From the NCBI RefSeq assembly GCF_017163705.1, contig NZ_JAFIWB010000001.1, positions 496,001-560,000 on the forward strand: a DNA stretch of 64,000 nt, written 5' to 3'. Positions 1 to 64,000 of this stretch are shown piece after piece. Made by a program: the position numbers and the translations under genes. How positions within the stretch are numbered: position 1 is the first letter of the stretch; every line of letters begins with the position of its first letter. The stretch comes from Xanthomonas bonasiae. Its GTDB lineage: Bacteria > Pseudomonadota > Gammaproteobacteria > Xanthomonadales > Xanthomonadaceae. Below the pieces are notes generated by a model. It was not told the DNA's origin. It saw nothing but the letters and a program-made list of their open reading frames with translations, and did not search any database.

Positions 1-627
1 CATCTCCAGCACGAAGCGGGTGACCTGGATCATGATCTCGCTCATCTGCCCGGTGAGCTTGCGCGCCTCGGCCACGCGCTCGCCCAGCTTGACCATCGCA
101 AAGCCCAGCAGCGCGGCGAAGAAGATCACCGGCAGGATCGAGCCGCGCCCGGCCGCCAGCACCGTCTCGCCGGCGGCGTTGGTCCTGGTACCGATGCCGG
201 TCAGCGCATAGAACGGATTGGACGGCACCACGTCCAGCAGCACCTGGATCGGGCTGGGCACGTCGCGCGGCTTCCATGCGCCATCCACGCTCAGGCCGAA
301 GTGGCCGGCGCCCGGCTGCAGCAGCGTGCCCACGGCCAGGCCGACGCCGACCGCCAGCGCGGCGGTGACGACGAACCACAGGAAGGTGCGCCCGCCGAGC
401 CTGGCCACCGATTGCTGGCCGTGCAGCGAGGAGATCGCGTTGATCACCGCGAAGAACACCAGCGGCACCGCGATCATCTTGATCAGGGTCACGTACAGAT
501 CGCCCAGCGGCCCGAACCAGGTATCCGCCGCCGGCCCGAGCGCCCAGCCGGCCAACGCACCGAGCACGAAGCCGGCCACCACGCGCTGCCAGAACGGAAT
601 GCGCAACCAGGCGGTCACCAATTTCAT
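1..627 (-). CDS. dicarboxylate/amino acid:cation symporter, N-terminal part
   Basis: The first 209 codons of a secondary transporter of the DctA/GltP (DAACS) family; the gene runs off the left edge. The protein starts MKLVTAWLRIPFWQRVVAGF and has strongly hydrophobic segments. The stretch YVTLIKMIAVPLVFFAVINA is the conserved helix with the family's 'IKMI..PLVF' motif, followed by a hydrophilic loop and further membrane segments. Family members couple uptake of dicarboxylates, aspartate or glutamate to sodium or protons across the inner membrane. The substrate cannot be told from this part. It is divergent from the phosphatase gene, with about 150 bases between the two starts. Confidence 0.88.
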   Translation of the reverse strand, partial: MKLVTAWLRIPFWQRVVAGFVLGALAGWALGPAADTWFGPLGDLYVTLIKMIAVPLVFFAVINAISSLHGQQSVARLGGRTFLWFVVTAALAVGVGLAVGTLLQPGAGHFGLSVDGAWKPRDVPSPIQVLLDVVPSNPFYALTGIGTRTNAAGETVLAAGRGSILPVIFFAALLGFAMVKLGERVAEARKLTGQMSEIMIQVTRFVLEM

Positions 628-778
628 CGATGCTATCCAGGAAATCTCGGGGGTCCTGCACCATAGCGCAAGCCGGCGCGGGCGACGACGCCATGGCTGG
701 AAAGGCGCGATGTCATCGGCGTGCCTTGTCGCAGCCGGCATAATGCGAAGGACTTCGTGCCCAGGGCCCGTTCCTCGT

Positions 779-2488
779 ATGCGCTACCTCGTTCCCGCCT
801 TCGCCGCCGCCTCCACCCTGCTGCTGGCCGCCTGCGCCAGCGCCCCGCGCGCGCCGGCCAGCGCCGCCGTCGCGCCGATCCAGGTGCCCGCCGTCGCTCA
901 TCCCGGCGGCGAGACGCCGGACTGGTGGTACCGCAGCGGCGCGGCCAAGGCGGCCAACAACGGCGCGATGCGCGGCAAGGCCAAGAACGTGATCCTGTTC
1001 CTCGGCGACGGCATGAGCCTGACCACGGTCGCCGCCGCGCGCATCCTCGACGGCCAGCGCAAGGGCGCCTCCGGCGAGGAGAACCAGCTGTCGTGGGAGG
1101 CGTTCCCGGCCACCGCGCTGAGCAAGACCTACAACACCGACTCGCAGACGCCGGACTCGGCCGGCACGATGACCTCGATCACCACCGGGGTGAAGACCCA
1201 CATGGGCGCGATCGGCGTGTCCGCCGGCAAGCGCGAAGCCTGCGCCGACAGCCTCGGCAAGCAGTTGCTGACCTGGCTGGAACTGGCCGACAGCGCCGGC
1301 CTGAACACCGGCATCGTCACCACCACCCGGCTGACCCACGCCACCCCCGCGGCGACCTACGCGCACACCCCCGAACGCAACTGGGAAAGCGACACCGACC
1401 TGCCCGAGAAGGCGGTGGCCGAAGGCTGCCGCGACATCGCCCAGCAGATGGTGAGCGCGCGCTACGGCCGCGGCCCGCAGGTGATGCTGGCCGGCGGCCG
1501 CAGCCAGTTCACCACGGTCGAGCAGCGCGACCCGGAATACGACGACAAGGTCGGCCTGCGCCTGGACGGCCGCGACCTGGTCGGCGAATGGCGCCAGCGC
1601 CACCCGCAGGGTGCCTATGTGTGGAACCGCGGACAGCTGGAAGCGGCGCAGAACGCGCCGGCGCTGCTGGGCCTGTTCGAGCCGGACCACATGCAGTTCG
1701 ACCACGACCGCGACCAGAGCGCGGCCGGCGACCCCAGCCTGGCCGAGATGACCCGCGCCGCGATCCGCACCCTGTCGCGCGGCAAGGACGGCTACGTGCT
1801 GATGGTCGAAGGCGGCCGCATCGACCACGCCCACCACGCCGGCAACGCCTACCGCGCGCTGGACGAGACCATCGCCCTGTCGCAGGCGGTGCAGGCCGCG
1901 GCGGAGGCGACCTCGGCCGAGGACACGCTGATCGTCGTCACCGCCGACCATTCGCACACGCTCAACTTCGTCGGCTACCCGCAGCGCGGCAACCCGATCC
2001 TGGGCAAGGTGCGCGGCACCAGCGGCGAAGACGCCAACACCGGCGAGCTGGCGCTGGACGGCAACGGCCAGCCGTACGCCACGCTCAGCTACGCCAACGG
2101 CCCCGGCTACACCGGCGCCAGCAACCAGCAGCCGGCCGGCATCAAACAGTTCCCGCACGCGCCGAGCAGCTTCGAACCGGTCAAGGGCCGCCCCGACCTG
2201 ACCCACGTCGATACCGAACAGCCGGACTTCATGCAGGAAGCACTGGTGCCGACCAAGGCCGAGACCCATGGCGGCGACGACGTCGGCATTTGGGCGCGCG
2301 GCCCCGGCAGCGACGCGTTCCGCGGCAGCCTGGAAGAGAACGTGATCTACCACGTGATCGTGCAGGCCACGCCGAAGCTGCGCGGGCGCCTGTGCCAGGC
2401 CGGCACCTGCAACGGCGACGGCGTGCCGGTGCAGTTGCCGAAGCCGGACGCGTTCGTGGCCGAGGCTGCCGGCGCCACCGCAAAGTGA
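779..2488 (+). CDS. alkaline phosphatase (PhoA superfamily), lipoprotein
   Basis: A 569-residue secreted phosphomonoesterase. The start at 779 gives a lipoprotein signal with lipobox LAAC (Cys19); the open frame extends upstream to 218, but that part lies over the divergent transporter gene and is unlikely to be translated. The catalytic set of the PhoA fold is complete. It comprises Asp77 in FLGDGMS, nucleophile Ser127 in PDSAGTMTS, Glu344/Asp349/His353 in VEGGRIDHAHH, Asp390-His391 in TADHSH and His497 in THGGDD. The spacings Glu-Asp-His match E. coli PhoA. It should release inorganic phosphate from phosphoesters in the periplasm or at the outer membrane. No Pho box was identified by eye upstream. 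The next gene starts 23 bases downstream. Confidence 0.93.
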   Translation: MRYLVPAFAAASTLLLAACASAPRAPASAAVAPIQVPAVAHPGGETPDWWYRSGAAKAANNGAMRGKAKNVILFLGDGMSLTTVAAARILDGQRKGASGEENQLSWEAFPATALSKTYNTDSQTPDSAGTMTSITTGVKTHMGAIGVSAGKREACADSLGKQLLTWLELADSAGLNTGIVTTTRLTHATPAATYAHTPERNWESDTDLPEKAVAEGCRDIAQQMVSARYGRGPQVMLAGGRSQFTTVEQRDPEYDDKVGLRLDGRDLVGEWRQRHPQGAYVWNRGQLEAAQNAPALLGLFEPDHMQFDHDRDQSAAGDPSLAEMTRAAIRTLSRGKDGYVLMVEGGRIDHAHHAGNAYRALDETIALSQAVQAAAEATSAEDTLIVVTADHSHTLNFVGYPQRGNPILGKVRGTSGEDANTGELALDGNGQPYATLSYANGPGYTGASNQQPAGIKQFPHAPSSFEPVKGRPDLTHVDTEQPDFMQEALVPTKAETHGGDDVGIWARGPGSDAFRGSLEENVIYHVIVQATPKLRGRLCQAGTCNGDGVPVQLPKPDAFVAEAAGATAK

Positions 2489-2511
2489 GTTTGGCGCGGC
2501 AGCGGCGCGCG

Positions 2512-3051
2512 ATGACGACAAGGCGGCGGGCGGCGGCGCTGGTCGCGCTGGCTGCGCTCGCGGCGGCGCCGGCCGCCTGGGCGCAGGCCGACAGCGCGTG
2601 CCGGATCGCCGACCCGAACTCCGACCGCGCCATCGTGCCCGGCTGCCGCGTCGCGGCCGATGGCCGCCTGCGGCTTTCGCCGCGGACAGCGCAAGGCTTG
2701 CAGTTCGACGCCGATGGCCTGTCGGTGCTGACCGTAGGCGACCAGTTCTACTACGTGCGCGCCGATGGCAGCAGCCTGCCGGTGATCCTCTGGGACAGCG
2801 GCCCGGACTATTTCGCCGAAGGCCTCACCCGCGGCATCTTCCATGGCCGCATCGGTTTCTACGACCGTCAGCTGCGCGAAGTGATCCCGCCGGTCCACGA
2901 CTTCGCCTGGCCGTTCGAGAACGGCGTGGCCCGGGTCTGCGACGGCTGCCGCCGCGGCACGCCCGATGGCGACGGGCATACGCCGATGGAGGGCGGGCGC
3001 TGGTACACCATCGACCGCAACAACCGCGAAGTGCCCGAACCGCAGCCCTGA
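2512..3051 (+). CDS. secreted WG-repeat-like protein
   Basis: A 179-residue protein with an arginine-rich start, an Ala/Leu signal peptide and cleavage near AWAQA (about residue 25). The mature part carries short repeated motifs such as GLQFDADGLSVLTVGDQFYY and GRIGFYDRQLREVIPP, typical of WG beta-repeats ('G..GyiD..G..viP'). Three near-C-terminal cysteines are present (one in RVCDGC pair). Function is unknown; WG-repeat proteins are often periplasmic binding modules. It follows the phosphatase by 23 bases and may be co-transcribed with it. Start chosen at ATG 2512 because it begins the signal peptide. Confidence 0.75.
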   Translation: MTTRRRAAALVALAALAAAPAAWAQADSACRIADPNSDRAIVPGCRVAADGRLRLSPRTAQGLQFDADGLSVLTVGDQFYYVRADGSSLPVILWDSGPDYFAEGLTRGIFHGRIGFYDRQLREVIPPVHDFAWPFENGVARVCDGCRRGTPDGDGHTPMEGGRWYTIDRNNREVPEPQP

Positions 3052-3615
3052 GCGCATCCGACCGCGTCGGCCTACCGACAAAGCAGGCGGCGGACTGCGC
3101 CCCTATCCCCTTTGCAGCGCCCGCGCCGCCGGCGCGGAGCGAAGCTTGCGGCGCGGCAGCCGCGTACCGTCGAACGGGACAGGAACCGCAACCCGCCACG
3201 GCGCGCGGACGCGGCGCTACGGCACGGCACCGAGCGCCTGCTCCAGGCGCTCGACAACCGGCAGCCGGTTGCCGATTGCCGCTGCCTTCTTCGACAGGAT
3301 CGGCTGCAGGCTCCTGCCGACACCGACACCGACAGCGCGGCGATACGCCGCATGCCGAGCGCGGCCGCGTCGCGTCGCGTCGGATCGGGTCGGGTCGGGT
3401 CGGGTCGGGTCGGGTCGGGTCGGGTCGGATCGGATCGGATCGGATCGGATCGGATCGGATCGGGTCGGGTCGGGTCGGATCAGGCGGCGATACAAGCGCA
3501 TGGTCGCGATCCAGGCCACCCTTCGCCGCCGCCTCCAGCGCAATCCGCTGCGCGACCGCGACGTACCGTCCGCAGCATGCTTCGCGGCCACGCCGCCAGC
3601 CTCTAAAGTGACGCG
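3052..3615. other. 564-base gap without a convincing gene
   Basis: No frame here has a convincing start, ribosome site or recognisable domain. Open frames exist on both strands but are arginine-rich or reflect the pentanucleotide tract at 3381-3480. The stretch probably holds the tilS promoter, which I could not pinpoint. Confidence 0.6.
3381..3480. repeat. pentanucleotide tandem repeat, 20 units
   Basis: Twenty consecutive 5-base units of CGGRT: one CGGAT, eight CGGGT, seven CGGAT, three CGGGT and one CGGAT. Degenerate CGCGT units precede it at 3371-3380. The block structure (runs of one variant, then the other) is what slipped-strand expansion of a mixed template would leave. It ends 135 bases before the tilS start and lies outside any credible gene. 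Confidence 0.95.
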
Positions 3616-4962
3616 ATGAAGCCCCATTCGGATATCGCATCGTCCTGCGCCGTGAGCGCCGCCCTGCCCGACCCGGCACCGGCAGCGGTCCTGGTCGCGC
3701 TCAGCGGCGGGCTGGATTCCAGCGTGCTGCTGCACGCGCTGGCGCGACAGCCGCAGTACCGTCGCGCCGGGCTGCGCGCGCTGCACGTGCACCACGGCCT
3801 GCATGCCGACGCCGATGCATGGGCCGAGCACTGCACCGCCTGCTGCGCCGCCCTGGCGATCCCGCTGCAGGTATTGCGCGTGCAGGTCCCGCGCGACAGC
3901 GGCCACGGTCTGGAGGCGGCGGCGCGACAGGCGCGACGCGCAGCCTTCGCCCAGGTGCTGGGCGAAGGCGAGTGGCTGGCGCTGGCGCAGCATCGCGACG
4001 ACCAGGCCGAAACATTTCTGCTGCGCGCGTTGCGCGCGTCCGGCCCGGACGGACTGGCGGCGATGCAGCCGCTGCGCAGCTTCGCCAACGGCATGCTGTG
4101 GCGTCCGTTGCTGGCCTTGCCGCGCAGCGCATTGCAGGCCTATGCGCAGCGGCACGCGCTGCGCTGGGTCGAAGACCCGAGCAATGCCGACCCCGGCTTC
4201 GACCGCAACTTCCTGCGCCTGCAGGTGTTGCCGCTGCTGCGCCAGCGCTGGCCGCATGCCGATGCCGCGCTGGCGCGCAGCGCGCAGCTGTGCGGCGAGG
4301 CCGGCGCGCTGCTGGACGACGGCGACCAGGCCGCGCTGGAGGCGCTGCGCGCCGACGCCACCGCGCCGCTGTCGCTCCCGCAGCTGCGCGCACTGCCGGC
4401 GCCGCGCCGTGCGCGCGTGCTGCGGCGCTGGATCGCGCAAGCCGGCCTGCCGCCGCTGCCGGCTGCCGGCCTGCTGGCGATCGAGCGCACGCTGCTGCAC
4501 GCGCGTGCCGACGCCGCCGCGCAGTTCGCCTGGCATGGCGCGACGCTGCGCAGCTGGCGCGAGGCGCTGTACGCCGAACGCGATCCGCCACCGCTGCCCG
4601 CCGACTGGCAGGCGCCGTGGGACGGCCGCGCACCGCTGGCGCTGCCCGACGGCCGCCGCCTGCGGCTGCTCGCCGACACCCCGCTGGTGTTCGACGCCCC
4701 GCTGCTGGTGCGCTTGCGCCAGGGCGGCGAACGCATCCTGTTGCCCGGGCGCGTCCACTCGCAGGCGCTCAAGCAGCTGCTGCAGGATCGCGCCGTGCCG
4801 CCCTGGCAGCGCGCGCGCCTGCCGCTGCTGTTCGACGCCGAACGCCTGCTCGCCGCCGGCGACCGGATCGTCGCCGCGCCGCTGCACGCCTGGCTGCAGG
4901 CACGGCACGCGCGGCTGGTACTGGACAGCGCCGCCACGCCATCGTCACCCGCCTCGCATTGA
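3616..4962 (+). CDS. tilS: tRNA(Ile)-lysidine synthetase
   Basis: 448 residues. The PP-loop ATP-pyrophosphatase motif SGGLDSS lies at residues 30-36, followed by [10 protein letters not shown] and the [17 protein letters not shown] signature of TilS. The middle and C-terminal parts match the substrate-binding and TilS-C domains ([20 protein letters not shown] near residue 380). The enzyme converts the wobble cytidine of tRNA-Ile(CAU) to lysidine, so that AUA is read as isoleucine; it is essential in most bacteria. Length is normal for the family. xseB follows after 31 bases and ispA overlaps xseB, suggesting one transcript. Confidence 0.97.
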
Positions 4963-4993
4963 CCCTGCCGCCGGCGCCGCGCACACTTCCACG

Positions 4994-5257
4994 ATGCCCA
5001 AGAAGTCATTAGAAGAAGCCTCCCCGGTCGCCCGCTTCGAGCAATCGCTCGAGGAACTGGAAGTGCTGGTGGAGAAGATGGAAACCGGCGACCTGAGCCT
5101 GGAGCAGTCGCTGAGCGCCTACGAGCGCGGCGTCGGCCTGTACCGGCAGTGCCAGCAGGCGTTGGAACAGGCCGAACTGCGCGTGCGCCTGCTCAGCGAT
5201 CCGGAGCAGCCGGACACCGCCGAGCCGTTCGATCCCGCCCCGCTCCATGGCGGCTGA
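4994..5257 (+). CDS. xseB: exodeoxyribonuclease VII small subunit
   Basis: 87 residues, beginning [20 protein letters not shown]. The core [20 protein letters not shown] followed by [20 protein letters not shown] is the diagnostic XseB coiled-coil signature. Several copies of this subunit bind one XseA in exonuclease VII, which degrades single-stranded DNA from both ends. XseA is not in the window. The reading frame ends 11 bases inside ispA, so translation is probably coupled. Confidence 0.97.
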
Positions 5258-6128
5258 CGCCGCGTTCGCGCGCTGGCGCCAGCGCGTGGAAGCCGGCCTG
5301 GATGCGCACCTGCCCAGTGCCGCGGCCGCGCCGCAGCGCCTGCACGCGGCGATGCGCCACGCCACCCTCGGCGGCGGCAAGCGCATGCGTCCGCTGCTGG
5401 TCTACGCCACTGGCGCGCTGTTCGCCGCCGACGAAACCCGACTGGACGCGCCGGCGCTGGCGGTGGAACTGATCCACGCCTATTCGCTGGTCCACGACGA
5501 CCTGCCGGCGATGGACGACGACGCCTTGCGCCGCGGCCGTCCCACCGTGCACATCGCCTTCGACGAGGCCACCGCGATCCTGGCCGGCGATGCGTTGCAG
5601 AGCCTGGCCTTCGCGCTGTTGGCCGGTGCCGACGCGGCCGATGCGGCATTGCGCGTGCGCTGGCTGCAGACCCTGGCCGAGGCCGCGGGCGCGGCCGGCA
5701 TGTGCGGCGGCCAGGCGCTGGACATCGACGCCACCGGCACGGTGCAGCCGCTGGCCGAGCTGCAGCGCATGCACGCATTGAAGACCGGCGCGCTGATCCG
5801 CGCCAGCGTGCGCCTGGGCGCGCTGGCCGGCGGTGCCGATGCCGCCGCGCTCGCGCAACTGGATAGCTTCGCCAGCGCGCTGGGCCTGGCGTTCCAGGTG
5901 CGCGACGACATCCTCGACATCGAGGCCAGCTCCGAGCAGCTCGGCAAGACCGCCGGCAAGGACGCGGCACAGGCCAAGTCCACCTATCCCGCGCTGCTCG
6001 GCATGGACGGCGCCAAGGCCAAGCTCACCGAACTGGCGGCGACGATGCGCGACAGCCTGCATGGCCACGGCGCCCGCGCCGACACGCTGGCGGCGCTGGC
6101 GCGGCTGGCGGTGGATCGCTCGCACTGA
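5247..6128 (+). CDS. ispA: farnesyl diphosphate synthase (geranyltranstransferase)
   Basis: 293 residues of the short-chain trans-prenyltransferase family. The first aspartate-rich motif DDLPAMDDD is at residues 84-92 and the second, DDILD, at 220-224; GGGKRMRP near residue 45 binds isopentenyl diphosphate. Both metal-binding motifs are intact. The enzyme joins two isopentenyl diphosphates to dimethylallyl diphosphate to make farnesyl diphosphate, the precursor of undecaprenyl phosphate and quinones. In many bacteria the neighbouring gene is dxs; it is not seen here, and a REP-like cluster follows instead. Confidence 0.95.
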
Positions 6129-6143
6129 GTCCATCCAGCCGCT

Positions 6144-6387
6144 CCCTGTAAGTCCCTGTAAGCCCCTGTAGGAGCGGCTTCAGCCGCGACAGAGGCAGCG
6201 GCAGGATCGGATAGGCTCGGTGCCTTCGGGCTGAAGGTTCACGTGGGAGCGACTTCAGTCGCGACGGACTCCATCGGTAGCCCTCCAGCACGACTGGGCG
6301 CTGGCACGTTGTAGGAGCGGCTTCAGCCGCGACCGGGGCTATCCCAGGCAGGAACGACCCGGTCGCGGCTGAAGCCGCTCCTACAGG
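6144..6387. repeat. REP-like cluster (four palindromic units)
   Basis: Four copies of a palindromic word close to GTAGGAGCGGCTTCAGCCGC lie at 6166-6190, 6243-6265 (variant with GACTTCAGTC), 6310-6334 and, inverted, 6361-6387. The last two face each other across 26 bases and could form a long hairpin. Before the first copy, CCCTGTA is repeated three times at exactly 10-base steps (6144, 6154, 6164). The same word occurs singly at 28738-28762, and a related pair is at 47189-47257. The cluster fills the gap between convergent ispA and the xylosidase and may act in transcript termination. Confidence 0.9.
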
Positions 6388-6427
6388 TTGCAGGCGCGCG
6401 CTGCCAATCGGCGCGAAAACCCGCGAG

Positions 6428-7981
6428 CTAGCGCGGACGCAACTCGACCAATACCACATCGTTGGCGCGCATCGCCACGTCCACCTGCGCGCTGCCGTCC
6501 TTGCCGACGCGCACGCGGCGCAGTTCCGGCGTGTCGGTCGTCCGCTCCTGCAGCTGCCGCAGCTGCTGCGCGCTCAGCGCCTTCGGCGAGCCCATGCGCA
6601 GATAGGCGCTGTACGCATCGTTGGCGTCGAAACCGGTGCGGCGGATCGCCAGCGCATACGTGCCCGGCGCCAATCCGCGCAGCTGCAAGCGCAGCGGCGC
6701 GGTCGCGGCCGCCGGCAGCACCTGGGTGAAATACGGGCGGTTGCTCTTGTCCTGCTGCGGGGTGACGAACTCCCAGGCCAGCAGCTTCAGCACGCCGCCG
6801 TCGTAGGTCGCATAGCTCTGCGCATCCGTATTGCGCAGCTGCCGCTCGCCCAGCGCATTGAGGTACTTGTAGGCGAAGTACGCCGGCTTGCGGATGCCCT
6901 GCGGATTGAGCAGGCCGAAGCCGCCCTGGAACGGCGCGGTCGGCGGGCCCGGTTCCTCGAACAGGTCGCTGTAGGTCCAGTAGCTCATGCCCTGCGCCAG
7001 CCCCTCGACTGCCTTGAGCTTGCTCAGGATGTAGGCCGCGCTGAGGTAGGCGTCGTGGACCGGATCGCGCGGGTTGTAGCTGGCGCTCCACTCGGTGAAG
7101 TACAGCGGCAGCCCCGGCATCGCCGATGCCTGGATCTGCTCGCGCACGCGGCGCACGTCGCCGGTCACCGCATCGGGCGATGGCGACAGCTTGTTGTCGC
7201 TCTCGCCCTTCTCGTCGAGGAAGCCGCCGTCCACGCCGTAGGTGTGGGTGGCGATGAAATCCAGCGGCGTGCCGGCGGCATGCGCATGCGCGATGAACTC
7301 CGGCACCCAGGCCGCGCCCGCGGTCGACGGTCCGCCGACCTTGAGCTGCGGATCGATGCGCTTGATCGTCTTCGCCGTCGCGGCGTACAGCGCGAAGTAC
7401 GCGGTCTGGTCGGCGCCTTCCCAGAAACCGGCCAGGTTCGGCTCGTTCCAGACCTCGAAGTACCAGCGGCGCACTTCCTCCTCGCCGTAACGCTGGCGCG
7501 CATGGCGCACGAACGCGTCCACCAGCGCACTCCACTTGTCCAGCTGCGGATGCGAGGTGTTGCCCTTCCAGTAGAAGATCTGCTGGTCGGAAGTCTTCAT
7601 CGCCTCGGGAGTGAAGCCCAGTTCGACGAAGGGACGGATGCCCATGCCGAGCATGCGGTCGTAGAGCTGGTCGATCTTGCTCCAGTCGTAGACCGGGCGC
7701 CCATCGACCTCGCGGTAGGTGCCGAGCACGTCGTGGAAGATCGCGTGGAAACGCAGATAGCGGAAGCCCAGTTCGTCGCGGGCCGTGCGCAGCTGCGCCA
7801 GGCTGTCCTCGCGCAGCAGCGTGCCCGGATAGTCCGAACCCACCGACAGGTCGTAGAAGCGATCGCGCGGCGAAGTCGGCCCCTGCACGTCCAGCGCGAT
7901 CTCGCGGACCGCAGGCTGCGCCGCGGCAACCGCTGCCAGCGAACCCAATGCAGCAGCCAGCAACAGCCGTAGCACTCCCAT
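6428..7981 (-). CDS. xynB: GH39 beta-xylosidase, secreted
   Basis: 517 residues. A signal peptide (MGVLRLLLAAALGSLAAVAA) is followed by a TIM-barrel. The acid/base Glu180 lies in VWNEPNLAGFW and the nucleophile Glu297 in YFTEWSASYNP. Their 117-residue spacing equals that of the characterised Thermoanaerobacterium GH39 xylosidase as I recall it (E160/E277). A C-terminal beta-sandwich follows. It should release xylose from xylo-oligosaccharides, here in the periplasm. The start at 7981 is preceded by GGGAGAGGGG at good spacing; longer in-frame starts exist upstream but lack a signal peptide. No xylan operon surrounds it. Confidence 0.88.
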   Translation of the reverse strand: MGVLRLLLAAALGSLAAVAAAQPAVREIALDVQGPTSPRDRFYDLSVGSDYPGTLLREDSLAQLRTARDELGFRYLRFHAIFHDVLGTYREVDGRPVYDWSKIDQLYDRMLGMGIRPFVELGFTPEAMKTSDQQIFYWKGNTSHPQLDKWSALVDAFVRHARQRYGEEEVRRWYFEVWNEPNLAGFWEGADQTAYFALYAATAKTIKRIDPQLKVGGPSTAGAAWVPEFIAHAHAAGTPLDFIATHTYGVDGGFLDEKGESDNKLSPSPDAVTGDVRRVREQIQASAMPGLPLYFTEWSASYNPRDPVHDAYLSAAYILSKLKAVEGLAQGMSYWTYSDLFEEPGPPTAPFQGGFGLLNPQGIRKPAYFAYKYLNALGERQLRNTDAQSYATYDGGVLKLLAWEFVTPQQDKSNRPYFTQVLPAAATAPLRLQLRGLAPGTYALAIRRTGFDANDAYSAYLRMGSPKALSAQQLRQLQERTTDTPELRRVRVGKDGSAQVDVAMRANDVVLVELRPR

Positions 7982-8262
7982 GACATCCCCTCTCCCAAGG
8001 CGCGAATGCCCGACTCTAGCATCGGCATGCGCACCGGCAAACCGGAAGCGCACGGGCGAACACGCGATGCGAGGCGCTACACGCGCGTCCTGCAGCGAAT
8101 CGCTGCGCCGCGTCTGCGCGCGAACGTCGTTTGTGGGACCGATCGCCCGGTTCGCTGGACGGAATCGCAGACAAACGCGCAAACGCCGGTTGCCCGCGGA
8201 TCGTCGGGCTAGTTTGCATACGCCCTCGCACGGGCACCCCCTTTTCGACGGAGAGAGCCTGC

Positions 8263-9354
8263 ATGAAACACGTATCCCTGATCTCGGCAGCCATCGGCTT
8301 CAGCCTGGTCGGCCTCATGTCGGCGGCCACTGCGCAATCGCAGCTGTCGCGCACCGCCACGCCGCTGCAGGTCGAACTGGCGCCGGTCGCCGACGCGGAC
8401 GGCCACTACCGCGGCCAGGTCGCGGTCACCGTGCGCAACACCGGCGAGCGCGTGGCGCGCGTGCCCAGGTGGGAGCTGCCGCTGGGCGAACTCGATGCCA
8501 GCCTGTTCGAGATCGCACGCGACGGCAGCACGGTCGACTACGTCGGGCGACTGGTCAAGCGCGCCGCGCCGCGCGCCGAGGATTACGTGACCCTGCAGCC
8601 GGGCGAAGCGCGGCACGCGCAGATCGACCTGGCCAACGCCTACGACCTGTCGCGCAGCGGCAACTACACCATCCACCTCAACGCGTCGCTGCAGTACGCC
8701 GCATTCGCCGACGGCGAGCGGATGCAGCGCGCCGACGGCCAGGCCCAGACCGTGTCCAGCGCACCGCTGACGTTGTGGCTGGACGGCCGCGGCCGCGCGG
8801 TGCGCAACGAGCTGATGGCCGGTCCGCAGGCCGTGGTCAACGGCATCAACTACGCCTCGTGCAGCAGCAGCCAGATCAGCACCATCGGCAGCGCGGTGAA
8901 CTCGGCGCGCACCTATTCGCAGAACGCCAAGACCTATCTCAACGGCGGCAGCACCGGCGCGCGCTACACCTCCTGGTTCGGCGCGTACAACGCCAGCCGC
9001 TACAGCACGGCCACCTCCAACTTCGTCAACATCGATGCGGCGATCGACCAGAACAACGGCCAGGTCACCATCAACTGCGGCTGCAGCGACAGCTCCTACG
9101 CCTACGTCTACGCCAACCAGCCGTATCAGATCTACGTGTGCAACGCGTTCTGGAGCGCGCCGCTGACCGGCACCGACTCCAAGGCCGGCACGCTGATCCA
9201 CGAGATGAGCCACTTCACCGTGGTCGCCGGCACCTCGGACTATGCCTACGGCCAGAGCGCGGCGCGTAACCTGGCTACCAGCAACCCGGCGCGCGCGGTG
9301 AAGAACGCCGACAGCCACGAGTACTTCGCCGAGAACACCCCGGCGCAGAACTGA
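8263..9354 (+). CDS. secreted M35-like zinc metallopeptidase (aspzincin)
   Basis: 363 residues with signal peptide MKHVSLISAAIGFSLVGLMS cleaved near ATAQS. Residues about 30-185 form a beta-rich N-terminal domain (SRTATPLQVELAPVADADG and on); the rest is the catalytic domain. The zinc motif HEMSHF is at 313-318, followed by GTSDYAYG (323-330), whose Asp326 is the third ligand typical of deuterolysin/peptidyl-Lys peptidases. Cysteines CSSSQ, NCGCSD and VCNAFW suit an extracellular, disulfide-bonded protein. GGAGAG precedes the ATG. The family cleaves at lysines or basic proteins. In a plant-associated bacterium it would be a candidate secreted virulence or nutrient protease (inference). Confidence 0.88.
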   Translation: MKHVSLISAAIGFSLVGLMSAATAQSQLSRTATPLQVELAPVADADGHYRGQVAVTVRNTGERVARVPRWELPLGELDASLFEIARDGSTVDYVGRLVKRAAPRAEDYVTLQPGEARHAQIDLANAYDLSRSGNYTIHLNASLQYAAFADGERMQRADGQAQTVSSAPLTLWLDGRGRAVRNELMAGPQAVVNGINYASCSSSQISTIGSAVNSARTYSQNAKTYLNGGSTGARYTSWFGAYNASRYSTATSNFVNIDAAIDQNNGQVTINCGCSDSSYAYVYANQPYQIYVCNAFWSAPLTGTDSKAGTLIHEMSHFTVVAGTSDYAYGQSAARNLATSNPARAVKNADSHEYFAENTPAQN

Positions 9355-9526
9355 GCCTGGCGCCGCACGCAGCGCACGCGCGACCGGTGCCGGCAGCCCA
9401 TGCCGGCACCGGTGCCGAAGCGCAGTACCAGGTGATGGCCGCCGCATCGGATGCCGAGCGGCGGCCGGTGTGTCGTGCATGCGACCACGGATCGGAAGCG
9501 TTGCCGTGCAGCGTCGGCATGCCCTC

Positions 9527-10666
9527 TCAGCGCGACGCCACCAGTCCCTCCATCGCCCGCACCGCACCGCTGCCCGGAAACACCTGCGTTTCCAGCGCCG
9601 CTTCGGACACGCCCAGGTGGGCGCTCAACAGATGCTTGAACAGGCCGCGCAAGTCGGCCGTCGCGCGCAGATCGCGGCCTTCGTTCAAGGCCCGCGGCGA
9701 CAGCCCCGGCCAGTCGCCGGCAATGCGCCCGCCGCGGATCGCGCCGCCGGCCAGGAAGGCCACGCCACCGGTGCCGTGATCGGTACCGCCGGTGCCGTTG
9801 ACCGCCGCGGTGCGTCCGAACTCGGTCACCACTGCGACCACGCTGCGCTCCCAGCTAGCGCCGGCGCCGTCGTGGAACGCGCGCACTCCGGCATCGAGTT
9901 CGGCCAGCTTGCGCTGCAGCACCGTGGCCTGGTTGCCGTGCGTGTCCCAGCCCGAATCCTCGACGAAGCCGATCCGCGGGCCGTCGGCCTTGGCCATGAA
10001 GCTGGCGGCGGCGCTCATCGCCTGCGGCAGCTGCCCGCCCTTGACGCTGTCCACCTGCATGCCCTGCCCGCGCACCGCGCGCGCGAAGCCGTCGGCCAGT
10101 TGCGCATCTGCGGCGTACAGGGGCTGCAGCCGCTGCAGCAGGATCGGATTGACCGCGGTCGGCAACGGCGGCGACCAACTGCTGACCGCGCCCGGACCGC
10201 GCATGATCAACGGCGTCACCGTGCTCACCGAGAGCGCGTCGGCGCCGTGCAGCGCCGCCGCGCACCGGTTGAGCCAGCCGCTGGAGGCGCCGCTGGGCCG
10301 CGCGGTGCCGTTTTCCAGGCAGTCCTGCGCTTCGAAATGCGAGCGTTGCCGATACGGCGGCGCCACCGCCACCACCGGCAGCCACTGCTTGCGCGCATAC
10401 AGTTCGTGGGCGAAGGCCAGCGCCGGGTGCAGCGCGAAACTGCCGTCCAGCGCCAGGGTCTGCGGCGGCGCCAGCGCGCCGCGCAGCCGCGCGTAGTCCG
10501 CATCGCCCTGCGGCACCAGCGCATGCAGGCCGTCCAGCGCGCCGCGCAGCAGCACCACCAGCAGCCGCGTCTGCGCGCCCGGCGTGGCCAGAGCGGCGCC
10601 GGACCACAGGCTCAACAACGTGGCCGCACCGCTGGCGGCGAGAAAACGGCGGCGTGTCAGTTGCAT
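9527..10666 (-). CDS. DUF1501 protein with Tat signal
   Basis: 379 residues beginning MQLTRRRFLAASGAATLL, a twin-arginine (RRRFLA) signal, so it is probably exported folded. The body shows DUF1501/sulfatase-like features: LLVVLLRGALDGLHALVP, GWDTHGNQ and TEFGRTAAVNGTGGTDHGTG, resembling the alkaline-phosphatase fold. Biochemical role is unknown. It follows the DUF1800 gene on the same strand after 37 bases; the two families are neighbours in many bacteria and probably work together outside the cytoplasm. Start 10666 chosen because it begins the Tat signal. Confidence 0.9.
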   Translation of the reverse strand: MQLTRRRFLAASGAATLLSLWSGAALATPGAQTRLLVVLLRGALDGLHALVPQGDADYARLRGALAPPQTLALDGSFALHPALAFAHELYARKQWLPVVAVAPPYRQRSHFEAQDCLENGTARPSGASSGWLNRCAAALHGADALSVSTVTPLIMRGPGAVSSWSPPLPTAVNPILLQRLQPLYAADAQLADGFARAVRGQGMQVDSVKGGQLPQAMSAAASFMAKADGPRIGFVEDSGWDTHGNQATVLQRKLAELDAGVRAFHDGAGASWERSVVAVVTEFGRTAAVNGTGGTDHGTGGVAFLAGGAIRGGRIAGDWPGLSPRALNEGRDLRATADLRGLFKHLLSAHLGVSEAALETQVFPGSGAVRAMEGLVASR

Positions 10667-10703
10667 CGGGCGTTCTCCGCGATCGTGGTGCGCGACGCGC
10701 CGC

Positions 10704-12125
10704 TCAGGCGCGCCATTGGAAGGCCGGGCTGGCCAGCAGCAAGGCCACGCCGTCGCGCGGCGATTCGGCGCGGCGCAAGGCACTGGCGGTGTCCTGGTCC
10801 AGGCTGGTGGCGAACACGTTGCCGGCCAGCGCCAGCGGATCGGTGGGCGCGACCAGCCCGGCCAGCGCCTCGGCCGCCTGCACCCGCTTCCACAGCGCAT
10901 CCGGCCCGCTCCATTCGACGGCCACATCGGCATAGCCGGCCGGCGAGCGCGGCGTGAACGGCGGCTGCCCCATGCGCATCAGCAGGCCGAGCACCGTTTT
11001 CTGCTGCGCCGGCGCCTGCGGCCATTCGCCGCCGGCGCGCAGCGCCGACAGCACGAAATCCTGCGGCGGCTTGAACTTGCGCGCCTGCGCACTCCACGCT
11101 TCCGGGCTGTCGATCAGCGCCCGGTACACGCTGGGCAAATGCCCATCGCTGCGCAGCCAGGCGTCGGCCATGCGCTGCACCAGCGCCGGCGGCGGATCGT
11201 CATGGACGAAATGCCGCGCCAGCTTCAGCGACACATGCCGCGCGGTGGCCGGGTGCCCGGCCAATGCGGCCAGGATCGCCTCGCCCTGCTCCAGCCCGGC
11301 CTCGGCGTAGCGCCGCCCCAGCACCTGACGGCTGCCGGCGGCATGCGCCGGGGCGCGAAACACGAAGGCGCGATCGGGCGCGCCCTGTTCGAAATCGCGC
11401 GGCGCCGGCACGCCCCAGCCGGTGATCGCGCGCGCCAGTTCGGTGACGTCGGCCTGGGTATAGCCGCCGTCCACGCCCAGCGTATGCAGCTCCAGGATCT
11501 CGCGCGCCAGGTTCTCGTTGAGGCCGGGCCGGCGCGGCGGCGCATCCAGGCCCTGGCGCGCCGCACGGCGCTGTGCGCGTTGCGCCAGCACCGAGTCGGG
11601 ACCGATCGAATTGGCGTTGTCCAGGTAGCGCAGCATCGCCGGATGCCGCTCCACCGCCAGCAACAGGTCGGCGAAACGGCCCATGCACTGCGGGCGGATC
11701 GCTTCGCGCTCCATCGGCGCGGCGTACAGCGCGGCCGCACGCTTGTCGACCGAGACCGCGAAATGGTTGGACCAGAAATGCACCAGGCGCTCGGCGAAAC
11801 CGTCCGCGCTGGCGACCGCGACGGCGTAGCGCGCCGCCAGTTCCTGCGTCTGCGCCTGCCGGTACAGGCCGCGCGCCGCCTGCTGCGCGGGCTTGGCATC
11901 CGCTGGCGCCTGCATCCGCGCCTGGCGTCGTTCGCGCTGGTAGTCGGCTTCGCGGCGCAGATAGTCCAGGCTGTCGGGCAAGCCCTGCATGGCGGGAACG
12001 GCAGCGAGCGCCGCGCGCACCTGCGCGGCCAGCCACGCGTGCGGATCGTCGATGCTCGCCAGTTCGCCGGGGCGCGCGCCCAGACCGAAGCGGTTCGCGG
12101 CACTCAGGGTTTCGCGACGGATCAT
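10704..12125 (-). CDS. DUF1800 domain protein
   Basis: 473 residues, starting MIRRETLSAANRFGLGARPG. Conserved family stretches are visible: LVHFWSNHFAVSVDK, RPGLNENLAREILELHTLGV, YTQADVTELARAITGWG, LARHFVHDDPPP and FKPPQDFVLSALRA. Function is unknown; the family always pairs with DUF1501 and is suspected to take part in export or assembly at the envelope. No clear signal peptide is seen from this start. It is the first gene of a two-gene unit with the DUF1501 gene. Confidence 0.9.
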   Translation of the reverse strand: MIRRETLSAANRFGLGARPGELASIDDPHAWLAAQVRAALAAVPAMQGLPDSLDYLRREADYQRERRQARMQAPADAKPAQQAARGLYRQAQTQELAARYAVAVASADGFAERLVHFWSNHFAVSVDKRAAALYAAPMEREAIRPQCMGRFADLLLAVERHPAMLRYLDNANSIGPDSVLAQRAQRRAARQGLDAPPRRPGLNENLAREILELHTLGVDGGYTQADVTELARAITGWGVPAPRDFEQGAPDRAFVFRAPAHAAGSRQVLGRRYAEAGLEQGEAILAALAGHPATARHVSLKLARHFVHDDPPPALVQRMADAWLRSDGHLPSVYRALIDSPEAWSAQARKFKPPQDFVLSALRAGGEWPQAPAQQKTVLGLLMRMGQPPFTPRSPAGYADVAVEWSGPDALWKRVQAAEALAGLVAPTDPLALAGNVFATSLDQDTASALRRAESPRDGVALLLASPAFQWRA

Positions 12126-12293
12126 GCGGCGCTCCGGTTCGGCATTCACAATGCAAACGCGCGACACCAGGCCGGGTTGACCGGCCGCAGCCGCAATTCG
12201 CAGCGCGGCCTCCCCTGGCGAGAGCAGATCGCGGGTGAGGAAGCCACGGCGCGGACCGGGCCGGAGTCGCCGGCCCGCCGTGCTTTCTGGGCG

Positions 12294-12470
12294 ATGCGCC
12301 CCGCGATGATGCGACTGGAACACGCCGAAAGCATGTTCTCGCGCGATATCTGGCTGGTCGTGCAGCGCGATCCGCGCCGCTCTTCGCCGGTGATCGACTT
12401 CGTGGCCGCTGCTATCGCAGCGACACCAGGTCTTGGCCTTGTAACGGAGGTTGCCCAGCAGCGGAAATAG
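12294..12470 (+). pseudogene. possible C-terminal remnant of a LysR-type regulator
   Basis: The frame ending at the TAG at 12468-12470 reads MRLEHAESMFSRDIWLVVQR followed by DPRRSSPVIDFVAAAIA. This resembles the end of LysR effector-binding domains ('..iWLv.HpdlR.sp.Vra.iDFla'). Nothing upstream in this or other frames resembles the DNA-binding half, so if real it is a decayed fragment. Edges are approximate. It could be chance similarity. Confidence 0.42.
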
Positions 12471-12500
12471 AAAAGGCCCGGCGAATGCCGGGCCTTTTTG
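12471..12500. terminator. bidirectional rho-independent terminator
   Basis: A perfect 8-bp stem (GGCCCGGC, loop GAAT, GCCGGGCC) flanked by AAAA on the left and TTTTT on the right. It lies 18 bases past the stop of the leftward DUF4870 gene. Confidence 0.92.
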
Positions 12501-12517
12501 CGAACCGGACCGCGCGC

Positions 12518-12895
12518 TTACTTGATCAGGCGCAGCGCGAACGGGTAGCGGTAGGCGACGCCTTCGTTGGCCTTGATCCCGGCCAGGATGCAGAACACCA
12601 GGTTCACCACCCACACCACCGGCATCAACAACGCGCCGATGAACACGAAGCTGAGCACCACGCAGATTGCCCAAGCGATGGCGACCGTGATCTGGAAATT
12701 CAGCGCTTCCTTGGCCTGGTCGTTGAGGAACGACTTGGCCGGGTTGTCCTTGTTGATCAGCCAGATGATCAGCGGCACGATGAAGCTGGCGATGATGCCC
12801 GACAGATGGGTGATCAAGGCGACCGTGCGGTCTTCCTGCGGGCCGGCGCCAGCCGGCGGCGGCGGCGGTGCGGTCACGTTGTCGAATTCGCTCAT
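12518..12895 (-). CDS. DUF4870 membrane protein
   Basis: 125 residues. A short Pro-rich N-terminus (APPPPPAGAGPQED) is followed by HLSGIIASFIVPLIIWLINK, then DNPAKSFLNDQAKEALNFQ, the hallmark of DUF4870, and two more hydrophobic helices (AIAWAICVVLSFVFIG and VVWVVNLVFCILAGIKANEG). It is a small inner-membrane protein of unknown function, also known as the Tic20-like family. A divergent relative lies just upstream. A strong terminator follows the stop codon. Confidence 0.9.
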   Translation of the reverse strand: MSEFDNVTAPPPPPAGAGPQEDRTVALITHLSGIIASFIVPLIIWLINKDNPAKSFLNDQAKEALNFQITVAIAWAICVVLSFVFIGALLMPVVWVVNLVFCILAGIKANEGVAYRYPFALRLIK

Positions 12896-12969
12896 CGGTA
12901 TTCCTTTCCTTATGGTGGTGAGTGGGCAAGGCGCTTCGCGCGCCACTCTCGGTGGCCCGCGCGAACCTG

Positions 12970-13419
12970 TCAAGTGATCCGGCCCCCGCGCCGGGGCGGC
13001 GCCTGCTCGGTCGCCACCCCAGGGCAGCAAGGGATGGCGGTAGCGGCGGCCGCACACGGCCGCAACGGTGGCGGCCAGGCCAGACCCATGCTGGCCAGCA
13101 TAACCAGCATCAGCAGCGGCAGCGCAAGCAGCCCCGCAACGACGACCAGCAATGCCGGCGCCAGCAGCGCGCACAGGAGCGAGAGGCTGGCGCCGAGGGC
13201 CAGCGCCTGCGCGCAATGCGCGGCGGCGAAGGACCGGCGGCGCCTGGTCGCCAGCCACAGGCGGCCAGGCGGCACCCACAGGCACAGCAGCGCGTACAGC
13301 ATGTAGACCAGATGCCCGTTCGCCGCGGCGAACGCGCCCAGCCACATCGACAGATGCGCGGCCACCGCCACTGCGCGCTGCGGCGCCGATGCGGTCGGAT
13401 CCGGCGCCCCGGCGCGCAT
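12970..13419 (-). CDS. divergent DUF4870-like membrane protein
   Basis: 149 residues. The order of features mirrors the downstream DUF4870 protein: VAVAAHLSMWLGAFAAANGH, then a segment RRSFAAAHCAQALALGASLS in place of 'sflndqAkEAlNFQ', then two long hydrophobic stretches. The C-terminal 30 residues are Pro/Cys/Arg-rich and unlike the family. It lies between pmbA and the DUF4870 gene, all leftward. Probably an old duplication of its neighbour (inference). Function unknown. Confidence 0.7.
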   Translation of the reverse strand: MRAGAPDPTASAPQRAVAVAAHLSMWLGAFAAANGHLVYMLYALLCLWVPPGRLWLATRRRRSFAAAHCAQALALGASLSLLCALLAPALLVVVAGLLALPLLMLVMLASMGLAWPPPLRPCAAAATAIPCCPGVATEQAPPRRGGRIT

Positions 13420-13475
13420 GCCTGTGCGGTGGTCGCGTTCGCCCAGTGTCGGTCCGGACCGGGGAGCGACGGCCC

Positions 13476-14840
13476 TCAGTCGTTGCCGGCCACCGTCATC
13501 TTGCCGACCAGCACCGCGCCGATGTGCACGTGCGAACGCACGTCGATGTCGCGGCCGACCGCTTCGATGCGCTGGAACATCTCGCGCAGGTTGCCGGCGA
13601 TGGTGACCTCGTCCACCGGGTAGGCGATGGCGCCGTTCTCGATCCAGAAGCCGCCGGCGCCGCGCGAATAGTCGCCGGTGACCGGGTTGACGCCGTTGCC
13701 CATCAGTTCGGTGACCAGCAGGCCGCGCGGGATGCCGGCGGCGATCGTGGCCAGATCGTCCGCGTTCGCCGCCACCTGCAGGTTGTGCACGCCGCCGGCG
13801 TTGGCGGTGGTCTGCAGGCCGAGCTTGCGCGCCGAATAGCTGCCCAGCACGTAGCGCTGCAGCACCCCGCCGGCGACCAGCGGCGCGGCACGGGTGGCCA
13901 CGCCCTCGCCGTCGAAGGTCGCCGAGCGCATGCCGCGGCGCAGGTGCGGCAGTTCGTCGATCGCGAACCACTCCGGGAACAGGCGGCTGCCGACGCTGTC
14001 GAGCAGGAAGCTGGCGCGGCGGTACAGCGCGCCGCCGGACACCGCACCGAGCAGATGCCCGACCAGCGAGCGCGCCATCTCCGGCGCGAACAACACCGGC
14101 AGCTCGCCGGTCGGCAGCGAGCGCGGCTGCAGCCGGGCCACGGTGCGCTCGGCGGCACGGCGGCCGATCGCCGCCGGCTGTTCGAGATCCTCGCGCGCCA
14201 ACGCGCTGCTGTACCAATGGTCGCGCTGCATACCGTCGCCGTGGCCGGCGATCAGCGCGCAACCGATCGAATGGTGGGTGCTGCGCTCGCGGCCGACGAA
14301 GCCGTGCGAGTTGGCGTACACCGACAGGCTCTCGCTGCTGCCGGCCGAGGCGCCGTCGGAATTGGCCACCCGCGGGTCGGCCTCGCGCCCGGCGGCCTCG
14401 CAGGCCAGCGCCAGCTCGATCGCCTCCTCGGCCTCCAGCGCCCACGGATGCCAGCGGTCCAGCTCGGGCATGTCGCGCGCCATCAGCGCCGCGTCGGCCA
14501 GCCCGGAGGCGACGTCGTCCTCGGTATAGCGGGCGATCGCGCAGGCCTGGGCGACAGTCGCCTCGAGGCTGGACTCGTGCAGGTCGGCGGTGCTGGCGCT
14601 GCCCTTGCGCTGGCCGAAGTAGACGGTGACGCCGATGCCGCGGTCGCGGGTGGCCTCGACCGTTTCCACCGCGCCCAGGCGCACGTTGACGTCCAGCCCG
14701 CGGTCTTCGCTGCAGCTGACCTCGGCCTGGCTGGCGCCCAGCTCGCGCGCCCGCGCCAGCAGCCGCTCGGCGATGCCGGACAGGCGCTCCAGGCGTTCCA
14801 GGCTGTCGTCGCGGCGCAGTTCGGAAGTGATCGCGTTCAA
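13476..14840 (-). CDS. pmbA: metalloprotease PmbA/TldE
   Basis: 454 residues, partner of TldD. The sequence shows the family's glycine-rich stretches: ANSHGFVGRERSTHHSIGCA, LLDSVGSRLFPEWFAIDE, TELMGNGVNPVTGDYSRGAG and GFWIENGAIAYPVDEVTIAG. TldD/E cleaves unfolded peptides, matures some ribosomal antibiotics such as microcin B17 and degrades the CcdA antitoxin; PmbA carries no metal motif itself. I chose the TTG start at 14840 because AAGGA lies 8 bases before it; an in-frame ATG at 14885 adds 15 residues. The gene diverges from darP, and tldD lies beyond darP. Confidence 0.93.
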   Translation of the reverse strand: MNAITSELRRDDSLERLERLSGIAERLLARARELGASQAEVSCSEDRGLDVNVRLGAVETVEATRDRGIGVTVYFGQRKGSASTADLHESSLEATVAQACAIARYTEDDVASGLADAALMARDMPELDRWHPWALEAEEAIELALACEAAGREADPRVANSDGASAGSSESLSVYANSHGFVGRERSTHHSIGCALIAGHGDGMQRDHWYSSALAREDLEQPAAIGRRAAERTVARLQPRSLPTGELPVLFAPEMARSLVGHLLGAVSGGALYRRASFLLDSVGSRLFPEWFAIDELPHLRRGMRSATFDGEGVATRAAPLVAGGVLQRYVLGSYSARKLGLQTTANAGGVHNLQVAANADDLATIAAGIPRGLLVTELMGNGVNPVTGDYSRGAGGFWIENGAIAYPVDEVTIAGNLREMFQRIEAVGRDIDVRSHVHIGAVLVGKMTVAGND

Positions 14841-14937
14841 TGCTTTATCCTTGTTGTGCGAGTCCCTTCGCAAGAGCCCGGCCATCCATGGCCGGACTTT
14901 CTAATTTGATGTTTCAGACTGATCGAGTAGTACGACG

Positions 14938-15540
14938 ATGCGCGGACGCGACGAAGACACCGGTGAATTCCGCGGCGACAGCCGCAGCCAGCAGCGCCGC
15001 GCGGCGCTGGAAGTGCTGACCCTGGGCGAGAAGCTGGTGGCGCTGACCCCGGCGCAGCTGGCCAAGCTGCCGGTGCCCGAGTCGCTGATCCCGCATATCG
15101 AGGAAAGCAAGCGCATCACCTCGCACATCGCGCACAAGCGGCAGCTGGCGTTCCTGGCCAAGCAGATGCGCCGCGAGGACGACGCCACCCTGGACGCGAT
15201 CCGCGAGGCGATGGACGCCAACAGCGACGGCGCGCGCCGCGAAGTGGCGGCGATCCACCGCGTCGAGGACTGGCGCGCGCGCCTGCTCGCCGACGGCGAC
15301 AGCGCGCTGTCCGAACTGCTGGGCGACTATCCCGAGGCCGACCGCCAGCGCCTGCGCCAGCTGATCCGCAACGCCAAGGAAGAGCGGCTGAAGAACAAGC
15401 CGCCGCACGCCTACCGCGAGTTGTTCCGCGAACTGCGCGAACTGGTGCTGGGGGCGGATACGGGACTCGCGACGGGGGACGCGGAAGCCGAAGACGCGGA
15501 CCTGGACGCGCTCGAAACCGATCCCGACGAACGCGACTGA
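14938..15540 (+). CDS. darP: ribosome-associated protein DarP (YjgA, DUF615)
   Basis: 200 residues, highly charged. Family stretches are [20 protein letters not shown], then [16 protein letters not shown] and [20 protein letters not shown], ending in an acidic tail. DarP helps 50S ribosomal subunit assembly in E. coli. It lies between pmbA (divergent) and tldD (convergent); pmbA and yjgA are divergent neighbours in E. coli too. The promoter must share the roughly 95 bases between the two starts. Confidence 0.95.
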
Positions 15541-15683
15541 GCCGCGACGCCAACCGCGGCAGCCGCGCGCGGCGCCGCATTGGATGCCATCGGACCCGAT
15601 CCCGCCTCGAATCAACCGGCGACGCCGCCGGACGGCGCAGCCGATCGCACCGACATCGCCATGGCCGCCACGCGCGGCGCTAC

Positions 15684-15714
15684 CGATTCCCGTTTTCCGA
15701 TTCCCCATTCCCGG
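15684..15714. repeat. half copy of the GATTCGGG/GATTGGGG element
   Basis: One arm made of imperfect GATTCCCC/GATTCCCG words ending CCGGC, located 4 bases after the tldD stop (leftward gene). It is the same arm found at the other sites, without an opposite arm nearby. Confidence 0.8.
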
Positions 15715-15717
15715 CAC

Positions 15718-17160
15718 TCAAGCCGTCCCGCCCACGGTCAGCCCGTCGATCAGCAGCGACGGCTGGCCGACGCCGACCGGCACGCTCTGCCCGTCCTTGC
15801 CGCACACGCCCACGCCTTCGTCCAGCGCCAGGTCGTGGCCGATCATGCGCACCTTCTGCATCGTCTCCGGGCCGTTGCCGATCAGGGTGGCGCCCTTCAC
15901 CGGCGCGGTGACCTTGCCGTCCTCGATCAGGTAGGCCTCGGTCGCCGAGAACACGTACTTGCCGCTGGTGATGTCGACCTGGCCGCCGCCGAAATTGACC
16001 GCGTACAGGCCCTTCTTCACCGAGCGGATCATTTCTTCCGGATCGTGCTGGCCGGCCAGCATGTAGGTGTTGGTCATGCGCGGCATCGGCAGGTGCGCGA
16101 ACGATTCGCGGCGGCCGTTGCCGGTCGGCGCCACGCCCATCAGCCGCGCGTTCAGCGAATCCTGCATGTAGCCCACCAGCACGCCGTCTTCGATCAGCGT
16201 GGTGCAGTTGGTCGGCGTGCCTTCGTCGTCCACGTTCAGCGAGCCGCGGCGGCCGTCGAGGGTGCCGTCGTCGACGATGGTCACGCCCGGCGAGGCCACG
16301 CGCTGGCCGATGCGCCCGGCATAGACGCTGGTGCCCTTGCGCGCGAAGTCGCCTTCCAGGCCATGGCCGACCGCTTCGTGCAGCAGCACGCCGGGCCAGC
16401 CGGGACCCAGCACCACCGGCATCACCCCGGCCGGCGCCGGCACCGCCTCCAGGTTGACCAGCGCCTGGCGCAGCGCTTCCCTGGCGAAGGCTTCGGGGCG
16501 GCCGTCGGCGAACAGCACTTCGTAACCGTAGCGGCCGCCGCCGCCGGCATAGCCGGACTCGCGGCGCCCGTCCTGCTCGACGATCACCTGCACGTTGAGC
16601 CGCACCAGCGGGCGCACGTCGGCGGCGAGCACGCCGTCGCTGCGCGCCACCAGCACCGTGTCCACGCCGCCGGACAGGCCGACCATCACCTGCTGCACGC
16701 GCGGGTCGGCGGCGCGCAGGAACTGGTCCAGGCGTCGCAGCATCTCGACCTTGAGGTCGTTGCCCATGCCGTCCACCGGGTCCAGCGCCGGATACAGCGC
16801 GCGCCCGTTGCCGCGCAGCAGCGACTGCGCCGGCTGCGCGCCGCCGTCGCGGGAAATCGCCCGCGCCGACTGCGCCGCGGCCAGCAGCGCGTCGCGGTGG
16901 ATGTCGTCGGAATAGGCGAACCCGGTCTTTTCGCCGGAAATCGCGCGTACGCCCACGCCCTGCTCGATGGAATGGGCGCCGTCCTTGACGATGCCGTCCT
17001 CCACGCTCCAGCTCTCGCGCCGCGAATGCTGGAAATACAGGTCGCCGAAGTCGATGCCGGGGCCGAGCAGCGTGCCGAAGGCGCGCTCCAGGCTGGTGGC
17101 ATCGAGGCCGGCGGGAAGCAACAGGCGGGTTTCGGCGAGGCTGAGGGCGTTTTCGGTCAT
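15718..17160 (-). CDS. tldD: metalloprotease TldD
   Basis: 480 residues from the ATG at 17160 (an alternative ATG at 17172 adds four). The metal motif [11 protein letters not shown] starts at residue 261; the HExxxH arrangement is characteristic of TldD. Other family stretches are [20 protein letters not shown] near the N-terminus and [20 protein letters not shown]. TldD supplies the active site of the TldD/TldE protease. It is transcribed convergently to darP and lies 64 bases downstream of yhdP on the same strand, an order that is common in Proteobacteria. Confidence 0.95.
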
Positions 17161-17224
17161 GGGGCTCAACATGGGGGACGGGGACGCTCAGCGCAAGCGC
17201 CGGCGGTGCGGCGCAGGCGCCGAT

Positions 17225-20200
17225 TCAGGGACTTCTGGACGCCGCAGGCGGCGCCGGCGGACGCGCCGATTCGCGCTCGATCACCTCCACCTTGGGATCC
17301 TTCCACGGGCCGGTGACGCGGTAGGTGCGCGCGCCGATCGCGCCCAGCGGCTTGCCCAGCACCGCGTTGGCGGCGGCGCCGACCGCCGCGCCGACCGGGC
17401 CGCCGGCGACCGCGCCGACCACGGTCAGCAGGTTGCCGGATTTGGGATTGACGTCGATGGTCTGGTCGAACTGCTGCGCGCGCAGGTCGGCCTGCCCGCG
17501 CACCTTGATCTCCGCGGCCGGACCGTCGATCAGCATCGATTCGCTGCGCGCGACGCCGTCGCCGAACTGGACCTGGCCGTCGATGCGGTTGAAGGCGAAG
17601 CCCTTGGAGAAGAAATCGCGGAAATCGAACATCAGCCGGCGCGGCAGCTGCGCCACGCTGAGCAGGCCGAGCACGCGCCCGGCGCCGGGGTTCAGTTCCA
17701 GCAGCTGGCCATTGCGCGCGGCCACGTCGAGCTGGCCCTGCAGCGTGGCCAGCTGGAACCCGGCCGGATCGCCGGGCCAGGCGGCGCGCAGGGTCAGCCT
17801 GCCTTCGCCACCGCGCACCTGGCCGCCGAAGTCCAGGCTCTGCATCAGTTCGCCCAGGTCCTGGCTGTCCACGCTGGCGCTGAGCTGGGTGTGCGCGGTG
17901 GCGCCCTTGCCGCGCCAGTCGCCGCTGATGTCGATCTTCTGCTTGTCCGAGCGCAGGTGCAGCTGGTCCACCTGCATGCCGTCGCTCAGCTTGCGGGTGC
18001 GCAGCGAGGCGGCGCCGAGGTTCATCGCGCCGAAACGCAGGTCGTCCACGTCCAGCGCCAGCGCCGGGATCGAGGCCGGATCGATCGCCTCGGTCAGCGG
18101 CCGCACCGCCGCAGCCGCGGCCGCGGGGGTGGGGGTGGGATCGGATGCCGCGTTGGCCGGCGCAGCGGCCGCGGCCGCCGGCGCGCTCGCCGCCGTCGCG
18201 GCGCGCCAATGCACCCGCGCCAGGCGGCCGCCGAGCACCCCGCCCTCCTTGCTCGGCACGCTGAGTTCCCCGGCCAACGCCGGTCCGTCCAGATGCACCG
18301 CCACCGTGTCGGCCTGCGGCTGCAGCCGCAGCCGGGTGTTGTCGAACACGCCGCCGAGCAGCAGCAGGTGGTCGGCCAGCACGTCGATCTGGCGCAGCGG
18401 CATCGGGTCTTCGGCGCCCGGCGTGGCCGACTTGTTCGGATCCGGGCCGCTGACCAGGCCGATCCAGTCGATCGCGTTCAACGAGGCGGTGCGGCCGCTC
18501 ACGGTCAGGCCGCTGCTGGGCGGATCCTCGGCCACGTGGTCGCTGCCCATCACCACCTTGACCCCGGTCTTGCCGTTCTGGCTGCGCGCGACCAGCGCCA
18601 TCAGCTTGCCGAAGGCCACCTCGATGCGCCCGCTGCCGACCGGCAGCGGCACGTTGACCGAGGTCGCCAGCGGCGCGGTCACGCCCTTGTCCATCGGCGC
18701 CGGCAGCAACAGCTGGGTGCCGACCAGATCCGAATGCAGCTGCAGACGGCTCGGCGGCTGCACTCCGCCATCGGCGGTCTTGGGCAGGCCGACACCGATG
18801 TTCCAGCGCGAGCGGCCCTGCACGAACGGCTTGAGCCAGGCCATTTCCGGCGCCCGGTCGAGCAGTTCGTCGGCGTCCACCGAGGCGCTCAGCGCCGCTT
18901 CGAAGGCCTGCTGCGGATCGCTCACGCCATCGCCGGCGCGCAGCGCCAGTTCGCCGGCATGGCCCGCGTACTGCACCGCCAGTTTGGCCGCTTCGAAGCC
19001 GGTATCGCGATAGTCGGCACTGCCGCGCATGTCGTCGAAGGCCACATCCCAGCGGCGGTCGGCGATGTGCGCGCCGAGCAGTTCGACCTTGCCGCGCAGA
19101 TGATGCACGCCCACGTCGCGGCGCAACGGCTGCAGCAGGTCGAAACTGACGTCGGCCGGGCCGGAGGCGCTGAGCGCGTCGAGGGTGTCGCCATAGCGCT
19201 TGCGCAGCGGACTCTGCCGCAGCATCGCCAGCAGCTGCCCGGTTTCGGCGCGGCTGCTGGCCAGCACGCTGAGCTGGCCCTCTTTGTAGTCCGGCAAGGT
19301 CGCCGACAGCCGTTCCACCGGCACCCCGCCCATCTCGCCACGGCCCTGGACCTGGAAGCCATTGCCGATGAACACGACATCGGCGTCCACCTTCTCCACC
19401 GCCGGCCATTCGCGCTGGAAGCGGACCTTGCCGTCGTCCAGCCGTGCACTGGCCTCGAAGCGGCCGTTGTGGTCGACGAACGGCCACTGGTCCAGGTCGC
19501 CGGACACCAGCGCGCGGCCGCCGCGCAGGCGCCCGCCCTGCAGCGCGGCGTCCAGCCAGTCGGTGGCCGCCTTGCTCATCTTCGAATGCACCCAGAATTT
19601 CTTCGCCGCCACCACCGGCGCGTCCTGCAGCTCGGCGGCCACGTCGATCCACGGCCGCGAGCCGTCGGCCTGGAAGCGCAGCCCGCCGCGGAAGTCGGCG
19701 CCGTAGTCGGTGCCCTGCACGCGCAGCGCAGGCGTCGCCACGCGCAGGTCCTCGCCGTCGCGGAACACCACGATGCGCCCGGCCAGTTGCACGTCGTGGG
19801 GCACGCCGAACCCGCTGGGCCAGTCGAAACGCACCGGGCTGGCGGCATCCAGCACCAGCTCGCCGCCCTGCGCGTCGCCCTCGAAGCGTCCGCGCAGGCC
19901 GCTGACGCCGGGCGATTGCCCGACCGGCGCGAACGCCAGCGCGCCCAGCCGGCCCTGGCCGTACAGCGGCCCGCCGGCGCGGCCGGTCAGCGCCACCTGG
20001 GTCAGCTGCAGCCGCGGCCGCGCCGCGTGCAGCCAGGCGCGCAGGGACGGCGACAGGCCGTCGCTGAGCGCGGCCACCGCCAACAGCGGCGCCAGGTCCA
20101 GGTGTTCGCCGAGCAGCGCGAAGCGGCGCCCGCCGGCCACGGTCAGCCCGTCCAGGCGCTGCGTCGGCTGGCCCGCCTGGCCGATCTGCAGCTGCGGCGC

Positions 20201-21124
20201 ATCCAGCCGCCAGCCGCCGTCGATCTGCCGCCAGCGCGCGGTGGCGCGCAGCGTGGTGAACGCGGTCTGCAGCCGCGCGGCGCCGGCGACCGGCGCCGCG
20301 CCGCTCAGGCGCAGGTCGCGCAGCGTGGCCTCGACGCTGACCCCGACGATCCGATGCCGCTGCAACTGCGCCCAGCCCTGCACCTGGCCGGTGCCGCCGT
20401 CGATGCGGATGCCGCCGGCCTGCAGCAGCCCCGACCAACCGGCCAGTTCGGCCGGGCGCGCGGCCACATAGGCCTGGCCGTTGCCGCGCCGGCGGTCCAT
20501 GTCCAGCACCGCGGTCAGCGGCGCCTGCCTGGGATCGATCCAGCCCTGCGCACCGACGCGCAGGCGGTCGCCGTCCACGCGCAGGCGCAGGTCGATCTTC
20601 GGCAACGTCGCTTCCACGCCCAGTTCCGGCGCATGCACCGCCAGCCGGCCGTCGATGACCTGCAGCTCGCCCAGGCCCTGCAGCGCGTCCAGCGGATCGC
20701 CGCCCTGCCCGGTGGTCGGCAGGCCCTGCACCGACCAGGTGCCGTCGGCGCCGCGCAGCAGGGTCAGCGCCAGTCCGCGCAGGCGCAGCTCGGTGAACGA
20801 GCGGCCCGGCAACAGGCCGGCGTACATCGACACCAGCACCTCGGCCTGGCCGACGCGCACGCCATCGCCGGCGCCCACGCGCAAGCCATCCAGGCGCAGC
20901 AGCGGACCGCGCCGGGTCCACGCGGTCTCGACCCGGTCGAACTGGATCGGGCGCCCGGCGCGCTCGCTGAGCCAGGCCTGGATCCGCTGCGGATGCCGCT
21001 CCACGAACGGCAGCGCCTGGCTCAGCGCCCCCACCACCAGCGCCACGCACACCAGCCCGATCGCCACCGCGTAGAACGCGAAACGGCGGGCCAGGCGCAG
21101 GCGGCGGCGCAGGGGGGTAGGCAT
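17225..21124 (-). CDS. yhdP: YhdP-family AsmA-like envelope protein
   Basis: 1299 residues from the ATG at 21124 (a TTG lies one codon earlier). There is an N-terminal anchor (RRFAFYAVAIGLVCVALVVG) and then a very long beta-rich body of the AsmA-like/TIGR02099 type. C-terminal family stretches include FSKGFAFNRIDGQVQFGDG and DVNPKSGNLLTVVGAVAGGP. YhdP, with TamB and YdbH, moves phospholipids between inner and outer membranes. A low-complexity Ala/Pro run lies near residue 980-1010. Length is close to the E. coli protein. tldD follows, and rng precedes with a repeat element in the gap. Confidence 0.93.
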   Translation of the reverse strand: MPTPLRRRLRLARRFAFYAVAIGLVCVALVVGALSQALPFVERHPQRIQAWLSERAGRPIQFDRVETAWTRRGPLLRLDGLRVGAGDGVRVGQAEVLVSMYAGLLPGRSFTELRLRGLALTLLRGADGTWSVQGLPTTGQGGDPLDALQGLGELQVIDGRLAVHAPELGVEATLPKIDLRLRVDGDRLRVGAQGWIDPRQAPLTAVLDMDRRRGNGQAYVAARPAELAGWSGLLQAGGIRIDGGTGQVQGWAQLQRHRIVGVSVEATLRDLRLSGAAPVAGAARLQTAFTTLRATARWRQIDGGWRLDAPQLQIGQAGQPTQRLDGLTVAGGRRFALLGEHLDLAPLLAVAALSDGLSPSLRAWLHAARPRLQLTQVALTGRAGGPLYGQGRLGALAFAPVGQSPGVSGLRGRFEGDAQGGELVLDAASPVRFDWPSGFGVPHDVQLAGRIVVFRDGEDLRVATPALRVQGTDYGADFRGGLRFQADGSRPWIDVAAELQDAPVVAAKKFWVHSKMSKAATDWLDAALQGGRLRGGRALVSGDLDQWPFVDHNGRFEASARLDDGKVRFQREWPAVEKVDADVVFIGNGFQVQGRGEMGGVPVERLSATLPDYKEGQLSVLASSRAETGQLLAMLRQSPLRKRYGDTLDALSASGPADVSFDLLQPLRRDVGVHHLRGKVELLGAHIADRRWDVAFDDMRGSADYRDTGFEAAKLAVQYAGHAGELALRAGDGVSDPQQAFEAALSASVDADELLDRAPEMAWLKPFVQGRSRWNIGVGLPKTADGGVQPPSRLQLHSDLVGTQLLLPAPMDKGVTAPLATSVNVPLPVGSGRIEVAFGKLMALVARSQNGKTGVKVVMGSDHVAEDPPSSGLTVSGRTASLNAIDWIGLVSGPDPNKSATPGAEDPMPLRQIDVLADHLLLLGGVFDNTRLRLQPQADTVAVHLDGPALAGELSVPSKEGGVLGGRLARVHWRAATAASAPAAAAAAPANAASDPTPTPAAAAAAVRPLTEAIDPASIPALALDVDDLRFGAMNLGAASLRTRKLSDGMQVDQLHLRSDKQKIDISGDWRGKGATAHTQLSASVDSQDLGELMQSLDFGGQVRGGEGRLTLRAAWPGDPAGFQLATLQGQLDVAARNGQLLELNPGAGRVLGLLSVAQLPRRLMFDFRDFFSKGFAFNRIDGQVQFGDGVARSESMLIDGPAAEIKVRGQADLRAQQFDQTIDVNPKSGNLLTVVGAVAGGPVGAAVGAAANAVLGKPLGAIGARTYRVTGPWKDPKVEVIERESARPPAPPAASRSP

Positions 21125-21130
21125 CAACGG

Positions 21131-21247
21131 CGGGGATTGGGCAGTCGGGATTGGGGATTCGCAAACGCCAAAGCGACGCGCGCGGACAGCAACCGGTTGC
21201 GATCACGCCGCTCAACCAATCCCGAATCCCGAATCCCGAATCCCGGC
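21131..21247. repeat. full copy of the inverted-arm GATTCGGG element
   Basis: Left arm 21131-21161 (words GGGATTGGG, GGGATTGGGGATTCG) and right arm 21217-21247 (CCAATCCCGAATCCC repeated, ending CCCGGC) are inverse of each other and enclose 55 bases. The interior shares the words GCGCGGACA and CGCCGCT with the copy at 31146-31263. It sits between rng and yhdP, 2 bases past the rng stop. Confidence 0.88.
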
Positions 21248-21248
21248 C

Positions 21249-22739
21249 TCACAACAACACCACGTCGAACTGCTCCTGCAGGTATTGCTCGTCGGCCTGG
21301 AAACGGATGCTCTTGCCGAGGAATTCCTCCAGCTCGGCCACCGCCGAGGATTCCTCGTCGGTGATCCGCGCCACCACCTTGCTCGAGGCGATCACCAGCA
21401 GCCGCGCGGCGTCGAACTGGCGTACCGCGCGGGTGATCTCGCGGAAGATCTCGTAGGTCACGGTTTCGGCGGTCTTGATCGAACCGCGCCCGCTGCATTC
21501 CGGGCACGGCTCGGACAGCTGCCGCTCCAGGCTCTCGACGGTGCGCTTGCGGGTCATCTCGACCAGGCCCAGCGGCGAGAATTCGTACACCGTGGTCTTG
21601 GCGTGGTCGCGCGACAAGGCCTTTTCCAGCGTGCGCAGCACCTGGCGGCGGTGCTCGGCGTCGTCCATGTCGATGAAGTCGATGATGATGATGCCGCCCA
21701 GGTTGCGCAGCCGCAGCTGCCGCGCCACCGCCTGCGCCGCCTCCAGGTTGGTGCGGAACACCGTTTCCTCGAGGTTGCGCTGGCCCAGGAACGAGCCGGT
21801 GTTGACGTCGATGGTGGTCATCGCCTCGGTCTGGTCGATCACCAGGTAGCCGCCGGACTTCAGCGGCACCTGCTTGTCGAGCGCGCGCGCGATCTCGTCC
21901 TCCACGCCGTACAGGTCGAAGATCGGGCGGTCGCCGGTGTACAGCTCCAGGCGCTCGGCCAGGATCGGCATGTACTTGGCGACGAACGCCTGCAGCCGTT
22001 CGAAGGTCTCGTGCGAATCGACCTTGACCTTCTCCACGTCCTTGCGGATCAGGTCGCGCACCGCGCGCAGCGGCAGGCTCAGGTCTTCGTAGATGATGCT
22101 GGCCGGGGCGCCGTCGCGGCCGCGCCGCTCGACCACGTTCCAGACCCGCGACAGATAGGCGATGTCCTCGGCCAGCGCCTCGGCCGGCTGGCCCTCGGCA
22201 TTGGTGCGGATGATGTAGCCGAAGCCGCCGTGGCTGGCGGCCAGGTCGGCGACCAGGGTCTTCAGGCGCAGCCGCTCGGCCTCGTCCTCGATCCGCGCCG
22301 ACACCCCGATCACCCGCGACTGCGGCAGCAGCACCAGGTAGCGCGAGGGAATGCTGATCTGCGTGGTCAGCCGCGCGCCCTTGCTGCCGATCGGGTCCTT
22401 GACCACCTGCACCACGATGTCCTGGCCGTCGCGCAACAGCTCCACGATCGGCACCCCCGCCGCCACCGGCAGCGGCGGCGCCTCGTCGGTGTCGCCGTTG
22501 GCCACCGGCGCCGGCCGCACCACGTCGTTGGCGTGCAGGAACGCGGCGCGCTCCAGCCCGACCTCGACGAACGCCGCCTGCATGCCCGGCATGACCCGCT
22601 GCACCCGGCCCTTGTAGATGTTGCCCACCACCCCGCGGCGCCAGCCGCGCTCGATGTGCAGTTCCTGCAGCATGCCGTTCTCGATGACGGCCACCCGGGT
22701 CTCGCGCGGTGTGACGTTGACCAGGATCTCTTGCGACAT
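21249..22739 (-). CDS. rng: ribonuclease G
   Basis: 496 residues. An S1-like RNA-binding domain starts the protein (VGNIYKGRVQRVMPGMQAAF), followed by the RNase H-like core. The catalytic region contains TIDVNTGSFLG and GGIIIIDFIDM with the metal-binding aspartates, and CPECSGRG gives the zinc-link cysteines. RNase G trims the 5' end of 16S rRNA and degrades some mRNAs. There is no long C-terminal scaffold, so it is RNase G rather than RNase E. Its start overlaps the maf stop by one base (TGATG), so the two are translationally coupled. Confidence 0.96.
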   Translation of the reverse strand: MSQEILVNVTPRETRVAVIENGMLQELHIERGWRRGVVGNIYKGRVQRVMPGMQAAFVEVGLERAAFLHANDVVRPAPVANGDTDEAPPLPVAAGVPIVELLRDGQDIVVQVVKDPIGSKGARLTTQISIPSRYLVLLPQSRVIGVSARIEDEAERLRLKTLVADLAASHGGFGYIIRTNAEGQPAEALAEDIAYLSRVWNVVERRGRDGAPASIIYEDLSLPLRAVRDLIRKDVEKVKVDSHETFERLQAFVAKYMPILAERLELYTGDRPIFDLYGVEDEIARALDKQVPLKSGGYLVIDQTEAMTTIDVNTGSFLGQRNLEETVFRTNLEAAQAVARQLRLRNLGGIIIIDFIDMDDAEHRRQVLRTLEKALSRDHAKTTVYEFSPLGLVEMTRKRTVESLERQLSEPCPECSGRGSIKTAETVTYEIFREITRAVRQFDAARLLVIASSKVVARITDEESSAVAELEEFLGKSIRFQADEQYLQEQFDVVLL

Positions 22740-23305
22740 CAAAGCACTCCGAAGGCGCGCAGCAGTTGGGAAGTTTGGTGCAGGGGCAGGCCCATCACCC
22801 CGGAATAACTGCCGTCCAGGCGGCTGACGAAGCGCTCGGCGCCGCCCTGGATCGCATAGGCGCCGGCGCGCCCCATCGGCTCGCCGCTGGCCACGTAGTC
22901 GGCGATGTCCTGCGCCGACAAGGCCGCGATGCTGACCTGGGTCGGCACCAGCAGCACGTCCTCGCGCGCCGCGGCGACCAGCGCCACCGCAGTGATCGCC
23001 TGGTGGGTGCGCGCGGACAACGCGGCCAGCATCGCCGCCGCGTCGGCGGCGTCGGCCGGCTTGCCGAACACGCGATCGTCCAGCACCACCTCGGTGTCGG
23101 CGCCGAGCACCACCGCATCGGCCGCACCGGCCAGCTGCGCCATGCCGGCGCGGGCCTTGTCCAAGGCCACGCGGCGCACATAGGCTTGCGCAGATTCGTC
23201 GACCGCGCGCACCTCCGGCACCTCCAGATCGAGGATCCGGAACGGCACGCCCAGGCGCGTCAGCAGTTCGTTTCTGCGGGGGGAACGGGAAGCGAGATAC
23301 AGCAT
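22739..23305 (-). CDS. maf: Maf-like nucleotide pyrophosphatase
   Basis: 188 residues, start [20 protein letters not shown]. The SRSPRR motif, [21 protein letters not shown] and [14 protein letters not shown] are the conserved Maf/YhdE features. The family hydrolyses dTTP/UTP or modified nucleotides, as house-cleaning. It is the first gene of the unit maf-rng-yhdP-tldD, an order well known in Proteobacteria. A divergent gene starts 132 bases away. Confidence 0.94.
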
Positions 23306-23437
23306 GGCTGAAGGATAACCCGGCGGGCCTGACTGAACGATCGCTAATTCCGGAGGCGCACACTCGACCCCGCTCCGAATCACGACGCGTTCATCGTCGC
23401 GGCAACACCCTCGCCTCACTTTCAAGGAGAACCTCCA

Positions 23438-24175
23438 ATGCGTGCACCCTCCATCCGTCCGCTGCTGCTGGCCCTGACCCTCGCCCTAGGAGGCACGATG
23501 ACCGCCCATGCCCAAACCTCCGCACCGGGCTACGCCGTGCCCGCCGACGGCACCCTGCTCAACATCGCCGCCCAGGCCGAGGCCAGGCACGCGCCGGATG
23601 TGGCCACGCTGTCGGCCGGCGTGGTCACCCAGGCCAGCGACAGCGCCGCGGCGATGCGCCAGAACGCCGAGCAGATGACCAAGGTGCTGGCCGCGGTGCG
23701 CGCCGCCGGCATCGCCGACAAGGACGTGCAGACCAGCGGCATCAATCTCAGCCCGCAGTACAAGTACGTCGAGAACCAGGCGCCGCAGATCCTCGGCTAC
23801 CAGGCCAGCAACTCGGTCAACCTGAAAGTGCGCGACATCGCCAAGCTCGGCAAGGTGCTGGACGCGCTGGCCGCGCAGGGCGCCAACCAGATCAACGGCC
23901 CCACCTTCGAGATCGACGATCCGGAACCGCTGTACGACCAGGCCCGGGTCGATGCGCTGAAGAAGGCGCAGTCCCGCGCGCAGACCTACGCCAAGTCGCT
24001 GGGCCTGCGCGTGCGCCGCATCGTCAGCATCTCCGAAGGCAGCGGCGGCGGCGTGCGCCCGATGCCGATGATGCGCACGATGGCGATGAAGGCGGAGATG
24101 GACAGCACCCCGGTGGCGACCGGCGAAAGCAGCGTGTCGGTCAACCTGGACGTGGTGTTCGAACTGGGCAAGTAA
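23438..24175 (+). CDS. periplasmic SIMPL-domain (DUF541) protein
   Basis: 245 residues. A signal peptide ends at TAHAQ (about residue 26). The SIMPL/BP26 fold is visible in [20 protein letters not shown], then [20 protein letters not shown] and [21 protein letters not shown] Met-rich stretch ([14 protein letters not shown]) near residues 208-221 is unusual and could bind metal (inference). The family forms periplasmic oligomers of unclear role. AAGGAGA stands 7 bases before the ATG, and a strong terminator follows. Confidence 0.9.
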
Positions 24176-24196
24176 GCCCCGCTCGCACCAGCTTGC

Positions 24197-24229
24197 CGAC
24201 GACGGCGCCTGCGGGCGCCGTCGTCGTTT
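24197..24229 (+). terminator. rho-independent terminator after the SIMPL gene
   Basis: A perfect 13-bp stem CGACGACGGCGCC, loop TGCG, then its complement and TTT. It lies 21 bases past the stop codon. Confidence 0.88.
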
Positions 24230-24413
24230 CTGCGCCCATGCGATGCCGTGGCGCCGGTCTGGCGTGCGGGTCCGCCGGCGATGCTTGCCATGGCGACGGC
24301 AACAGGCGCAATGTCGAAGGCGCGGGCGGGTGCCGCATCGACCCCGTCCGCCGCGCTGGCGCGTTTGGTCGTACCGCAAGTCCACAAGACGCACTTCATC
24401 ATGGAGGTGGATC

Positions 24414-25085
24414 ATGGTTCGCACGCAACTCCCCGCTCCCTCGTTCGGTATCGACCTGTCGCGGATCCTGGCGCTCAGCGCCGCGATCGGCCTGCACCTG
24501 TTGGCCATGCTGCTGTTGCTGATCCCGCTCTCGCACGTGGCGCCGCCGCAGGAGCCGGCCAAGCCGCAACCCATCTGGCAGCAACCGATCGTGGTTCCGG
24601 TCACTCCAACGCCGCCGCAAGCCACGGTGCAGCCCGAGAAGCGGCCGATGACCCAGCCGCGGATGCCGACCGCCGTGCCGGTCCCGACCCCGGTGCAGGC
24701 GCCGCTGGCCGACGCCAGCCCGATGCCGATGCAGGCCGAGGCCGCCGATCCGGCCCCGACCGCGGCCGAGCCGAGCGTGCCGCCGGATCAGGTCAGCGCA
24801 CCGGTCGCCGGCATGCAGCTGCAGTACCTGCGTGCGCCGGCCCCGCCCTACCCACGCGATGCGCTGCGCGACGGCTTGCAGGGCAGCGTGTTGCTGCGCG
24901 TGCTGGTCGGCGTCGACGGCCAGCCGCTGGAGGTCAGCATCGCCAAGAGCAGCGGCCACCGGATCCTGGACCAGGCCGCGCGCGAGCAGGTGCTCAAGCG
25001 CTGGAAGTTCCATGCCGCACTGCAGCAAGGCGTGCCGGTTCAGGCTTACGGGTTGGTCCCGGTGGATTTTTCCCTGGGCCGTTGA
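24414..25085 (+). CDS. tonB: TonB-family energy transducer
   Basis: 223 residues. One membrane helix (ALSAAIGLHLLAMLLLLIPL, about 22-41) is followed by a Pro-rich spacer rich in PVPTP-like words to about residue 130. The TonB C-terminal domain then follows, with APAPPYPRDALRDGLQGSVL and RILDQAAREQVLKRWKFHAA. It carries energy from ExbB/ExbD to outer-membrane receptors. GGAGG sits 6 bases before the ATG. No exbB or exbD is adjacent. The next gene is a TonB-dependent receptor, so this is probably a dedicated TonB (inference). Confidence 0.93.
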   Translation: MVRTQLPAPSFGIDLSRILALSAAIGLHLLAMLLLLIPLSHVAPPQEPAKPQPIWQQPIVVPVTPTPPQATVQPEKRPMTQPRMPTAVPVPTPVQAPLADASPMPMQAEAADPAPTAAEPSVPPDQVSAPVAGMQLQYLRAPAPPYPRDALRDGLQGSVLLRVLVGVDGQPLEVSIAKSSGHRILDQAAREQVLKRWKFHAALQQGVPVQAYGLVPVDFSLGR

Positions 25086-25125
25086 ATGCTGGTGCGACCC
25101 CGGTGCAGGAATGCGCATCGGGGCC

Positions 25126-25250
25126 GATTTAATTTAAAATTCACAATTCATTCACGTTAAATACACCTAGATGGCATCAGCCGACCGTTTGTGCCGGCGT
25201 TTGGCAAAAATTAGAAATCAAAACTTGCGCTTCCAGTTAGGAGAGAGACT
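25126..25250 (+). promoter_or_regulatory. AT-rich leader before the TonB-dependent receptor
   Basis: Positions 25126-25170 are strikingly AT-rich for this genome (TTTAATTTAAAATTCACAAT and on) and probably hold the promoter of the receptor gene. No clear -35/-10 pair, Fur box or riboswitch was recognised. AGGAGAG at the 3' end is the ribosome site. Confidence 0.55.
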
Positions 25251-28016
25251 GTGAACACCCAGAACCAACGGCGTGCAACCCGCCGCCTTGTCCTATGCGC
25301 GTGCGTGACCAGCGCCCTTGCGACCACCGCGGCAGCACCGGCGGCATTCGCCCAGGAAGCGGCGACCAACCTCGACCGCATCACCGTCACCGGCTCCAAC
25401 ATCCCCCGCACCAATACCGAAACCCCGTCCCCGGTCCAGGTGGTCACCCGCCAGGAAATCGATCGTACCGGCAAGAGCACGGTGGCCGAATACCTGCAGA
25501 CGCTGACCTCCGACGGCGCCGGTTCGATTCCCAAGAGCTTCGGCAACGGCTTCGCCGGCGGCGGTGCCGGCATCTCGCTGCGCGGCCTGGGCGCCGGCTC
25601 CACCCTGGTGCTGTTGAACGGCCGGCGCATGGCCACCTACGGCCTGGCCGACGACGGCCAGAAGGTCTTCACCGACCTGAGCACCATCCCGCTGGACGCG
25701 GTCGAGCGGATCGACATCCTCAAGGACGGCGCCTCGGCGATCTACGGCTCCGACGCCATCGCCGGCGTGGTCAACATCATCCTGCGCAGCGACTTCGAAG
25801 GCGCGATCCTGCGCGGCTCCTACGGCATGTCCGGCGACAGCGACGGCAACACGCGCAAGGCGACCCTGACCGCCGGCACCGGCAACTTCGCCAACGACGG
25901 CTGGAACGCGTTCTTCAGTCTGGACGTGGGCAAGTCCGACGCGATCAAGATCAGCGACCGCAAGGACCGCAAGTGGATCGGCACCGGCGACATCCGCCGA
26001 TACGGCTACGACGCCGCCGACGCACAGTTCCTCGGTGGCGCCTACCTCAGCGGTGGCACTGCCGGTGGCACCGGTCCGAACGGCTCGGTGTTCGACAACA
26101 CCGCCCACCTGGTCGCCCTGCCCGGCTGCGCCGGCCTGACCACCATCCCCGGCCAGACCGATGCCACCGCGCAGGCCCAGGGCTGCCTGTGGGATCCGGC
26201 GCAGCAGTACCGCGACCTGAGCCCGGAAGAGAAGTACGTCAACGTGTTCGGCCGCGCCAGCTTCGCGTTCGGCGAAGGCGGCGAGATCTACACCGAGATC
26301 GGCTACTCGAAGAAGGAGACCGTGTTCTCCAACACCCCGTCCGGCGTGTCCGGCGGCTGGGGCTATCCCGGCGGCCCGGTCAACGCCAACAGCGGCGCCG
26401 GCGCCACCGTGCTCTACGCCGGCCATCCCGACAATCCGCTGCCCTACGCTGCGCGCCTGCGCTACAGCGCCTGGGACGTGGGCCCGCGGGTGACCGACAA
26501 CACCAACGAGTTCAACCGCTTCCTGGCCGGGGTCAAGGGCAACTGGGGCGAGTGGAGCTACGACACCGCCTACCTGCATTCGGGCACCGACCTGGTCAAC
26601 AAGCGCACCGGCTTCCTGCGATACAGCGCCGTGCGCTGCGTTCTGGGTAACCCGGCCTGCCCAGCTGGCACCTGGCGTATCGGCGACAACGCCGGTCTGA
26701 ACTCGCAGGCGCTGTACGACTACATCTCGCCGACCATCAGCGCACGCGCCAAGTCGAGCCTGGACATGTTCAACTTCACCGTCTCGCGCAGCCTGGCCGA
26801 CCTGCAGGGCGGCCCGCTGGGCCTGGCGCTGGGTACCGAGTGGCGCAAGACCAGCAACAGCCTGACCCCGCAGACCTACACCGACATCGGCGACATCATC
26901 GGCCTGGGCTACTCGGCCTATGACGGCACCCAGAACGTCTACGCCGCCTATGCCGAGCTGTCGGCGCCGGTGCTGGAGCAGCTGGAACTGTCGGCGGCGG
27001 TGCGCTACGACAAGTACGAGAGCGGCGACAGCAAGGCCACGCCGAAGCTGGGCGTGAAGTGGACACCGGCCACCTGGATCGCCCTGCGCGCCAGCTACGC
27101 CGAAGGTTTCCGTGCGCCGAACCCGGCCGAGAACGGCGATGGCGGCCTGGCCGCGTTCTCCAACGCACGCGACCCGGTGCGTTGCGCGATCGATCCGGCC
27201 AACGAATGCACCGCGCGCTCGGTGGCGATCATCACCCGCCCCAACCCGGCGCTGACCCCGGAAGAGTCGAAGAGCTACTCTGTGGGCTTCGTGCTGCAGC
27301 CGACCGCCAGCACCTCGCTGACCGTTGATGCGTGGCAGATCAAGCGTACCAACGAAATCGCCCAGGGCAGCACGGCCGACGCAATCGCCGCCGGCAACGT
27401 CCTGCGCGACAGCAACAACATCGGCGGCGTGGCCAACAGCGGCACCATCCTGGCGGTCAACACCGACTACGTGAACGCCAACTCCTCGCGCGTGCGCGGC
27501 GTCGATACCGACATCCGCCAGACCTTCGAGATCGGTCCAGGCCAGTTGGAAATGGACCTGCAGTGGAGCCATCTGCTCAAGTTCGAGCGCACCGAAGGCG
27601 ACACCACGGTCGACTACGTCGGCACCCACGGCAACTGCGACGTGACCAACTGCATCGGCACCCCGCAGGACCGCATCAACTTCGGCACCACCTGGAAGCA
27701 GGGCAGCTGGAGCGTCAGCGGCGTGGTCAACTACATCGACAGCATCGAGAACAAGGACCGCCGCGGCGGCGACTACCTGGCGTTCTATGCGGACGGCAGC
27801 CCGGTCGAGAAGATCGCCTCGTTCACCACCTTCGATATGTCGGGCCGCTGGAACGTGACCGATGCGTTCGAACTGAACGCTTCGGTGCAGAACGTGTTCG
27901 ACCGGATCGCCCCGCTGGATCCGTCCACCTACGGCGGCGTCAACTACAACCCGCTGCACTTCAGCGGCGCGGTCGGCCGCTACTTCACTGTGGGCGCGAA
28001 ATACACGTTCAACTGA
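25251..28016 (+). CDS. TonB-dependent outer-membrane receptor
   Basis: 921 residues, starting with GTG (AGGAGAG just upstream). A signal peptide ends near AAFAQE. The TonB box region is DRITVTGSNI, followed by the plug (PSPVQVVTRQEIDRTGKSTV, LRGLGAGSTLVLLNGRRMAT, ILKDGASAIYGSDAIAGVVN). The beta-barrel ends GRYFTVGAKYTFN. It should import a siderophore, carbohydrate or other large ligand; the sequence does not show which. Extracellular cysteines occur in pairs (CAGL/CLWD, CVLGNPAC, CAIDPANEC, CDVTNC), as in Xanthomonas receptors for oligosaccharides or peptides. A dedicated tonB lies 165 bases upstream and a terminator follows. Confidence 0.95.
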   Translation: MNTQNQRRATRRLVLCACVTSALATTAAAPAAFAQEAATNLDRITVTGSNIPRTNTETPSPVQVVTRQEIDRTGKSTVAEYLQTLTSDGAGSIPKSFGNGFAGGGAGISLRGLGAGSTLVLLNGRRMATYGLADDGQKVFTDLSTIPLDAVERIDILKDGASAIYGSDAIAGVVNIILRSDFEGAILRGSYGMSGDSDGNTRKATLTAGTGNFANDGWNAFFSLDVGKSDAIKISDRKDRKWIGTGDIRRYGYDAADAQFLGGAYLSGGTAGGTGPNGSVFDNTAHLVALPGCAGLTTIPGQTDATAQAQGCLWDPAQQYRDLSPEEKYVNVFGRASFAFGEGGEIYTEIGYSKKETVFSNTPSGVSGGWGYPGGPVNANSGAGATVLYAGHPDNPLPYAARLRYSAWDVGPRVTDNTNEFNRFLAGVKGNWGEWSYDTAYLHSGTDLVNKRTGFLRYSAVRCVLGNPACPAGTWRIGDNAGLNSQALYDYISPTISARAKSSLDMFNFTVSRSLADLQGGPLGLALGTEWRKTSNSLTPQTYTDIGDIIGLGYSAYDGTQNVYAAYAELSAPVLEQLELSAAVRYDKYESGDSKATPKLGVKWTPATWIALRASYAEGFRAPNPAENGDGGLAAFSNARDPVRCAIDPANECTARSVAIITRPNPALTPEESKSYSVGFVLQPTASTSLTVDAWQIKRTNEIAQGSTADAIAAGNVLRDSNNIGGVANSGTILAVNTDYVNANSSRVRGVDTDIRQTFEIGPGQLEMDLQWSHLLKFERTEGDTTVDYVGTHGNCDVTNCIGTPQDRINFGTTWKQGSWSVSGVVNYIDSIENKDRRGGDYLAFYADGSPVEKIASFTTFDMSGRWNVTDAFELNASVQNVFDRIAPLDPSTYGGVNYNPLHFSGAVGRYFTVGAKYTFN

Positions 28017-28036
28017 TCGAACGCGTTGCGATACAC

Positions 28037-28068
28037 GAAAAAGCCCGGGCGCGAGCCCGGGCTTTTTT
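28037..28068 (+). terminator. rho-independent terminator after the receptor gene
   Basis: A 10-bp stem AAGCCCGGGC, loop GCGA, GCCCGGGCTT followed by TTTT, 20 bases beyond the receptor stop codon. A run of A precedes it, so it may also work leftward. Confidence 0.92.
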
Positions 28069-28187
28069 GTTTGTGCCGACCTGCGCAGGTCGCGTGGCGA
28101 TTGCGTTGCCGGCGTCGCGCCGGCGCCGCGGGCGACGCGCGGCTGGCGCGTCGTGCACGCGAGGGGCGAATCAGGCGAGCCTGGCGG

Positions 28188-28658
28188 TCATGCGCGATGG
28201 TAGGGATGGTTGGCCAGCATCGCCGCGGCGCGGTACAGCTGTTCGGCCACCACCAGCCGCACCAGCATGTGCGGCAGGGTCAGCGGACCCAGCGACCAGG
28301 ATTCGCCGGCCACTGCCAGCACCTCGGGCGAATGGCCTTCGGGACCGCCGATCAGCAGCGCCAGGTCGCGGCCCTGGCCGCGCCAGTGTTCCATGCGCTG
28401 CGCCAGCTGTTCGGAACTGTACGGTTTGCCGGGTACGTCCAGCGCCACCACCAGCGCGTTCTTCGGCAGCGCGGCGAGCACGCGGCGGCCTTCGTCCTCG
28501 ATCGCGCGCTGCGCGTCGCGGCCCTTGCCGCGCAACCCCGGTTCGATCTCGACCAGTTCCAGCGGCAGCCAGTGCGACAGGCGCTTGCGGTATTCGGCGA
28601 AGCCCTGCGCGACCCAGGCGGGCGCGCGTTCGCCGGTGGCGATGAGTCTGCATTTCAT
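28188..28658 (-). CDS. rlmH: 23S rRNA pseudouridine(1915) N3-methyltransferase
   Basis: 156 residues, the normal RlmH length. The SPOUT-fold SAM site LLIGGPEGHS and the C-terminal LGPLTLPHMLVRLVVAEQLY are diagnostic. It methylates pseudouridine 1915 in helix 69 of 23S rRNA on assembled 70S ribosomes. rsfS lies upstream on the same strand, as usual, but a J-domain gene and a REP-like unit separate them here. Confidence 0.97.
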   Translation of the reverse strand: MKCRLIATGERAPAWVAQGFAEYRKRLSHWLPLELVEIEPGLRGKGRDAQRAIEDEGRRVLAALPKNALVVALDVPGKPYSSEQLAQRMEHWRGQGRDLALLIGGPEGHSPEVLAVAGESWSLGPLTLPHMLVRLVVAEQLYRAAAMLANHPYHRA

Positions 28659-28737
28659 GCGGGCATGATAGCCGCGGCGCGGCCTGGCGATCGGCGCGCG
28701 GCTGTCGCGCCCTGATCGTGGAGCCAACCGCCCTCCC

Positions 28738-28762
28738 TGTAGGAGCGGCTTCAGCCGCGACC
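28738..28762. repeat. single REP-like unit
   Basis: One copy of the palindromic word GTAGGAGCGGCTTCAGCCGC, identical to those at 6.2-6.4 kb, in the gap between the J-domain gene and rlmH. Confidence 0.88.
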
Positions 28763-28836
28763 GCTTTTACCGGCCGCGCCCATAGCGCGCCATGGGCAGA
28801 CCGCCCGCCATCGCACTTGCACCTGCCTGCTGCGCG

Positions 28837-30003
28837 CTACTCGTCGCGCTGCGCGTCGTCCAGCATGGCCTGGAACAGCATGGCCTCGCGCGAGATTTGC
28901 GGCGGCTGCGGGCGCTGCCGCTTGAGCCAATGCCGCAGCGTCGGCGCCTGCCGCAGTTCGCGCAGGTCTTCGGCCAGTTCGTCGATCTCGTCCTGCAGCG
29001 CGCGCTTGATCTCGGCCATCGCCGCATGCAAGCGCTCCGGCTTGAGCCGGCGCGTGCCGAACACCGCGTAGTCGGCCTTGAACGCGGCATCGATCCGCCG
29101 CAGCTCGTCCTGGGTGGTCTGCAATTGCTCGCCGAGCATGCGGTTGTAGCGCTCGATGCGGGGTTCGGCCATCGCCGCCAGCGCGGCGGCGTCGAGCTGG
29201 CCGGCCTGCAACTGCAATTCGAGCAGGCCGAGCAGGTCGGCATCGGCATAGGCCGCGTTGAGCCGTTGCATCAGCGCGGTCTTGCGCTCGCGCTGCAACG
29301 GATCGGCCTCGCGGTCCGGATGCAGCGCCGCGGCCAGCCTGCGGTACACCTCGCGCAACGCGGTCTGCGGATCGAACGCCGGCGCCGGCGCCGCCGAGGC
29401 GGCGCGCTGCGCCTTCTTCGCCTTGCGTGCGACCGCCGCGACCTGGGTCTGCCGGCGGCGCTGCTGCAGGCGCTCGAACAACGCCTGCGGCGATGCCAGA
29501 TACGGCAGGGCATCGGCGTCCACACCGAAATGCACGGCGATCAACCCGCGCAGCGCCGCATCCGAGGCGGCGATACGTTCGTCGTAGGAGGTTTCCGCAT
29601 GGCGGTCGTAGAGCGGCTTGAGGTCATGCAGGCCAACCTCGTCGATCAACGGCTCGATCAGCGCGCATAGCTGCGCCGACAGCGCGGCGCGGTCGCTCTT
29701 GCCCAGCTTCTGCGCCATGCCCGCCGCATCCAGCGCCAGCACGCGCTCGACGTGCAACTGGTCGCGCCGCTGCAGCAGGGGCTGCACCTGTTCGTGGAAG
29801 CGCTGCTGCCAGCGCGGCAGGGCCTCGCGCCAGGCGGCGAGTTCGCCGCGGCTGCGCTCCAGCTGCACCACCAGGCTGTCGAAGCGCTCGCCGGCGGCGC
29901 TGCGCAGCGCATTGCCGGCGCCCGGCAATGCGGCCGACAGGGTCAGGCCCGGGCTTGCATCCGCCACCGGCGCGTCATCGCGCCGGGGCGTCGGATCAGG
30001 CAT
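28837..30003 (-). CDS. J-domain protein of unknown partner
   Basis: 388 residues from the ATG at 30003, which overlaps the rsfS end by 8 bases. Residues about 215-270 look like a J domain: [20 protein letters not shown] with the HPD at 228-230, then a helix [20 protein letters not shown]. The N-terminal part is helical with heptad-like Leu/Arg patterns and no known domain. The C-terminal third is charged and coiled-coil-like. J domains stimulate DnaK ATPase, so it is probably a specialised co-chaperone. Its place between rsfS and rlmH hints at a link to ribosomes (inference). Confidence 0.8.
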
Positions 30004-30409
30004 CGCGCGCGTCGTCGTCCGCGTCGCTCGGCGGCTGGTCGCCGACCGTCCACAGCCGCTCCAGCGCATAGAACTCGCGCACCCGCGGCAGCATCACGTG
30101 CACCACCACGTCGCCGAGATCGACCAGCACCCACTCGGCCTCGCGCTCGCCTTCCACGCCCAGCGGCATCACGTCCAGCTTCTTGGCGTGCTTGATCACT
30201 TCGTCGGCGATCGACTTGACGTGGCGGGTGGAGGTACCGGAGACGACGATCATGTAGTCGGTGACGCTGGACTTGCCGCGCACGTCGATTTCCACCGCGT
30301 CCTTGGCCTTGAGCTCGTCGAGCGCGTTGCGGACGTGGGCGAGCAGTACCGGCAACGACGGCGGCGGGTTGGGCAGTTGGGTCTTGATGACGTGGGCTTG
30401 ACTGGACAA
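29996..30409 (-). CDS. rsfS: ribosomal silencing factor RsfS
   Basis: 137 residues with a TTG start at 30409; no ATG or GTG fits in front of the conserved part. The core DLKAK-like segment [20 protein letters not shown], then [20 protein letters not shown] and [20 protein letters not shown], is typical RsfS/Iojap. The protein binds uL14 and blocks subunit joining during starvation. It follows nadD by 59 bases, the standard neighbour. A TATAAT hexamer lies in that gap. Confidence 0.93.
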
Positions 30410-30435
30410 AGGTGCGAACTCGATGGAATGGGCGA

Positions 30436-30441
30436 ATTATA
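30436..30441 (-). promoter_or_regulatory. possible -10 box before rsfS
   Basis: A perfect TATAAT on the minus strand, 26 bases before the rsfS TTG, in otherwise GC-rich DNA. No convincing -35 hexamer is seen at 16-18 bases, so this is tentative. Confidence 0.4.
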
Positions 30442-30468
30442 GGGAACTACGCGAAGACGCGTATTCAG

Positions 30469-31269
30469 CTAGTCGGCGCGGGCGCCGCTGGGGGCCGCCG
30501 CATACAGCCCGGCGGCACGGATGTAGTCCGCGACCGCGGCCGGCACCAGCGCCGCCCAGTCGCCGCCGGCGGCGATGCGCTCGCGCACCTGGCTGGCCGA
30601 TTCGCTGCGCAGCGGCTGCCGCAGGCACCACAACAGGCCGCCCGGCGCGCCGGCCAGCGCCTGCGGCGACGCCGCCCAGCGCCCGGCCACCGCCTGCGCC
30701 AGTTCGGCCGGCAAGGCGCGTTCCCAGCCGCTACCGGCACGGTCGGCGACGACCAGGTGCGCCGTGTCGAGCAGGCTGCGCCAGTCGCGCCAGGCGTTGA
30801 AGCCGACGAAGCTGTCGGCGCCGATCAGCAGCGCCAGCGGCGCGGCGGCGCCGAGTTCGGCGCGCAGCTCGCGCACCGTGTCGATGCTGTACGAGGCCAC
30901 GCCCGGCTGCGCCAGCGCTCGCTGCAGTTCGTGCCGGTCGAGCAACAGCCCGGCTTCGCCGTCGATCGCCAGCGCCAGCATCTCGCAGCGCTGCCGGGCA
31001 TTGGCGCCCGGCGCGTCGCGATGCGGCGGATCGGCCGCCGGCATCAGCCGCACCGGCACCTCGAACGCATCGCGCGCCGCCCGCGCGATCGCCAGGTGGC
31101 CGTTGTGGATCGGGTCGAAGGTGCCGCCGTAGATCAGGCTGAGAGGCCGGGATTGGGGATTCGGGATTCGGGATTCGTCAACGGCGGCAACCTCTGCGCG
31201 GACATCCGACGCCACGGGATCGCCGCTGTTGCCAATCCCGAATCCCGAATCCCCAATCCCGGCCGTCAT
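30469..31269 (-). CDS. nadD: nicotinate-nucleotide adenylyltransferase with repeat-derived N-terminus
   Basis: The conserved enzyme begins at LSLIYGGTFDPIHNGHLAIA (GGTFDP at 48-53) and continues with LLIGADSFVGFNAWRDW and SESASQVRERI. It adenylates nicotinate mononucleotide in NAD synthesis. From the ATG at 31269, which overlaps the holA stop as ATGA, it has 266 residues with about 40 extra at the N-terminus. These are encoded by a full copy of the GATTCGGG element (31146-31263). The only other in-frame start, GTG at 31215, is also inside that element. So the start must come from the repeat or its edge. Confidence 0.93.
   Translation of the reverse strand: MTAGIGDSGFGIGNSGDPVASDVRAEVAAVDESRIPNPQSRPLSLIYGGTFDPIHNGHLAIARAARDAFEVPVRLMPAADPPHRDAPGANARQRCEMLALAIDGEAGLLLDRHELQRALAQPGVASYSIDTVRELRAELGAAAPLALLIGADSFVGFNAWRDWRSLLDTAHLVVADRAGSGWERALPAELAQAVAGRWAASPQALAGAPGGLLWCLRQPLRSESASQVRERIAAGGDWAALVPAAVADYIRAAGLYAAAPSGARAD
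31146..31263. repeat. full GATTCGGG element inside the nadD 5' end
   Basis: Left arm 31146-31177 (GCCGGGATTGGGGATTCGGG and on) and right arm 31232-31263 (inverse) enclose 54 bases. The interior shares GCGCGGACA, GATC and CGCCGCT with the copy at 21131-21247. The element lies wholly within the nadD reading frame. Confidence 0.92.
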
Positions 31270-32300
31270 ACCACCAACAACCGCACCGCCCGCGCCTCGG
31301 CGATGGCCAGCAGCAGGCGCTCCAGCGCGATCCAGGCGTCGCCGTCGGCGCGGCCCTTGGCGATGCGGTCGATGCGTCCTGCTTCGGCGGCGAAGCGCTC
31401 CCAGCGGCGCGGTTCGGCATGCCGCTGCAGGGCGCGCTTGAACGGCGCCTGGCGCGACTCCCAGATGCCCTGCCCCTTCATCTCCGCGGCCAGGTTGCCG
31501 CCGGCCGCCTGGACCTTGGCCAGCGCCGCGGTGCGCAGCAGTTCCTTGATCAGGATCGGCAGCAAGGCCGCCACCGCTTCGCCCTCGGCGCGCAACCCGG
31601 CGAGCATGCGTCCGACCACCGGCGCCTGCCCGGCCAGGGTGGCCTCGGCCAGGCGGAACACGTCGTAGCGCGCGGCGTCGGCGACCAGCGACTCCATCGC
31701 CGCCACATCCAGGCTCTGCCCGTCGGCCAGCAACGCCAGCTTGTCGATCTCCTGCGCGGCGGCCAGCAGATTGCCTTCGACCCGCTCGGCCAGGCGCTGC
31801 ACCGCGCCGGCATCGGCGCGCAGGCCCTTGCTGCGCAGGCGGCGCTCGATCCAGTCGCCCAGTTCGTGCGGCTTGATCGCCCAGGCCACCGCGATCACCC
31901 CGAGCCGGCCGACCGCGTCGGCCCACTTGCCCTGGTGCGCCTTGCTCCATTCGTTGCAGGTGATCAGCAGCACCACGTCCGGCGGCGGATCGGCGCAGAA
32001 CGCACTGATCACCTCGCCGCCTTCCTTGCCGGGCTTGCCGCTGGGCAGGCGCAGTTCGATCAGCCGGCGCGGGCTGAACAGGCTCGGCGCATTGAAACTG
32101 GAATACAGCTGGCTCCAGTCGAACTCGCGGCCGTCGGCGTCGAACACCTCGCGCTCGCCGATGCCTTCGGCGCGCGCACGCGCACGCACCGCGTCGGCGG
32201 CCTCGAGCACGCGCAGGGTTTCCGGGCCGGCGATCAGGTAGACCGGATGCAGCGGCTGCGCGGCCGGCTGGGTGACGAGCTGTTCGGGACGCAATTCCAT
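31266..32300 (-). CDS. holA: DNA polymerase III delta subunit
   Basis: 344 residues, start MELRPEQLVTQPAAQPLHPV. The HolA clamp-loader pattern is clear: YLIAGPETLRVLEAADAVRA, FSPRRLIELRLPSGKPGKEG, LRADAGAVQRLAERVEGNLL and AAQEIDKLALLADGQ. It opens the beta clamp as part of the gamma complex. lptE lies upstream (86 bases) and nadD overlaps downstream. Confidence 0.96.
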   Translation of the reverse strand: MELRPEQLVTQPAAQPLHPVYLIAGPETLRVLEAADAVRARARAEGIGEREVFDADGREFDWSQLYSSFNAPSLFSPRRLIELRLPSGKPGKEGGEVISAFCADPPPDVVLLITCNEWSKAHQGKWADAVGRLGVIAVAWAIKPHELGDWIERRLRSKGLRADAGAVQRLAERVEGNLLAAAQEIDKLALLADGQSLDVAAMESLVADAARYDVFRLAEATLAGQAPVVGRMLAGLRAEGEAVAALLPILIKELLRTAALAKVQAAGGNLAAEMKGQGIWESRQAPFKRALQRHAEPRRWERFAAEAGRIDRIAKGRADGDAWIALERLLLAIAEARAVRLLVV

Positions 32301-32386
32301 GGCGGCAGCCTAGGGCCTGTCGCTGCGCGCCGCCAGCGGATCGCCCGCGACGGGCGAGCGGCGGGCGGCGGGCGGTGGCCGGCGGA

Positions 32387-32989
32387 TCAAGGCTGCGGCG
32401 AGGTCGCCGGCGGCGTGCCGGTGGCCGGCTTGCCTTCGACCGGCGTGCCGGTGGCGGCGGGCGGCGCCTCGTTGACGTTCTTGCCGTTGCGCACTTCGGC
32501 GCGCACCACGCTGTCGATCCGGCGCAGCATCGAGGCCGACATCTCGCGGCGCAACTCGTCGGCGAGGATCTCGCGCTCGGTGGTGGTGCCGGTGGCGTCG
32601 GTCGGCGGCGACACGTAGTCGCGCGACAGCTCGATCACCTGCTGCGGCACCAGCACGCTGCCGTCGGCGCGGCGGAACACGAAGATCGCCGCATAGCGCA
32701 GGCTGTATTCCTGGGCGCGGCCTTCGGCATCGAGCGCGATCGGCAGGTCGCCCCAGCGCTCGGACAGCACTTCCAGGCGCGCCACGCCGGTGTTGACCTC
32801 TTTCGGCGCGATCTCCGCGCCGGCGGCGCGCAGGCCGCGTTCGAGCAGCTTCACCAGCTCGCTGTACGGCGCCGAGGAGACCACCTTCACCGAGGGCGTG
32901 CCGGCCGGCAGGGTCAGCTTGTCGCGCAGATGGAAACCGCAGGCGGTCAGGGTCGTCGCGAGGACGAGGGCGAGCAGGAGTCGGGTCAT
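32387..32989 (-). CDS. lptE: LPS-assembly lipoprotein LptE
   Basis: 200 residues. Signal with lipobox LTAC (Cys17) then GFHLRDKLTLPAG, the classic LptE start. Later QEYSLRYAAIFVFRRADG and LSRDYVSPPTDATGTTTERE fit the family. It plugs the LptD barrel for LPS insertion in the outer membrane. A Pro/Thr-rich tail with repeated TGTP words is variable. ATG at 32989 chosen; a GTG two codons earlier is possible. It sits between leuS and holA, its usual place. Confidence 0.94.
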   Translation of the reverse strand: MTRLLLALVLATTLTACGFHLRDKLTLPAGTPSVKVVSSAPYSELVKLLERGLRAAGAEIAPKEVNTGVARLEVLSERWGDLPIALDAEGRAQEYSLRYAAIFVFRRADGSVLVPQQVIELSRDYVSPPTDATGTTTEREILADELRREMSASMLRRIDSVVRAEVRNGKNVNEAPPAATGTPVEGKPATGTPPATSPQP

Positions 32990-33140
32990 GGACACAGTCT
33001 GGAGGAGCCGGCTGGGCGCGGCAACAGGCGGCTAGCCTGCCCGATGCCGCGTGAACGAGGGTTGAGACGTGCCGAAGCGCGCGCCGACGGCGCCGCCGCC
33101 GCTGGCGCGGCGGCAACGCGTGCGACCGCGGCGGCGCGGT

Positions 33141-37747
<4,607 letters not shown>

Positions 37748-37904
37748 GATTCATGTCACGGACGGGATCGGTTGGCGATGATCCCGCGGTTCGGCCACCC
37801 AGTGGCGGGACGAGTGGTCCGGCTCCCTCCGCGACATCACGACCAGGGGAAATCCACAGGCCCGGCCCGTCCGGCGTCGCGCACCCGGTCCTTGCCAGGG
37901 CGAG

Positions 37905-39584
37905 ATGTTGAGCAGCCAGAACCGCACCCCCTCCCGCCGTGCCCTGCCCCTGCCCGTCTGGCGGCTGCTCGCCTTGCTGCTGGCCTGCGCGGTGCTGACC
38001 GCCGCGCCTCCGGCCGCGGCCCAGGATTGGATCTATCGCGTCCGCCCCGGCGACACCCTGTGGCAACTCAGCGACCGTTACCTCAAGCCCGGCCTGGACT
38101 GGCAGCGCCTGGGCCGGCACAACGGCGTGTCCGACCCCTATGCGCTGCCGCCGGGGCAGCCGTTGCGCTTCCCGATCGCCTGGCTGCGGGTGCAACCGGC
38201 GCCGGCGCGGGTGATCGCGCTGCGCGGCATGGCCAGCGTGCGCGGCATCGGCGCGGCGCCGGCACCGGTCCATGAGGGCATGTTGCTGCCGATCGGCAGC
38301 GCATTGCAGACCGAGGCCGAGGCCAGCGTGACCGTGCAGTTCGCCGACGGTTCGCAGATGCAGGTGCGCGAGAACAGCCGCGTGCGCTTCGACCAACTCG
38401 CCCGCTACGGCGCCACCGGCATGGTCGATACCCGCGTGCGGCTGGAACAGGGCCGCGCCAGCAACGAGGTGGTCCCGGCCCAGGGCCCGGCGTCGCGCTA
38501 CATCATCCACACCCCGGCCGGCACCAGCAGCGTGCGCGGCACCCGCTTCCGCGCCGCCGCCGGCGGCGACGGCCAGTTGGCCGCCACCGAGGTGCTGCAC
38601 GGCGTCGTGCAGGTCGGCAATACCCACGGCCGGCAGGTGCTGCATCCCGGCGAGGCCTCGCGCATGGCCGCCGACGCCTCGCCGCTGCAGGAACAGTTGC
38701 TTCCCGCGCCGGCGCTCGACGAGCCGCGCAGCCGCCTCGACCGCGCGCCGTATCTGTTGGCCTGGCAACCGCTGCCGGGCGCGGCCGCGTACCGGGTCGA
38801 AGCGGTTGATGCCGAGCGCCGCCAGGTGCTGCGCTTCGCGCGCCAGACCACGCAGGCGCAGATCGCCCTGGACGACCTGCCCGCCGGCCGCCTGCTGTTG
38901 CTGGTACGCGGCATCGCCGCCACCGGCGTGGAAGGCGAGGACGCCGAACGGCCGCTGCAGGTGTGGGCCACGCCGCTGCCGCCGCTGACGCTGCAACCCT
39001 TGCAGCAGCAGCAATTGCGCACGCCGCATCCGCGCTTCGAATGGACCCGCAGCACCGATGCCACCGCCACCGTGCTGCAGCTGGCGCGCGATGCCCAGTT
39101 CAGCGAGCTGCTGTTCGAGCGCGCGACCGACGCCACCCGGCTGCGCGCGCCGGTGCAGTTGCCTCCCGGCGAATACTTCTGGCGCGTGGCCTCGCGCGAT
39201 GCGCAGGGGCGCCAGGGCCCGTTCGGACAACCGCTGCTGCTGCGGATCAGCGACGCGCCGCTGGACCCGTCGCTGCAACCGCCGGAAGCGGCCAAGAGCC
39301 AGCTGACGCTGCGCTGGCAGGCCGGCGAGCCGGGCCAGCGCTACCACGTGCAGATCGCGCGCACGCCGGACTTCGCCGCGCCGCTGCTGCTCGACCGCAC
39401 CCTCGACACCCCGCAGATCTCGCTGCCGCGTCCGCGCGGCGGCACCTGGTACGTGCGCGTGCAGGAGGTGGACGACGACGGCTACGCGGCGCCGTTCTCG
39501 CCGACCCAGGCGATCTCGCTGCCGTGCCGCGGCTGCTATCTGGGCGGCGGTGCCGGCGCGCTGCTGTTGTGGTTGCTGCTGTGA
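37905..39584 (+). CDS. LysM and FecR domain periplasmic protein
   Basis: 559 residues. Signal peptide to about AAAQD (residue 41). A LysM domain follows (YRVRPGDTLWQLSDRYLKPG), then a FecR-type beta domain (LPIGSALQTEAEASVTVQFA, ASRYIIHTPAGTSSVRGTRF). Two fibronectin-like repeats then occur (about 290-390 and 390-545), with PGEYFWRVASRDAQGRQGPF. A short hydrophobic tail ends the protein, after CRGC, so it may be anchored. It overlaps the next gene by four bases. LysM suggests peptidoglycan binding, so this may be a wall sensor for the cyclase (inference). Confidence 0.87.
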   Translation: MLSSQNRTPSRRALPLPVWRLLALLLACAVLTAAPPAAAQDWIYRVRPGDTLWQLSDRYLKPGLDWQRLGRHNGVSDPYALPPGQPLRFPIAWLRVQPAPARVIALRGMASVRGIGAAPAPVHEGMLLPIGSALQTEAEASVTVQFADGSQMQVRENSRVRFDQLARYGATGMVDTRVRLEQGRASNEVVPAQGPASRYIIHTPAGTSSVRGTRFRAAAGGDGQLAATEVLHGVVQVGNTHGRQVLHPGEASRMAADASPLQEQLLPAPALDEPRSRLDRAPYLLAWQPLPGAAAYRVEAVDAERRQVLRFARQTTQAQIALDDLPAGRLLLLVRGIAATGVEGEDAERPLQVWATPLPPLTLQPLQQQQLRTPHPRFEWTRSTDATATVLQLARDAQFSELLFERATDATRLRAPVQLPPGEYFWRVASRDAQGRQGPFGQPLLLRISDAPLDPSLQPPEAAKSQLTLRWQAGEPGQRYHVQIARTPDFAAPLLLDRTLDTPQISLPRPRGGTWYVRVQEVDDDGYAAPFSPTQAISLPCRGCYLGGGAGALLLWLLL

Positions 39585-41230
39585 AGGCGCCCACGCCGCT
39601 ACGCTGGCTTGCGGCCGCGGCGGCGGCACTGCTGGCCGCCGCGCTCGGCCTGTCCGACGGCCTGTGGCGGCTGGACAACACGCTCTACGACACGCTGGTG
39701 ACGCACTGGCGCTACACCCCCGATTCCACGGTGGTGCTGGTGCTGGTCGACGACCGCAGCCTGCAGGCGCTCGGGCAGTGGCCGTGGCCGCGCAGCACCC
39801 ACGCGCGACTGCTCGACCGGCTGAGCGAGGCCGGCGTCAAGCGCGTGGCGCTGGACCTGGTGCTGAGCGAACCCGACCAGGCCGACCCGGACAACGATGC
39901 GCGACTGGCCGCGGCGCTGCGCCGCAACGGCAACACCGTGCTGCCGGTGACCACCAGCAGCACCGACGCCGGCGAGATGCCGCAGGAACTGCTGCCGGTG
40001 CCGGCCATCGGCCGCGCCGCGGCCGGGCTGGCACATACCGACATCGAGATCGATGCCGACGGCGTGTCGCGCGGCATCTACCTGCGCGCCGGCCTGGGCA
40101 ATGCGCACTGGCCTGCCCTGGGCGTGGCCCTGGCCGGCCTCGCCCCGCCGTGGCCCGGCCTGGCATCGGATGCCGGACAAGCGGACGCGATGCCGTATCG
40201 CTGGCATCGCGACGACTACGTCGGGGTCCGCTACGCCGGGCCGCCCGGCAGCTTCCCGCAACTGTCCTACGTCGACGTGCTGGAAGGTCGTGTGCCGGCG
40301 CAAGCGCTGCGCGGCCGGCGGGTGATCGTGGGCGTCCGCGCCACCGGCCTGGGCCAGCGCTTCCTGACCCCGATGTCGCACGAAAGCTGGATGAACGGCG
40401 CCGAATATCAGGCCAACGTGGCCGCGATGCTGCTCGGCGGACATGCGATCACGCCCTTGTCGAAGAACCAGCAAATCGCCACCTCGGCGCTGCTGGCCCT
40501 GCTCGCCGTGCTCGGCATGACCTATTCGGTCCGCCAGCGGCGCTGGCCGTGGCTGGCCTTGCCGGTGATGCTGGCCTTGATCGTGGCCGGCAGCCTGCTG
40601 TGCGTGCTGACCACCGGCCGCTGGTTCGCGCCGACCGCATGCCTGGCGGCAGTGACGCTGGTGTCGGCCTGCTGGCTCGGCCTGCGCATCGCGCACTGGC
40701 GGCGCCAGGCCCATCGCGATGGACTCACCGGGCTGGCCAACCGCCACAGCTTCGAACTCGCCTTCCATCAGGAACTGGCGATGGCGCAGCGCAGCGGCAA
40801 GCCGCTGACCCTGATCGTGGTCGACGTCGATCATTTCAAGCGCTACAACGACGCCCTCGGCCACCACAGCGGCGACCGCGCGCTGACCCTGGTCGCCGCG
40901 GCGGTCGCACGTCATGCGCGGCGTGCGCACGACGTGGCCGCGCGCTTCGGCGGCGACGAGTTCGCGATGATCCTGCCCAACACCGCGCTGGACGATGCGC
41001 GCCAGATCGCCGAAGCGCTGCTCGAGGACATCCGCCGGCTGACTGTGCCCGGACCACAGGGCCCGGTGCCGATCACCGCCACCCTCGGCGTGCACAGCAC
41101 CACGGTCGATGCGGATACCCGCCAACGCGACTTCTTCGCCCAGGCCGACGCGGCGCTGTACCGGGCCAAGACCGCCGGCCGCGACGGCTATGCCTGCAGC
41201 ACGCCCGGGCAGCGTCCGGCACAGCGATGA
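39581..41230 (+). CDS. CHASE2-domain diguanylate cyclase
   Basis: 549 residues, GTG start inside the previous stop (GTGA). An N-terminal helix is followed by a periplasmic CHASE2 domain (about 30-290; DDRSLQALGQWPWPRSTHAR, KRVALDLVLSEPDQADPDND) and three further helices. The GGDEF domain has an intact active site at 457-461 and the inhibitory RxxD motif (RAHD) just before it. It should make cyclic di-GMP under control of an extracytoplasmic signal. No EAL domain is present. Coupling to a LysM/FecR protein is the best clue to that signal. Confidence 0.93.
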   Translation: MKAPTPLRWLAAAAAALLAAALGLSDGLWRLDNTLYDTLVTHWRYTPDSTVVLVLVDDRSLQALGQWPWPRSTHARLLDRLSEAGVKRVALDLVLSEPDQADPDNDARLAAALRRNGNTVLPVTTSSTDAGEMPQELLPVPAIGRAAAGLAHTDIEIDADGVSRGIYLRAGLGNAHWPALGVALAGLAPPWPGLASDAGQADAMPYRWHRDDYVGVRYAGPPGSFPQLSYVDVLEGRVPAQALRGRRVIVGVRATGLGQRFLTPMSHESWMNGAEYQANVAAMLLGGHAITPLSKNQQIATSALLALLAVLGMTYSVRQRRWPWLALPVMLALIVAGSLLCVLTTGRWFAPTACLAAVTLVSACWLGLRIAHWRRQAHRDGLTGLANRHSFELAFHQELAMAQRSGKPLTLIVVDVDHFKRYNDALGHHSGDRALTLVAAAVARHARRAHDVAARFGGDEFAMILPNTALDDARQIAEALLEDIRRLTVPGPQGPVPITATLGVHSTTVDADTRQRDFFAQADAALYRAKTAGRDGYACSTPGQRPAQR

Positions 41231-41432
41231 AATAGCCCACGCCGCGGTTCGGCGTGCACGCGGCAAGGAACAACGCGGAGCCGACGGGCGATACGCGAGG
41301 GCGCGACGCCACCGGCCGCGAACGTGGCACGTTGCAAAACCGTGGGCAGCCGCACCCACGGATGCCGAAGACCCCAGCACACCATACCCATGCGAATGGT
41401 AAGCTCGCCGCTTCGTCCCGCCTCCACCCGTC

Positions 41433-41885
41433 ATGAACAACGCTTCGCTGTTCCGCTTTGGCCTGAACCTGTGGCCGCCGTTCCTGTTCGCCGGTATCCA
41501 CCTGGTGGAGCTGAGCCCGGACTACCGCTACGCGCGGGTCGAGCTGCGCATGCGGCCGTGGAACCGCAACTACGTCGGCACCCATTTCGGCGGCAGCCTG
41601 TTCGCGATGACCGATCCGTTCTGGATGCTGCTGGCGATGCAGAACCTGGGCAGCGCCTACTACGTCTGGGACAAGGCCGGCAGCATCGAGTTCGTGCGCC
41701 CGGGGCGCGGCACGGTGAGCGCGCAGTTCCGCCTGGACGACGCGCTGCTCGACGAACTGCGCACCGCCACCGCCGGCGGCGACAAATACCTGCGCTGGTT
41801 CGACAACGAGATCCTCGACGCCCAGGGCGAGGTGGTGGCGCGCACGCGCAAGCAGCTGTACGTCAAGCGCAAGCCGGCGCGGTAG
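41433..41885 (+). CDS. DUF4442 hotdog-fold thioesterase-like protein
   Basis: 150 residues. The pattern NLWPPFLFAGIHLVELSPDY, RNYVGTHFGGSLFAMTDPFW and KAGSIEFVRPGRGTVSAQFR matches DUF4442, a hotdog-fold relative of acyl-CoA thioesterases. The Asp in TDPFW takes the usual catalytic position. Substrate unknown. It stands alone between two gaps of about 200 bases. Confidence 0.87.
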   Translation: MNNASLFRFGLNLWPPFLFAGIHLVELSPDYRYARVELRMRPWNRNYVGTHFGGSLFAMTDPFWMLLAMQNLGSAYYVWDKAGSIEFVRPGRGTVSAQFRLDDALLDELRTATAGGDKYLRWFDNEILDAQGEVVARTRKQLYVKRKPAR

Positions 41886-42119
41886 CCGTTCGACGCCGAG
41901 GGCATCAGAGCCGGGATGCGCGCAAACGCGCGACGCTGCCTGAGCGGCGGCCCTGGCCTCGCAGGAAAGGCTTCAGCCCGATGCTGTCCCCTGCTTCGTT
42001 CGTCGCGGTTGCACCGCTCCTGCCCAGGGGCAGTAACCGGCATGGCCGGCATGCCGTGCCTGCGAAGAACTCACGGCGCGAGCGCCGGACCATCCGCTCC
42101 CGCGCCGGCACGCAGCGCG

Positions 42120-43454
42120 TCAGGGCCGCAGCCTGCTGCCCGGCGACGGCAAGCGCAGCACATCGCCCTCGCTGTCGGCATAAAGCGCCACCTGCACGCC
42201 CTGCCCGTCGGCTGTCGCCTGTAGCGGCCGCTGCTCCCCGCGCAACTCGGGCGGTAGCGCTGCCAGGCGCTGCGGCAGCGGCTGCGTGCCGGGATGCGCA
42301 CGCAGCCACAGCAATGCCGAGGTCAGCCGCATCGCCGCAGCGGTATCCTGCAGCCTCCATTGCGGACCGCCGGCGACGGCGGACGGCGGCAAGCTCACCA
42401 TCGCGCATCCGAACTGATTGGCCAGGCAGGCGAACGGCGAGCCCACCGATGCGGTCATCTGCGCCGGCGCCAGGCGCCGGTCTTCGCGCAGGCTGGCGCG
42501 CACATCGGCCGCGCACAACCGGGTGTAGGCCGGTGCGACCAGCGCCTCGCTACGCGCGCGGTCGAACAAGAGCGTCAAGCCCATCGATTCGTACCAGCGC
42601 TGGCGCGGCGCAGCGCGCGTGCGGTCGAGTTCGTCCAGCGCCGCGAACAGCGCCTGCGCCTCGCCGTGCATCGGCCGGCATAGGCTGACCTCGTCGACCG
42701 ACAGCGGCGCGAAGGCCTGCGCGCACTGCGCCGGCAGCGCCTGCTGCGCGGGCAGCTCGGCGAGCATGGCGGCGAACAGGCGCGCATTGCCGCGCAACAT
42801 CGCCGCCCCGATCGTCGTCGTCAGCACGTTGTCGCCACCGCGCAGCAAGACCCGCGCCACACTGGCGTCGTTGCAGACTCCGGCCAGGGCCGGAGCGGTC
42901 CGGCCCTCGACGAAATCCAGAGCGCGGCGCATCTGCGGCGTCTGCAGCACCGAGAACGCAGGCAGCGCCCCTTCCTGGTGGGCCGGGAATGGCGTGCGAT
43001 AGCCCGATGCCGCCGTCGGCACCGGCATGCGCGCCAGTAAGGCGTCCTGCGTGGCCAGCGCCTGCGCATAGTCCCGCGGCCGCGCACGCACCTTGGCCAG
43101 GCAATCGTCGGCGTTCCAACTGCAACGCGGCACGCGCTCGGACGGCCAGTCCGGCGTGCGCGGATAATCACTGGCCGCACTGCGCAACGGCTGCCCGGCC
43201 AAGCCCTGGCGGAACCTGCGCAAGTCTTCGTCGAGCACCGCCTGCCGCTGTGCCGGCGGAATGGCGTAAGGCAGCAGCCACAGGTCGACGAACAGGTTCG
43301 GCCCCTGCAGCGGCGGCGGCGGTTGCCGCAGCTGCGCCAGCGCAGCGCGCTGCGCCGCTGGTACCGGCCACAACCTCGATGCCAGATACAGCGCCACGGC
43401 CAGCAGCAGCACCGCGCCGAGCCCTCCCCCGATCCACTTGCCGATCCTTGCCAC
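42120..43454 (-). CDS. membrane-anchored protein of unknown function
   Basis: 444 residues from a GTG at 43454 with GGGGAAG just upstream. One N-terminal helix (GGGLGAVLLLAVALYLASRL) precedes a large periplasmic part. The region has repeated Cys-containing segments (PRCSWNADDCLAKVRARP, CNDASVARVLLRGGDN, CRPMHGEAQALFAALDELD, CLANQFGCAM), with Arg- and Ala-rich helices. No known domain was recognised. It is convergent with the thioesterase gene and divergent from DUF502. Confidence 0.68.
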   Translation of the reverse strand: MARIGKWIGGGLGAVLLLAVALYLASRLWPVPAAQRAALAQLRQPPPPLQGPNLFVDLWLLPYAIPPAQRQAVLDEDLRRFRQGLAGQPLRSAASDYPRTPDWPSERVPRCSWNADDCLAKVRARPRDYAQALATQDALLARMPVPTAASGYRTPFPAHQEGALPAFSVLQTPQMRRALDFVEGRTAPALAGVCNDASVARVLLRGGDNVLTTTIGAAMLRGNARLFAAMLAELPAQQALPAQCAQAFAPLSVDEVSLCRPMHGEAQALFAALDELDRTRAAPRQRWYESMGLTLLFDRARSEALVAPAYTRLCAADVRASLREDRRLAPAQMTASVGSPFACLANQFGCAMVSLPPSAVAGGPQWRLQDTAAAMRLTSALLWLRAHPGTQPLPQRLAALPPELRGEQRPLQATADGQGVQVALYADSEGDVLRLPSPGSRLRP

Positions 43455-43541
43455 GCCGCTTCCCCAATCGCACCTGCACGGAGTGCGCCATCTTAGCCGT
43501 CGGGCGCAGCGGCAGGCGCAGCGCGCCGCTACACTAGGCGG

Positions 43542-44219
43542 ATGTCGCCCGATACCCCCGCTCCGCACCCCCGCCCGTCCCTGCAACGGCTGTTCTTCAC
43601 CGGCCTGCTGACCCTGCTGCCGATCTGGCTGACCTGGGTCGTGGTCAAGTTCGTGTTCGTGCTGCTGTCGGGCATCAGCAGCCCGTGGGTGGTGCCGCTG
43701 TCGGCACGCATCGCCGCCTCGTTCCCGCACGAGATGGGCTGGGCCACCGCGCTGTGGGTGCAGAACACCATCGCGCTGGTCGCCACCCTGGCGGTGATCC
43801 TGCTGGTCGGCATCCTCAGCCGGCGGGTGATCGGGCAACGCCTGCTGCGCTGGTTCGAGGCGGTCATGCGCCGCATCCCGCTGGCCAGCGTGGTCTACGA
43901 CAGCGCGCGCAAGCTGCTGGACATCCTGCAGACCCAGCCCGGCAGCACCCAGCGCGTGGTGCTGATCGACTTCCCGCACCGCGACATGAAGTCGGTGGGC
44001 CTGGTGACCCGGGTGATCAAGGAACAGGGCACCGGCCGCGAGCTGGCCGCGGTGTACGTGCCGACCACGCCGAACCCCACCTCCGGCTACCTGGAGATCG
44101 TGCCGGTGGAGCTGCTGACCCCCACCGACTGGAGCGTGGACCAGGCGATGAGCTTCATCATCTCCGGCGGCGCGGTGGCGCCGGACAGCGTGCCGTTCAC
44201 CCGCACCATGGACCGCTGA
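43542..44219 (+). CDS. DUF502 membrane protein
   Basis: 225 residues. Two membrane helices (FFTGLLTLLPIWLTWVVVKF and LWVQNTIALVATLAVILLVG), then RIPLASVVYDSARKLLDILQ and PTTPNPTSGYLEIVPVELLT, the fingerprints of DUF502. Function is unknown; homologues are widespread in Proteobacteria and plants (LIKE COV). The next gene starts 10 bases later, so the two are probably co-transcribed. Confidence 0.93.
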   Translation: MSPDTPAPHPRPSLQRLFFTGLLTLLPIWLTWVVVKFVFVLLSGISSPWVVPLSARIAASFPHEMGWATALWVQNTIALVATLAVILLVGILSRRVIGQRLLRWFEAVMRRIPLASVVYDSARKLLDILQTQPGSTQRVVLIDFPHRDMKSVGLVTRVIKEQGTGRELAAVYVPTTPNPTSGYLEIVPVELLTPTDWSVDQAMSFIISGGAVAPDSVPFTRTMDR

Positions 44220-44229
44220 GGGAAGACGC

Positions 44230-45003
44230 ATGCGCAACGGCACGCTCGACGATCGCGCCGTTCGCCTGTTCATCGGCCTGGCCGCGTTCTTCTGCGTCAA
44301 TGCCGCGCTCGCCGAATTCATCGGGGTCAAGATCTTCGCGCTGGAAGACACCCTGGGCATCGCGCCGCTGAACTGGGACCTGTTCGGCCAGACCGGCTCG
44401 ATGAACTTCACCGCGGGCACGCTGCTGTGGCCGCTGGTGTTCATCCTCACCGACACCATCAACGAGTTCTTCGGCCGCCGCGGGGTGCGCTTCATCTCCT
44501 GGCTGGCGGTGGCATTGATCGGCTACGGCTTCCTGTTCGCATTCGCCGCGATCGCGCTGGCGCCGGCCGGGTTCTGGGTCGGCGCGGCGCAACACCAGGG
44601 CGTGCCGGACTACCAGGCCGCGTTCGCGGCGGTGTTCGGCCAGGGCCTGTGGACCATCGCCGGCTCGCTGGTCGCGTTCCTGGCCGGGCAGCTGATCGAC
44701 GTGGCGGTGTTCCACCGCATCCGCAACGTCACCGGCGAAAAGCACGTGTGGCTGCGCGCCACCGGCTCCACCGCGGTGTCGCAGCTGATCGACAGCTTCG
44801 TGGTCATCTACATCGCCTTCGTGCTCGGCCCGCAGCACTGGTCGATCCCGCTGTTCCTGGCGGTGAGCACGCTCAACTACATCTGCAAGATGCTGCTGGC
44901 GGTGCTGCTGATCCCGCTGCTGTACCTGATGCGGCGGCTGATCACCGACTACCTGAGCCCCGAACGCGCCGAGCAGCTGCGCGAGGAAGCCGCGGCCGAC
45001 TGA
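44230..45003 (+). CDS. yhhQ: queuosine precursor transporter (YhhQ/VUT family)
   Basis: 257 residues with six or seven helices. Family stretches are AEFIGVKIFALEDTLG, NFTAGTLLWPLVFILTDTIN, NEFFGRRGVRFISWLAVALI and STAVSQLIDSFVVIYIAFVL. E. coli YhhQ takes up preQ0 and preQ1 for queuosine synthesis. Follows DUF502 by 10 bases. Confidence 0.92.
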   Translation: MRNGTLDDRAVRLFIGLAAFFCVNAALAEFIGVKIFALEDTLGIAPLNWDLFGQTGSMNFTAGTLLWPLVFILTDTINEFFGRRGVRFISWLAVALIGYGFLFAFAAIALAPAGFWVGAAQHQGVPDYQAAFAAVFGQGLWTIAGSLVAFLAGQLIDVAVFHRIRNVTGEKHVWLRATGSTAVSQLIDSFVVIYIAFVLGPQHWSIPLFLAVSTLNYICKMLLAVLLIPLLYLMRRLITDYLSPERAEQLREEAAAD

Positions 45004-45297
45004 GTGCGCGGATCGGCCGCGCCGGCGCGGCAACGAGCGGATCCGCGCGCCCGGATGCATCCCGTATTCGCACGGCCGTCGCACCGCTGGCGCGGCCGTC
45101 TTCTCGCCCATGCACGGCCGGCGCAAACGCCGAAGACAACCGCCCCGCCTGGGTCGCGCGCGCCATGCGCACCCGCCGCCCCGGCCGCACCTGCCCTCTG
45201 GCTTCCCGGGTTTTTCCTGACCGCGCGCGCGGCGGTGGGTGGCCTCCACGGTGCGGATCGGGCAAGCTCCCGTGCTCGCTTGTCGTTGGAGCCCGCA

Positions 45298-47169
45298 ATG
45301 CCGCCCAGCTTTCCCCGCCTGCTGTCGCTCGCCATCGCCGCCGTCCTGAGCCTGTCGCTGGCCGCACCGGCGGACGCGGCCAAGAAGAAGGCCGTCAAGA
45401 AACAGCAGACCGTGCAGACCCGCAGCAAGGCCAAGAAGGCGCGACCGGCACCGGCGCCGGTGGTGCGCAGCAAGGCCGAGCAGCTCAACCGCCTGTACGA
45501 CGACTACTGGGAAGCGTCACTGAAGCTCAATCCGCTGCAGGCCACGTTCCAGGGCGACAGCCGCTACAACGACCAGTTGCCCAACTTCCTGTCGCCGGCG
45601 TTCCGCCAGCAGTCGCACGACTTCACCGTGCTGTGGCTGGGCAAGGCCGAGGCGATCGGCAAAGAAGGGCTGAGCGGGCAGGACCTGCTCAGCTACGAGA
45701 TCTTCGTCAGCGATGCGCGCACTGCGCTGGAAGCGGAGAAATACCCGAGCTGGATGCAGCCGGTGAACCAGTTCTACAACGTCGGCAGCATCATGGTGAT
45801 GCTCGGCTCGGGCACCGGCGCGCAGCCGTTCCGCACGGTCAAGGACTACGACAACTGGTCGCGGCGCGCGCTCGGCATTCCCGCCCTGTTCGACCAGGCC
45901 ATCGCCAACATGCGCGACGGCATGAAGGCCGGCGTGGTGCAGCCGCGCGCCTTGATGGAAAAGGTGCTGCCGCAGCTGGACGCGATCATCAAGCCCACCG
46001 CCGAGGAGAGCCTGTTCTGGGGTCCGGTGCGCAACCTGCCGGCGGACATGCCCGAGGCCGACAAGCAGCGCATCACCGCCGACTACAAGCGCCTGATCGA
46101 ATACCGGATCATGCCGGCCTACCGCGCGCTGCGCGGCTTCATCGCCACCGAATACCTGCCGGCCACGCGCAGCACCGCCGGCGTCGGCGCGCTGCCCGGC
46201 GGCGCGGACTGGTACGCGTACAACGTGCGCCAGAGCACCACCACCGACCTGAGCCCGGCGCAGATCCACCAGATCGGCCTGGACGAGGTCGCGCGCATCC
46301 AGGCGCAGATCCAGGTGGTGATGAAGCAGGTGAAGTTCCGCGGCTCGATGCCGAAGTTCTTCAAGTTCATGCAGACCGACAAGCGCTTCACCTTCAAGAG
46401 CGAAGACGAACTGCTGAACTACTACCGCGGCCTGGAGACGCGGGTGGACGTGGCGGTGCCGCGCCTGTTCGCGCTGAAGCCGAAGGCGGCGTTCGAGATC
46501 CGCCCGGTGGAGCCGTACCGCGCGCAGTCGGCGGCCAGCGGCTCGTACATGCGGCCCAGCGAAGACGGCACGCGCCCCGGCATCTTCTACGTCAACACCT
46601 ACGACCTGCCCAGCCGCAAGACCTGGGACGCGGAAGACCTGTATCTGCACGAGGCCATCCCCGGCCACCACTTCCAGCTCGGCCTGCAGCAGGAGCTGAG
46701 CAACCTGCCCAAGTTCCGCCGCTTCGGCGGCGAGACCGCCTACATCGAAGGCTGGGGCCTGTACACCGAATCGCTGGGCAAGGAACTGGGCCTGTACCAG
46801 GATCCGTACAACTACTTCGGCTACCTGCAGAACGAATTGTGGCGGGCGATCCGCCTGGTGGTGGATACCGGCCTGCACAGCAAGGGCTGGACCCGCGAGC
46901 AGGTGATCGACTACATGCTCGAGAACTCGGCCACCAGCCGCACCGATGCCGAAGCCGAGGCCGAGCGCTACATGGCCATCCCCGGGCAGGCGCTGTCCTA
47001 CAAGATCGGCGAGATGAAGATCCTGCAGCTGCGCGAATACGCCCGCACCCAGCTCGGCGCCAAGTTCGACATCCGCGAGTTCCACGCCGAGATCCTGAAG
47101 GACGGATCGGTACCGCTGGACGTGCTGCAGGAGAAGATCGAACGCTGGGTGGCGAGCAAGAAGGGTTGA
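45298..47169 (+). CDS. secreted DUF885 metallopeptidase-like protein
   Basis: 623 residues. A signal peptide to APADAA (about 27) is followed by a Lys-rich linker. The DUF885 domain has the zinc-type motif HEAIPGHHFQ near residue 452, the distal acidic residues in TAYIEGWGLYTESLGKELGL, and YMLENSATSRTDAEAEAERY near the C-terminus. Xanthomonas and Stenotrophomonas carry several paralogues. It is likely a periplasmic peptidase or carboxypeptidase, but family activity is poorly defined. No operon partner. Confidence 0.88.
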   Translation: MPPSFPRLLSLAIAAVLSLSLAAPADAAKKKAVKKQQTVQTRSKAKKARPAPAPVVRSKAEQLNRLYDDYWEASLKLNPLQATFQGDSRYNDQLPNFLSPAFRQQSHDFTVLWLGKAEAIGKEGLSGQDLLSYEIFVSDARTALEAEKYPSWMQPVNQFYNVGSIMVMLGSGTGAQPFRTVKDYDNWSRRALGIPALFDQAIANMRDGMKAGVVQPRALMEKVLPQLDAIIKPTAEESLFWGPVRNLPADMPEADKQRITADYKRLIEYRIMPAYRALRGFIATEYLPATRSTAGVGALPGGADWYAYNVRQSTTTDLSPAQIHQIGLDEVARIQAQIQVVMKQVKFRGSMPKFFKFMQTDKRFTFKSEDELLNYYRGLETRVDVAVPRLFALKPKAAFEIRPVEPYRAQSAASGSYMRPSEDGTRPGIFYVNTYDLPSRKTWDAEDLYLHEAIPGHHFQLGLQQELSNLPKFRRFGGETAYIEGWGLYTESLGKELGLYQDPYNYFGYLQNELWRAIRLVVDTGLHSKGWTREQVIDYMLENSATSRTDAEAEAERYMAIPGQALSYKIGEMKILQLREYARTQLGAKFDIREFHAEILKDGSVPLDVLQEKIERWVASKKG

Positions 47170-47188
47170 GCGACGCGGCCCGGCTCGT

Positions 47189-47257
47189 ATGGGAGGGGCT
47201 TCGGCCCCGACCGGGCCTTGCCGATAAAAAGCGGTCGGGGCTGAAGCCCCTCCTACA
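47189..47257. repeat. facing pair of REP-like units
   Basis: Two inverse copies of a relative of the REP word (GGAGGGGCTTCGGCCCCGAC and GTCGGGGCTGAAGCCCC) separated by about 18 bases, containing AAAAA. A long hairpin is possible. It lies between the convergent DUF885 and methyltransferase genes and may terminate both. Confidence 0.85.
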
Positions 47258-47335
47258 GTGGACTCCCGGCGCGTCGGGGCAGCCTGCGTTGCTCCCCAGA
47301 GCCGGCGTCGGTACAGCGCCGACAGGTTCGCCGGA

Positions 47336-48289
47336 TCAACCACCGTGCAACGCGTTCGCGCGCAACCGCTGCGCCAGCTGCGCGATAGCGCGCGGCGTGG
47401 TGCGGCAACAGCCGCCGATCAGACGCGCGCCGGCAGCGCGCCAGGCATCGACACGGCCGGCCAGACCGCAGGCATCGCCGCCGTCGCCATCCCAGCGCTT
47501 GCCAGCGGCGTCGTAGCGCTCGCCGGAGTTCGGATACGCCACCAGCGGCAACCGGGTCAGCGTCGCCAGATGCTGCAGCGCCGGGGTGCACAGCGCCGGC
47601 GCGATGCAGTTGACGCCGAGCGCGACCACCTGCGGATGGCCATCGAGCAGCGCCGCCACCTCGCGCAGCGGCGTGCCGTCGCTGAGGTGCATGGCATCGC
47701 GCAGGGTGAACGAAAACCACGCCCTGCCCTGCGGAAACTCCCGCAGCAACGCCAGCAGCGCAGCGACCTCCGCCGCCGACGGCTGCGTCTCGCAGGCCAG
47801 CAGGTCCACGCCCGCGTCGACCAGCGCGGCGATGCGCGGGCGGTGGAAGTCCAGCATCTGCGCCTGCGGCAGCGCATAGTCGCCGCGGTATTCCGAACCG
47901 TCGGCCAGATAGGCGCCATACGGCCCCACCGAGCCGGCGACCAGCAGTGGGCCGGCCTCGGGATGCGCGGCCCGATGCGCGTCGCGCGCCTGCAGCGCCA
48001 GCTTTGCGCTCAGCACGATCAGCCGCCGCGACTGCACCGGATCGATGCCGCGCGCGGCGAACCCCAGCGGCGTAGCCTGATAGCTGGCGGTGATCGCGCA
48101 TTGCGCGCCGGCTTCGAAATAGTCCAGGTGCACCTGGCGGATCAGCTGCGGCTGCTCGAGCAGCACCTTGGCCGACCACAGCGCATCGCCGAGGTCGCAA
48201 CCGCGCGCCTCCAGCTCGGTGGCCAGTGCGCCGTCGAGCGCGATGCAGCGGTCGTCGGCCAGCAGCGCGGTCAACGGGTTGTGCGGCAT
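47336..48289 (-). CDS. mmuM: homocysteine S-methyltransferase
   Basis: 317 residues from the ATG at 48289. Family motifs are ALDGALATELEARGCDLGDA, ASYQATPLGFAARG and the zinc ligands in GVNCIAP and GGCCRTTP. It transfers a methyl group from S-methylmethionine (or SAM) to homocysteine. S-methylmethionine is abundant in plants, in keeping with a plant-associated host. No S-methylmethionine transporter (mmuP) is adjacent. Confidence 0.93.
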   Translation of the reverse strand: MPHNPLTALLADDRCIALDGALATELEARGCDLGDALWSAKVLLEQPQLIRQVHLDYFEAGAQCAITASYQATPLGFAARGIDPVQSRRLIVLSAKLALQARDAHRAAHPEAGPLLVAGSVGPYGAYLADGSEYRGDYALPQAQMLDFHRPRIAALVDAGVDLLACETQPSAAEVAALLALLREFPQGRAWFSFTLRDAMHLSDGTPLREVAALLDGHPQVVALGVNCIAPALCTPALQHLATLTRLPLVAYPNSGERYDAAGKRWDGDGGDACGLAGRVDAWRAAGARLIGGCCRTTPRAIAQLAQRLRANALHGG

Positions 48290-48514
48290 GCTCGCGTCCT
48301 CGCCGGCGAAACGTGATGCCGCCATTGTGTCAGGCGGTGGCCGCTGCGCGGAATGTGGGCGGTCGCGCGCACCGCCATTTGCGCACACGCAGCGGACGGC
48401 ACCGCCGCCGTATGCGAACGCATATCCCGCGCCACGCATCGCACAGACTCACACCTGACGCTGCGCTATGCTCGGCGCATGGCCGACCCTCTTCCTTCCT
48501 TGCCGGAGCAGCGC

Positions 48515-48880
48515 ATGACGTTCACCGCGTTGACGCCGATGCTGCGCAGCGCCGACCTTGCCGCGGCGCTGGCGTTCTACACCGACACGCTGGAGTTCCG
48601 TCTCGACAGCGGTGGCGCGGACGCCGGCTGGGCCTCGCTGCGACATGGGTCGCTGGCGCTGATGCTGGCCGCGCAGCAGGCCACCACCGAGACTGCCGTA
48701 GCCGGTTTTCCCGGCTCGCTGTACTTCCGCACCGACGACGTCGACGCCTGGTGGCAGCGGCTGCAGCCGCGCGCGCGCATCGCCTATCCGCTCGAGGATT
48801 TCGCCTACGGCATGCGCGAGTTCGCGATCCACGATGCGGACGGCCACCTGCTGCAGTTCGGCCAGGCGCTGTGCCGATGA
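48515..48880 (+). CDS. VOC-family protein
   Basis: 121 residues from the ATG at 48515, chosen since GGAG stands 6 bases before; an ATG at 48479 adds 12 residues. The fold is visible in TPMLRSADLAAALAFYTDTL, AGFPGSLYFRTDDVDAWWQR and EFAIHDADGHLLQFGQ. The family includes glyoxalases and bleomycin-resistance proteins; the substrate is unknown. ATGA overlap with the next VOC gene. Confidence 0.85.
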   Translation: MTFTALTPMLRSADLAAALAFYTDTLEFRLDSGGADAGWASLRHGSLALMLAAQQATTETAVAGFPGSLYFRTDDVDAWWQRLQPRARIAYPLEDFAYGMREFAIHDADGHLLQFGQALCR

Positions 48881-49272
48881 GCCTGACCCTGCGCGGCGTG
48901 CACCACGTGGCGATCATCGCCTCCGACTACGCCCGCTCGAAGGATTTCTACTGCCGCATCCTCGGCCTGCGCGTGATCGCCGAGGTCTACCGCGACGCGC
49001 GCGACTCCTGGAAGCTGGACCTGGCCCTGCCCGACGGCACCCAGATCGAACTGTTCTCGTTCCCCGCGCCACCGCCGCGGCCCAGCCGTCCGGAAGCCTG
49101 CGGCCTGCGCCACCTGGCGCTGCGCGTGGCCGACCTGGACGCCGCCGTCGCCCATCTGCAGGCGCACGGCGTGGTGACCGAGCCGATCCGCATCGACGAA
49201 TACACCGGGCGCCGCTTCACCTTCTTCGCCGACCCGGACGACCTGCCGCTGGAGCTGTACGAGACCGGCTGA
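48877..49272 (+). CDS. VOC-family protein, YaeR/GloA2 type
   Basis: 131 residues. Start GVHHVAIIASDYARSKDFYC, metal-binding pattern IELFSFP, GLRHLALRVADLDAAVAHLQ, and FFADPDDLPLELYE at the end match the YaeR/glyoxalase I-like group. Metal ligands at His, Glu, His, Glu positions look intact. Substrate unproven. Translationally coupled to the preceding VOC gene. Confidence 0.9.
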   Translation: MSLTLRGVHHVAIIASDYARSKDFYCRILGLRVIAEVYRDARDSWKLDLALPDGTQIELFSFPAPPPRPSRPEACGLRHLALRVADLDAAVAHLQAHGVVTEPIRIDEYTGRRFTFFADPDDLPLELYETG

Positions 49273-49424
49273 GCGGCGCCATGCCCGGGCGGTCCGGCCC
49301 TGTCGCACATCCACCCGCAGGCGCGCTCGCCGGCACGCAGCGTCGCCGATGGCAATGACTTCCGGCGCATGCGGCAGCGCACGATCGCACCAACAATCGG
49401 ATATCGACCAGGGGAAGGTACGCC

Positions 49425-50318
49425 ATGCTGCAGATCCGCGAGCTGTCCAAGACCTACGCCAATGGCGTCCATGCGCTCAAGGGCGTGACCCTGGACATCC
49501 CGCGCGGCATGTTCGGCCTGCTCGGCCCCAACGGCGCCGGCAAGTCCTCGTTGATGCGCACCCTGGCCACGCTGCAGGAAGCAGATTCCGGCAGCGCCAC
49601 GCTCACCACCGCCGATGGCCAGACGATCGATGTGCTGCGCGACAAGGACGCGCTGCGGCGCAAGCTCGGCTACCTGCCGCAGGATTTCGGCGTCTATCCC
49701 AAGGTCAGCGCGCTGGACCTGCTCGACCATTTCGCAGTGCTGAAAGGACTCACCGAGCGCCGCCAGCGCAAGGAGCTGGTCGAGGGACTGCTGCAGCAGG
49801 TCAACCTGTGGGACGCGCGCAAGCGCAAGCTGGGCACCTATTCCGGCGGCATGCGCCAGCGCTTCGGCATCGCCCAGGCGCTGCTCGGCAATCCGCAGTT
49901 GGTCATCGTCGACGAACCCACCGCCGGCCTGGATCCGGAGGAACGCAACCGCTTCCTCAACCTGCTGGCCGAAATCGGCGAGAACGTGGTGGTGATCCTG
50001 TCCACCCACATCGTCGAAGACGTCACCGACCTGTGCCCGGCGATGGCGATCATGAACAAGGGCCAGGTCCTGCTGACCGGCCGCCCCACCGACGCCATCG
50101 CCACGCTCAGCCAGCAGGTCTGGCGCAAGCAGGTGCCCAAGAGCGCGCTGGCGGAGTACGAAGCGCGCTTCACCGTGCTGTCGACCCGGCTGGTGGCCGG
50201 CAGCCCGGTGATCCATGTGTTCAGCGCCGAGTGCCCGGAAGCGGGCTTCGAACCGGTCTCGCCCGACCTCGAGGACGTGTATTTCCAGCGCCTGCGCCAG
50301 CAGGCGCGGGCCGCCTGA
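49425..50318 (+). CDS. ABC transporter ATP-binding protein
   Basis: 297 residues. Walker A GPNGAGKS at 34-41, Q-loop LPQDFGVYP, signature SGGMR at 140-144, Walker B QLVIVDEPTAGLDPEE, and the switch His in STHIVED. The C-terminal 80 residues form an accessory domain, as in multidrug or lantibiotic-type exporters. GGGGAAGG precedes the ATG. The permease fused to a peptidase starts 13 bases downstream. Confidence 0.96.
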   Translation: MLQIRELSKTYANGVHALKGVTLDIPRGMFGLLGPNGAGKSSLMRTLATLQEADSGSATLTTADGQTIDVLRDKDALRRKLGYLPQDFGVYPKVSALDLLDHFAVLKGLTERRQRKELVEGLLQQVNLWDARKRKLGTYSGGMRQRFGIAQALLGNPQLVIVDEPTAGLDPEERNRFLNLLAEIGENVVVILSTHIVEDVTDLCPAMAIMNKGQVLLTGRPTDAIATLSQQVWRKQVPKSALAEYEARFTVLSTRLVAGSPVIHVFSAECPEAGFEPVSPDLEDVYFQRLRQQARAA

Positions 50319-50331
50319 CGGAGCGACGACC

Positions 50332-53300
50332 ATGATCCTGGCTTTCCTGCGCTTCGAGCTGCGCGAGCAGCTGCGTTCTCCCCTGCTGTGGCTGCTGGCC
50401 GCGCTGCTCGCCCTGCTCGCCTTCGGCGCCAGCTCCAGCGACGCGGTGCAGATCGGCGGCGGCATCGGCAACGTCCACCGCAATGCGCCCTCGGTCGTCG
50501 CCACGATGATGACCGTGTTCACCCTGGTCGGCCTGCTGGTGGCCACGCTGTTCGTCAGCAATGCGCTGCTGCGCGACTTCGAGCTGGGCACCGCCGAACT
50601 GGTGTTCTCCAGCCCGGTAAGGCGCCGCGACTATCTGCTCGGACGCATCGGCGCGGCCTTGCTGGCCTGCATGGTGATGTACCTGGTCATTGCGTTCGGC
50701 ATCTTCATCGCCCAGTTCATGCCATGGATCGACCCGGTCCGGCTGGGGCCGGTGGCCGTCTCGTCCTACCTGTGGACGCTGGCGGTGATGGTGCTGCCGA
50801 ATGTGCTGTTCGCCACCGCACTGTTGTCGCTGCTGGCGGTGACCGCGCGCAACATCCTGTGGGTGTATGTCGGCGTCATCGTGTTCCTGGTGCTGTACGG
50901 GGTCAGCCGCGCGGTGCTGGCCGACCTGGACAACGTCTGGGCGGCCACCCTGTCCGAACCGCTCGGCATCCGCGCGCTGGCGCAGACGCTGCGCTACTGG
51001 TCGGCGGAAGAGCGCAACCACAACCTGCCCGAACTCGGCGGCTATCTGCTGGCCAACCGTGGGCTGTGGCTGGGCGTGTCGGTGCTGCTGTTCGCGGCGA
51101 CCTTCGCCCTGTTCCGCACCGAACGCAGCGGTACCCGCCGCCGTTTCGGCCGCAAGCCGCCACCGCCGGTTGTCGCGGCGCCCATGGCTGCAGCCGCGAC
51201 CGCTGCGCGCGCCGTGCGACTGCCGGCAGTCGTCCCTTTCGCGCAAACCGGCGCCGGCTGGCGGCAACTGCTGCGGCAGGTGCGCTTCGACACCCTGGGC
51301 GTGTTCCGCAGCGCGCCGTTCGTGGTCCTGCTGCTGCTCGGCATCGCCAACTTCGTGCCGCAGGCCTTGTTCGGCGGCACCTACTACGGCACCGACATCT
51401 GGCCGGTGACCTCGATCATGTTGCAGGGACTGCAGAACAGCTACAGCTTCCTGCTGGTGATCATCGTGCTGTTCTACGCCGGCGAACTGGTGTGGAAGGA
51501 ACGCGGCGTGCGCATCGACGGCATCACCGATGCGATGCCGGTCCCGAACTGGGTGCCGCTGCTGGGCAAGCTGTTGACCCTGATCGCGGTGATCGCAACG
51601 TTCCAGGCGGTTGGCGCGCTGGCCTCGATCGCGGTGCAGTTGGGCAAGGGCTATACCCAGATCGAACCGCTGCTGTACCTGAAGACGCTGGCGCTGGGCT
51701 CGGTGTTCTACGTGCTGATGGGCGGCATGGCGCTGGTGCTGCAGGTGCTGAGCAACAACAAGTTCCTCGGCTATGCGCTGCTGATCCTGCTGCTGATCGG
51801 GCAGGTGGCGCTGTCGATGCTCGACTATACGCAGAGCCTGTACAACTTCGGCAGTTGGCCGAATGCGCCGTATTCGGACATGAACGGCTTCGGCCACTTC
51901 CTGCCTGGGCAGCTGTGGCTGCAGGGCTACTGGGGCCTGTTCCTGCTGACCTTGCTGTTGCTGGCGGCCGCGTTCTGGCCGCGCGGCGTCGGCCACGGAC
52001 CGCGCCAGCGGCTGCGGCTGGCACGGCAGCGCCTGCGCGGCGGCGCCGGGGTCGCGGCCGCGCTGTCGCTGCTGGCGTTCGCCGCGGTCGGCGGCTGGAT
52101 CTACTGGAACACCAACGTCTACAACACCTTCCGCTCGCCCGACCAGGAACTGGACCTGCAGGCCCGCTACGAGCGCGACTACCGCAAGTACAAGGACCTG
52201 CCGCAGCCGCGCATCGTCGCCGTGTCCAACCAGGTCGATCTGCACCCGGAAACGCAGTCGGTCGTGGTGGATGCCACCTGGACCGTACGCAATACCCACG
52301 CCACGCCGATCGGCGACGTGCACCTGGGCATGAGTGGCGAGGACGGCGACGACACCCTGGTCGCGGTGGACCTGGGCGGGCAGACCCTGGTCAAGCACGA
52401 CAAGACGCTGGGCTATCGCATCTACCGGCTGACCACGCCGCTGCAGCCCGGCGAGCAGCGCACGTTCCGCTTCCGTGTCGATCGCCACCCGCACGGGCTC
52501 ACCGTGCGCCAGGCGCAGAGCGAGATCGTGGGCAACGGCAGCTTCTTCAACAGCAGCATGCTGCCGTGGTTCGGCTACAACGAACGGCAGCAGATCGAGG
52601 ACCGCAACGAGCGCCGCAAGCGCGGGCTCGGCGAGCCCACGCGCATGCCCAAGCTCGAGGACCAGGCCGCGCGCGCCAACACCTATATCAGCGACGATGC
52701 CGACTGGATCGATTTCGCCACCACCATCTGCACCGCGCCGGATCAGATCGCACTGGCGCCCGGCTATCTGCAGAAGGAATTCAGCCGCCAGGGCCGGCGT
52801 TGCTTCAGTTACGCGATGGACCGGCCGATGCTGAATTTCTATGCCTACCTGTCGGCACGCTGGCAGGTGAAGAAGGCGCGCTACAAGGACATCCCGATCG
52901 AGGTCTACTACGACGCCAAGCATCCGTACAACGTGCAGCGCATGATCGAGGGCGTGCAGAAGTCGCTGGCCTACTACGAGCAGCACTTCACCCCGTACCA
53001 GCATCATCAGGTACGCATCATCGAGTTCCCCGGCTACCAGAGCTTCGCCCAGTCCTTCGCCAACACCATCCCGTACTCGGAGTCGATCGGCTTCATCGCC
53101 GACCTGCGCGACCCGGACGACATCGACTACGTGTTCTACGTCACCGCGCACGAAGTGGCGCACCAGTGGTGGGCGCACCAGGTGATCGGCGCCAACGTGC
53201 AGGGCGCGACGATGCTGTCCGAATCGCTGGCGCAATACTCGGCGCTGATGGTGATGGAGCAGGAGTACGGGCGCGCGCACATGCGCCGCTTCCTGAAGTA

Positions 53301-53937
53301 CGAACTGGACCGCTACCTGAGCGGACGCGGCGGCGAGAGCCTGGAGGAGCTGCCGCTGTACCGCGTGGAGAATCAGCAGTACATCCACTACCGCAAGGGC
53401 TCGCTGGTGTTCTACCGGCTGCGCGAGGAGATCGGCGAGCAGGCGCTGAACCGCGCCTTGCACAAATTCCTGCTGGCAAAGGCCTTCCAGCAGCCGCCTT
53501 ACACCACGTCGGCCGAGCTGCTGCAGTTCATCCGCGCCGAGGCGCGCCCCGAGCAGCAGGCGCTGATCACCGACCTGTTCGAGAAGATCACCTTCTACGA
53601 CAACCGGGTCGAAGCGGCGACCGCGCGCAAGCGTGCCGATGGCCGCTACGACGTGACCCTGCAGTTGCACGCCGCCAAGCACTACGTGGACGGCAAGGGC
53701 AAGGAGCGCGACGGCGCGCTGGACGACTGGATCGAGGTCGGCGTCTTCGCCAAGGGACCATCGGGCAAGGAACGCGACGAGAAGGTGCTGTACCTGCAGC
53801 GCCTGCACGTGACCACCGCCGCGCCGACGATCACGGTGACCGTGGAGCGCTTGCCCAGCGAAGCCGGCTTCGATCCGTACAACAAGCTGATCGACCGGGT
53901 CTCGGACGACAACCGCAAGCAGGTGACGCTGCAATAG
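50332..53937 (+). CDS. ABC-2 permease fused to M1-type metallopeptidase
   Basis: 1201 residues. The first half holds two blocks of membrane helices. The first is about 15-270. The second is about 330-560 and includes NSYSFLLVIIVLFYAGELVW and AALSLLAFAAVGGWIYWNTN. The second half, from about 600, is periplasmic and M1-like with HEVAHQWW at 940-947 and SESLAQYSALM supplying the distal Glu. The exopeptidase GAMEN-type motif is missing; the equivalent stretch reads YQSFAQSFANTIPYSESIGF, so peptide trimming may differ. Substrate unknown. The ABC ATPase is next door. Confidence 0.9.
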   Translation: MILAFLRFELREQLRSPLLWLLAALLALLAFGASSSDAVQIGGGIGNVHRNAPSVVATMMTVFTLVGLLVATLFVSNALLRDFELGTAELVFSSPVRRRDYLLGRIGAALLACMVMYLVIAFGIFIAQFMPWIDPVRLGPVAVSSYLWTLAVMVLPNVLFATALLSLLAVTARNILWVYVGVIVFLVLYGVSRAVLADLDNVWAATLSEPLGIRALAQTLRYWSAEERNHNLPELGGYLLANRGLWLGVSVLLFAATFALFRTERSGTRRRFGRKPPPPVVAAPMAAAATAARAVRLPAVVPFAQTGAGWRQLLRQVRFDTLGVFRSAPFVVLLLLGIANFVPQALFGGTYYGTDIWPVTSIMLQGLQNSYSFLLVIIVLFYAGELVWKERGVRIDGITDAMPVPNWVPLLGKLLTLIAVIATFQAVGALASIAVQLGKGYTQIEPLLYLKTLALGSVFYVLMGGMALVLQVLSNNKFLGYALLILLLIGQVALSMLDYTQSLYNFGSWPNAPYSDMNGFGHFLPGQLWLQGYWGLFLLTLLLLAAAFWPRGVGHGPRQRLRLARQRLRGGAGVAAALSLLAFAAVGGWIYWNTNVYNTFRSPDQELDLQARYERDYRKYKDLPQPRIVAVSNQVDLHPETQSVVVDATWTVRNTHATPIGDVHLGMSGEDGDDTLVAVDLGGQTLVKHDKTLGYRIYRLTTPLQPGEQRTFRFRVDRHPHGLTVRQAQSEIVGNGSFFNSSMLPWFGYNERQQIEDRNERRKRGLGEPTRMPKLEDQAARANTYISDDADWIDFATTICTAPDQIALAPGYLQKEFSRQGRRCFSYAMDRPMLNFYAYLSARWQVKKARYKDIPIEVYYDAKHPYNVQRMIEGVQKSLAYYEQHFTPYQHHQVRIIEFPGYQSFAQSFANTIPYSESIGFIADLRDPDDIDYVFYVTAHEVAHQWWAHQVIGANVQGATMLSESLAQYSALMVMEQEYGRAHMRRFLKYELDRYLSGRGGESLEELPLYRVENQQYIHYRKGSLVFYRLREEIGEQALNRALHKFLLAKAFQQPPYTTSAELLQFIRAEARPEQQALITDLFEKITFYDNRVEAATARKRADGRYDVTLQLHAAKHYVDGKGKERDGALDDWIEVGVFAKGPSGKERDEKVLYLQRLHVTTAAPTITVTVERLPSEAGFDPYNKLIDRVSDDNRKQVTLQ

Positions 53938-54159
53938 CCAGGGCTGCCGCTTCGGCGGCGGCGGGTACGCCGCCGGCCAGCCGGGACCCCTCGCGCCGCG
54001 GCCCGGATCGCGCGGCGCCGCCAGCCGCCGGCCCGGCAGCGCTGCCGACTCGCTGAACCGCCCGCGTCCGGCGATTCCCAGCACCATACGCTTGGGTATA
54101 CAGTCGGCTCCAGGTCGGCATCGCGCCGGCCGCTTCGCACACACCCTGGGAGGGGACAC

Positions 54160-54612
54160 ATGCGCACCACCTTCAAGACCCTGCTGCTGGCCCTGCCGCT
54201 GAGCGTGGCCGCGTTCGTCGCGCAGGCCGCCGACACCTCGCCGGTCGGCCGCTGGCAGACCATCGACGACGAAACCGGCAAGCCCAAGTCCATCGTGCAG
54301 ATCGAGCAGGCCGGCAACGGCACGCTGAGCGGCAAGGTCGTCGAGATCCTGCAGTCCAACCACGGCCCGAACCCGATGTGCGACAAGTGCGACGGCGCGC
54401 AGAAAGGCAAGCCGATCAAGGGCATGACCATCCTGTGGGGACTGAAGCCGGACGGCACCGCGGTGTGGAGCGGCGGTTCGGTGCTGGACCCGGCCAAGGG
54501 CAAGACCTACAAGGCCAAGGTCACCCTCACCGACGGCGGCAAGAAGCTGCAGATGCGCGGCTATATCGGCATCGAGGCGCTGGGGCGGACGCAGACCTGG
54601 ATCAGGGAGTGA
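54160..54612 (+). CDS. DUF2147 periplasmic protein
   Basis: 150 residues. A signal peptide ends at AAFVAQAAD (about residue 25). DUF2147 stretches are PVGRWQTIDDETGKPKSIVQ, NPMCDKCDGAQKGKPIKGMT and YKAKVTLTDGGKKLQMRGYI. Two Cys (MCDKC) may form a disulfide. The family is lipocalin-like, of unknown function. GGGAGGGG stands just before the ATG. A terminator lies in the following repeat element. Confidence 0.92.
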   Translation: MRTTFKTLLLALPLSVAAFVAQAADTSPVGRWQTIDDETGKPKSIVQIEQAGNGTLSGKVVEILQSNHGPNPMCDKCDGAQKGKPIKGMTILWGLKPDGTAVWSGGSVLDPAKGKTYKAKVTLTDGGKKLQMRGYIGIEALGRTQTWIRE

Positions 54613-54615
54613 AGA

Positions 54616-54745
54616 GCCGGGATTCGGCATTCGGGATTCGGGATTGGTAAAAACGGGGCGCCTTCGGGCGCCCCTTTTTTTGCAGGCAGCTACTACGCCC
54701 CTGCAGGTACTGGGATATCTCCAATCCCGAATCCCCAATCCCGGC
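54616..54745. repeat. GATTCGGG element with a terminator in its interior
   Basis: Left arm 54616-54647 and inverse right arm 54721-54745 (CCAATCCCGAATCCCC and CCGGC) enclose about 73 bases that contain the terminator at 54655-54681. It starts 4 bases after the DUF2147 stop and ends 48 bases before metG. Confidence 0.85.
54655..54681 (+). terminator. rho-independent terminator after DUF2147
   Basis: An 8-bp stem GGGGCGCC, loop TTCG, GGCGCCCC, followed by seven T. It is 43 bases past the stop codon and inside the element arms. Confidence 0.93.
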
Positions 54746-54793
54746 TTTCCAGACTAGTGCGATAATCGCGATCCCCCAGGATCGCCGTTCGCC

Positions 54794-56860
54794 ATGACCC
54801 GCACCGCTCTCGTCACCACCGCCCTGCCCTATGCCAATGGTCCGCTGCACCTGGGCCATCTGGTCGGCTATATCCAGGCCGACATCTGGGTGCGCGCGCG
54901 GCGGCTGCGCGGCGACCGCACCTGGTTCGTCTGCGCCGACGACACCCACGGCACGCCGATCATGCTCGCCGCGGAGAAGGCCGGGGTCACCCCGGAGAAC
55001 TTCATCGCCAACATCCAGGCCAGCCACGAGCGCGATTTCGCCGCGTTCGGCGTGGCCTTCGACCATTACGACTCGACCAACTCGGCCGCCAACCGCGCGC
55101 TGACCGAGGCGTTCTACGCCAAACTCGAGGCCGGCGGCCACATCGCGCGGCGCTCGGTGGCGCAGTTCTACGATCCGGCCAAGGGCATGTTCCTGCCCGA
55201 CCGCTACATCAAGGGCATCTGTCCCAACTGCGGCAGCGCCGACCAGTACGGCGACAACTGCGAAGTCTGCGGCGCCACCTATGCGCCGACCGAGCTGAAG
55301 GAGCCGAAGTCGGTGATCTCCGGCGCCACTCCGGAATTGCGCGACTCGGAGCACTTCTTCTTCGAGGTCGGCCGCTTCGACGGCTTCCTGCGCGAATGGC
55401 TGGCCGGCGACGTGGCCCTGCCCGGGGTCAAGGCCAAGCTGATGGAGTGGCTGGACAGCGAGGGCGGGCTGCGCGCCTGGGACATCTCGCGCGACGCGCC
55501 GTACTTCGGCTTCGAGATCCCCGGCCAGCCGGGCAAGTACTTCTACGTGTGGCTGGACGCGCCGATCGGCTACCTGAGCAGCTTCCAGACCCTGTGCGCG
55601 AGCCTGGGCGAAGCGTTCGAACCGCACCTGGCCGCCGGCACCGCCACCGAACTGCACCATTTCATCGGCAAGGACATCGTCAACTTCCACGGCCTGTTCT
55701 GGCCGGCGGTGCTGCACGGCACCGGCCACCGCGCGCCGACCCGGCTGCACGTCAACGGCTACCTGATGGTGGACGGCGCGAAGATGTCCAAGTCGCGCGG
55801 CACCTTCGTGATGGCGCGCACCTACCTGGACGTGGGCCTGGAGCCGGAAGCGCTGCGCTACTACTTCGCCGCCAAGTCCTCCGGCGGCGTGGACGATCTG
55901 GACCTGAACCTGGGCGACTTCGTGGCGCGGGTCAATGCCGACCTGGTCGGCAAGTTCGTCAACCTGGCCAGCCGCTGCGCCGGCTTCATCGACAAGCGCT
56001 TCGGCGGCCGGCTGGCCGATGCGCTGCCGGACCCGGCGCAGTACGCGCGCTTCGCCGCCGCGCTGGCGCCGATCCGCGACGCCTACGAGCGCAACGACGC
56101 GGCCAGCGCGATCCGCCAGACCATGGCCCTGGCCGACGAGGCCAACAAGTACATCGACGAACACAAGCCGTGGGTGATCGCCAAGCAGGACGGCGCCGAC
56201 GCGCAGTTGCAGGCGGTGTGCACGCAGGGCCTGAACCTGTTCCGGGTGCTGGCCGGCGCGCTGAAGCCGGTGCTGCCGCGCACCAGCGCCGAGGCCGAAG
56301 CCTTCCTGTCCGCGCCGCTCACCGCCTGGGAAGATCTCGACGCGCCGCTGCTGGCGCACGTCATCCAGTCCTACACCCCGCTGTTCACCCGAATCGACCC
56401 CAAACTGATCGACGCCATGACCGACGCCTCCAAGGACACCCTCGCCCCCGCGCCCGCCGCCAAGCCGGCGCCGGCCAAGACCGAAGCGAAAGCCGCCGCG
56501 AATCCCGAATCCCCACTCCCCAATCCCGGCCTAATCGGCATCGACGATTTCGCCAAGCTCGACCTGCGCATCGGCAAGGTGCTGGTCTGCGAATTCGTCG
56601 AGGGTTCGGACAAGCTGCTGCGTTTCGAACTGGACGCCGGCGAACTGGGCAAGCGGCAGATCTTCTCCGGCATCCGCGGCAGCTACGCCGAGCCGGAAAA
56701 ACTGGTCGGCCGCAGCGTGGTGTTCATCGCCAACCTAGCCCCGCGCAAGATGCGCTTCGGCCTGAGCGAAGGCATGATCCTGTCGGCCGGCTTCGACGGC
56801 GGCGCGCTGGCGCTGCTCGACGCCGACAGCGGCGCGCAGCCGGGGATGCCGGTGCGTTGA
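54794..56860 (+). CDS. metG: methionyl-tRNA synthetase with repeat-derived linker
   Basis: 688 residues. HLGH at 19-22 and KMSKS at 330-334 are intact; the zinc ligands are Cys143, Cys146, Cys156 and Cys159. The C-terminal EMAP/Trbp dimerisation and tRNA-binding domain begins near residue 583 ([18 protein letters not shown]). The linker before it is Ala/Pro/Lys-rich and contains [10 protein letters not shown] (residues 570-579), encoded by an arm of the GATTCGGG element (56501-56530), 30 bases and in frame. Catalytic parts are untouched. Charges initiator and elongator tRNA-Met. Confidence 0.97.
56501..56530. repeat. element arm within metG
   Basis: A 30-base arm (AATCCCGAATCCCC then CTCCCCAATCCCGGC) equal to the right arm of the intergenic element. 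No opposite arm is nearby. It is in frame with metG. Confidence 0.88.
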
Positions 56861-56862
56861 AT

Positions 56863-56959
56863 GCCGGGATTGGGGATTGGGGATTCGTTGAAGCGGATCC
56901 CTTGCCCGATCCGCTCCATGACGCGCTTTGCGAATCCCCAATGCCGAATCCCCAATCCC
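56863..56959. repeat. full GATTCGGG element at the metG-HAD junction
   Basis: Left arm 56863-56887 and right arm 56931-56959 are inverse and enclose 43 bases. The element begins 2 bases past the metG stop and its right arm contains the ATG of the HAD gene. Confidence 0.9.
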
Positions 56960-57543
56960 TTGCTCTTTTCGACTTCGACCACACAGTCACCACCACCGAT
57001 ACCTATTCGCGGTTCCTGCGTCGCGTCGCCACGCCGCGGCAGCTGGCGCGGGCGAAGTGGTCGGTGGGGCCGTGGCTGGCCGGGTATCGGCTGGGCCTGG
57101 TGTCGGCGCAGGCGATCCGCAGGCGGGTCACGCGGATCGTGTTCGCCGGCCGGGCCGTAGAAGAGATCGCCGCGCACGCCCGGGCGTATGCGCACGAGGT
57201 GCTGCCGACGCTGCTGCGGCCGGAGATGATGCAGCGCATCGCCTGGCATCGCGCGCAGGGCGACCGCGTGGTGCTGGTGTCCGCGTCGCTGGACCTGTAC
57301 CTGCAGCCCTGGTGCGAACAGCACGGGCTGGAGCTGATCTGCAACCGCCTGGAAGCGCGCGACGGCCAGTTGACCGGGCGCTATGCCGATGGCGATTGCG
57401 GACCGCACAAAGCGCGGCTGATCCGCGCGCGCTACGATGTGGCCGCCTATCCGCGCGTCTACGCCTACGGCGACAGTCGCGAAGACCGGCCGATGCTGGC
57501 GCTGGCCCACGAGCGCTGGTACGGCGGACGCCGCATCGTCTGA
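56941..57543 (+). CDS. HAD-family (PSP/SerB-like, HAD-IB) phosphatase
   Basis: 200 residues. The protein starts [15 protein letters not shown], with the nucleophile Asp11 and Asp13 in DFDHT, then [26 protein letters not shown] and [13 protein letters not shown]. It belongs to the HAD-IB group related to phosphoserine phosphatase; possible substrates are phosphoserine or lysophosphatidate. The first six codons and the ATG lie within the right arm of the repeat element. No ATG exists elsewhere in frame before the DxD. No ribosome site is seen. Follows metG. Confidence 0.9.
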
Positions 57544-57586
57544 CCCTCGCCCTGCAGCGCGCCGCATCCGACGCGCCGAATCCGCC

Positions 57587-58003
57587 ATGAAGCCCGCCCA
57601 CGACACTCTGCTGGAACGCCTCGATCGCCTGCTGCCGCAGACCCAATGCGGCCAGTGCGGCTTCGATGGCTGCCGCCCGTACGCTGAGGCGATGGCGCGC
57701 GGCGCGGCGCAGGTGGACCGTTGCCCGCCCGGTGGCGATGCCGGTGCGCGGGCGCTGGCGCGCGTACTGGGCACGGTGCCGCTGCCCTACGACCGCGGCC
57801 GCGGCACGCACACGCCGCCGCAGGTGGCGTTCGTGATCGAGGCCGACTGCATCGGCTGCACCAAATGCATCCAGGCCTGCCCGGTGGACGCCATCGTCGG
57901 CGGCGCCAAGCACATGCACACGGTGCTGGCGCCGCTGTGCACCGGCTGCGAGCTGTGCGTGCCGGCCTGCCCGGTGGACTGCATCGAGCTGCGCCCGGTC
58001 TAG
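57587..58003 (+). CDS. rsxB: RsxB/RnfB-like iron-sulfur protein
   Basis: 138 residues. The N-terminal Fe-S motif has Cys21, Cys24, Cys29 and Cys46 ([16 protein letters not shown]). Two ferredoxin clusters follow ([12 protein letters not shown] and [12 protein letters not shown]). The usual N-terminal membrane helix of RnfB is absent, making it shorter than a full RnfB (about 190 residues). No other rnf/rsx gene is present. It probably transfers electrons in a soluble or alternative complex (inference). Located 43 bases past the HAD gene. Confidence 0.9.
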
Positions 58004-58292
58004 GCGCGCGATCCGCCCCCGCGCAGATCGCGCCACGCTTGCGCATGCATGGGGCAAGCAAGTGGGATGAACATGTGTCCACGCCCGCGAGCAGCTGCAG
58101 CACCGCGCGGGCGCCGGAGCGCTCCTGCGCCGGGCTTGCCGGGACAGTCACCGCCCCGCACCGCGTGACCTGACGCGGCCTGCCCGGACTGGACGACGCG
58201 CCCTGGCGCCCGGCATCGGCCGACCTTCAGCGCATCCGGATCGGCGTCCGCTGCGTATTGCCAGCTGTCACCGTTTCGCGGAAGCGCCACGC

Positions 58293-59081
58293 ATGCCCAT
58301 GCCGATCGCCACGTCCCCCCTCGCCCGCGCGCGCCTGCCGCTGGCCGCCGCTGCGTGCCTGGCCGCGCTGGGCGTCGCCGCCCCGGCGCGGGCGATGCTG
58401 CACTACGACGGCCTGGCCTATGCGCCGAACGGCCAGCAACTGCTGTACCGCGAGAGCCACTGGGTGCGCGACGACGGCGCGCGGCTGGTGCTGTACCGCT
58501 GCGCCGACGGCACGCCGTTCGCGCGCAAGCGCATCGCCGACGGCGGCATCGCCCCGGATTTCGAACTGGTCGACGCGCGCAGCGGCTACCGCGAAGGCGT
58601 GCGCCGTGCCGGTGGCGGCCGGGTGATGTTCAGCCAGCGAGACGGCGAGCCGGAACGCAGTGCGCCGTTGCCGGCGACGGCGGCGCCGCAGGTGATCGAT
58701 GCCGGATTCGATGCCTTTCTGCGCCTGCACTGGGACGCGCTGAGCCAGGGCACACCGCAACGCGTCGCCTTCGTGTTGCCCAGCGCCCTGCGCACGCTGG
58801 AGTTCCAGATCAAGCCCGCGGCGGCCGACGCCGGCGTGCAGCGCTACACCCTGTCGGTGGACGCCTGGTACGGCGGCGTGCTGCCGAATATCGCGGTCGC
58901 CTACACGCGCAACGACCGCCGCCTGCTCGAATTCCGCGGCATCGGCAACGTCCGCGACGCGCGCGGCCGCTACGCGCAGGTGCGCATCGATTTTCCCGAG
59001 CGGCTGCGCGGCCAGGCCGACGCCGCCGCATGGAACCAGGCGCTGCAGCAACCCCTGGTCGCGCAATGCGCCGCGCGCTGA
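58293..59081 (+). CDS. secreted protein of unknown function
   Basis: 262 residues. A signal peptide ends around AAPARAM (about residue 34). The mature part includes HYDGLAYAPNGQQLLYRESH, LYRCADGTPFARKRI and EFQIKPAAADAGVQRYTLSV. I do not recognise a domain; the beta-rich pattern resembles small periplasmic proteins common in Xanthomonas. Next gene follows after 88 bases. Confidence 0.75.
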   Translation: MPMPIATSPLARARLPLAAAACLAALGVAAPARAMLHYDGLAYAPNGQQLLYRESHWVRDDGARLVLYRCADGTPFARKRIADGGIAPDFELVDARSGYREGVRRAGGGRVMFSQRDGEPERSAPLPATAAPQVIDAGFDAFLRLHWDALSQGTPQRVAFVLPSALRTLEFQIKPAAADAGVQRYTLSVDAWYGGVLPNIAVAYTRNDRRLLEFRGIGNVRDARGRYAQVRIDFPERLRGQADAAAWNQALQQPLVAQCAAR

Positions 59082-59169
59082 ATCGCGCCGGCGCCACCTT
59101 CACGTCCGTCTGCGTCGCGGCCGCTACACCTATGCAGCGGTCCCCCACACCTCCCGACAAGGAACATCC

Positions 59170-59541
59170 ATGGCCAAGGCCTATCTATGGTTCAACGCTG
59201 CGCTCTACGCAGTCCTCGCGCTGTGGTGCACGCTGTTGCCGGCGCAGACCGCCGCCGCGGTCGGCTACATCGGCCTGGACCGCTCCGGGCAGTCCGAATA
59301 CCTGGTCATCTACGGCGGCCTGCAATTGGGGATGGCGTTCCTGTTCGGCTATTTCGCCCGTAGCGGGCAGACCCGTAACGGGCTGGTGCTGGCGCTCGCC
59401 TTCTACGTACCGATCGTGCTCTACCGCAGCGCCAGCCTGCTGCGGCTGTGGCCGGTCGGACCGACCACCACCGGCCTGGCCGTGTTCGAGATCGCGCTGC
59501 TGCTCGCCGCGCTCGCGCTGTGGCGCGGGCAGCGTCGTTGA
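59170..59541 (+). CDS. DUF4345-like small membrane protein
   Basis: 123 residues with four hydrophobic helices (YLWFNAALYAVLALWCTLLP, LVIYGGLQLGMAFLFGYFAR, GLVLALAFYVPIVLYRSASL, TGLAVFEIALLLAALALW). The 'YGGLQLGMA' motif fits DUF4345. Function unknown. It precedes the ECF sigma gene by 58 bases. Confidence 0.78.
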   Translation: MAKAYLWFNAALYAVLALWCTLLPAQTAAAVGYIGLDRSGQSEYLVIYGGLQLGMAFLFGYFARSGQTRNGLVLALAFYVPIVLYRSASLLRLWPVGPTTTGLAVFEIALLLAALALWRGQRR

Positions 59542-59599
59542 GCGACGCGCGCGCCGAAAGCCTGTAGCATCGCTGCCACCTTCGCCACCGCTCCCCGGC

Positions 59600-60157
59600 A
59601 TGACCGAGACGCCCGATCACGACGAAGCAGGCCAATTGCTGGTCGCCACTGCGGCCGGCGACAGCGCCGCGTTCGAACGCCTGTACCGCACCACGTCGTC
59701 GCGCCTGTTCGGCGTGTGCCTGCGCATCGTGCCGCAGCGCGGCGAAGCCGAAGACGTGCTGCAGGAAGTGTTCACCTCGGTCTGGCGCAAGGCCGCGCAG
59801 TTCGATCCGCAGCGCGCGCGCGGCCTCACCTGGCTGACCATGATCGCGCGCAACAAGGCCATCGACTACCTGCGCGCGCGCGCGCCGGCGCGTCAATCCG
59901 TGGCGCTCGACGACGCCGGCGAACTGCACGACGACGGCCGCGACCCGCTGGCCGAGACCGAGTGGCGCGTCGCCGGACGGCGCCTGGACGTGTGCATGGG
60001 CGAACTGGAGCCGCCGCGCGGCGACCTGATCCGCACCGCGTTCTTCGAGGGCATCACCTACGAGGAACTGGCTCACCGCAGCGGAACGCCATTGGGCACG
60101 GTCAAGAGTTGGATCCGGCGTGGTCTGGCCAAGCTGAAGGCGTGCCTGGAACGATGA
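59600..60157 (+). CDS. ECF RNA polymerase sigma factor
   Basis: 185 residues. Region 2 shows FERLYRTTSSRLFGVCLRIV, EAEDVLQEVFTSVWRKAAQF and TWLTMIARNKAIDYLRA; region 4 shows FEGITYEELAHRSGTPLGTV then KSWIRRGLAKLKACL. It has the length and order of the SigK-like group. The anti-sigma gene overlaps its end by four bases (ATGA), so the pair is made together. Target promoters were not located. Confidence 0.94.
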   Translation: MTETPDHDEAGQLLVATAAGDSAAFERLYRTTSSRLFGVCLRIVPQRGEAEDVLQEVFTSVWRKAAQFDPQRARGLTWLTMIARNKAIDYLRARAPARQSVALDDAGELHDDGRDPLAETEWRVAGRRLDVCMGELEPPRGDLIRTAFFEGITYEELAHRSGTPLGTVKSWIRRGLAKLKACLER

Positions 60158-60936
60158 ACGCATCCGTGCCCGATCCGCAGGAAACCCCGCCGCCGCGCGA
60201 CGTGCTGGCCGGCGAATACGTGCTTGGCGTGCTCGATGCAAGCGAACGCCGCGCCGCCGAACAACGCATCGACGCCGACGCCGAGTTCGCCGCGGCGGTG
60301 ACGCAATGGCAGAAGCACCTGATGCCGCTGGCCGACGAGATCGCGCCGGTCGCGGTGCCGGAGCGCGTGTGGGTGCGCATCCGCGCATCGCTCGGCCTGG
60401 ATGCGCCGGTGCCGCGCGCGCCGACGGCATCGCCTGGCTTCTGGGAAAGCGTGCGCACCTGGCGTTGGCTGAGCGCCGGCGGTTTCGCCACCGCAGCGGC
60501 GTGCATGCTCACGCTGATGGTCGCGCGGCAGCCGCTCCCGCCGCAAACGCCCACCCCGCCGGTCGCCACGGCGCCAGCCGACACCGGCATCGCGATGACC
60601 TCGACGCTGATGCAGGACGACGGCAAGCCCGGCTACGTGGTGCTGATGGACGCCGACAAGAAGCGCATCACCCTGACCCCGCTGGCCGGCAGCCGCGATC
60701 CCGCGCGCGTGCCGGAGCTGTGGCTGATCCCGGCCGACGGCAAGGCGCGCTCGATGGGCGTGTTCGACGACGCGCAGGCGCGCGCGGCGCGCATTCCCGA
60801 CGCGCTGATGCCGTTGCTCAGCGACGGCGCCTTGCTGGCGGTGACGATGGAACCACCCGGCGGCGCGCCCGGCGGCGTCGCCACCGGTCCAATCGTGGCA
60901 AAGGGCGGTATCAGCACGCTGCGCCTGGCGCCGTAG
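60154..60936 (+). CDS. RskA-type anti-sigma factor
   Basis: 260 residues. Cytoplasmic N-terminus with DVLAGEYVLGVLDASERRAA (typical of anti-SigK), a membrane helix around 107-127 (LSAGGFATAAACMLTLMVAR), and a periplasmic beta domain containing GYVVLMDADKKRITLTPLAG and VPELWLIPADGKARSMGVFD. No zinc motif HxxxCxxC is present, so it is not a ZAS-type anti-sigma. It holds the sigma factor until proteolysis. Stop at 60936 is followed by the repeat array. Confidence 0.92.
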   Translation: MNASVPDPQETPPPRDVLAGEYVLGVLDASERRAAEQRIDADAEFAAAVTQWQKHLMPLADEIAPVAVPERVWVRIRASLGLDAPVPRAPTASPGFWESVRTWRWLSAGGFATAAACMLTLMVARQPLPPQTPTPPVATAPADTGIAMTSTLMQDDGKPGYVVLMDADKKRITLTPLAGSRDPARVPELWLIPADGKARSMGVFDDAQARAARIPDALMPLLSDGALLAVTMEPPGGAPGGVATGPIVAKGGISTLRLAP

Positions 60937-61938
60937 CCAGGCCGCCGCGGCGCCAGCTGTTCCTTCTCCCTGCAGGAGAAGGTGCCCCGAAGGGGCGGAT
61001 GAGGGTATGGGCGAAGCCTCAAAGATCCAGACGCGCCCGCCTGCCCGTGCCGACGTACCCTCACCCCAACCCTCTCCCGGTGGGAGAGGGGCTACTGCGG
61101 CTCGCAGACAATGCAACGCAGACTGCGCACCTCCCTTCTCCCTGCGGGAGAAGGTGCCCCGAAGGGGCGGATGAGGGTACGGGCGAAGCCTCAAAGATCC
61201 AGACGCGCCAGCCTGTCCGTGCCGACGTACCCTCACCCCAACCCCTCTCCCGGCGGGAGAGGGGCTACTGCGGCTCGTAGACAATGCAACGCAGACTGCG
61301 CAGCAACGCAGACTGCGCACCTCCCTTCTTCCTGCGGGAGAAGGTGCCCCGAAGGGGCGGATGAGGGGACGGGCGAAGCCTCACAGATCCAGATGCGCCC
61401 GCCTGTCCGTACCGACGTACCCTCACCCCAACTCTTCTCCCGGCGGGAGAGGGGGCTACTGCGGCTCGTAGACAATGCAACGCAGACTGCGCACCTCCCT
61501 TCTTCCTGCGGGAGAAGGTGCCCCGAAGGGGCGGATGAGGGTACGGGCGAAGCCTCACACATCCAGATGCGCCAGCCTGGCCGTGCCGACGCACCCTCAC
61601 CCCAACCCCTCTCCCGGTGGGAGAGGGGCTTGAGCGCCGTGTGTCGGTGACACGCTCGGCGCTCGCGCTGCGCGTGATCATCAGAAGCACCGCGAACCCG
61701 CACGTTCACCCGGCCACCACTCGCGCGCAGGCAGCATCGCCGCAGCCGTCGCGCATGCGCCGGGCAGCCTGATCCTCCGACGATTCGACCTGCGTGGACG
61801 CCGCCGCTAGCGGCGACCGCATGCGCTGCCGTGGCCGGCCATCGATGCCGGCCGCAGCGCGCACAGACGCCGCGACGCGAGTGCATCCGTCTTCCGGTTT
61901 TGTCCGTATCGCTATCCGAATCCCCACGAGATGCGCTT
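60937..61938. other. about 1 kb without a gene
   Basis: The first 690 bases are filled by the four-unit repeat array; the rest (61631-61938) shows no convincing coding region. Open frames across it merely translate the repeats. The promoter of the desaturase gene must be in the right part but was not seen. Confidence 0.65.
60962..61630. repeat. four-unit compound repeat array
   Basis: Four direct units start at 60962, 61134, 61324 and 61498 (periods 172, 190, 174). Each begins with the hairpin CCTTCTCCCTGCGGGAGAAG and has a second hairpin GCCCCGAAGGGGC. It ends with CTCTCCCGGCGGGAGAGGGG. GATGAGGGTA near the start is complementary to TACCCTCACC near the end. A linker of about 43 bases with ATGCAACGCAGACTGCGCAC joins units; this is partly duplicated in the longer second interval. 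Units differ at scattered sites, so the array is not a recent copy only. Confidence 0.93.
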
Positions 61939-62931
61939 GTGCCAAGCCCCGTTCCGGACCAGCCCCGTGAACCCACCGCTGCGCCTGCCGAGGCGCCCGC
62001 GCGCCGCGGCGGCGTGGCGCGCACGTTGCGGCGCTGGTTCGACACCGGCGCGGAGATCGAACTGGACGAGGCCCGCGCCGATCGCATCGACTGGCTGCGC
62101 GCCGCGCCCTATTTCGCCCTGCACCTGGCCTGCCTGGGCGTGTTCTGGGTCGGCGCGTCGTGGTTCGCAGTGGGCATGGCGGTGGCGATGTACGCCGTGC
62201 GCATGTTCGCGCTCACCGGTTTCTACCACCGCTACTTCGCGCACCGCGCGTTCAAGACCTCGCGCGTGGTGCAGTTCCTGTTCGCCGCGCTCGGCGCGAC
62301 CTGCGTGCAGCGCGGGCCGCTGTGGTGGGCCGCGCACCACCGCAACCACCATCGCCACACCGATACCCCGGCCGACCCGCATTCGCCGCGGCAACACGGT
62401 TTCTGGTGGAGCCACAGCGGCTGGTTCCTGACCCCGCGCGGCTTCCGTACCGACTGGGAGGCGATCCCGGATCTGCGCCGCTTCCCGGAACTGCGCTTCC
62501 TCGACCGCTTCGACCTGCTGCTGCCGGTGCTGCTGGCGCTGGCGCTGTTCCTGCTCGGCGGCTGGCTGCAACGCCACCATCCGCAACTCGGCACCGACGG
62601 ACCGCAACTGCTGGTGTGGGGCTTCTTCGTCTCCACCGTGGCGCTGTTCCATGCCACCTTCACCATCAACTCGCTGGCGCACCGCTTCGGCAGCCGCCGC
62701 TTCGACACCCGCGACGACAGCCGCAACAACGCCTGGCTGGCACTGCTGACCTTCGGCGAGGGCTGGCACAACAATCACCACTTCTTCCCCGGCGCGGCGC
62801 GGCAAGGCTTCCGCTGGTGGGAAATCGACCTGACCTGGTATGGCCTGAAGGCGCTGTCGTGGACCGGCCTGATCCGCCAGTTGCGGCCGTTACCGGCAGG
62901 GCTGGTACGGGCGCAGGCGCGCGCACGATGA
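61939..62931 (+). CDS. membrane fatty-acid desaturase (acyl-CoA delta-9 type)
   Basis: 330 residues from a GTG at 61939 (GAG 8 bases earlier); GTG 61831 and TTG 61900 are alternatives, and no ATG fits. The three histidine boxes are complete: HRYFAH at 97-102, HHRNHH at 133-138 and HNNHH at 277-281. Hydrophobic helices lie between. The enzyme puts a double bond in acyl chains using two irons and oxygen. It overlaps the next gene by four bases. Close to an ECF sigma pair, so may be a lipid-stress gene (inference). Confidence 0.9.
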   Translation: MPSPVPDQPREPTAAPAEAPARRGGVARTLRRWFDTGAEIELDEARADRIDWLRAAPYFALHLACLGVFWVGASWFAVGMAVAMYAVRMFALTGFYHRYFAHRAFKTSRVVQFLFAALGATCVQRGPLWWAAHHRNHHRHTDTPADPHSPRQHGFWWSHSGWFLTPRGFRTDWEAIPDLRRFPELRFLDRFDLLLPVLLALALFLLGGWLQRHHPQLGTDGPQLLVWGFFVSTVALFHATFTINSLAHRFGSRRFDTRDDSRNNAWLALLTFGEGWHNNHHFFPGAARQGFRWWEIDLTWYGLKALSWTGLIRQLRPLPAGLVRAQARAR

Positions 62932-64000
62932 GCCGCATCGCGGTAGTGGGCTCGGGCATCGCCGGGCTGGGCTCGGCCTGGCTGCTGTCGCAACGGCACG
63001 AGGTCACCCTGTACGAGGCCGCCAATTACTTCGGCGGGCACACCCATACCCATGCGATCGAACTGGGCGGCGTGGAGTACGCGGTGGACAGCGGCTTCAT
63101 CGTGTTCAACCCTCAGCACTATCCGCTGCTGAGCAAACTGTTCGCGCAGCTCGGCGTGGCCGCGCAACCGACCACGATGAGCTTTTCGGTACACGAAGCG
63201 CGCAGCGGCCTGGAATACAACGCAGGCAGTCTCGGCGGCCTGTTCTGCCAGCCCGGCAACCTGGCCAGCCCGCGCTTCTGGCGCATGCTGGGCGATCTGC
63301 GCCGCTTCTACCGGCAGGCGCCGCAGGTGCTGGCCGATGCCGCGCAGGCGCAGCTGACGCTGGGCGAATTCCTGCAGCGACATGGCTATTCGGACGTGTT
63401 CCGCGACGCGCACCTGGTGCCGATGGCGTCGGCGCTGTGGTCTTCGCCGTCGCAGCGGATCCTGCAGTTCCCGATGCGCCAGCTGATCGGCTTCATGGCC
63501 AACCATCACATGCTGCAGATCAGCGGCCGGCCGCAGTGGCAAGTGGTGCAAGGCGGCTCCAACAGCTACGTGCGCGCGCTGCGCAGCCGCTGGCGGGTGC
63601 ACGAGCGCATCGGCACGCCGGTGCGTTCGGTGCAGCGGCTGTCGCAGGGCGTATCGGTGCTGACCGAGGCCGACAGCGATGCCAATGCGCAGCACTACGA
63701 TCACGTGGTGCTGGCCTGCCACGCGGACGACGCCCTGCGCCTGCTCAACGACGCCAGCGCCGCAGAGCGCGAGATCCTCGGCGCGATCGCCTACCAGGAC
63801 AACGACACCGTGCTGCACACCGATGCGCGCGTGCTGCCGCGTAACCGCCGCGCCTGGGCCGCCTGGAACGCGCACGTGCCGGCCGATCCGGACGCGCCAT
63901 GCACGGTCAGCTACTGGATGAACGCGCTGCAGTCGATCGCCTCGCCGCAGCCGTTCATCGTCAGCCTCAACCGCAGCGACGACATCGATCCGGCCAAGGT
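62928..64000 (+). CDS. FAD-dependent amine-oxidase-like protein, N-terminal part
   Basis: The first 357 codons; the gene continues past the window. The Rossmann motif GSGIAGLGSAWLL near residue 8 and YEAANYFGGHTHTHAIELGG are classic for flavin-containing amine oxidoreductases of the COG2907 group. Later GFIVFNPQHYPLLSKLF and VQGGSNSYVRALRSRWRVHE follow. In many Proteobacteria this protein is encoded with DUF1365 and cyclopropane fatty-acid synthase genes and takes part in lipid modification; those would be downstream here. ATGA overlap with the desaturase. Confidence 0.9.
   Translation, partial: MSRIAVVGSGIAGLGSAWLLSQRHEVTLYEAANYFGGHTHTHAIELGGVEYAVDSGFIVFNPQHYPLLSKLFAQLGVAAQPTTMSFSVHEARSGLEYNAGSLGGLFCQPGNLASPRFWRMLGDLRRFYRQAPQVLADAAQAQLTLGEFLQRHGYSDVFRDAHLVPMASALWSSPSQRILQFPMRQLIGFMANHHMLQISGRPQWQVVQGGSNSYVRALRSRWRVHERIGTPVRSVQRLSQGVSVLTEADSDANAQHYDHVVLACHADDALRLLNDASAAEREILGAIAYQDNDTVLHTDARVLPRNRRAWAAWNAHVPADPDAPCTVSYWMNALQSIASPQPFIVSLNRSDDIDPAK

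What the first reader, a model, noticed from the sequence alone, without database searches (positions are those of the whole stretch)
31146..31263. An inverted-repeat element supplies the start region and about 40 N-terminal residues of NadD
A full element (two inverse arms around 54 bases) lies between the ATGA overlap with holA and the conserved LSLIYGGTFDP start. Both in-frame starts (ATG 31269, GTG 31215) are at the edge of or inside the element, and the first plausible core codon after it is a CTC. So the translation start of an essential NAD-synthesis enzyme comes from a repeat. NadD is normally about 210-225 residues; this has 266.
Basis: partly seen in the sequence, partly recalled or inferred. 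Interest (0 to 1): 0.72.

Follow-up and report, generated by a model that had tools for sequence, protein, structure and literature searches.

The report
Repeat element encodes NadD's N-terminal tail
A hairpin-forming DNA repeat sits in frame between the start codon and the body of an essential NAD-making enzyme, probably giving it a floppy tail of about 40 residues, and the same kind of repeat is also found in frame in several other core genes of this bacterium.

Summary
Perfect 31-nt inverted arms (31145-31175 / 31234-31264, 58 nt apart) of GGGATTS heptamers lie between the ATGA holA/nadD overlap and the NadD core and encode about 40 N-terminal residues. Correction: the start codon (ATG, 31269) lies just outside the element; the repeat separates start from core.

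All 20 genomes held of the genus keep the coupled ATG in frame (10 extension lengths, no stops). Over four genera, 37 of 38 heptamer-filled junctions with an overlapping start are in frame, against 20 of 46 without such a start. Two genus members nearly without heptamers keep the frame with decayed arms. Translation from ATGA is therefore very likely; the hairpin looks dispensable.

NadD is not alone. LpxB has the same coupled extension (in frame 20 of 20, typed arms in 18). This genome also has in-frame elements in PurL (two sites), MetG, FolA and YbgC. Arm type changes between species at fixed positions and tends to match other elements of the genome; once the nadD loop is inverted. The tail is predicted with low confidence.

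Best reading: a translated, tolerated palindromic repeat, analogous to Rickettsia palindromic elements, built of G-rich heptamers like those known from Xanthomonas. New variant of a known kind.

The parts
31266..32300 (-). holA, DNA polymerase III subunit delta; its TGA stop (31268-31266) overlaps the nadD ATG
   Evidence: ORF; TIGR01128 E 1.1e-68
31267..31269 (-). nadD start codon ATG in the ATGA overlap; lies just outside the element
   Evidence: kept in 20 of 20 genus genomes
31147..31269 (-). coding region of NadD residues 1-41, the element-derived N-terminal extension
   Evidence: NCBIfam match starts at residue 42; pLDDT block means 39-60 for residues 1-40
31234..31264 (-). first arm (G-rich in coding sense): heptamers GGGATTG/GGGATTC with a GGCC edge
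   Evidence: (I19)
31176..31233 (-). 58-nt segment between the perfect arms; contains the alternative in-frame GTG 31215
31145..31175 (-). second arm (C-rich in coding sense), perfect reverse complement of the first
   Evidence: I19; period-7 array 31148-31177
30469..31146 (-). NadD core (nicotinate-nucleotide adenylyltransferase), residues 42-266 and stop
   Evidence: NF000839 E 3.9e-78 over residues 42-258
29996..30409 (-). rsfS, next gene downstream
   Evidence: TIGR00090 E 2.5e-36
56499..56531 (+). half element in frame inside metG, just before the C-terminal domain (TIGR00399 match from residue 561)
   Evidence: (D3)

Best explanation
A dispersed inverted-heptamer element lies between the translationally coupled nadD start codon (ATG of ATGA) and the NadD core. 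Ribosomes finishing holA restart at ATGA, read through the element, and make NadD with a flexible, fast-changing tail of about 40 residues (38-63 codons before the conserved Tyr in the genus). The element is tolerated because heptamers of form GGGRNYS hold no stop codon on either strand, the loop is open, and selection keeps the total length a multiple of three. The tail probably has little function of its own, and the hairpin is not required by the gene. SHOWN by sequence: the element, frame conservation, recurrence in other core genes, different arm types at the same site, one loop inversion. INFERRED: restart at ATGA, a tail tolerated rather than useful, and homogenisation of arms by conversion or recombination among elements.
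For: (1) 20 of 20 genus genomes: ATGA kept, extension in frame, no stops, 10 distinct lengths. (2) Of 110 junctions read 109 could be scored: 37 of 38 with overlapping start plus heptamer gap are in frame and open, against 20 of 46 without an overlapping start. (3) G001 and G012 have 0-3 hits to each of six heptamer patterns and decayed arms (15 of 19 and 12 of 14 positions), yet the frame stays open. (4) Same design at lpxA-lpxB: 20 of 20 coupled and in frame, 8 lengths. (5) Elements inside PurL, where no alternative start can bypass them: site 2 filled in 18 of 20 genus genomes, site 1 in the 17 that could be read (G019 not captured), neither in G001 and G012. (6) L092 and L093 have no in-frame ATG/GTG/TTG between ATGA and the core. 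(7) AlphaFold block-mean pLDDT is 39-60 for residues 1-40, then mostly above 85. (8) 0 of 1024 pairs of GGGRNYS units hold a stop word on either strand.
Against: No peptide or ribosome data. In 18 of 20 genomes some in-frame ATG/GTG/TTG lies between ATGA and the core, so an internal start is not excluded there. One heptamer-filled genome of genus g17 (L162) is out of frame. A very stable hairpin right after the start codon could hinder initiation. The genomes are related, so counts are not independent. Being stop-free is not special: 204 of 256 possible GGGNNNN units are stop-free in tandem on both strands. The low pLDDT of the tail may only reflect the lack of relatives for it in the alignment.
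Confidence: 0.86

Rival explanations
1. The element is an ordinary intercistronic hairpin; NadD starts at a non-standard or internal codon near the core, and the open frame upstream is an accident of stop-free heptamers.
For: Rehm et al. [quoted passage not shown] here the G-rich arm follows the holA stop. A CTG lies two codons before Tyr47. Most possible heptamers are stop-free.
Against: Frame kept in 37 of 38 heptamer-filled junctions and in 2 genus genomes with decayed arms, against 20 of 46 without overlap. No conserved start near the core: L086 has none of ATG/GTG/TTG/CTG after a TTG 27 codons before the Tyr. In PurL the same kind of element cannot be bypassed.
Confidence: 0.08
2. The hairpin or its quadruplex-prone arms have been recruited to control nadD (damping coupled translation, or as an RNase III site), and the tail is a by-product.
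For: Fold z from -2.6 to -12.3 in the 18 genomes with arms; arms are mostly of one type within an element although the type differs between species; the position next to the start suits control of initiation.
Against: G012 has no hairpin beyond chance (z -0.4) and keeps the gene arrangement. G001 is only a weak case, since its z of -3.8 is stronger than that of G013 with arms (-2.6). Similar palindromes sit deep inside PurL, where such control is not expected, and there 4 of 17 site-1 copies have arms of different types.
Confidence: 0.2
3. The tail has a selected protein function (partner binding, solubility, regulation) and the repeat is only the raw material.
For: Extension retained in all 20 genus genomes, and in frame in 19 of 20 of genus g17, also where arms have decayed. 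The AlphaFold model puts a low-confidence helix at residues 19-28.
Against: Length (38-63 codons in the genus) and sequence are not conserved; the loop is inverted between G017 and G003; low confidence in the model. Retention can be explained by the fixed coupled start.
Confidence: 0.12

Closest known systems
GGGNATC / GGGAATC G-rich heptamer repeats of Xanthomonas (Rehm et al. 2015, PMC4692102)
   Different: They report the repeats as mostly intergenic (89% and 93%); 11% and 7% overlap an ORF at least in part, so coding copies were counted, but in the parts I saw their effect on proteins is not treated, and the main text names neither nadD nor purL (lpxB once, as a Nostoc gene near a repeat). 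Here the unit is GGGATTS, the copy is translated in a core gene, and the unit type differs between species at the same site.
Rickettsia palindromic elements (RPE) and Wolbachia palindromic elements
   Same: Palindromic repeats in frame in unrelated genes, apparently without inactivating them (passages in PMC10969869 and PMC4224334; the original RPE papers were not read).
   Different: RPEs are about 150 bp and encode a conserved peptide; here the arms are short tandem heptamers, the peptide varies and the unit type turns over. No sequence comparison with RPEs was made.
Coding palindromes in Nematomorpha mitochondrial genes (PMC6649704, search listing and start of abstract only)
   Same: Long inverted repeats inside protein-coding genes.
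   Different: Animal mitochondria, perfect repeats up to 284 bp; no dispersed heptamer family in what I saw.
REP / MITE elements (general knowledge, recalled)
   Same: Short dispersed palindromes next to genes.
   Different: No target duplication or transposase was sought here; the REP-like repeat of this window (e.g. 6167-6397) is a different sequence.

Membership tests
Rehm GGGAATC heptamer repeats | tandem heptamers of form GGGANTN, at least two units | tested here: met
   31148-31177 period 7, 4.3 copies of CGGGATT; arms
Rehm GGGAATC heptamer repeats | at least one GGGAATC unit in the repeat (their search rule) | tested here: not met
   Units at nadD are GGGATTG and GGGATTC only; so not filed as a strict member, though G000 also has 48 AATS pattern hits and 5 relatives carry AAT-type arms at nadD
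Rehm GGGAATC heptamer repeats | quadruplex formation in vitro | not testable with these tools
   Each arm has four G-tracts; no measurement
Rickettsia palindromic elements (as a way of working) | same repeat family in frame in unrelated protein genes | tested here: met
   nadD, lpxB, purL (two sites), metG, folA, ybgC in this genome
Rickettsia palindromic elements | encodes a conserved peptide | tested here: not met
   Arms read as GIGDSGF, GNGESGI, GTGDRGP and others
Rickettsia palindromic elements | sequence homology with RPE families | not tested
   No RPE sequence was compared
MITE | target-site duplication and mobilising transposase | not tested
   Short PurL sites exist (G001, G012 and other genera) but duplications were not analysed
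NadD (nicotinate-nucleotide adenylyltransferase) | equivalog model above curated cut-off | tested here: met
   NF000839 262.3 bits, cut-off 187

The most novel reading that the evidence does not exclude
A genome-wide process, still unidentified, overwrites these elements at fixed positions: it changes both arms together to another heptamer and sometimes flips the loop, and it does so inside the coding sequences of essential genes, so that the ends and loops of core enzymes such as NadD, LpxB and PurL are repeatedly rewritten by concerted evolution of a repeat family, possibly flipping even within a population.
Probability: 0.3. Interest if true: 0.8.

Novelty: new variant of a known kind. Interest (0 to 1): 0.6.

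Why it matters
Palindromic repeats inside core proteins are known from Rickettsia and Wolbachia, host-bound bacteria with small genomes (the latter recalled). Here a heptamer repeat described mainly as an intergenic, quadruplex-prone sequence is part of the coding sequence of several core enzymes in a genus with larger genomes (3.5-5.5 Mb; the name Xanthomonas is inferred), at positions kept across species while the repeat letters differ. That gives a natural experiment on how proteins tolerate inserted disorder and on how bacterial repeat families are homogenised. It also warns that starts of nadD, lpxB, folA and ybgC may be hard to annotate in this group, and that a repeat is not proof of non-coding DNA.

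Tried and rejected
Start near the core: rejected as general, because codons there are not conserved (CTG, CTC or TTG) and the upstream frame is kept. Hairpin as a required regulator: weakened mainly by G012. Further inversions: the only pair above my threshold over nadD, lpxB, purL1 and purL2 was nadD G003/G017; with a looser rule listed six other nadD pairs with minus-strand scores of 21-33, near the shuffle level, not used. Named Xanthomonas records: the one genome-contig scan kept 80 loci, none of that name, the first being Stenotrophomonas; near relatives may be left out there. Two RNA folds of guessed coordinates hit wrong stretches and are not used; one search replaces them. In one search the list of alternative starts was wrong where no upstream stop exists, and the output was cut; counts come. 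L170 was dropped (no holA motif), leaving 109 of 110. purL site 1 of G019 was not captured by my pattern. Literature: ten searches listed no paper on proteins encoded by these heptamers beyond Rehm's count of intragenic repeats; I saw listings only, and the library lacks most subscription journals. One original RPE paper was looked up and is not held. A proteogenomic paper on X. euvesicatoria (PMC5559785, passages only) has no hit for nadD or purL in its main text.

Full report
WHAT IS THERE. On the minus strand the order is holA, nadD, rsfS. The holA stop and the nadD start overlap as ATGA at 31266-31269. Five nt after the A of the ATG begins an inverted pair of GGGATTS heptamer arms: 31234-31264 and 31145-31175, 31 of 31 complementary, 58 nt apart. 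Allowing mismatches, 41 of 43 positions pair around a 33-nt loop. RNA folding gives -104.9 kcal/mol, z -11.25, 0 of 200 shuffles as good. The frame runs open through both arms into the NadD core; the NCBIfam model starts matching at residue 42 of 266.

THE SEQUENCE CLASS. The window's genome (G000, 5.38 Mb, 89 contigs) holds 187 exact three-unit ATTS hits, 48 AATS and 57 ACTS (both strands); the backward-read control gives 0 in G000 for each. These are overlapping pattern hits, not elements. Rehm et al. (PMC4692102; [quoted passage not shown] 11% and 7% overlap an ORF at least in part. The nadD copy has no GGGAATC unit, so it fails their strict rule but is the same style of repeat.

IS IT TRANSLATED? 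In 20 of 20 genomes of the genus the ATGA is kept and the stretch to the conserved Tyr is 114 to 189 nt, ten distinct lengths, all multiples of three, without stops. In genus g17 all 20 genomes read have an NTGA overlap; 19 are in frame and open (20 to 98 codons) and L162 is not. The one g2 genome and one of nine g28 genomes read are also filled and in frame. Of 110 nadD junctions one (L170) could not be scored. Of the rest, 37 of 38 with an overlapping start and heptamers in the gap are in frame and open; of 46 without an overlapping start, 20 are; of 23 non-genus overlaps without heptamers, 12 are. The 90 non-genus loci were picked from the listed hits of a 395-genome search, with g17 added to on purpose after its first cases were seen, so they are not a random sample. 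Relatedness inflates such counts, but 23 distinct lengths among the in-frame g1 and g17 cases are hard to get without selection on frame.

G001 and G012 are the natural control. They give 0-3 hits for each of six heptamer patterns. Their nadD arms are decayed: 15 of 19 positions in G001 and 12 of 14 in G012; fold z is -3.8 in G001 and -0.4 in G012. ATGA, frame and openness stay. G001 is the weaker control: G013, which has arms, folds with z of only -2.6. So the frame is what is kept, and a strong palindrome is not needed. An internal start cannot be excluded in 18 of 20 genomes, which have some ATG/GTG/TTG between ATGA and the core; L092 and L093 have none.

NOT ONLY nadD. I read 60 stretches of G000, chosen from pattern hits whose listings were cut, plus the window; this is a sample of the genome. 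They hold 79 heptamer clusters, 16 with coding signal on the same strand on both sides. Six of these lie in coding frame: nadD; lpxB (lpxA-ATGA-element-core, model match from residue 42); folA (half element, GTGA; dihydrofolate reductase model NF008037 from residue 22, below its curated cut-off); ybgC (match from residue 27 of a frame counted from the first GTG; a stop in the loop leaves only GTG and TTG starts inside the element before the core); metG (half element, window 56499-56531); and purL. PurL carries a second one. The other ten each have a possible start after the element; in L244 the upstream frame also seems to run through it.

lpxB repeats the nadD story: 20 of 20 genus genomes coupled and in frame, 8 lengths, typed arms in 18. 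purL is the strongest case for translation, since the inserts lie inside the protein. Site 2 is filled in 18 of 20 genomes and site 1 in the 17 that could be read; G001 and G012 have short loops. For other genera 99 genomes were searched with a naturally short PurL as query and 96 matched. Of the 30 best loci fetched 23 parsed: G006 of the genus and the g2 genome are filled at both sites; one (L316) had no readable site 2; the other 20 are short there (20-28 residues). At site 1, L326 and L333 of other genera show heptamer-like residues. Ranking by a short query favours short sites, and lower-ranked matches that break at site 1 (for example G035 and G081 of g17) were not fetched. Short site 2 is probably ancestral, but this is not proven.

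TURNOVER OF THE REPEAT. At nadD the arms are ATT-type in 8 genomes (G016 mixed), AAT in 5, ACC in 3, ACT in 1, ACG in 1, decayed in 2. In 13 of the 18 genomes with arms the nadD type is the commonest of the six patterns counted in that genome; in G005, G006, G010, G017 and G019 it is not. Across nadD, lpxB, purL1 and purL2 in the 17 genomes with all four, 71 of 102 within-genome pairs share the type, against 32.8 expected, and 0 of 5000 permutations are as high; the permutation ignores the tree, so shared ancestry may explain part. The two arms of an element share a type in 17 of 19 (nadD, the exceptions being mixed G016 and decayed G012), 18 of 18 (lpxB), 13 of 17 (purL1) and 17 of 18 (purL2) typed cases. 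On the nadD tree types do not follow clades neatly (G004 AAT beside G002 ATT, support 81/89), but 8 of 21 inner branches are weak. Between G017 and G003 the nadD loop is inverted: the reverse complement aligns at 58 of 62 positions (score 104), the direct strand scores 26, the best of 500 shuffles 24. This is one event among the genomes compared.

MECHANISM. Shown: an element between start and core, frame kept, different types at fixed places, one inversion. Inferred: the coupled start cannot easily move, so an in-frame insertion was tolerated as a tail; recombination or conversion between arms and between elements keeps arms alike and brings new types. GGGRNYS units hold no stop word on either strand (0 of 1024 pairs), which makes such insertions easy to bear, but 204 of 256 GGGNNNN units are stop-free too, so this need not be an adaptation. 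AlphaFold with 36 sequences gives pLDDT block means 39, 49, 57, 60 for residues 1-40, with a low-confidence helix at 19-28, and mostly above 85 for the core; the alignment has little information on the tail, so low confidence there is expected anyway.

VERDICT. Observation confirmed; interpretation right about the tail, wrong about the origin of the start codon. It works like the palindromic elements of Rickettsia and Wolbachia (passages only) but is not shown to be a member of them.

Noticed in passing
window 56499-56531: Half heptamer element in frame inside metG, just before the C-terminal domain.
   Followed up: partly
L214 (own genome C7:93400-96250): Two heptamer elements inside purL, both in frame; filled in 18 of 20 genus genomes at site 2 and in the 17 read at site 1, absent in the two genomes nearly without heptamers.
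   Followed up: yes
L209 1097-1140: A second heptamer run at the 3' end of lpxB seems to encode the last residues of LpxB (model match ends at 418 of 436).
   Followed up: no
L162 (G384, genus g17): Only heptamer-filled nadD junction with an overlapping start that is out of frame; assembly error or real frameshift not decided.
   Followed up: no
L144 (G080, genus g16): A different heptamer run (CTCACTC) lies just before the nadD core, in another genus.
   Followed up: no
window 3369-3478: 22 copies of a GTCGG pentamer array.
   Followed up: no
window 60916-61630: Four copies of a unit of about 175 nt in a row, 72-96% like the reference copy (D2).
   Followed up: no
window 6167-6397, 28738-28767, 47188-47217: Another dispersed palindrome, TGTAGGAGCGGCTTCAGCCGCGAC, resembling GTAG-type REP sequences (name recalled).
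   Followed up: no
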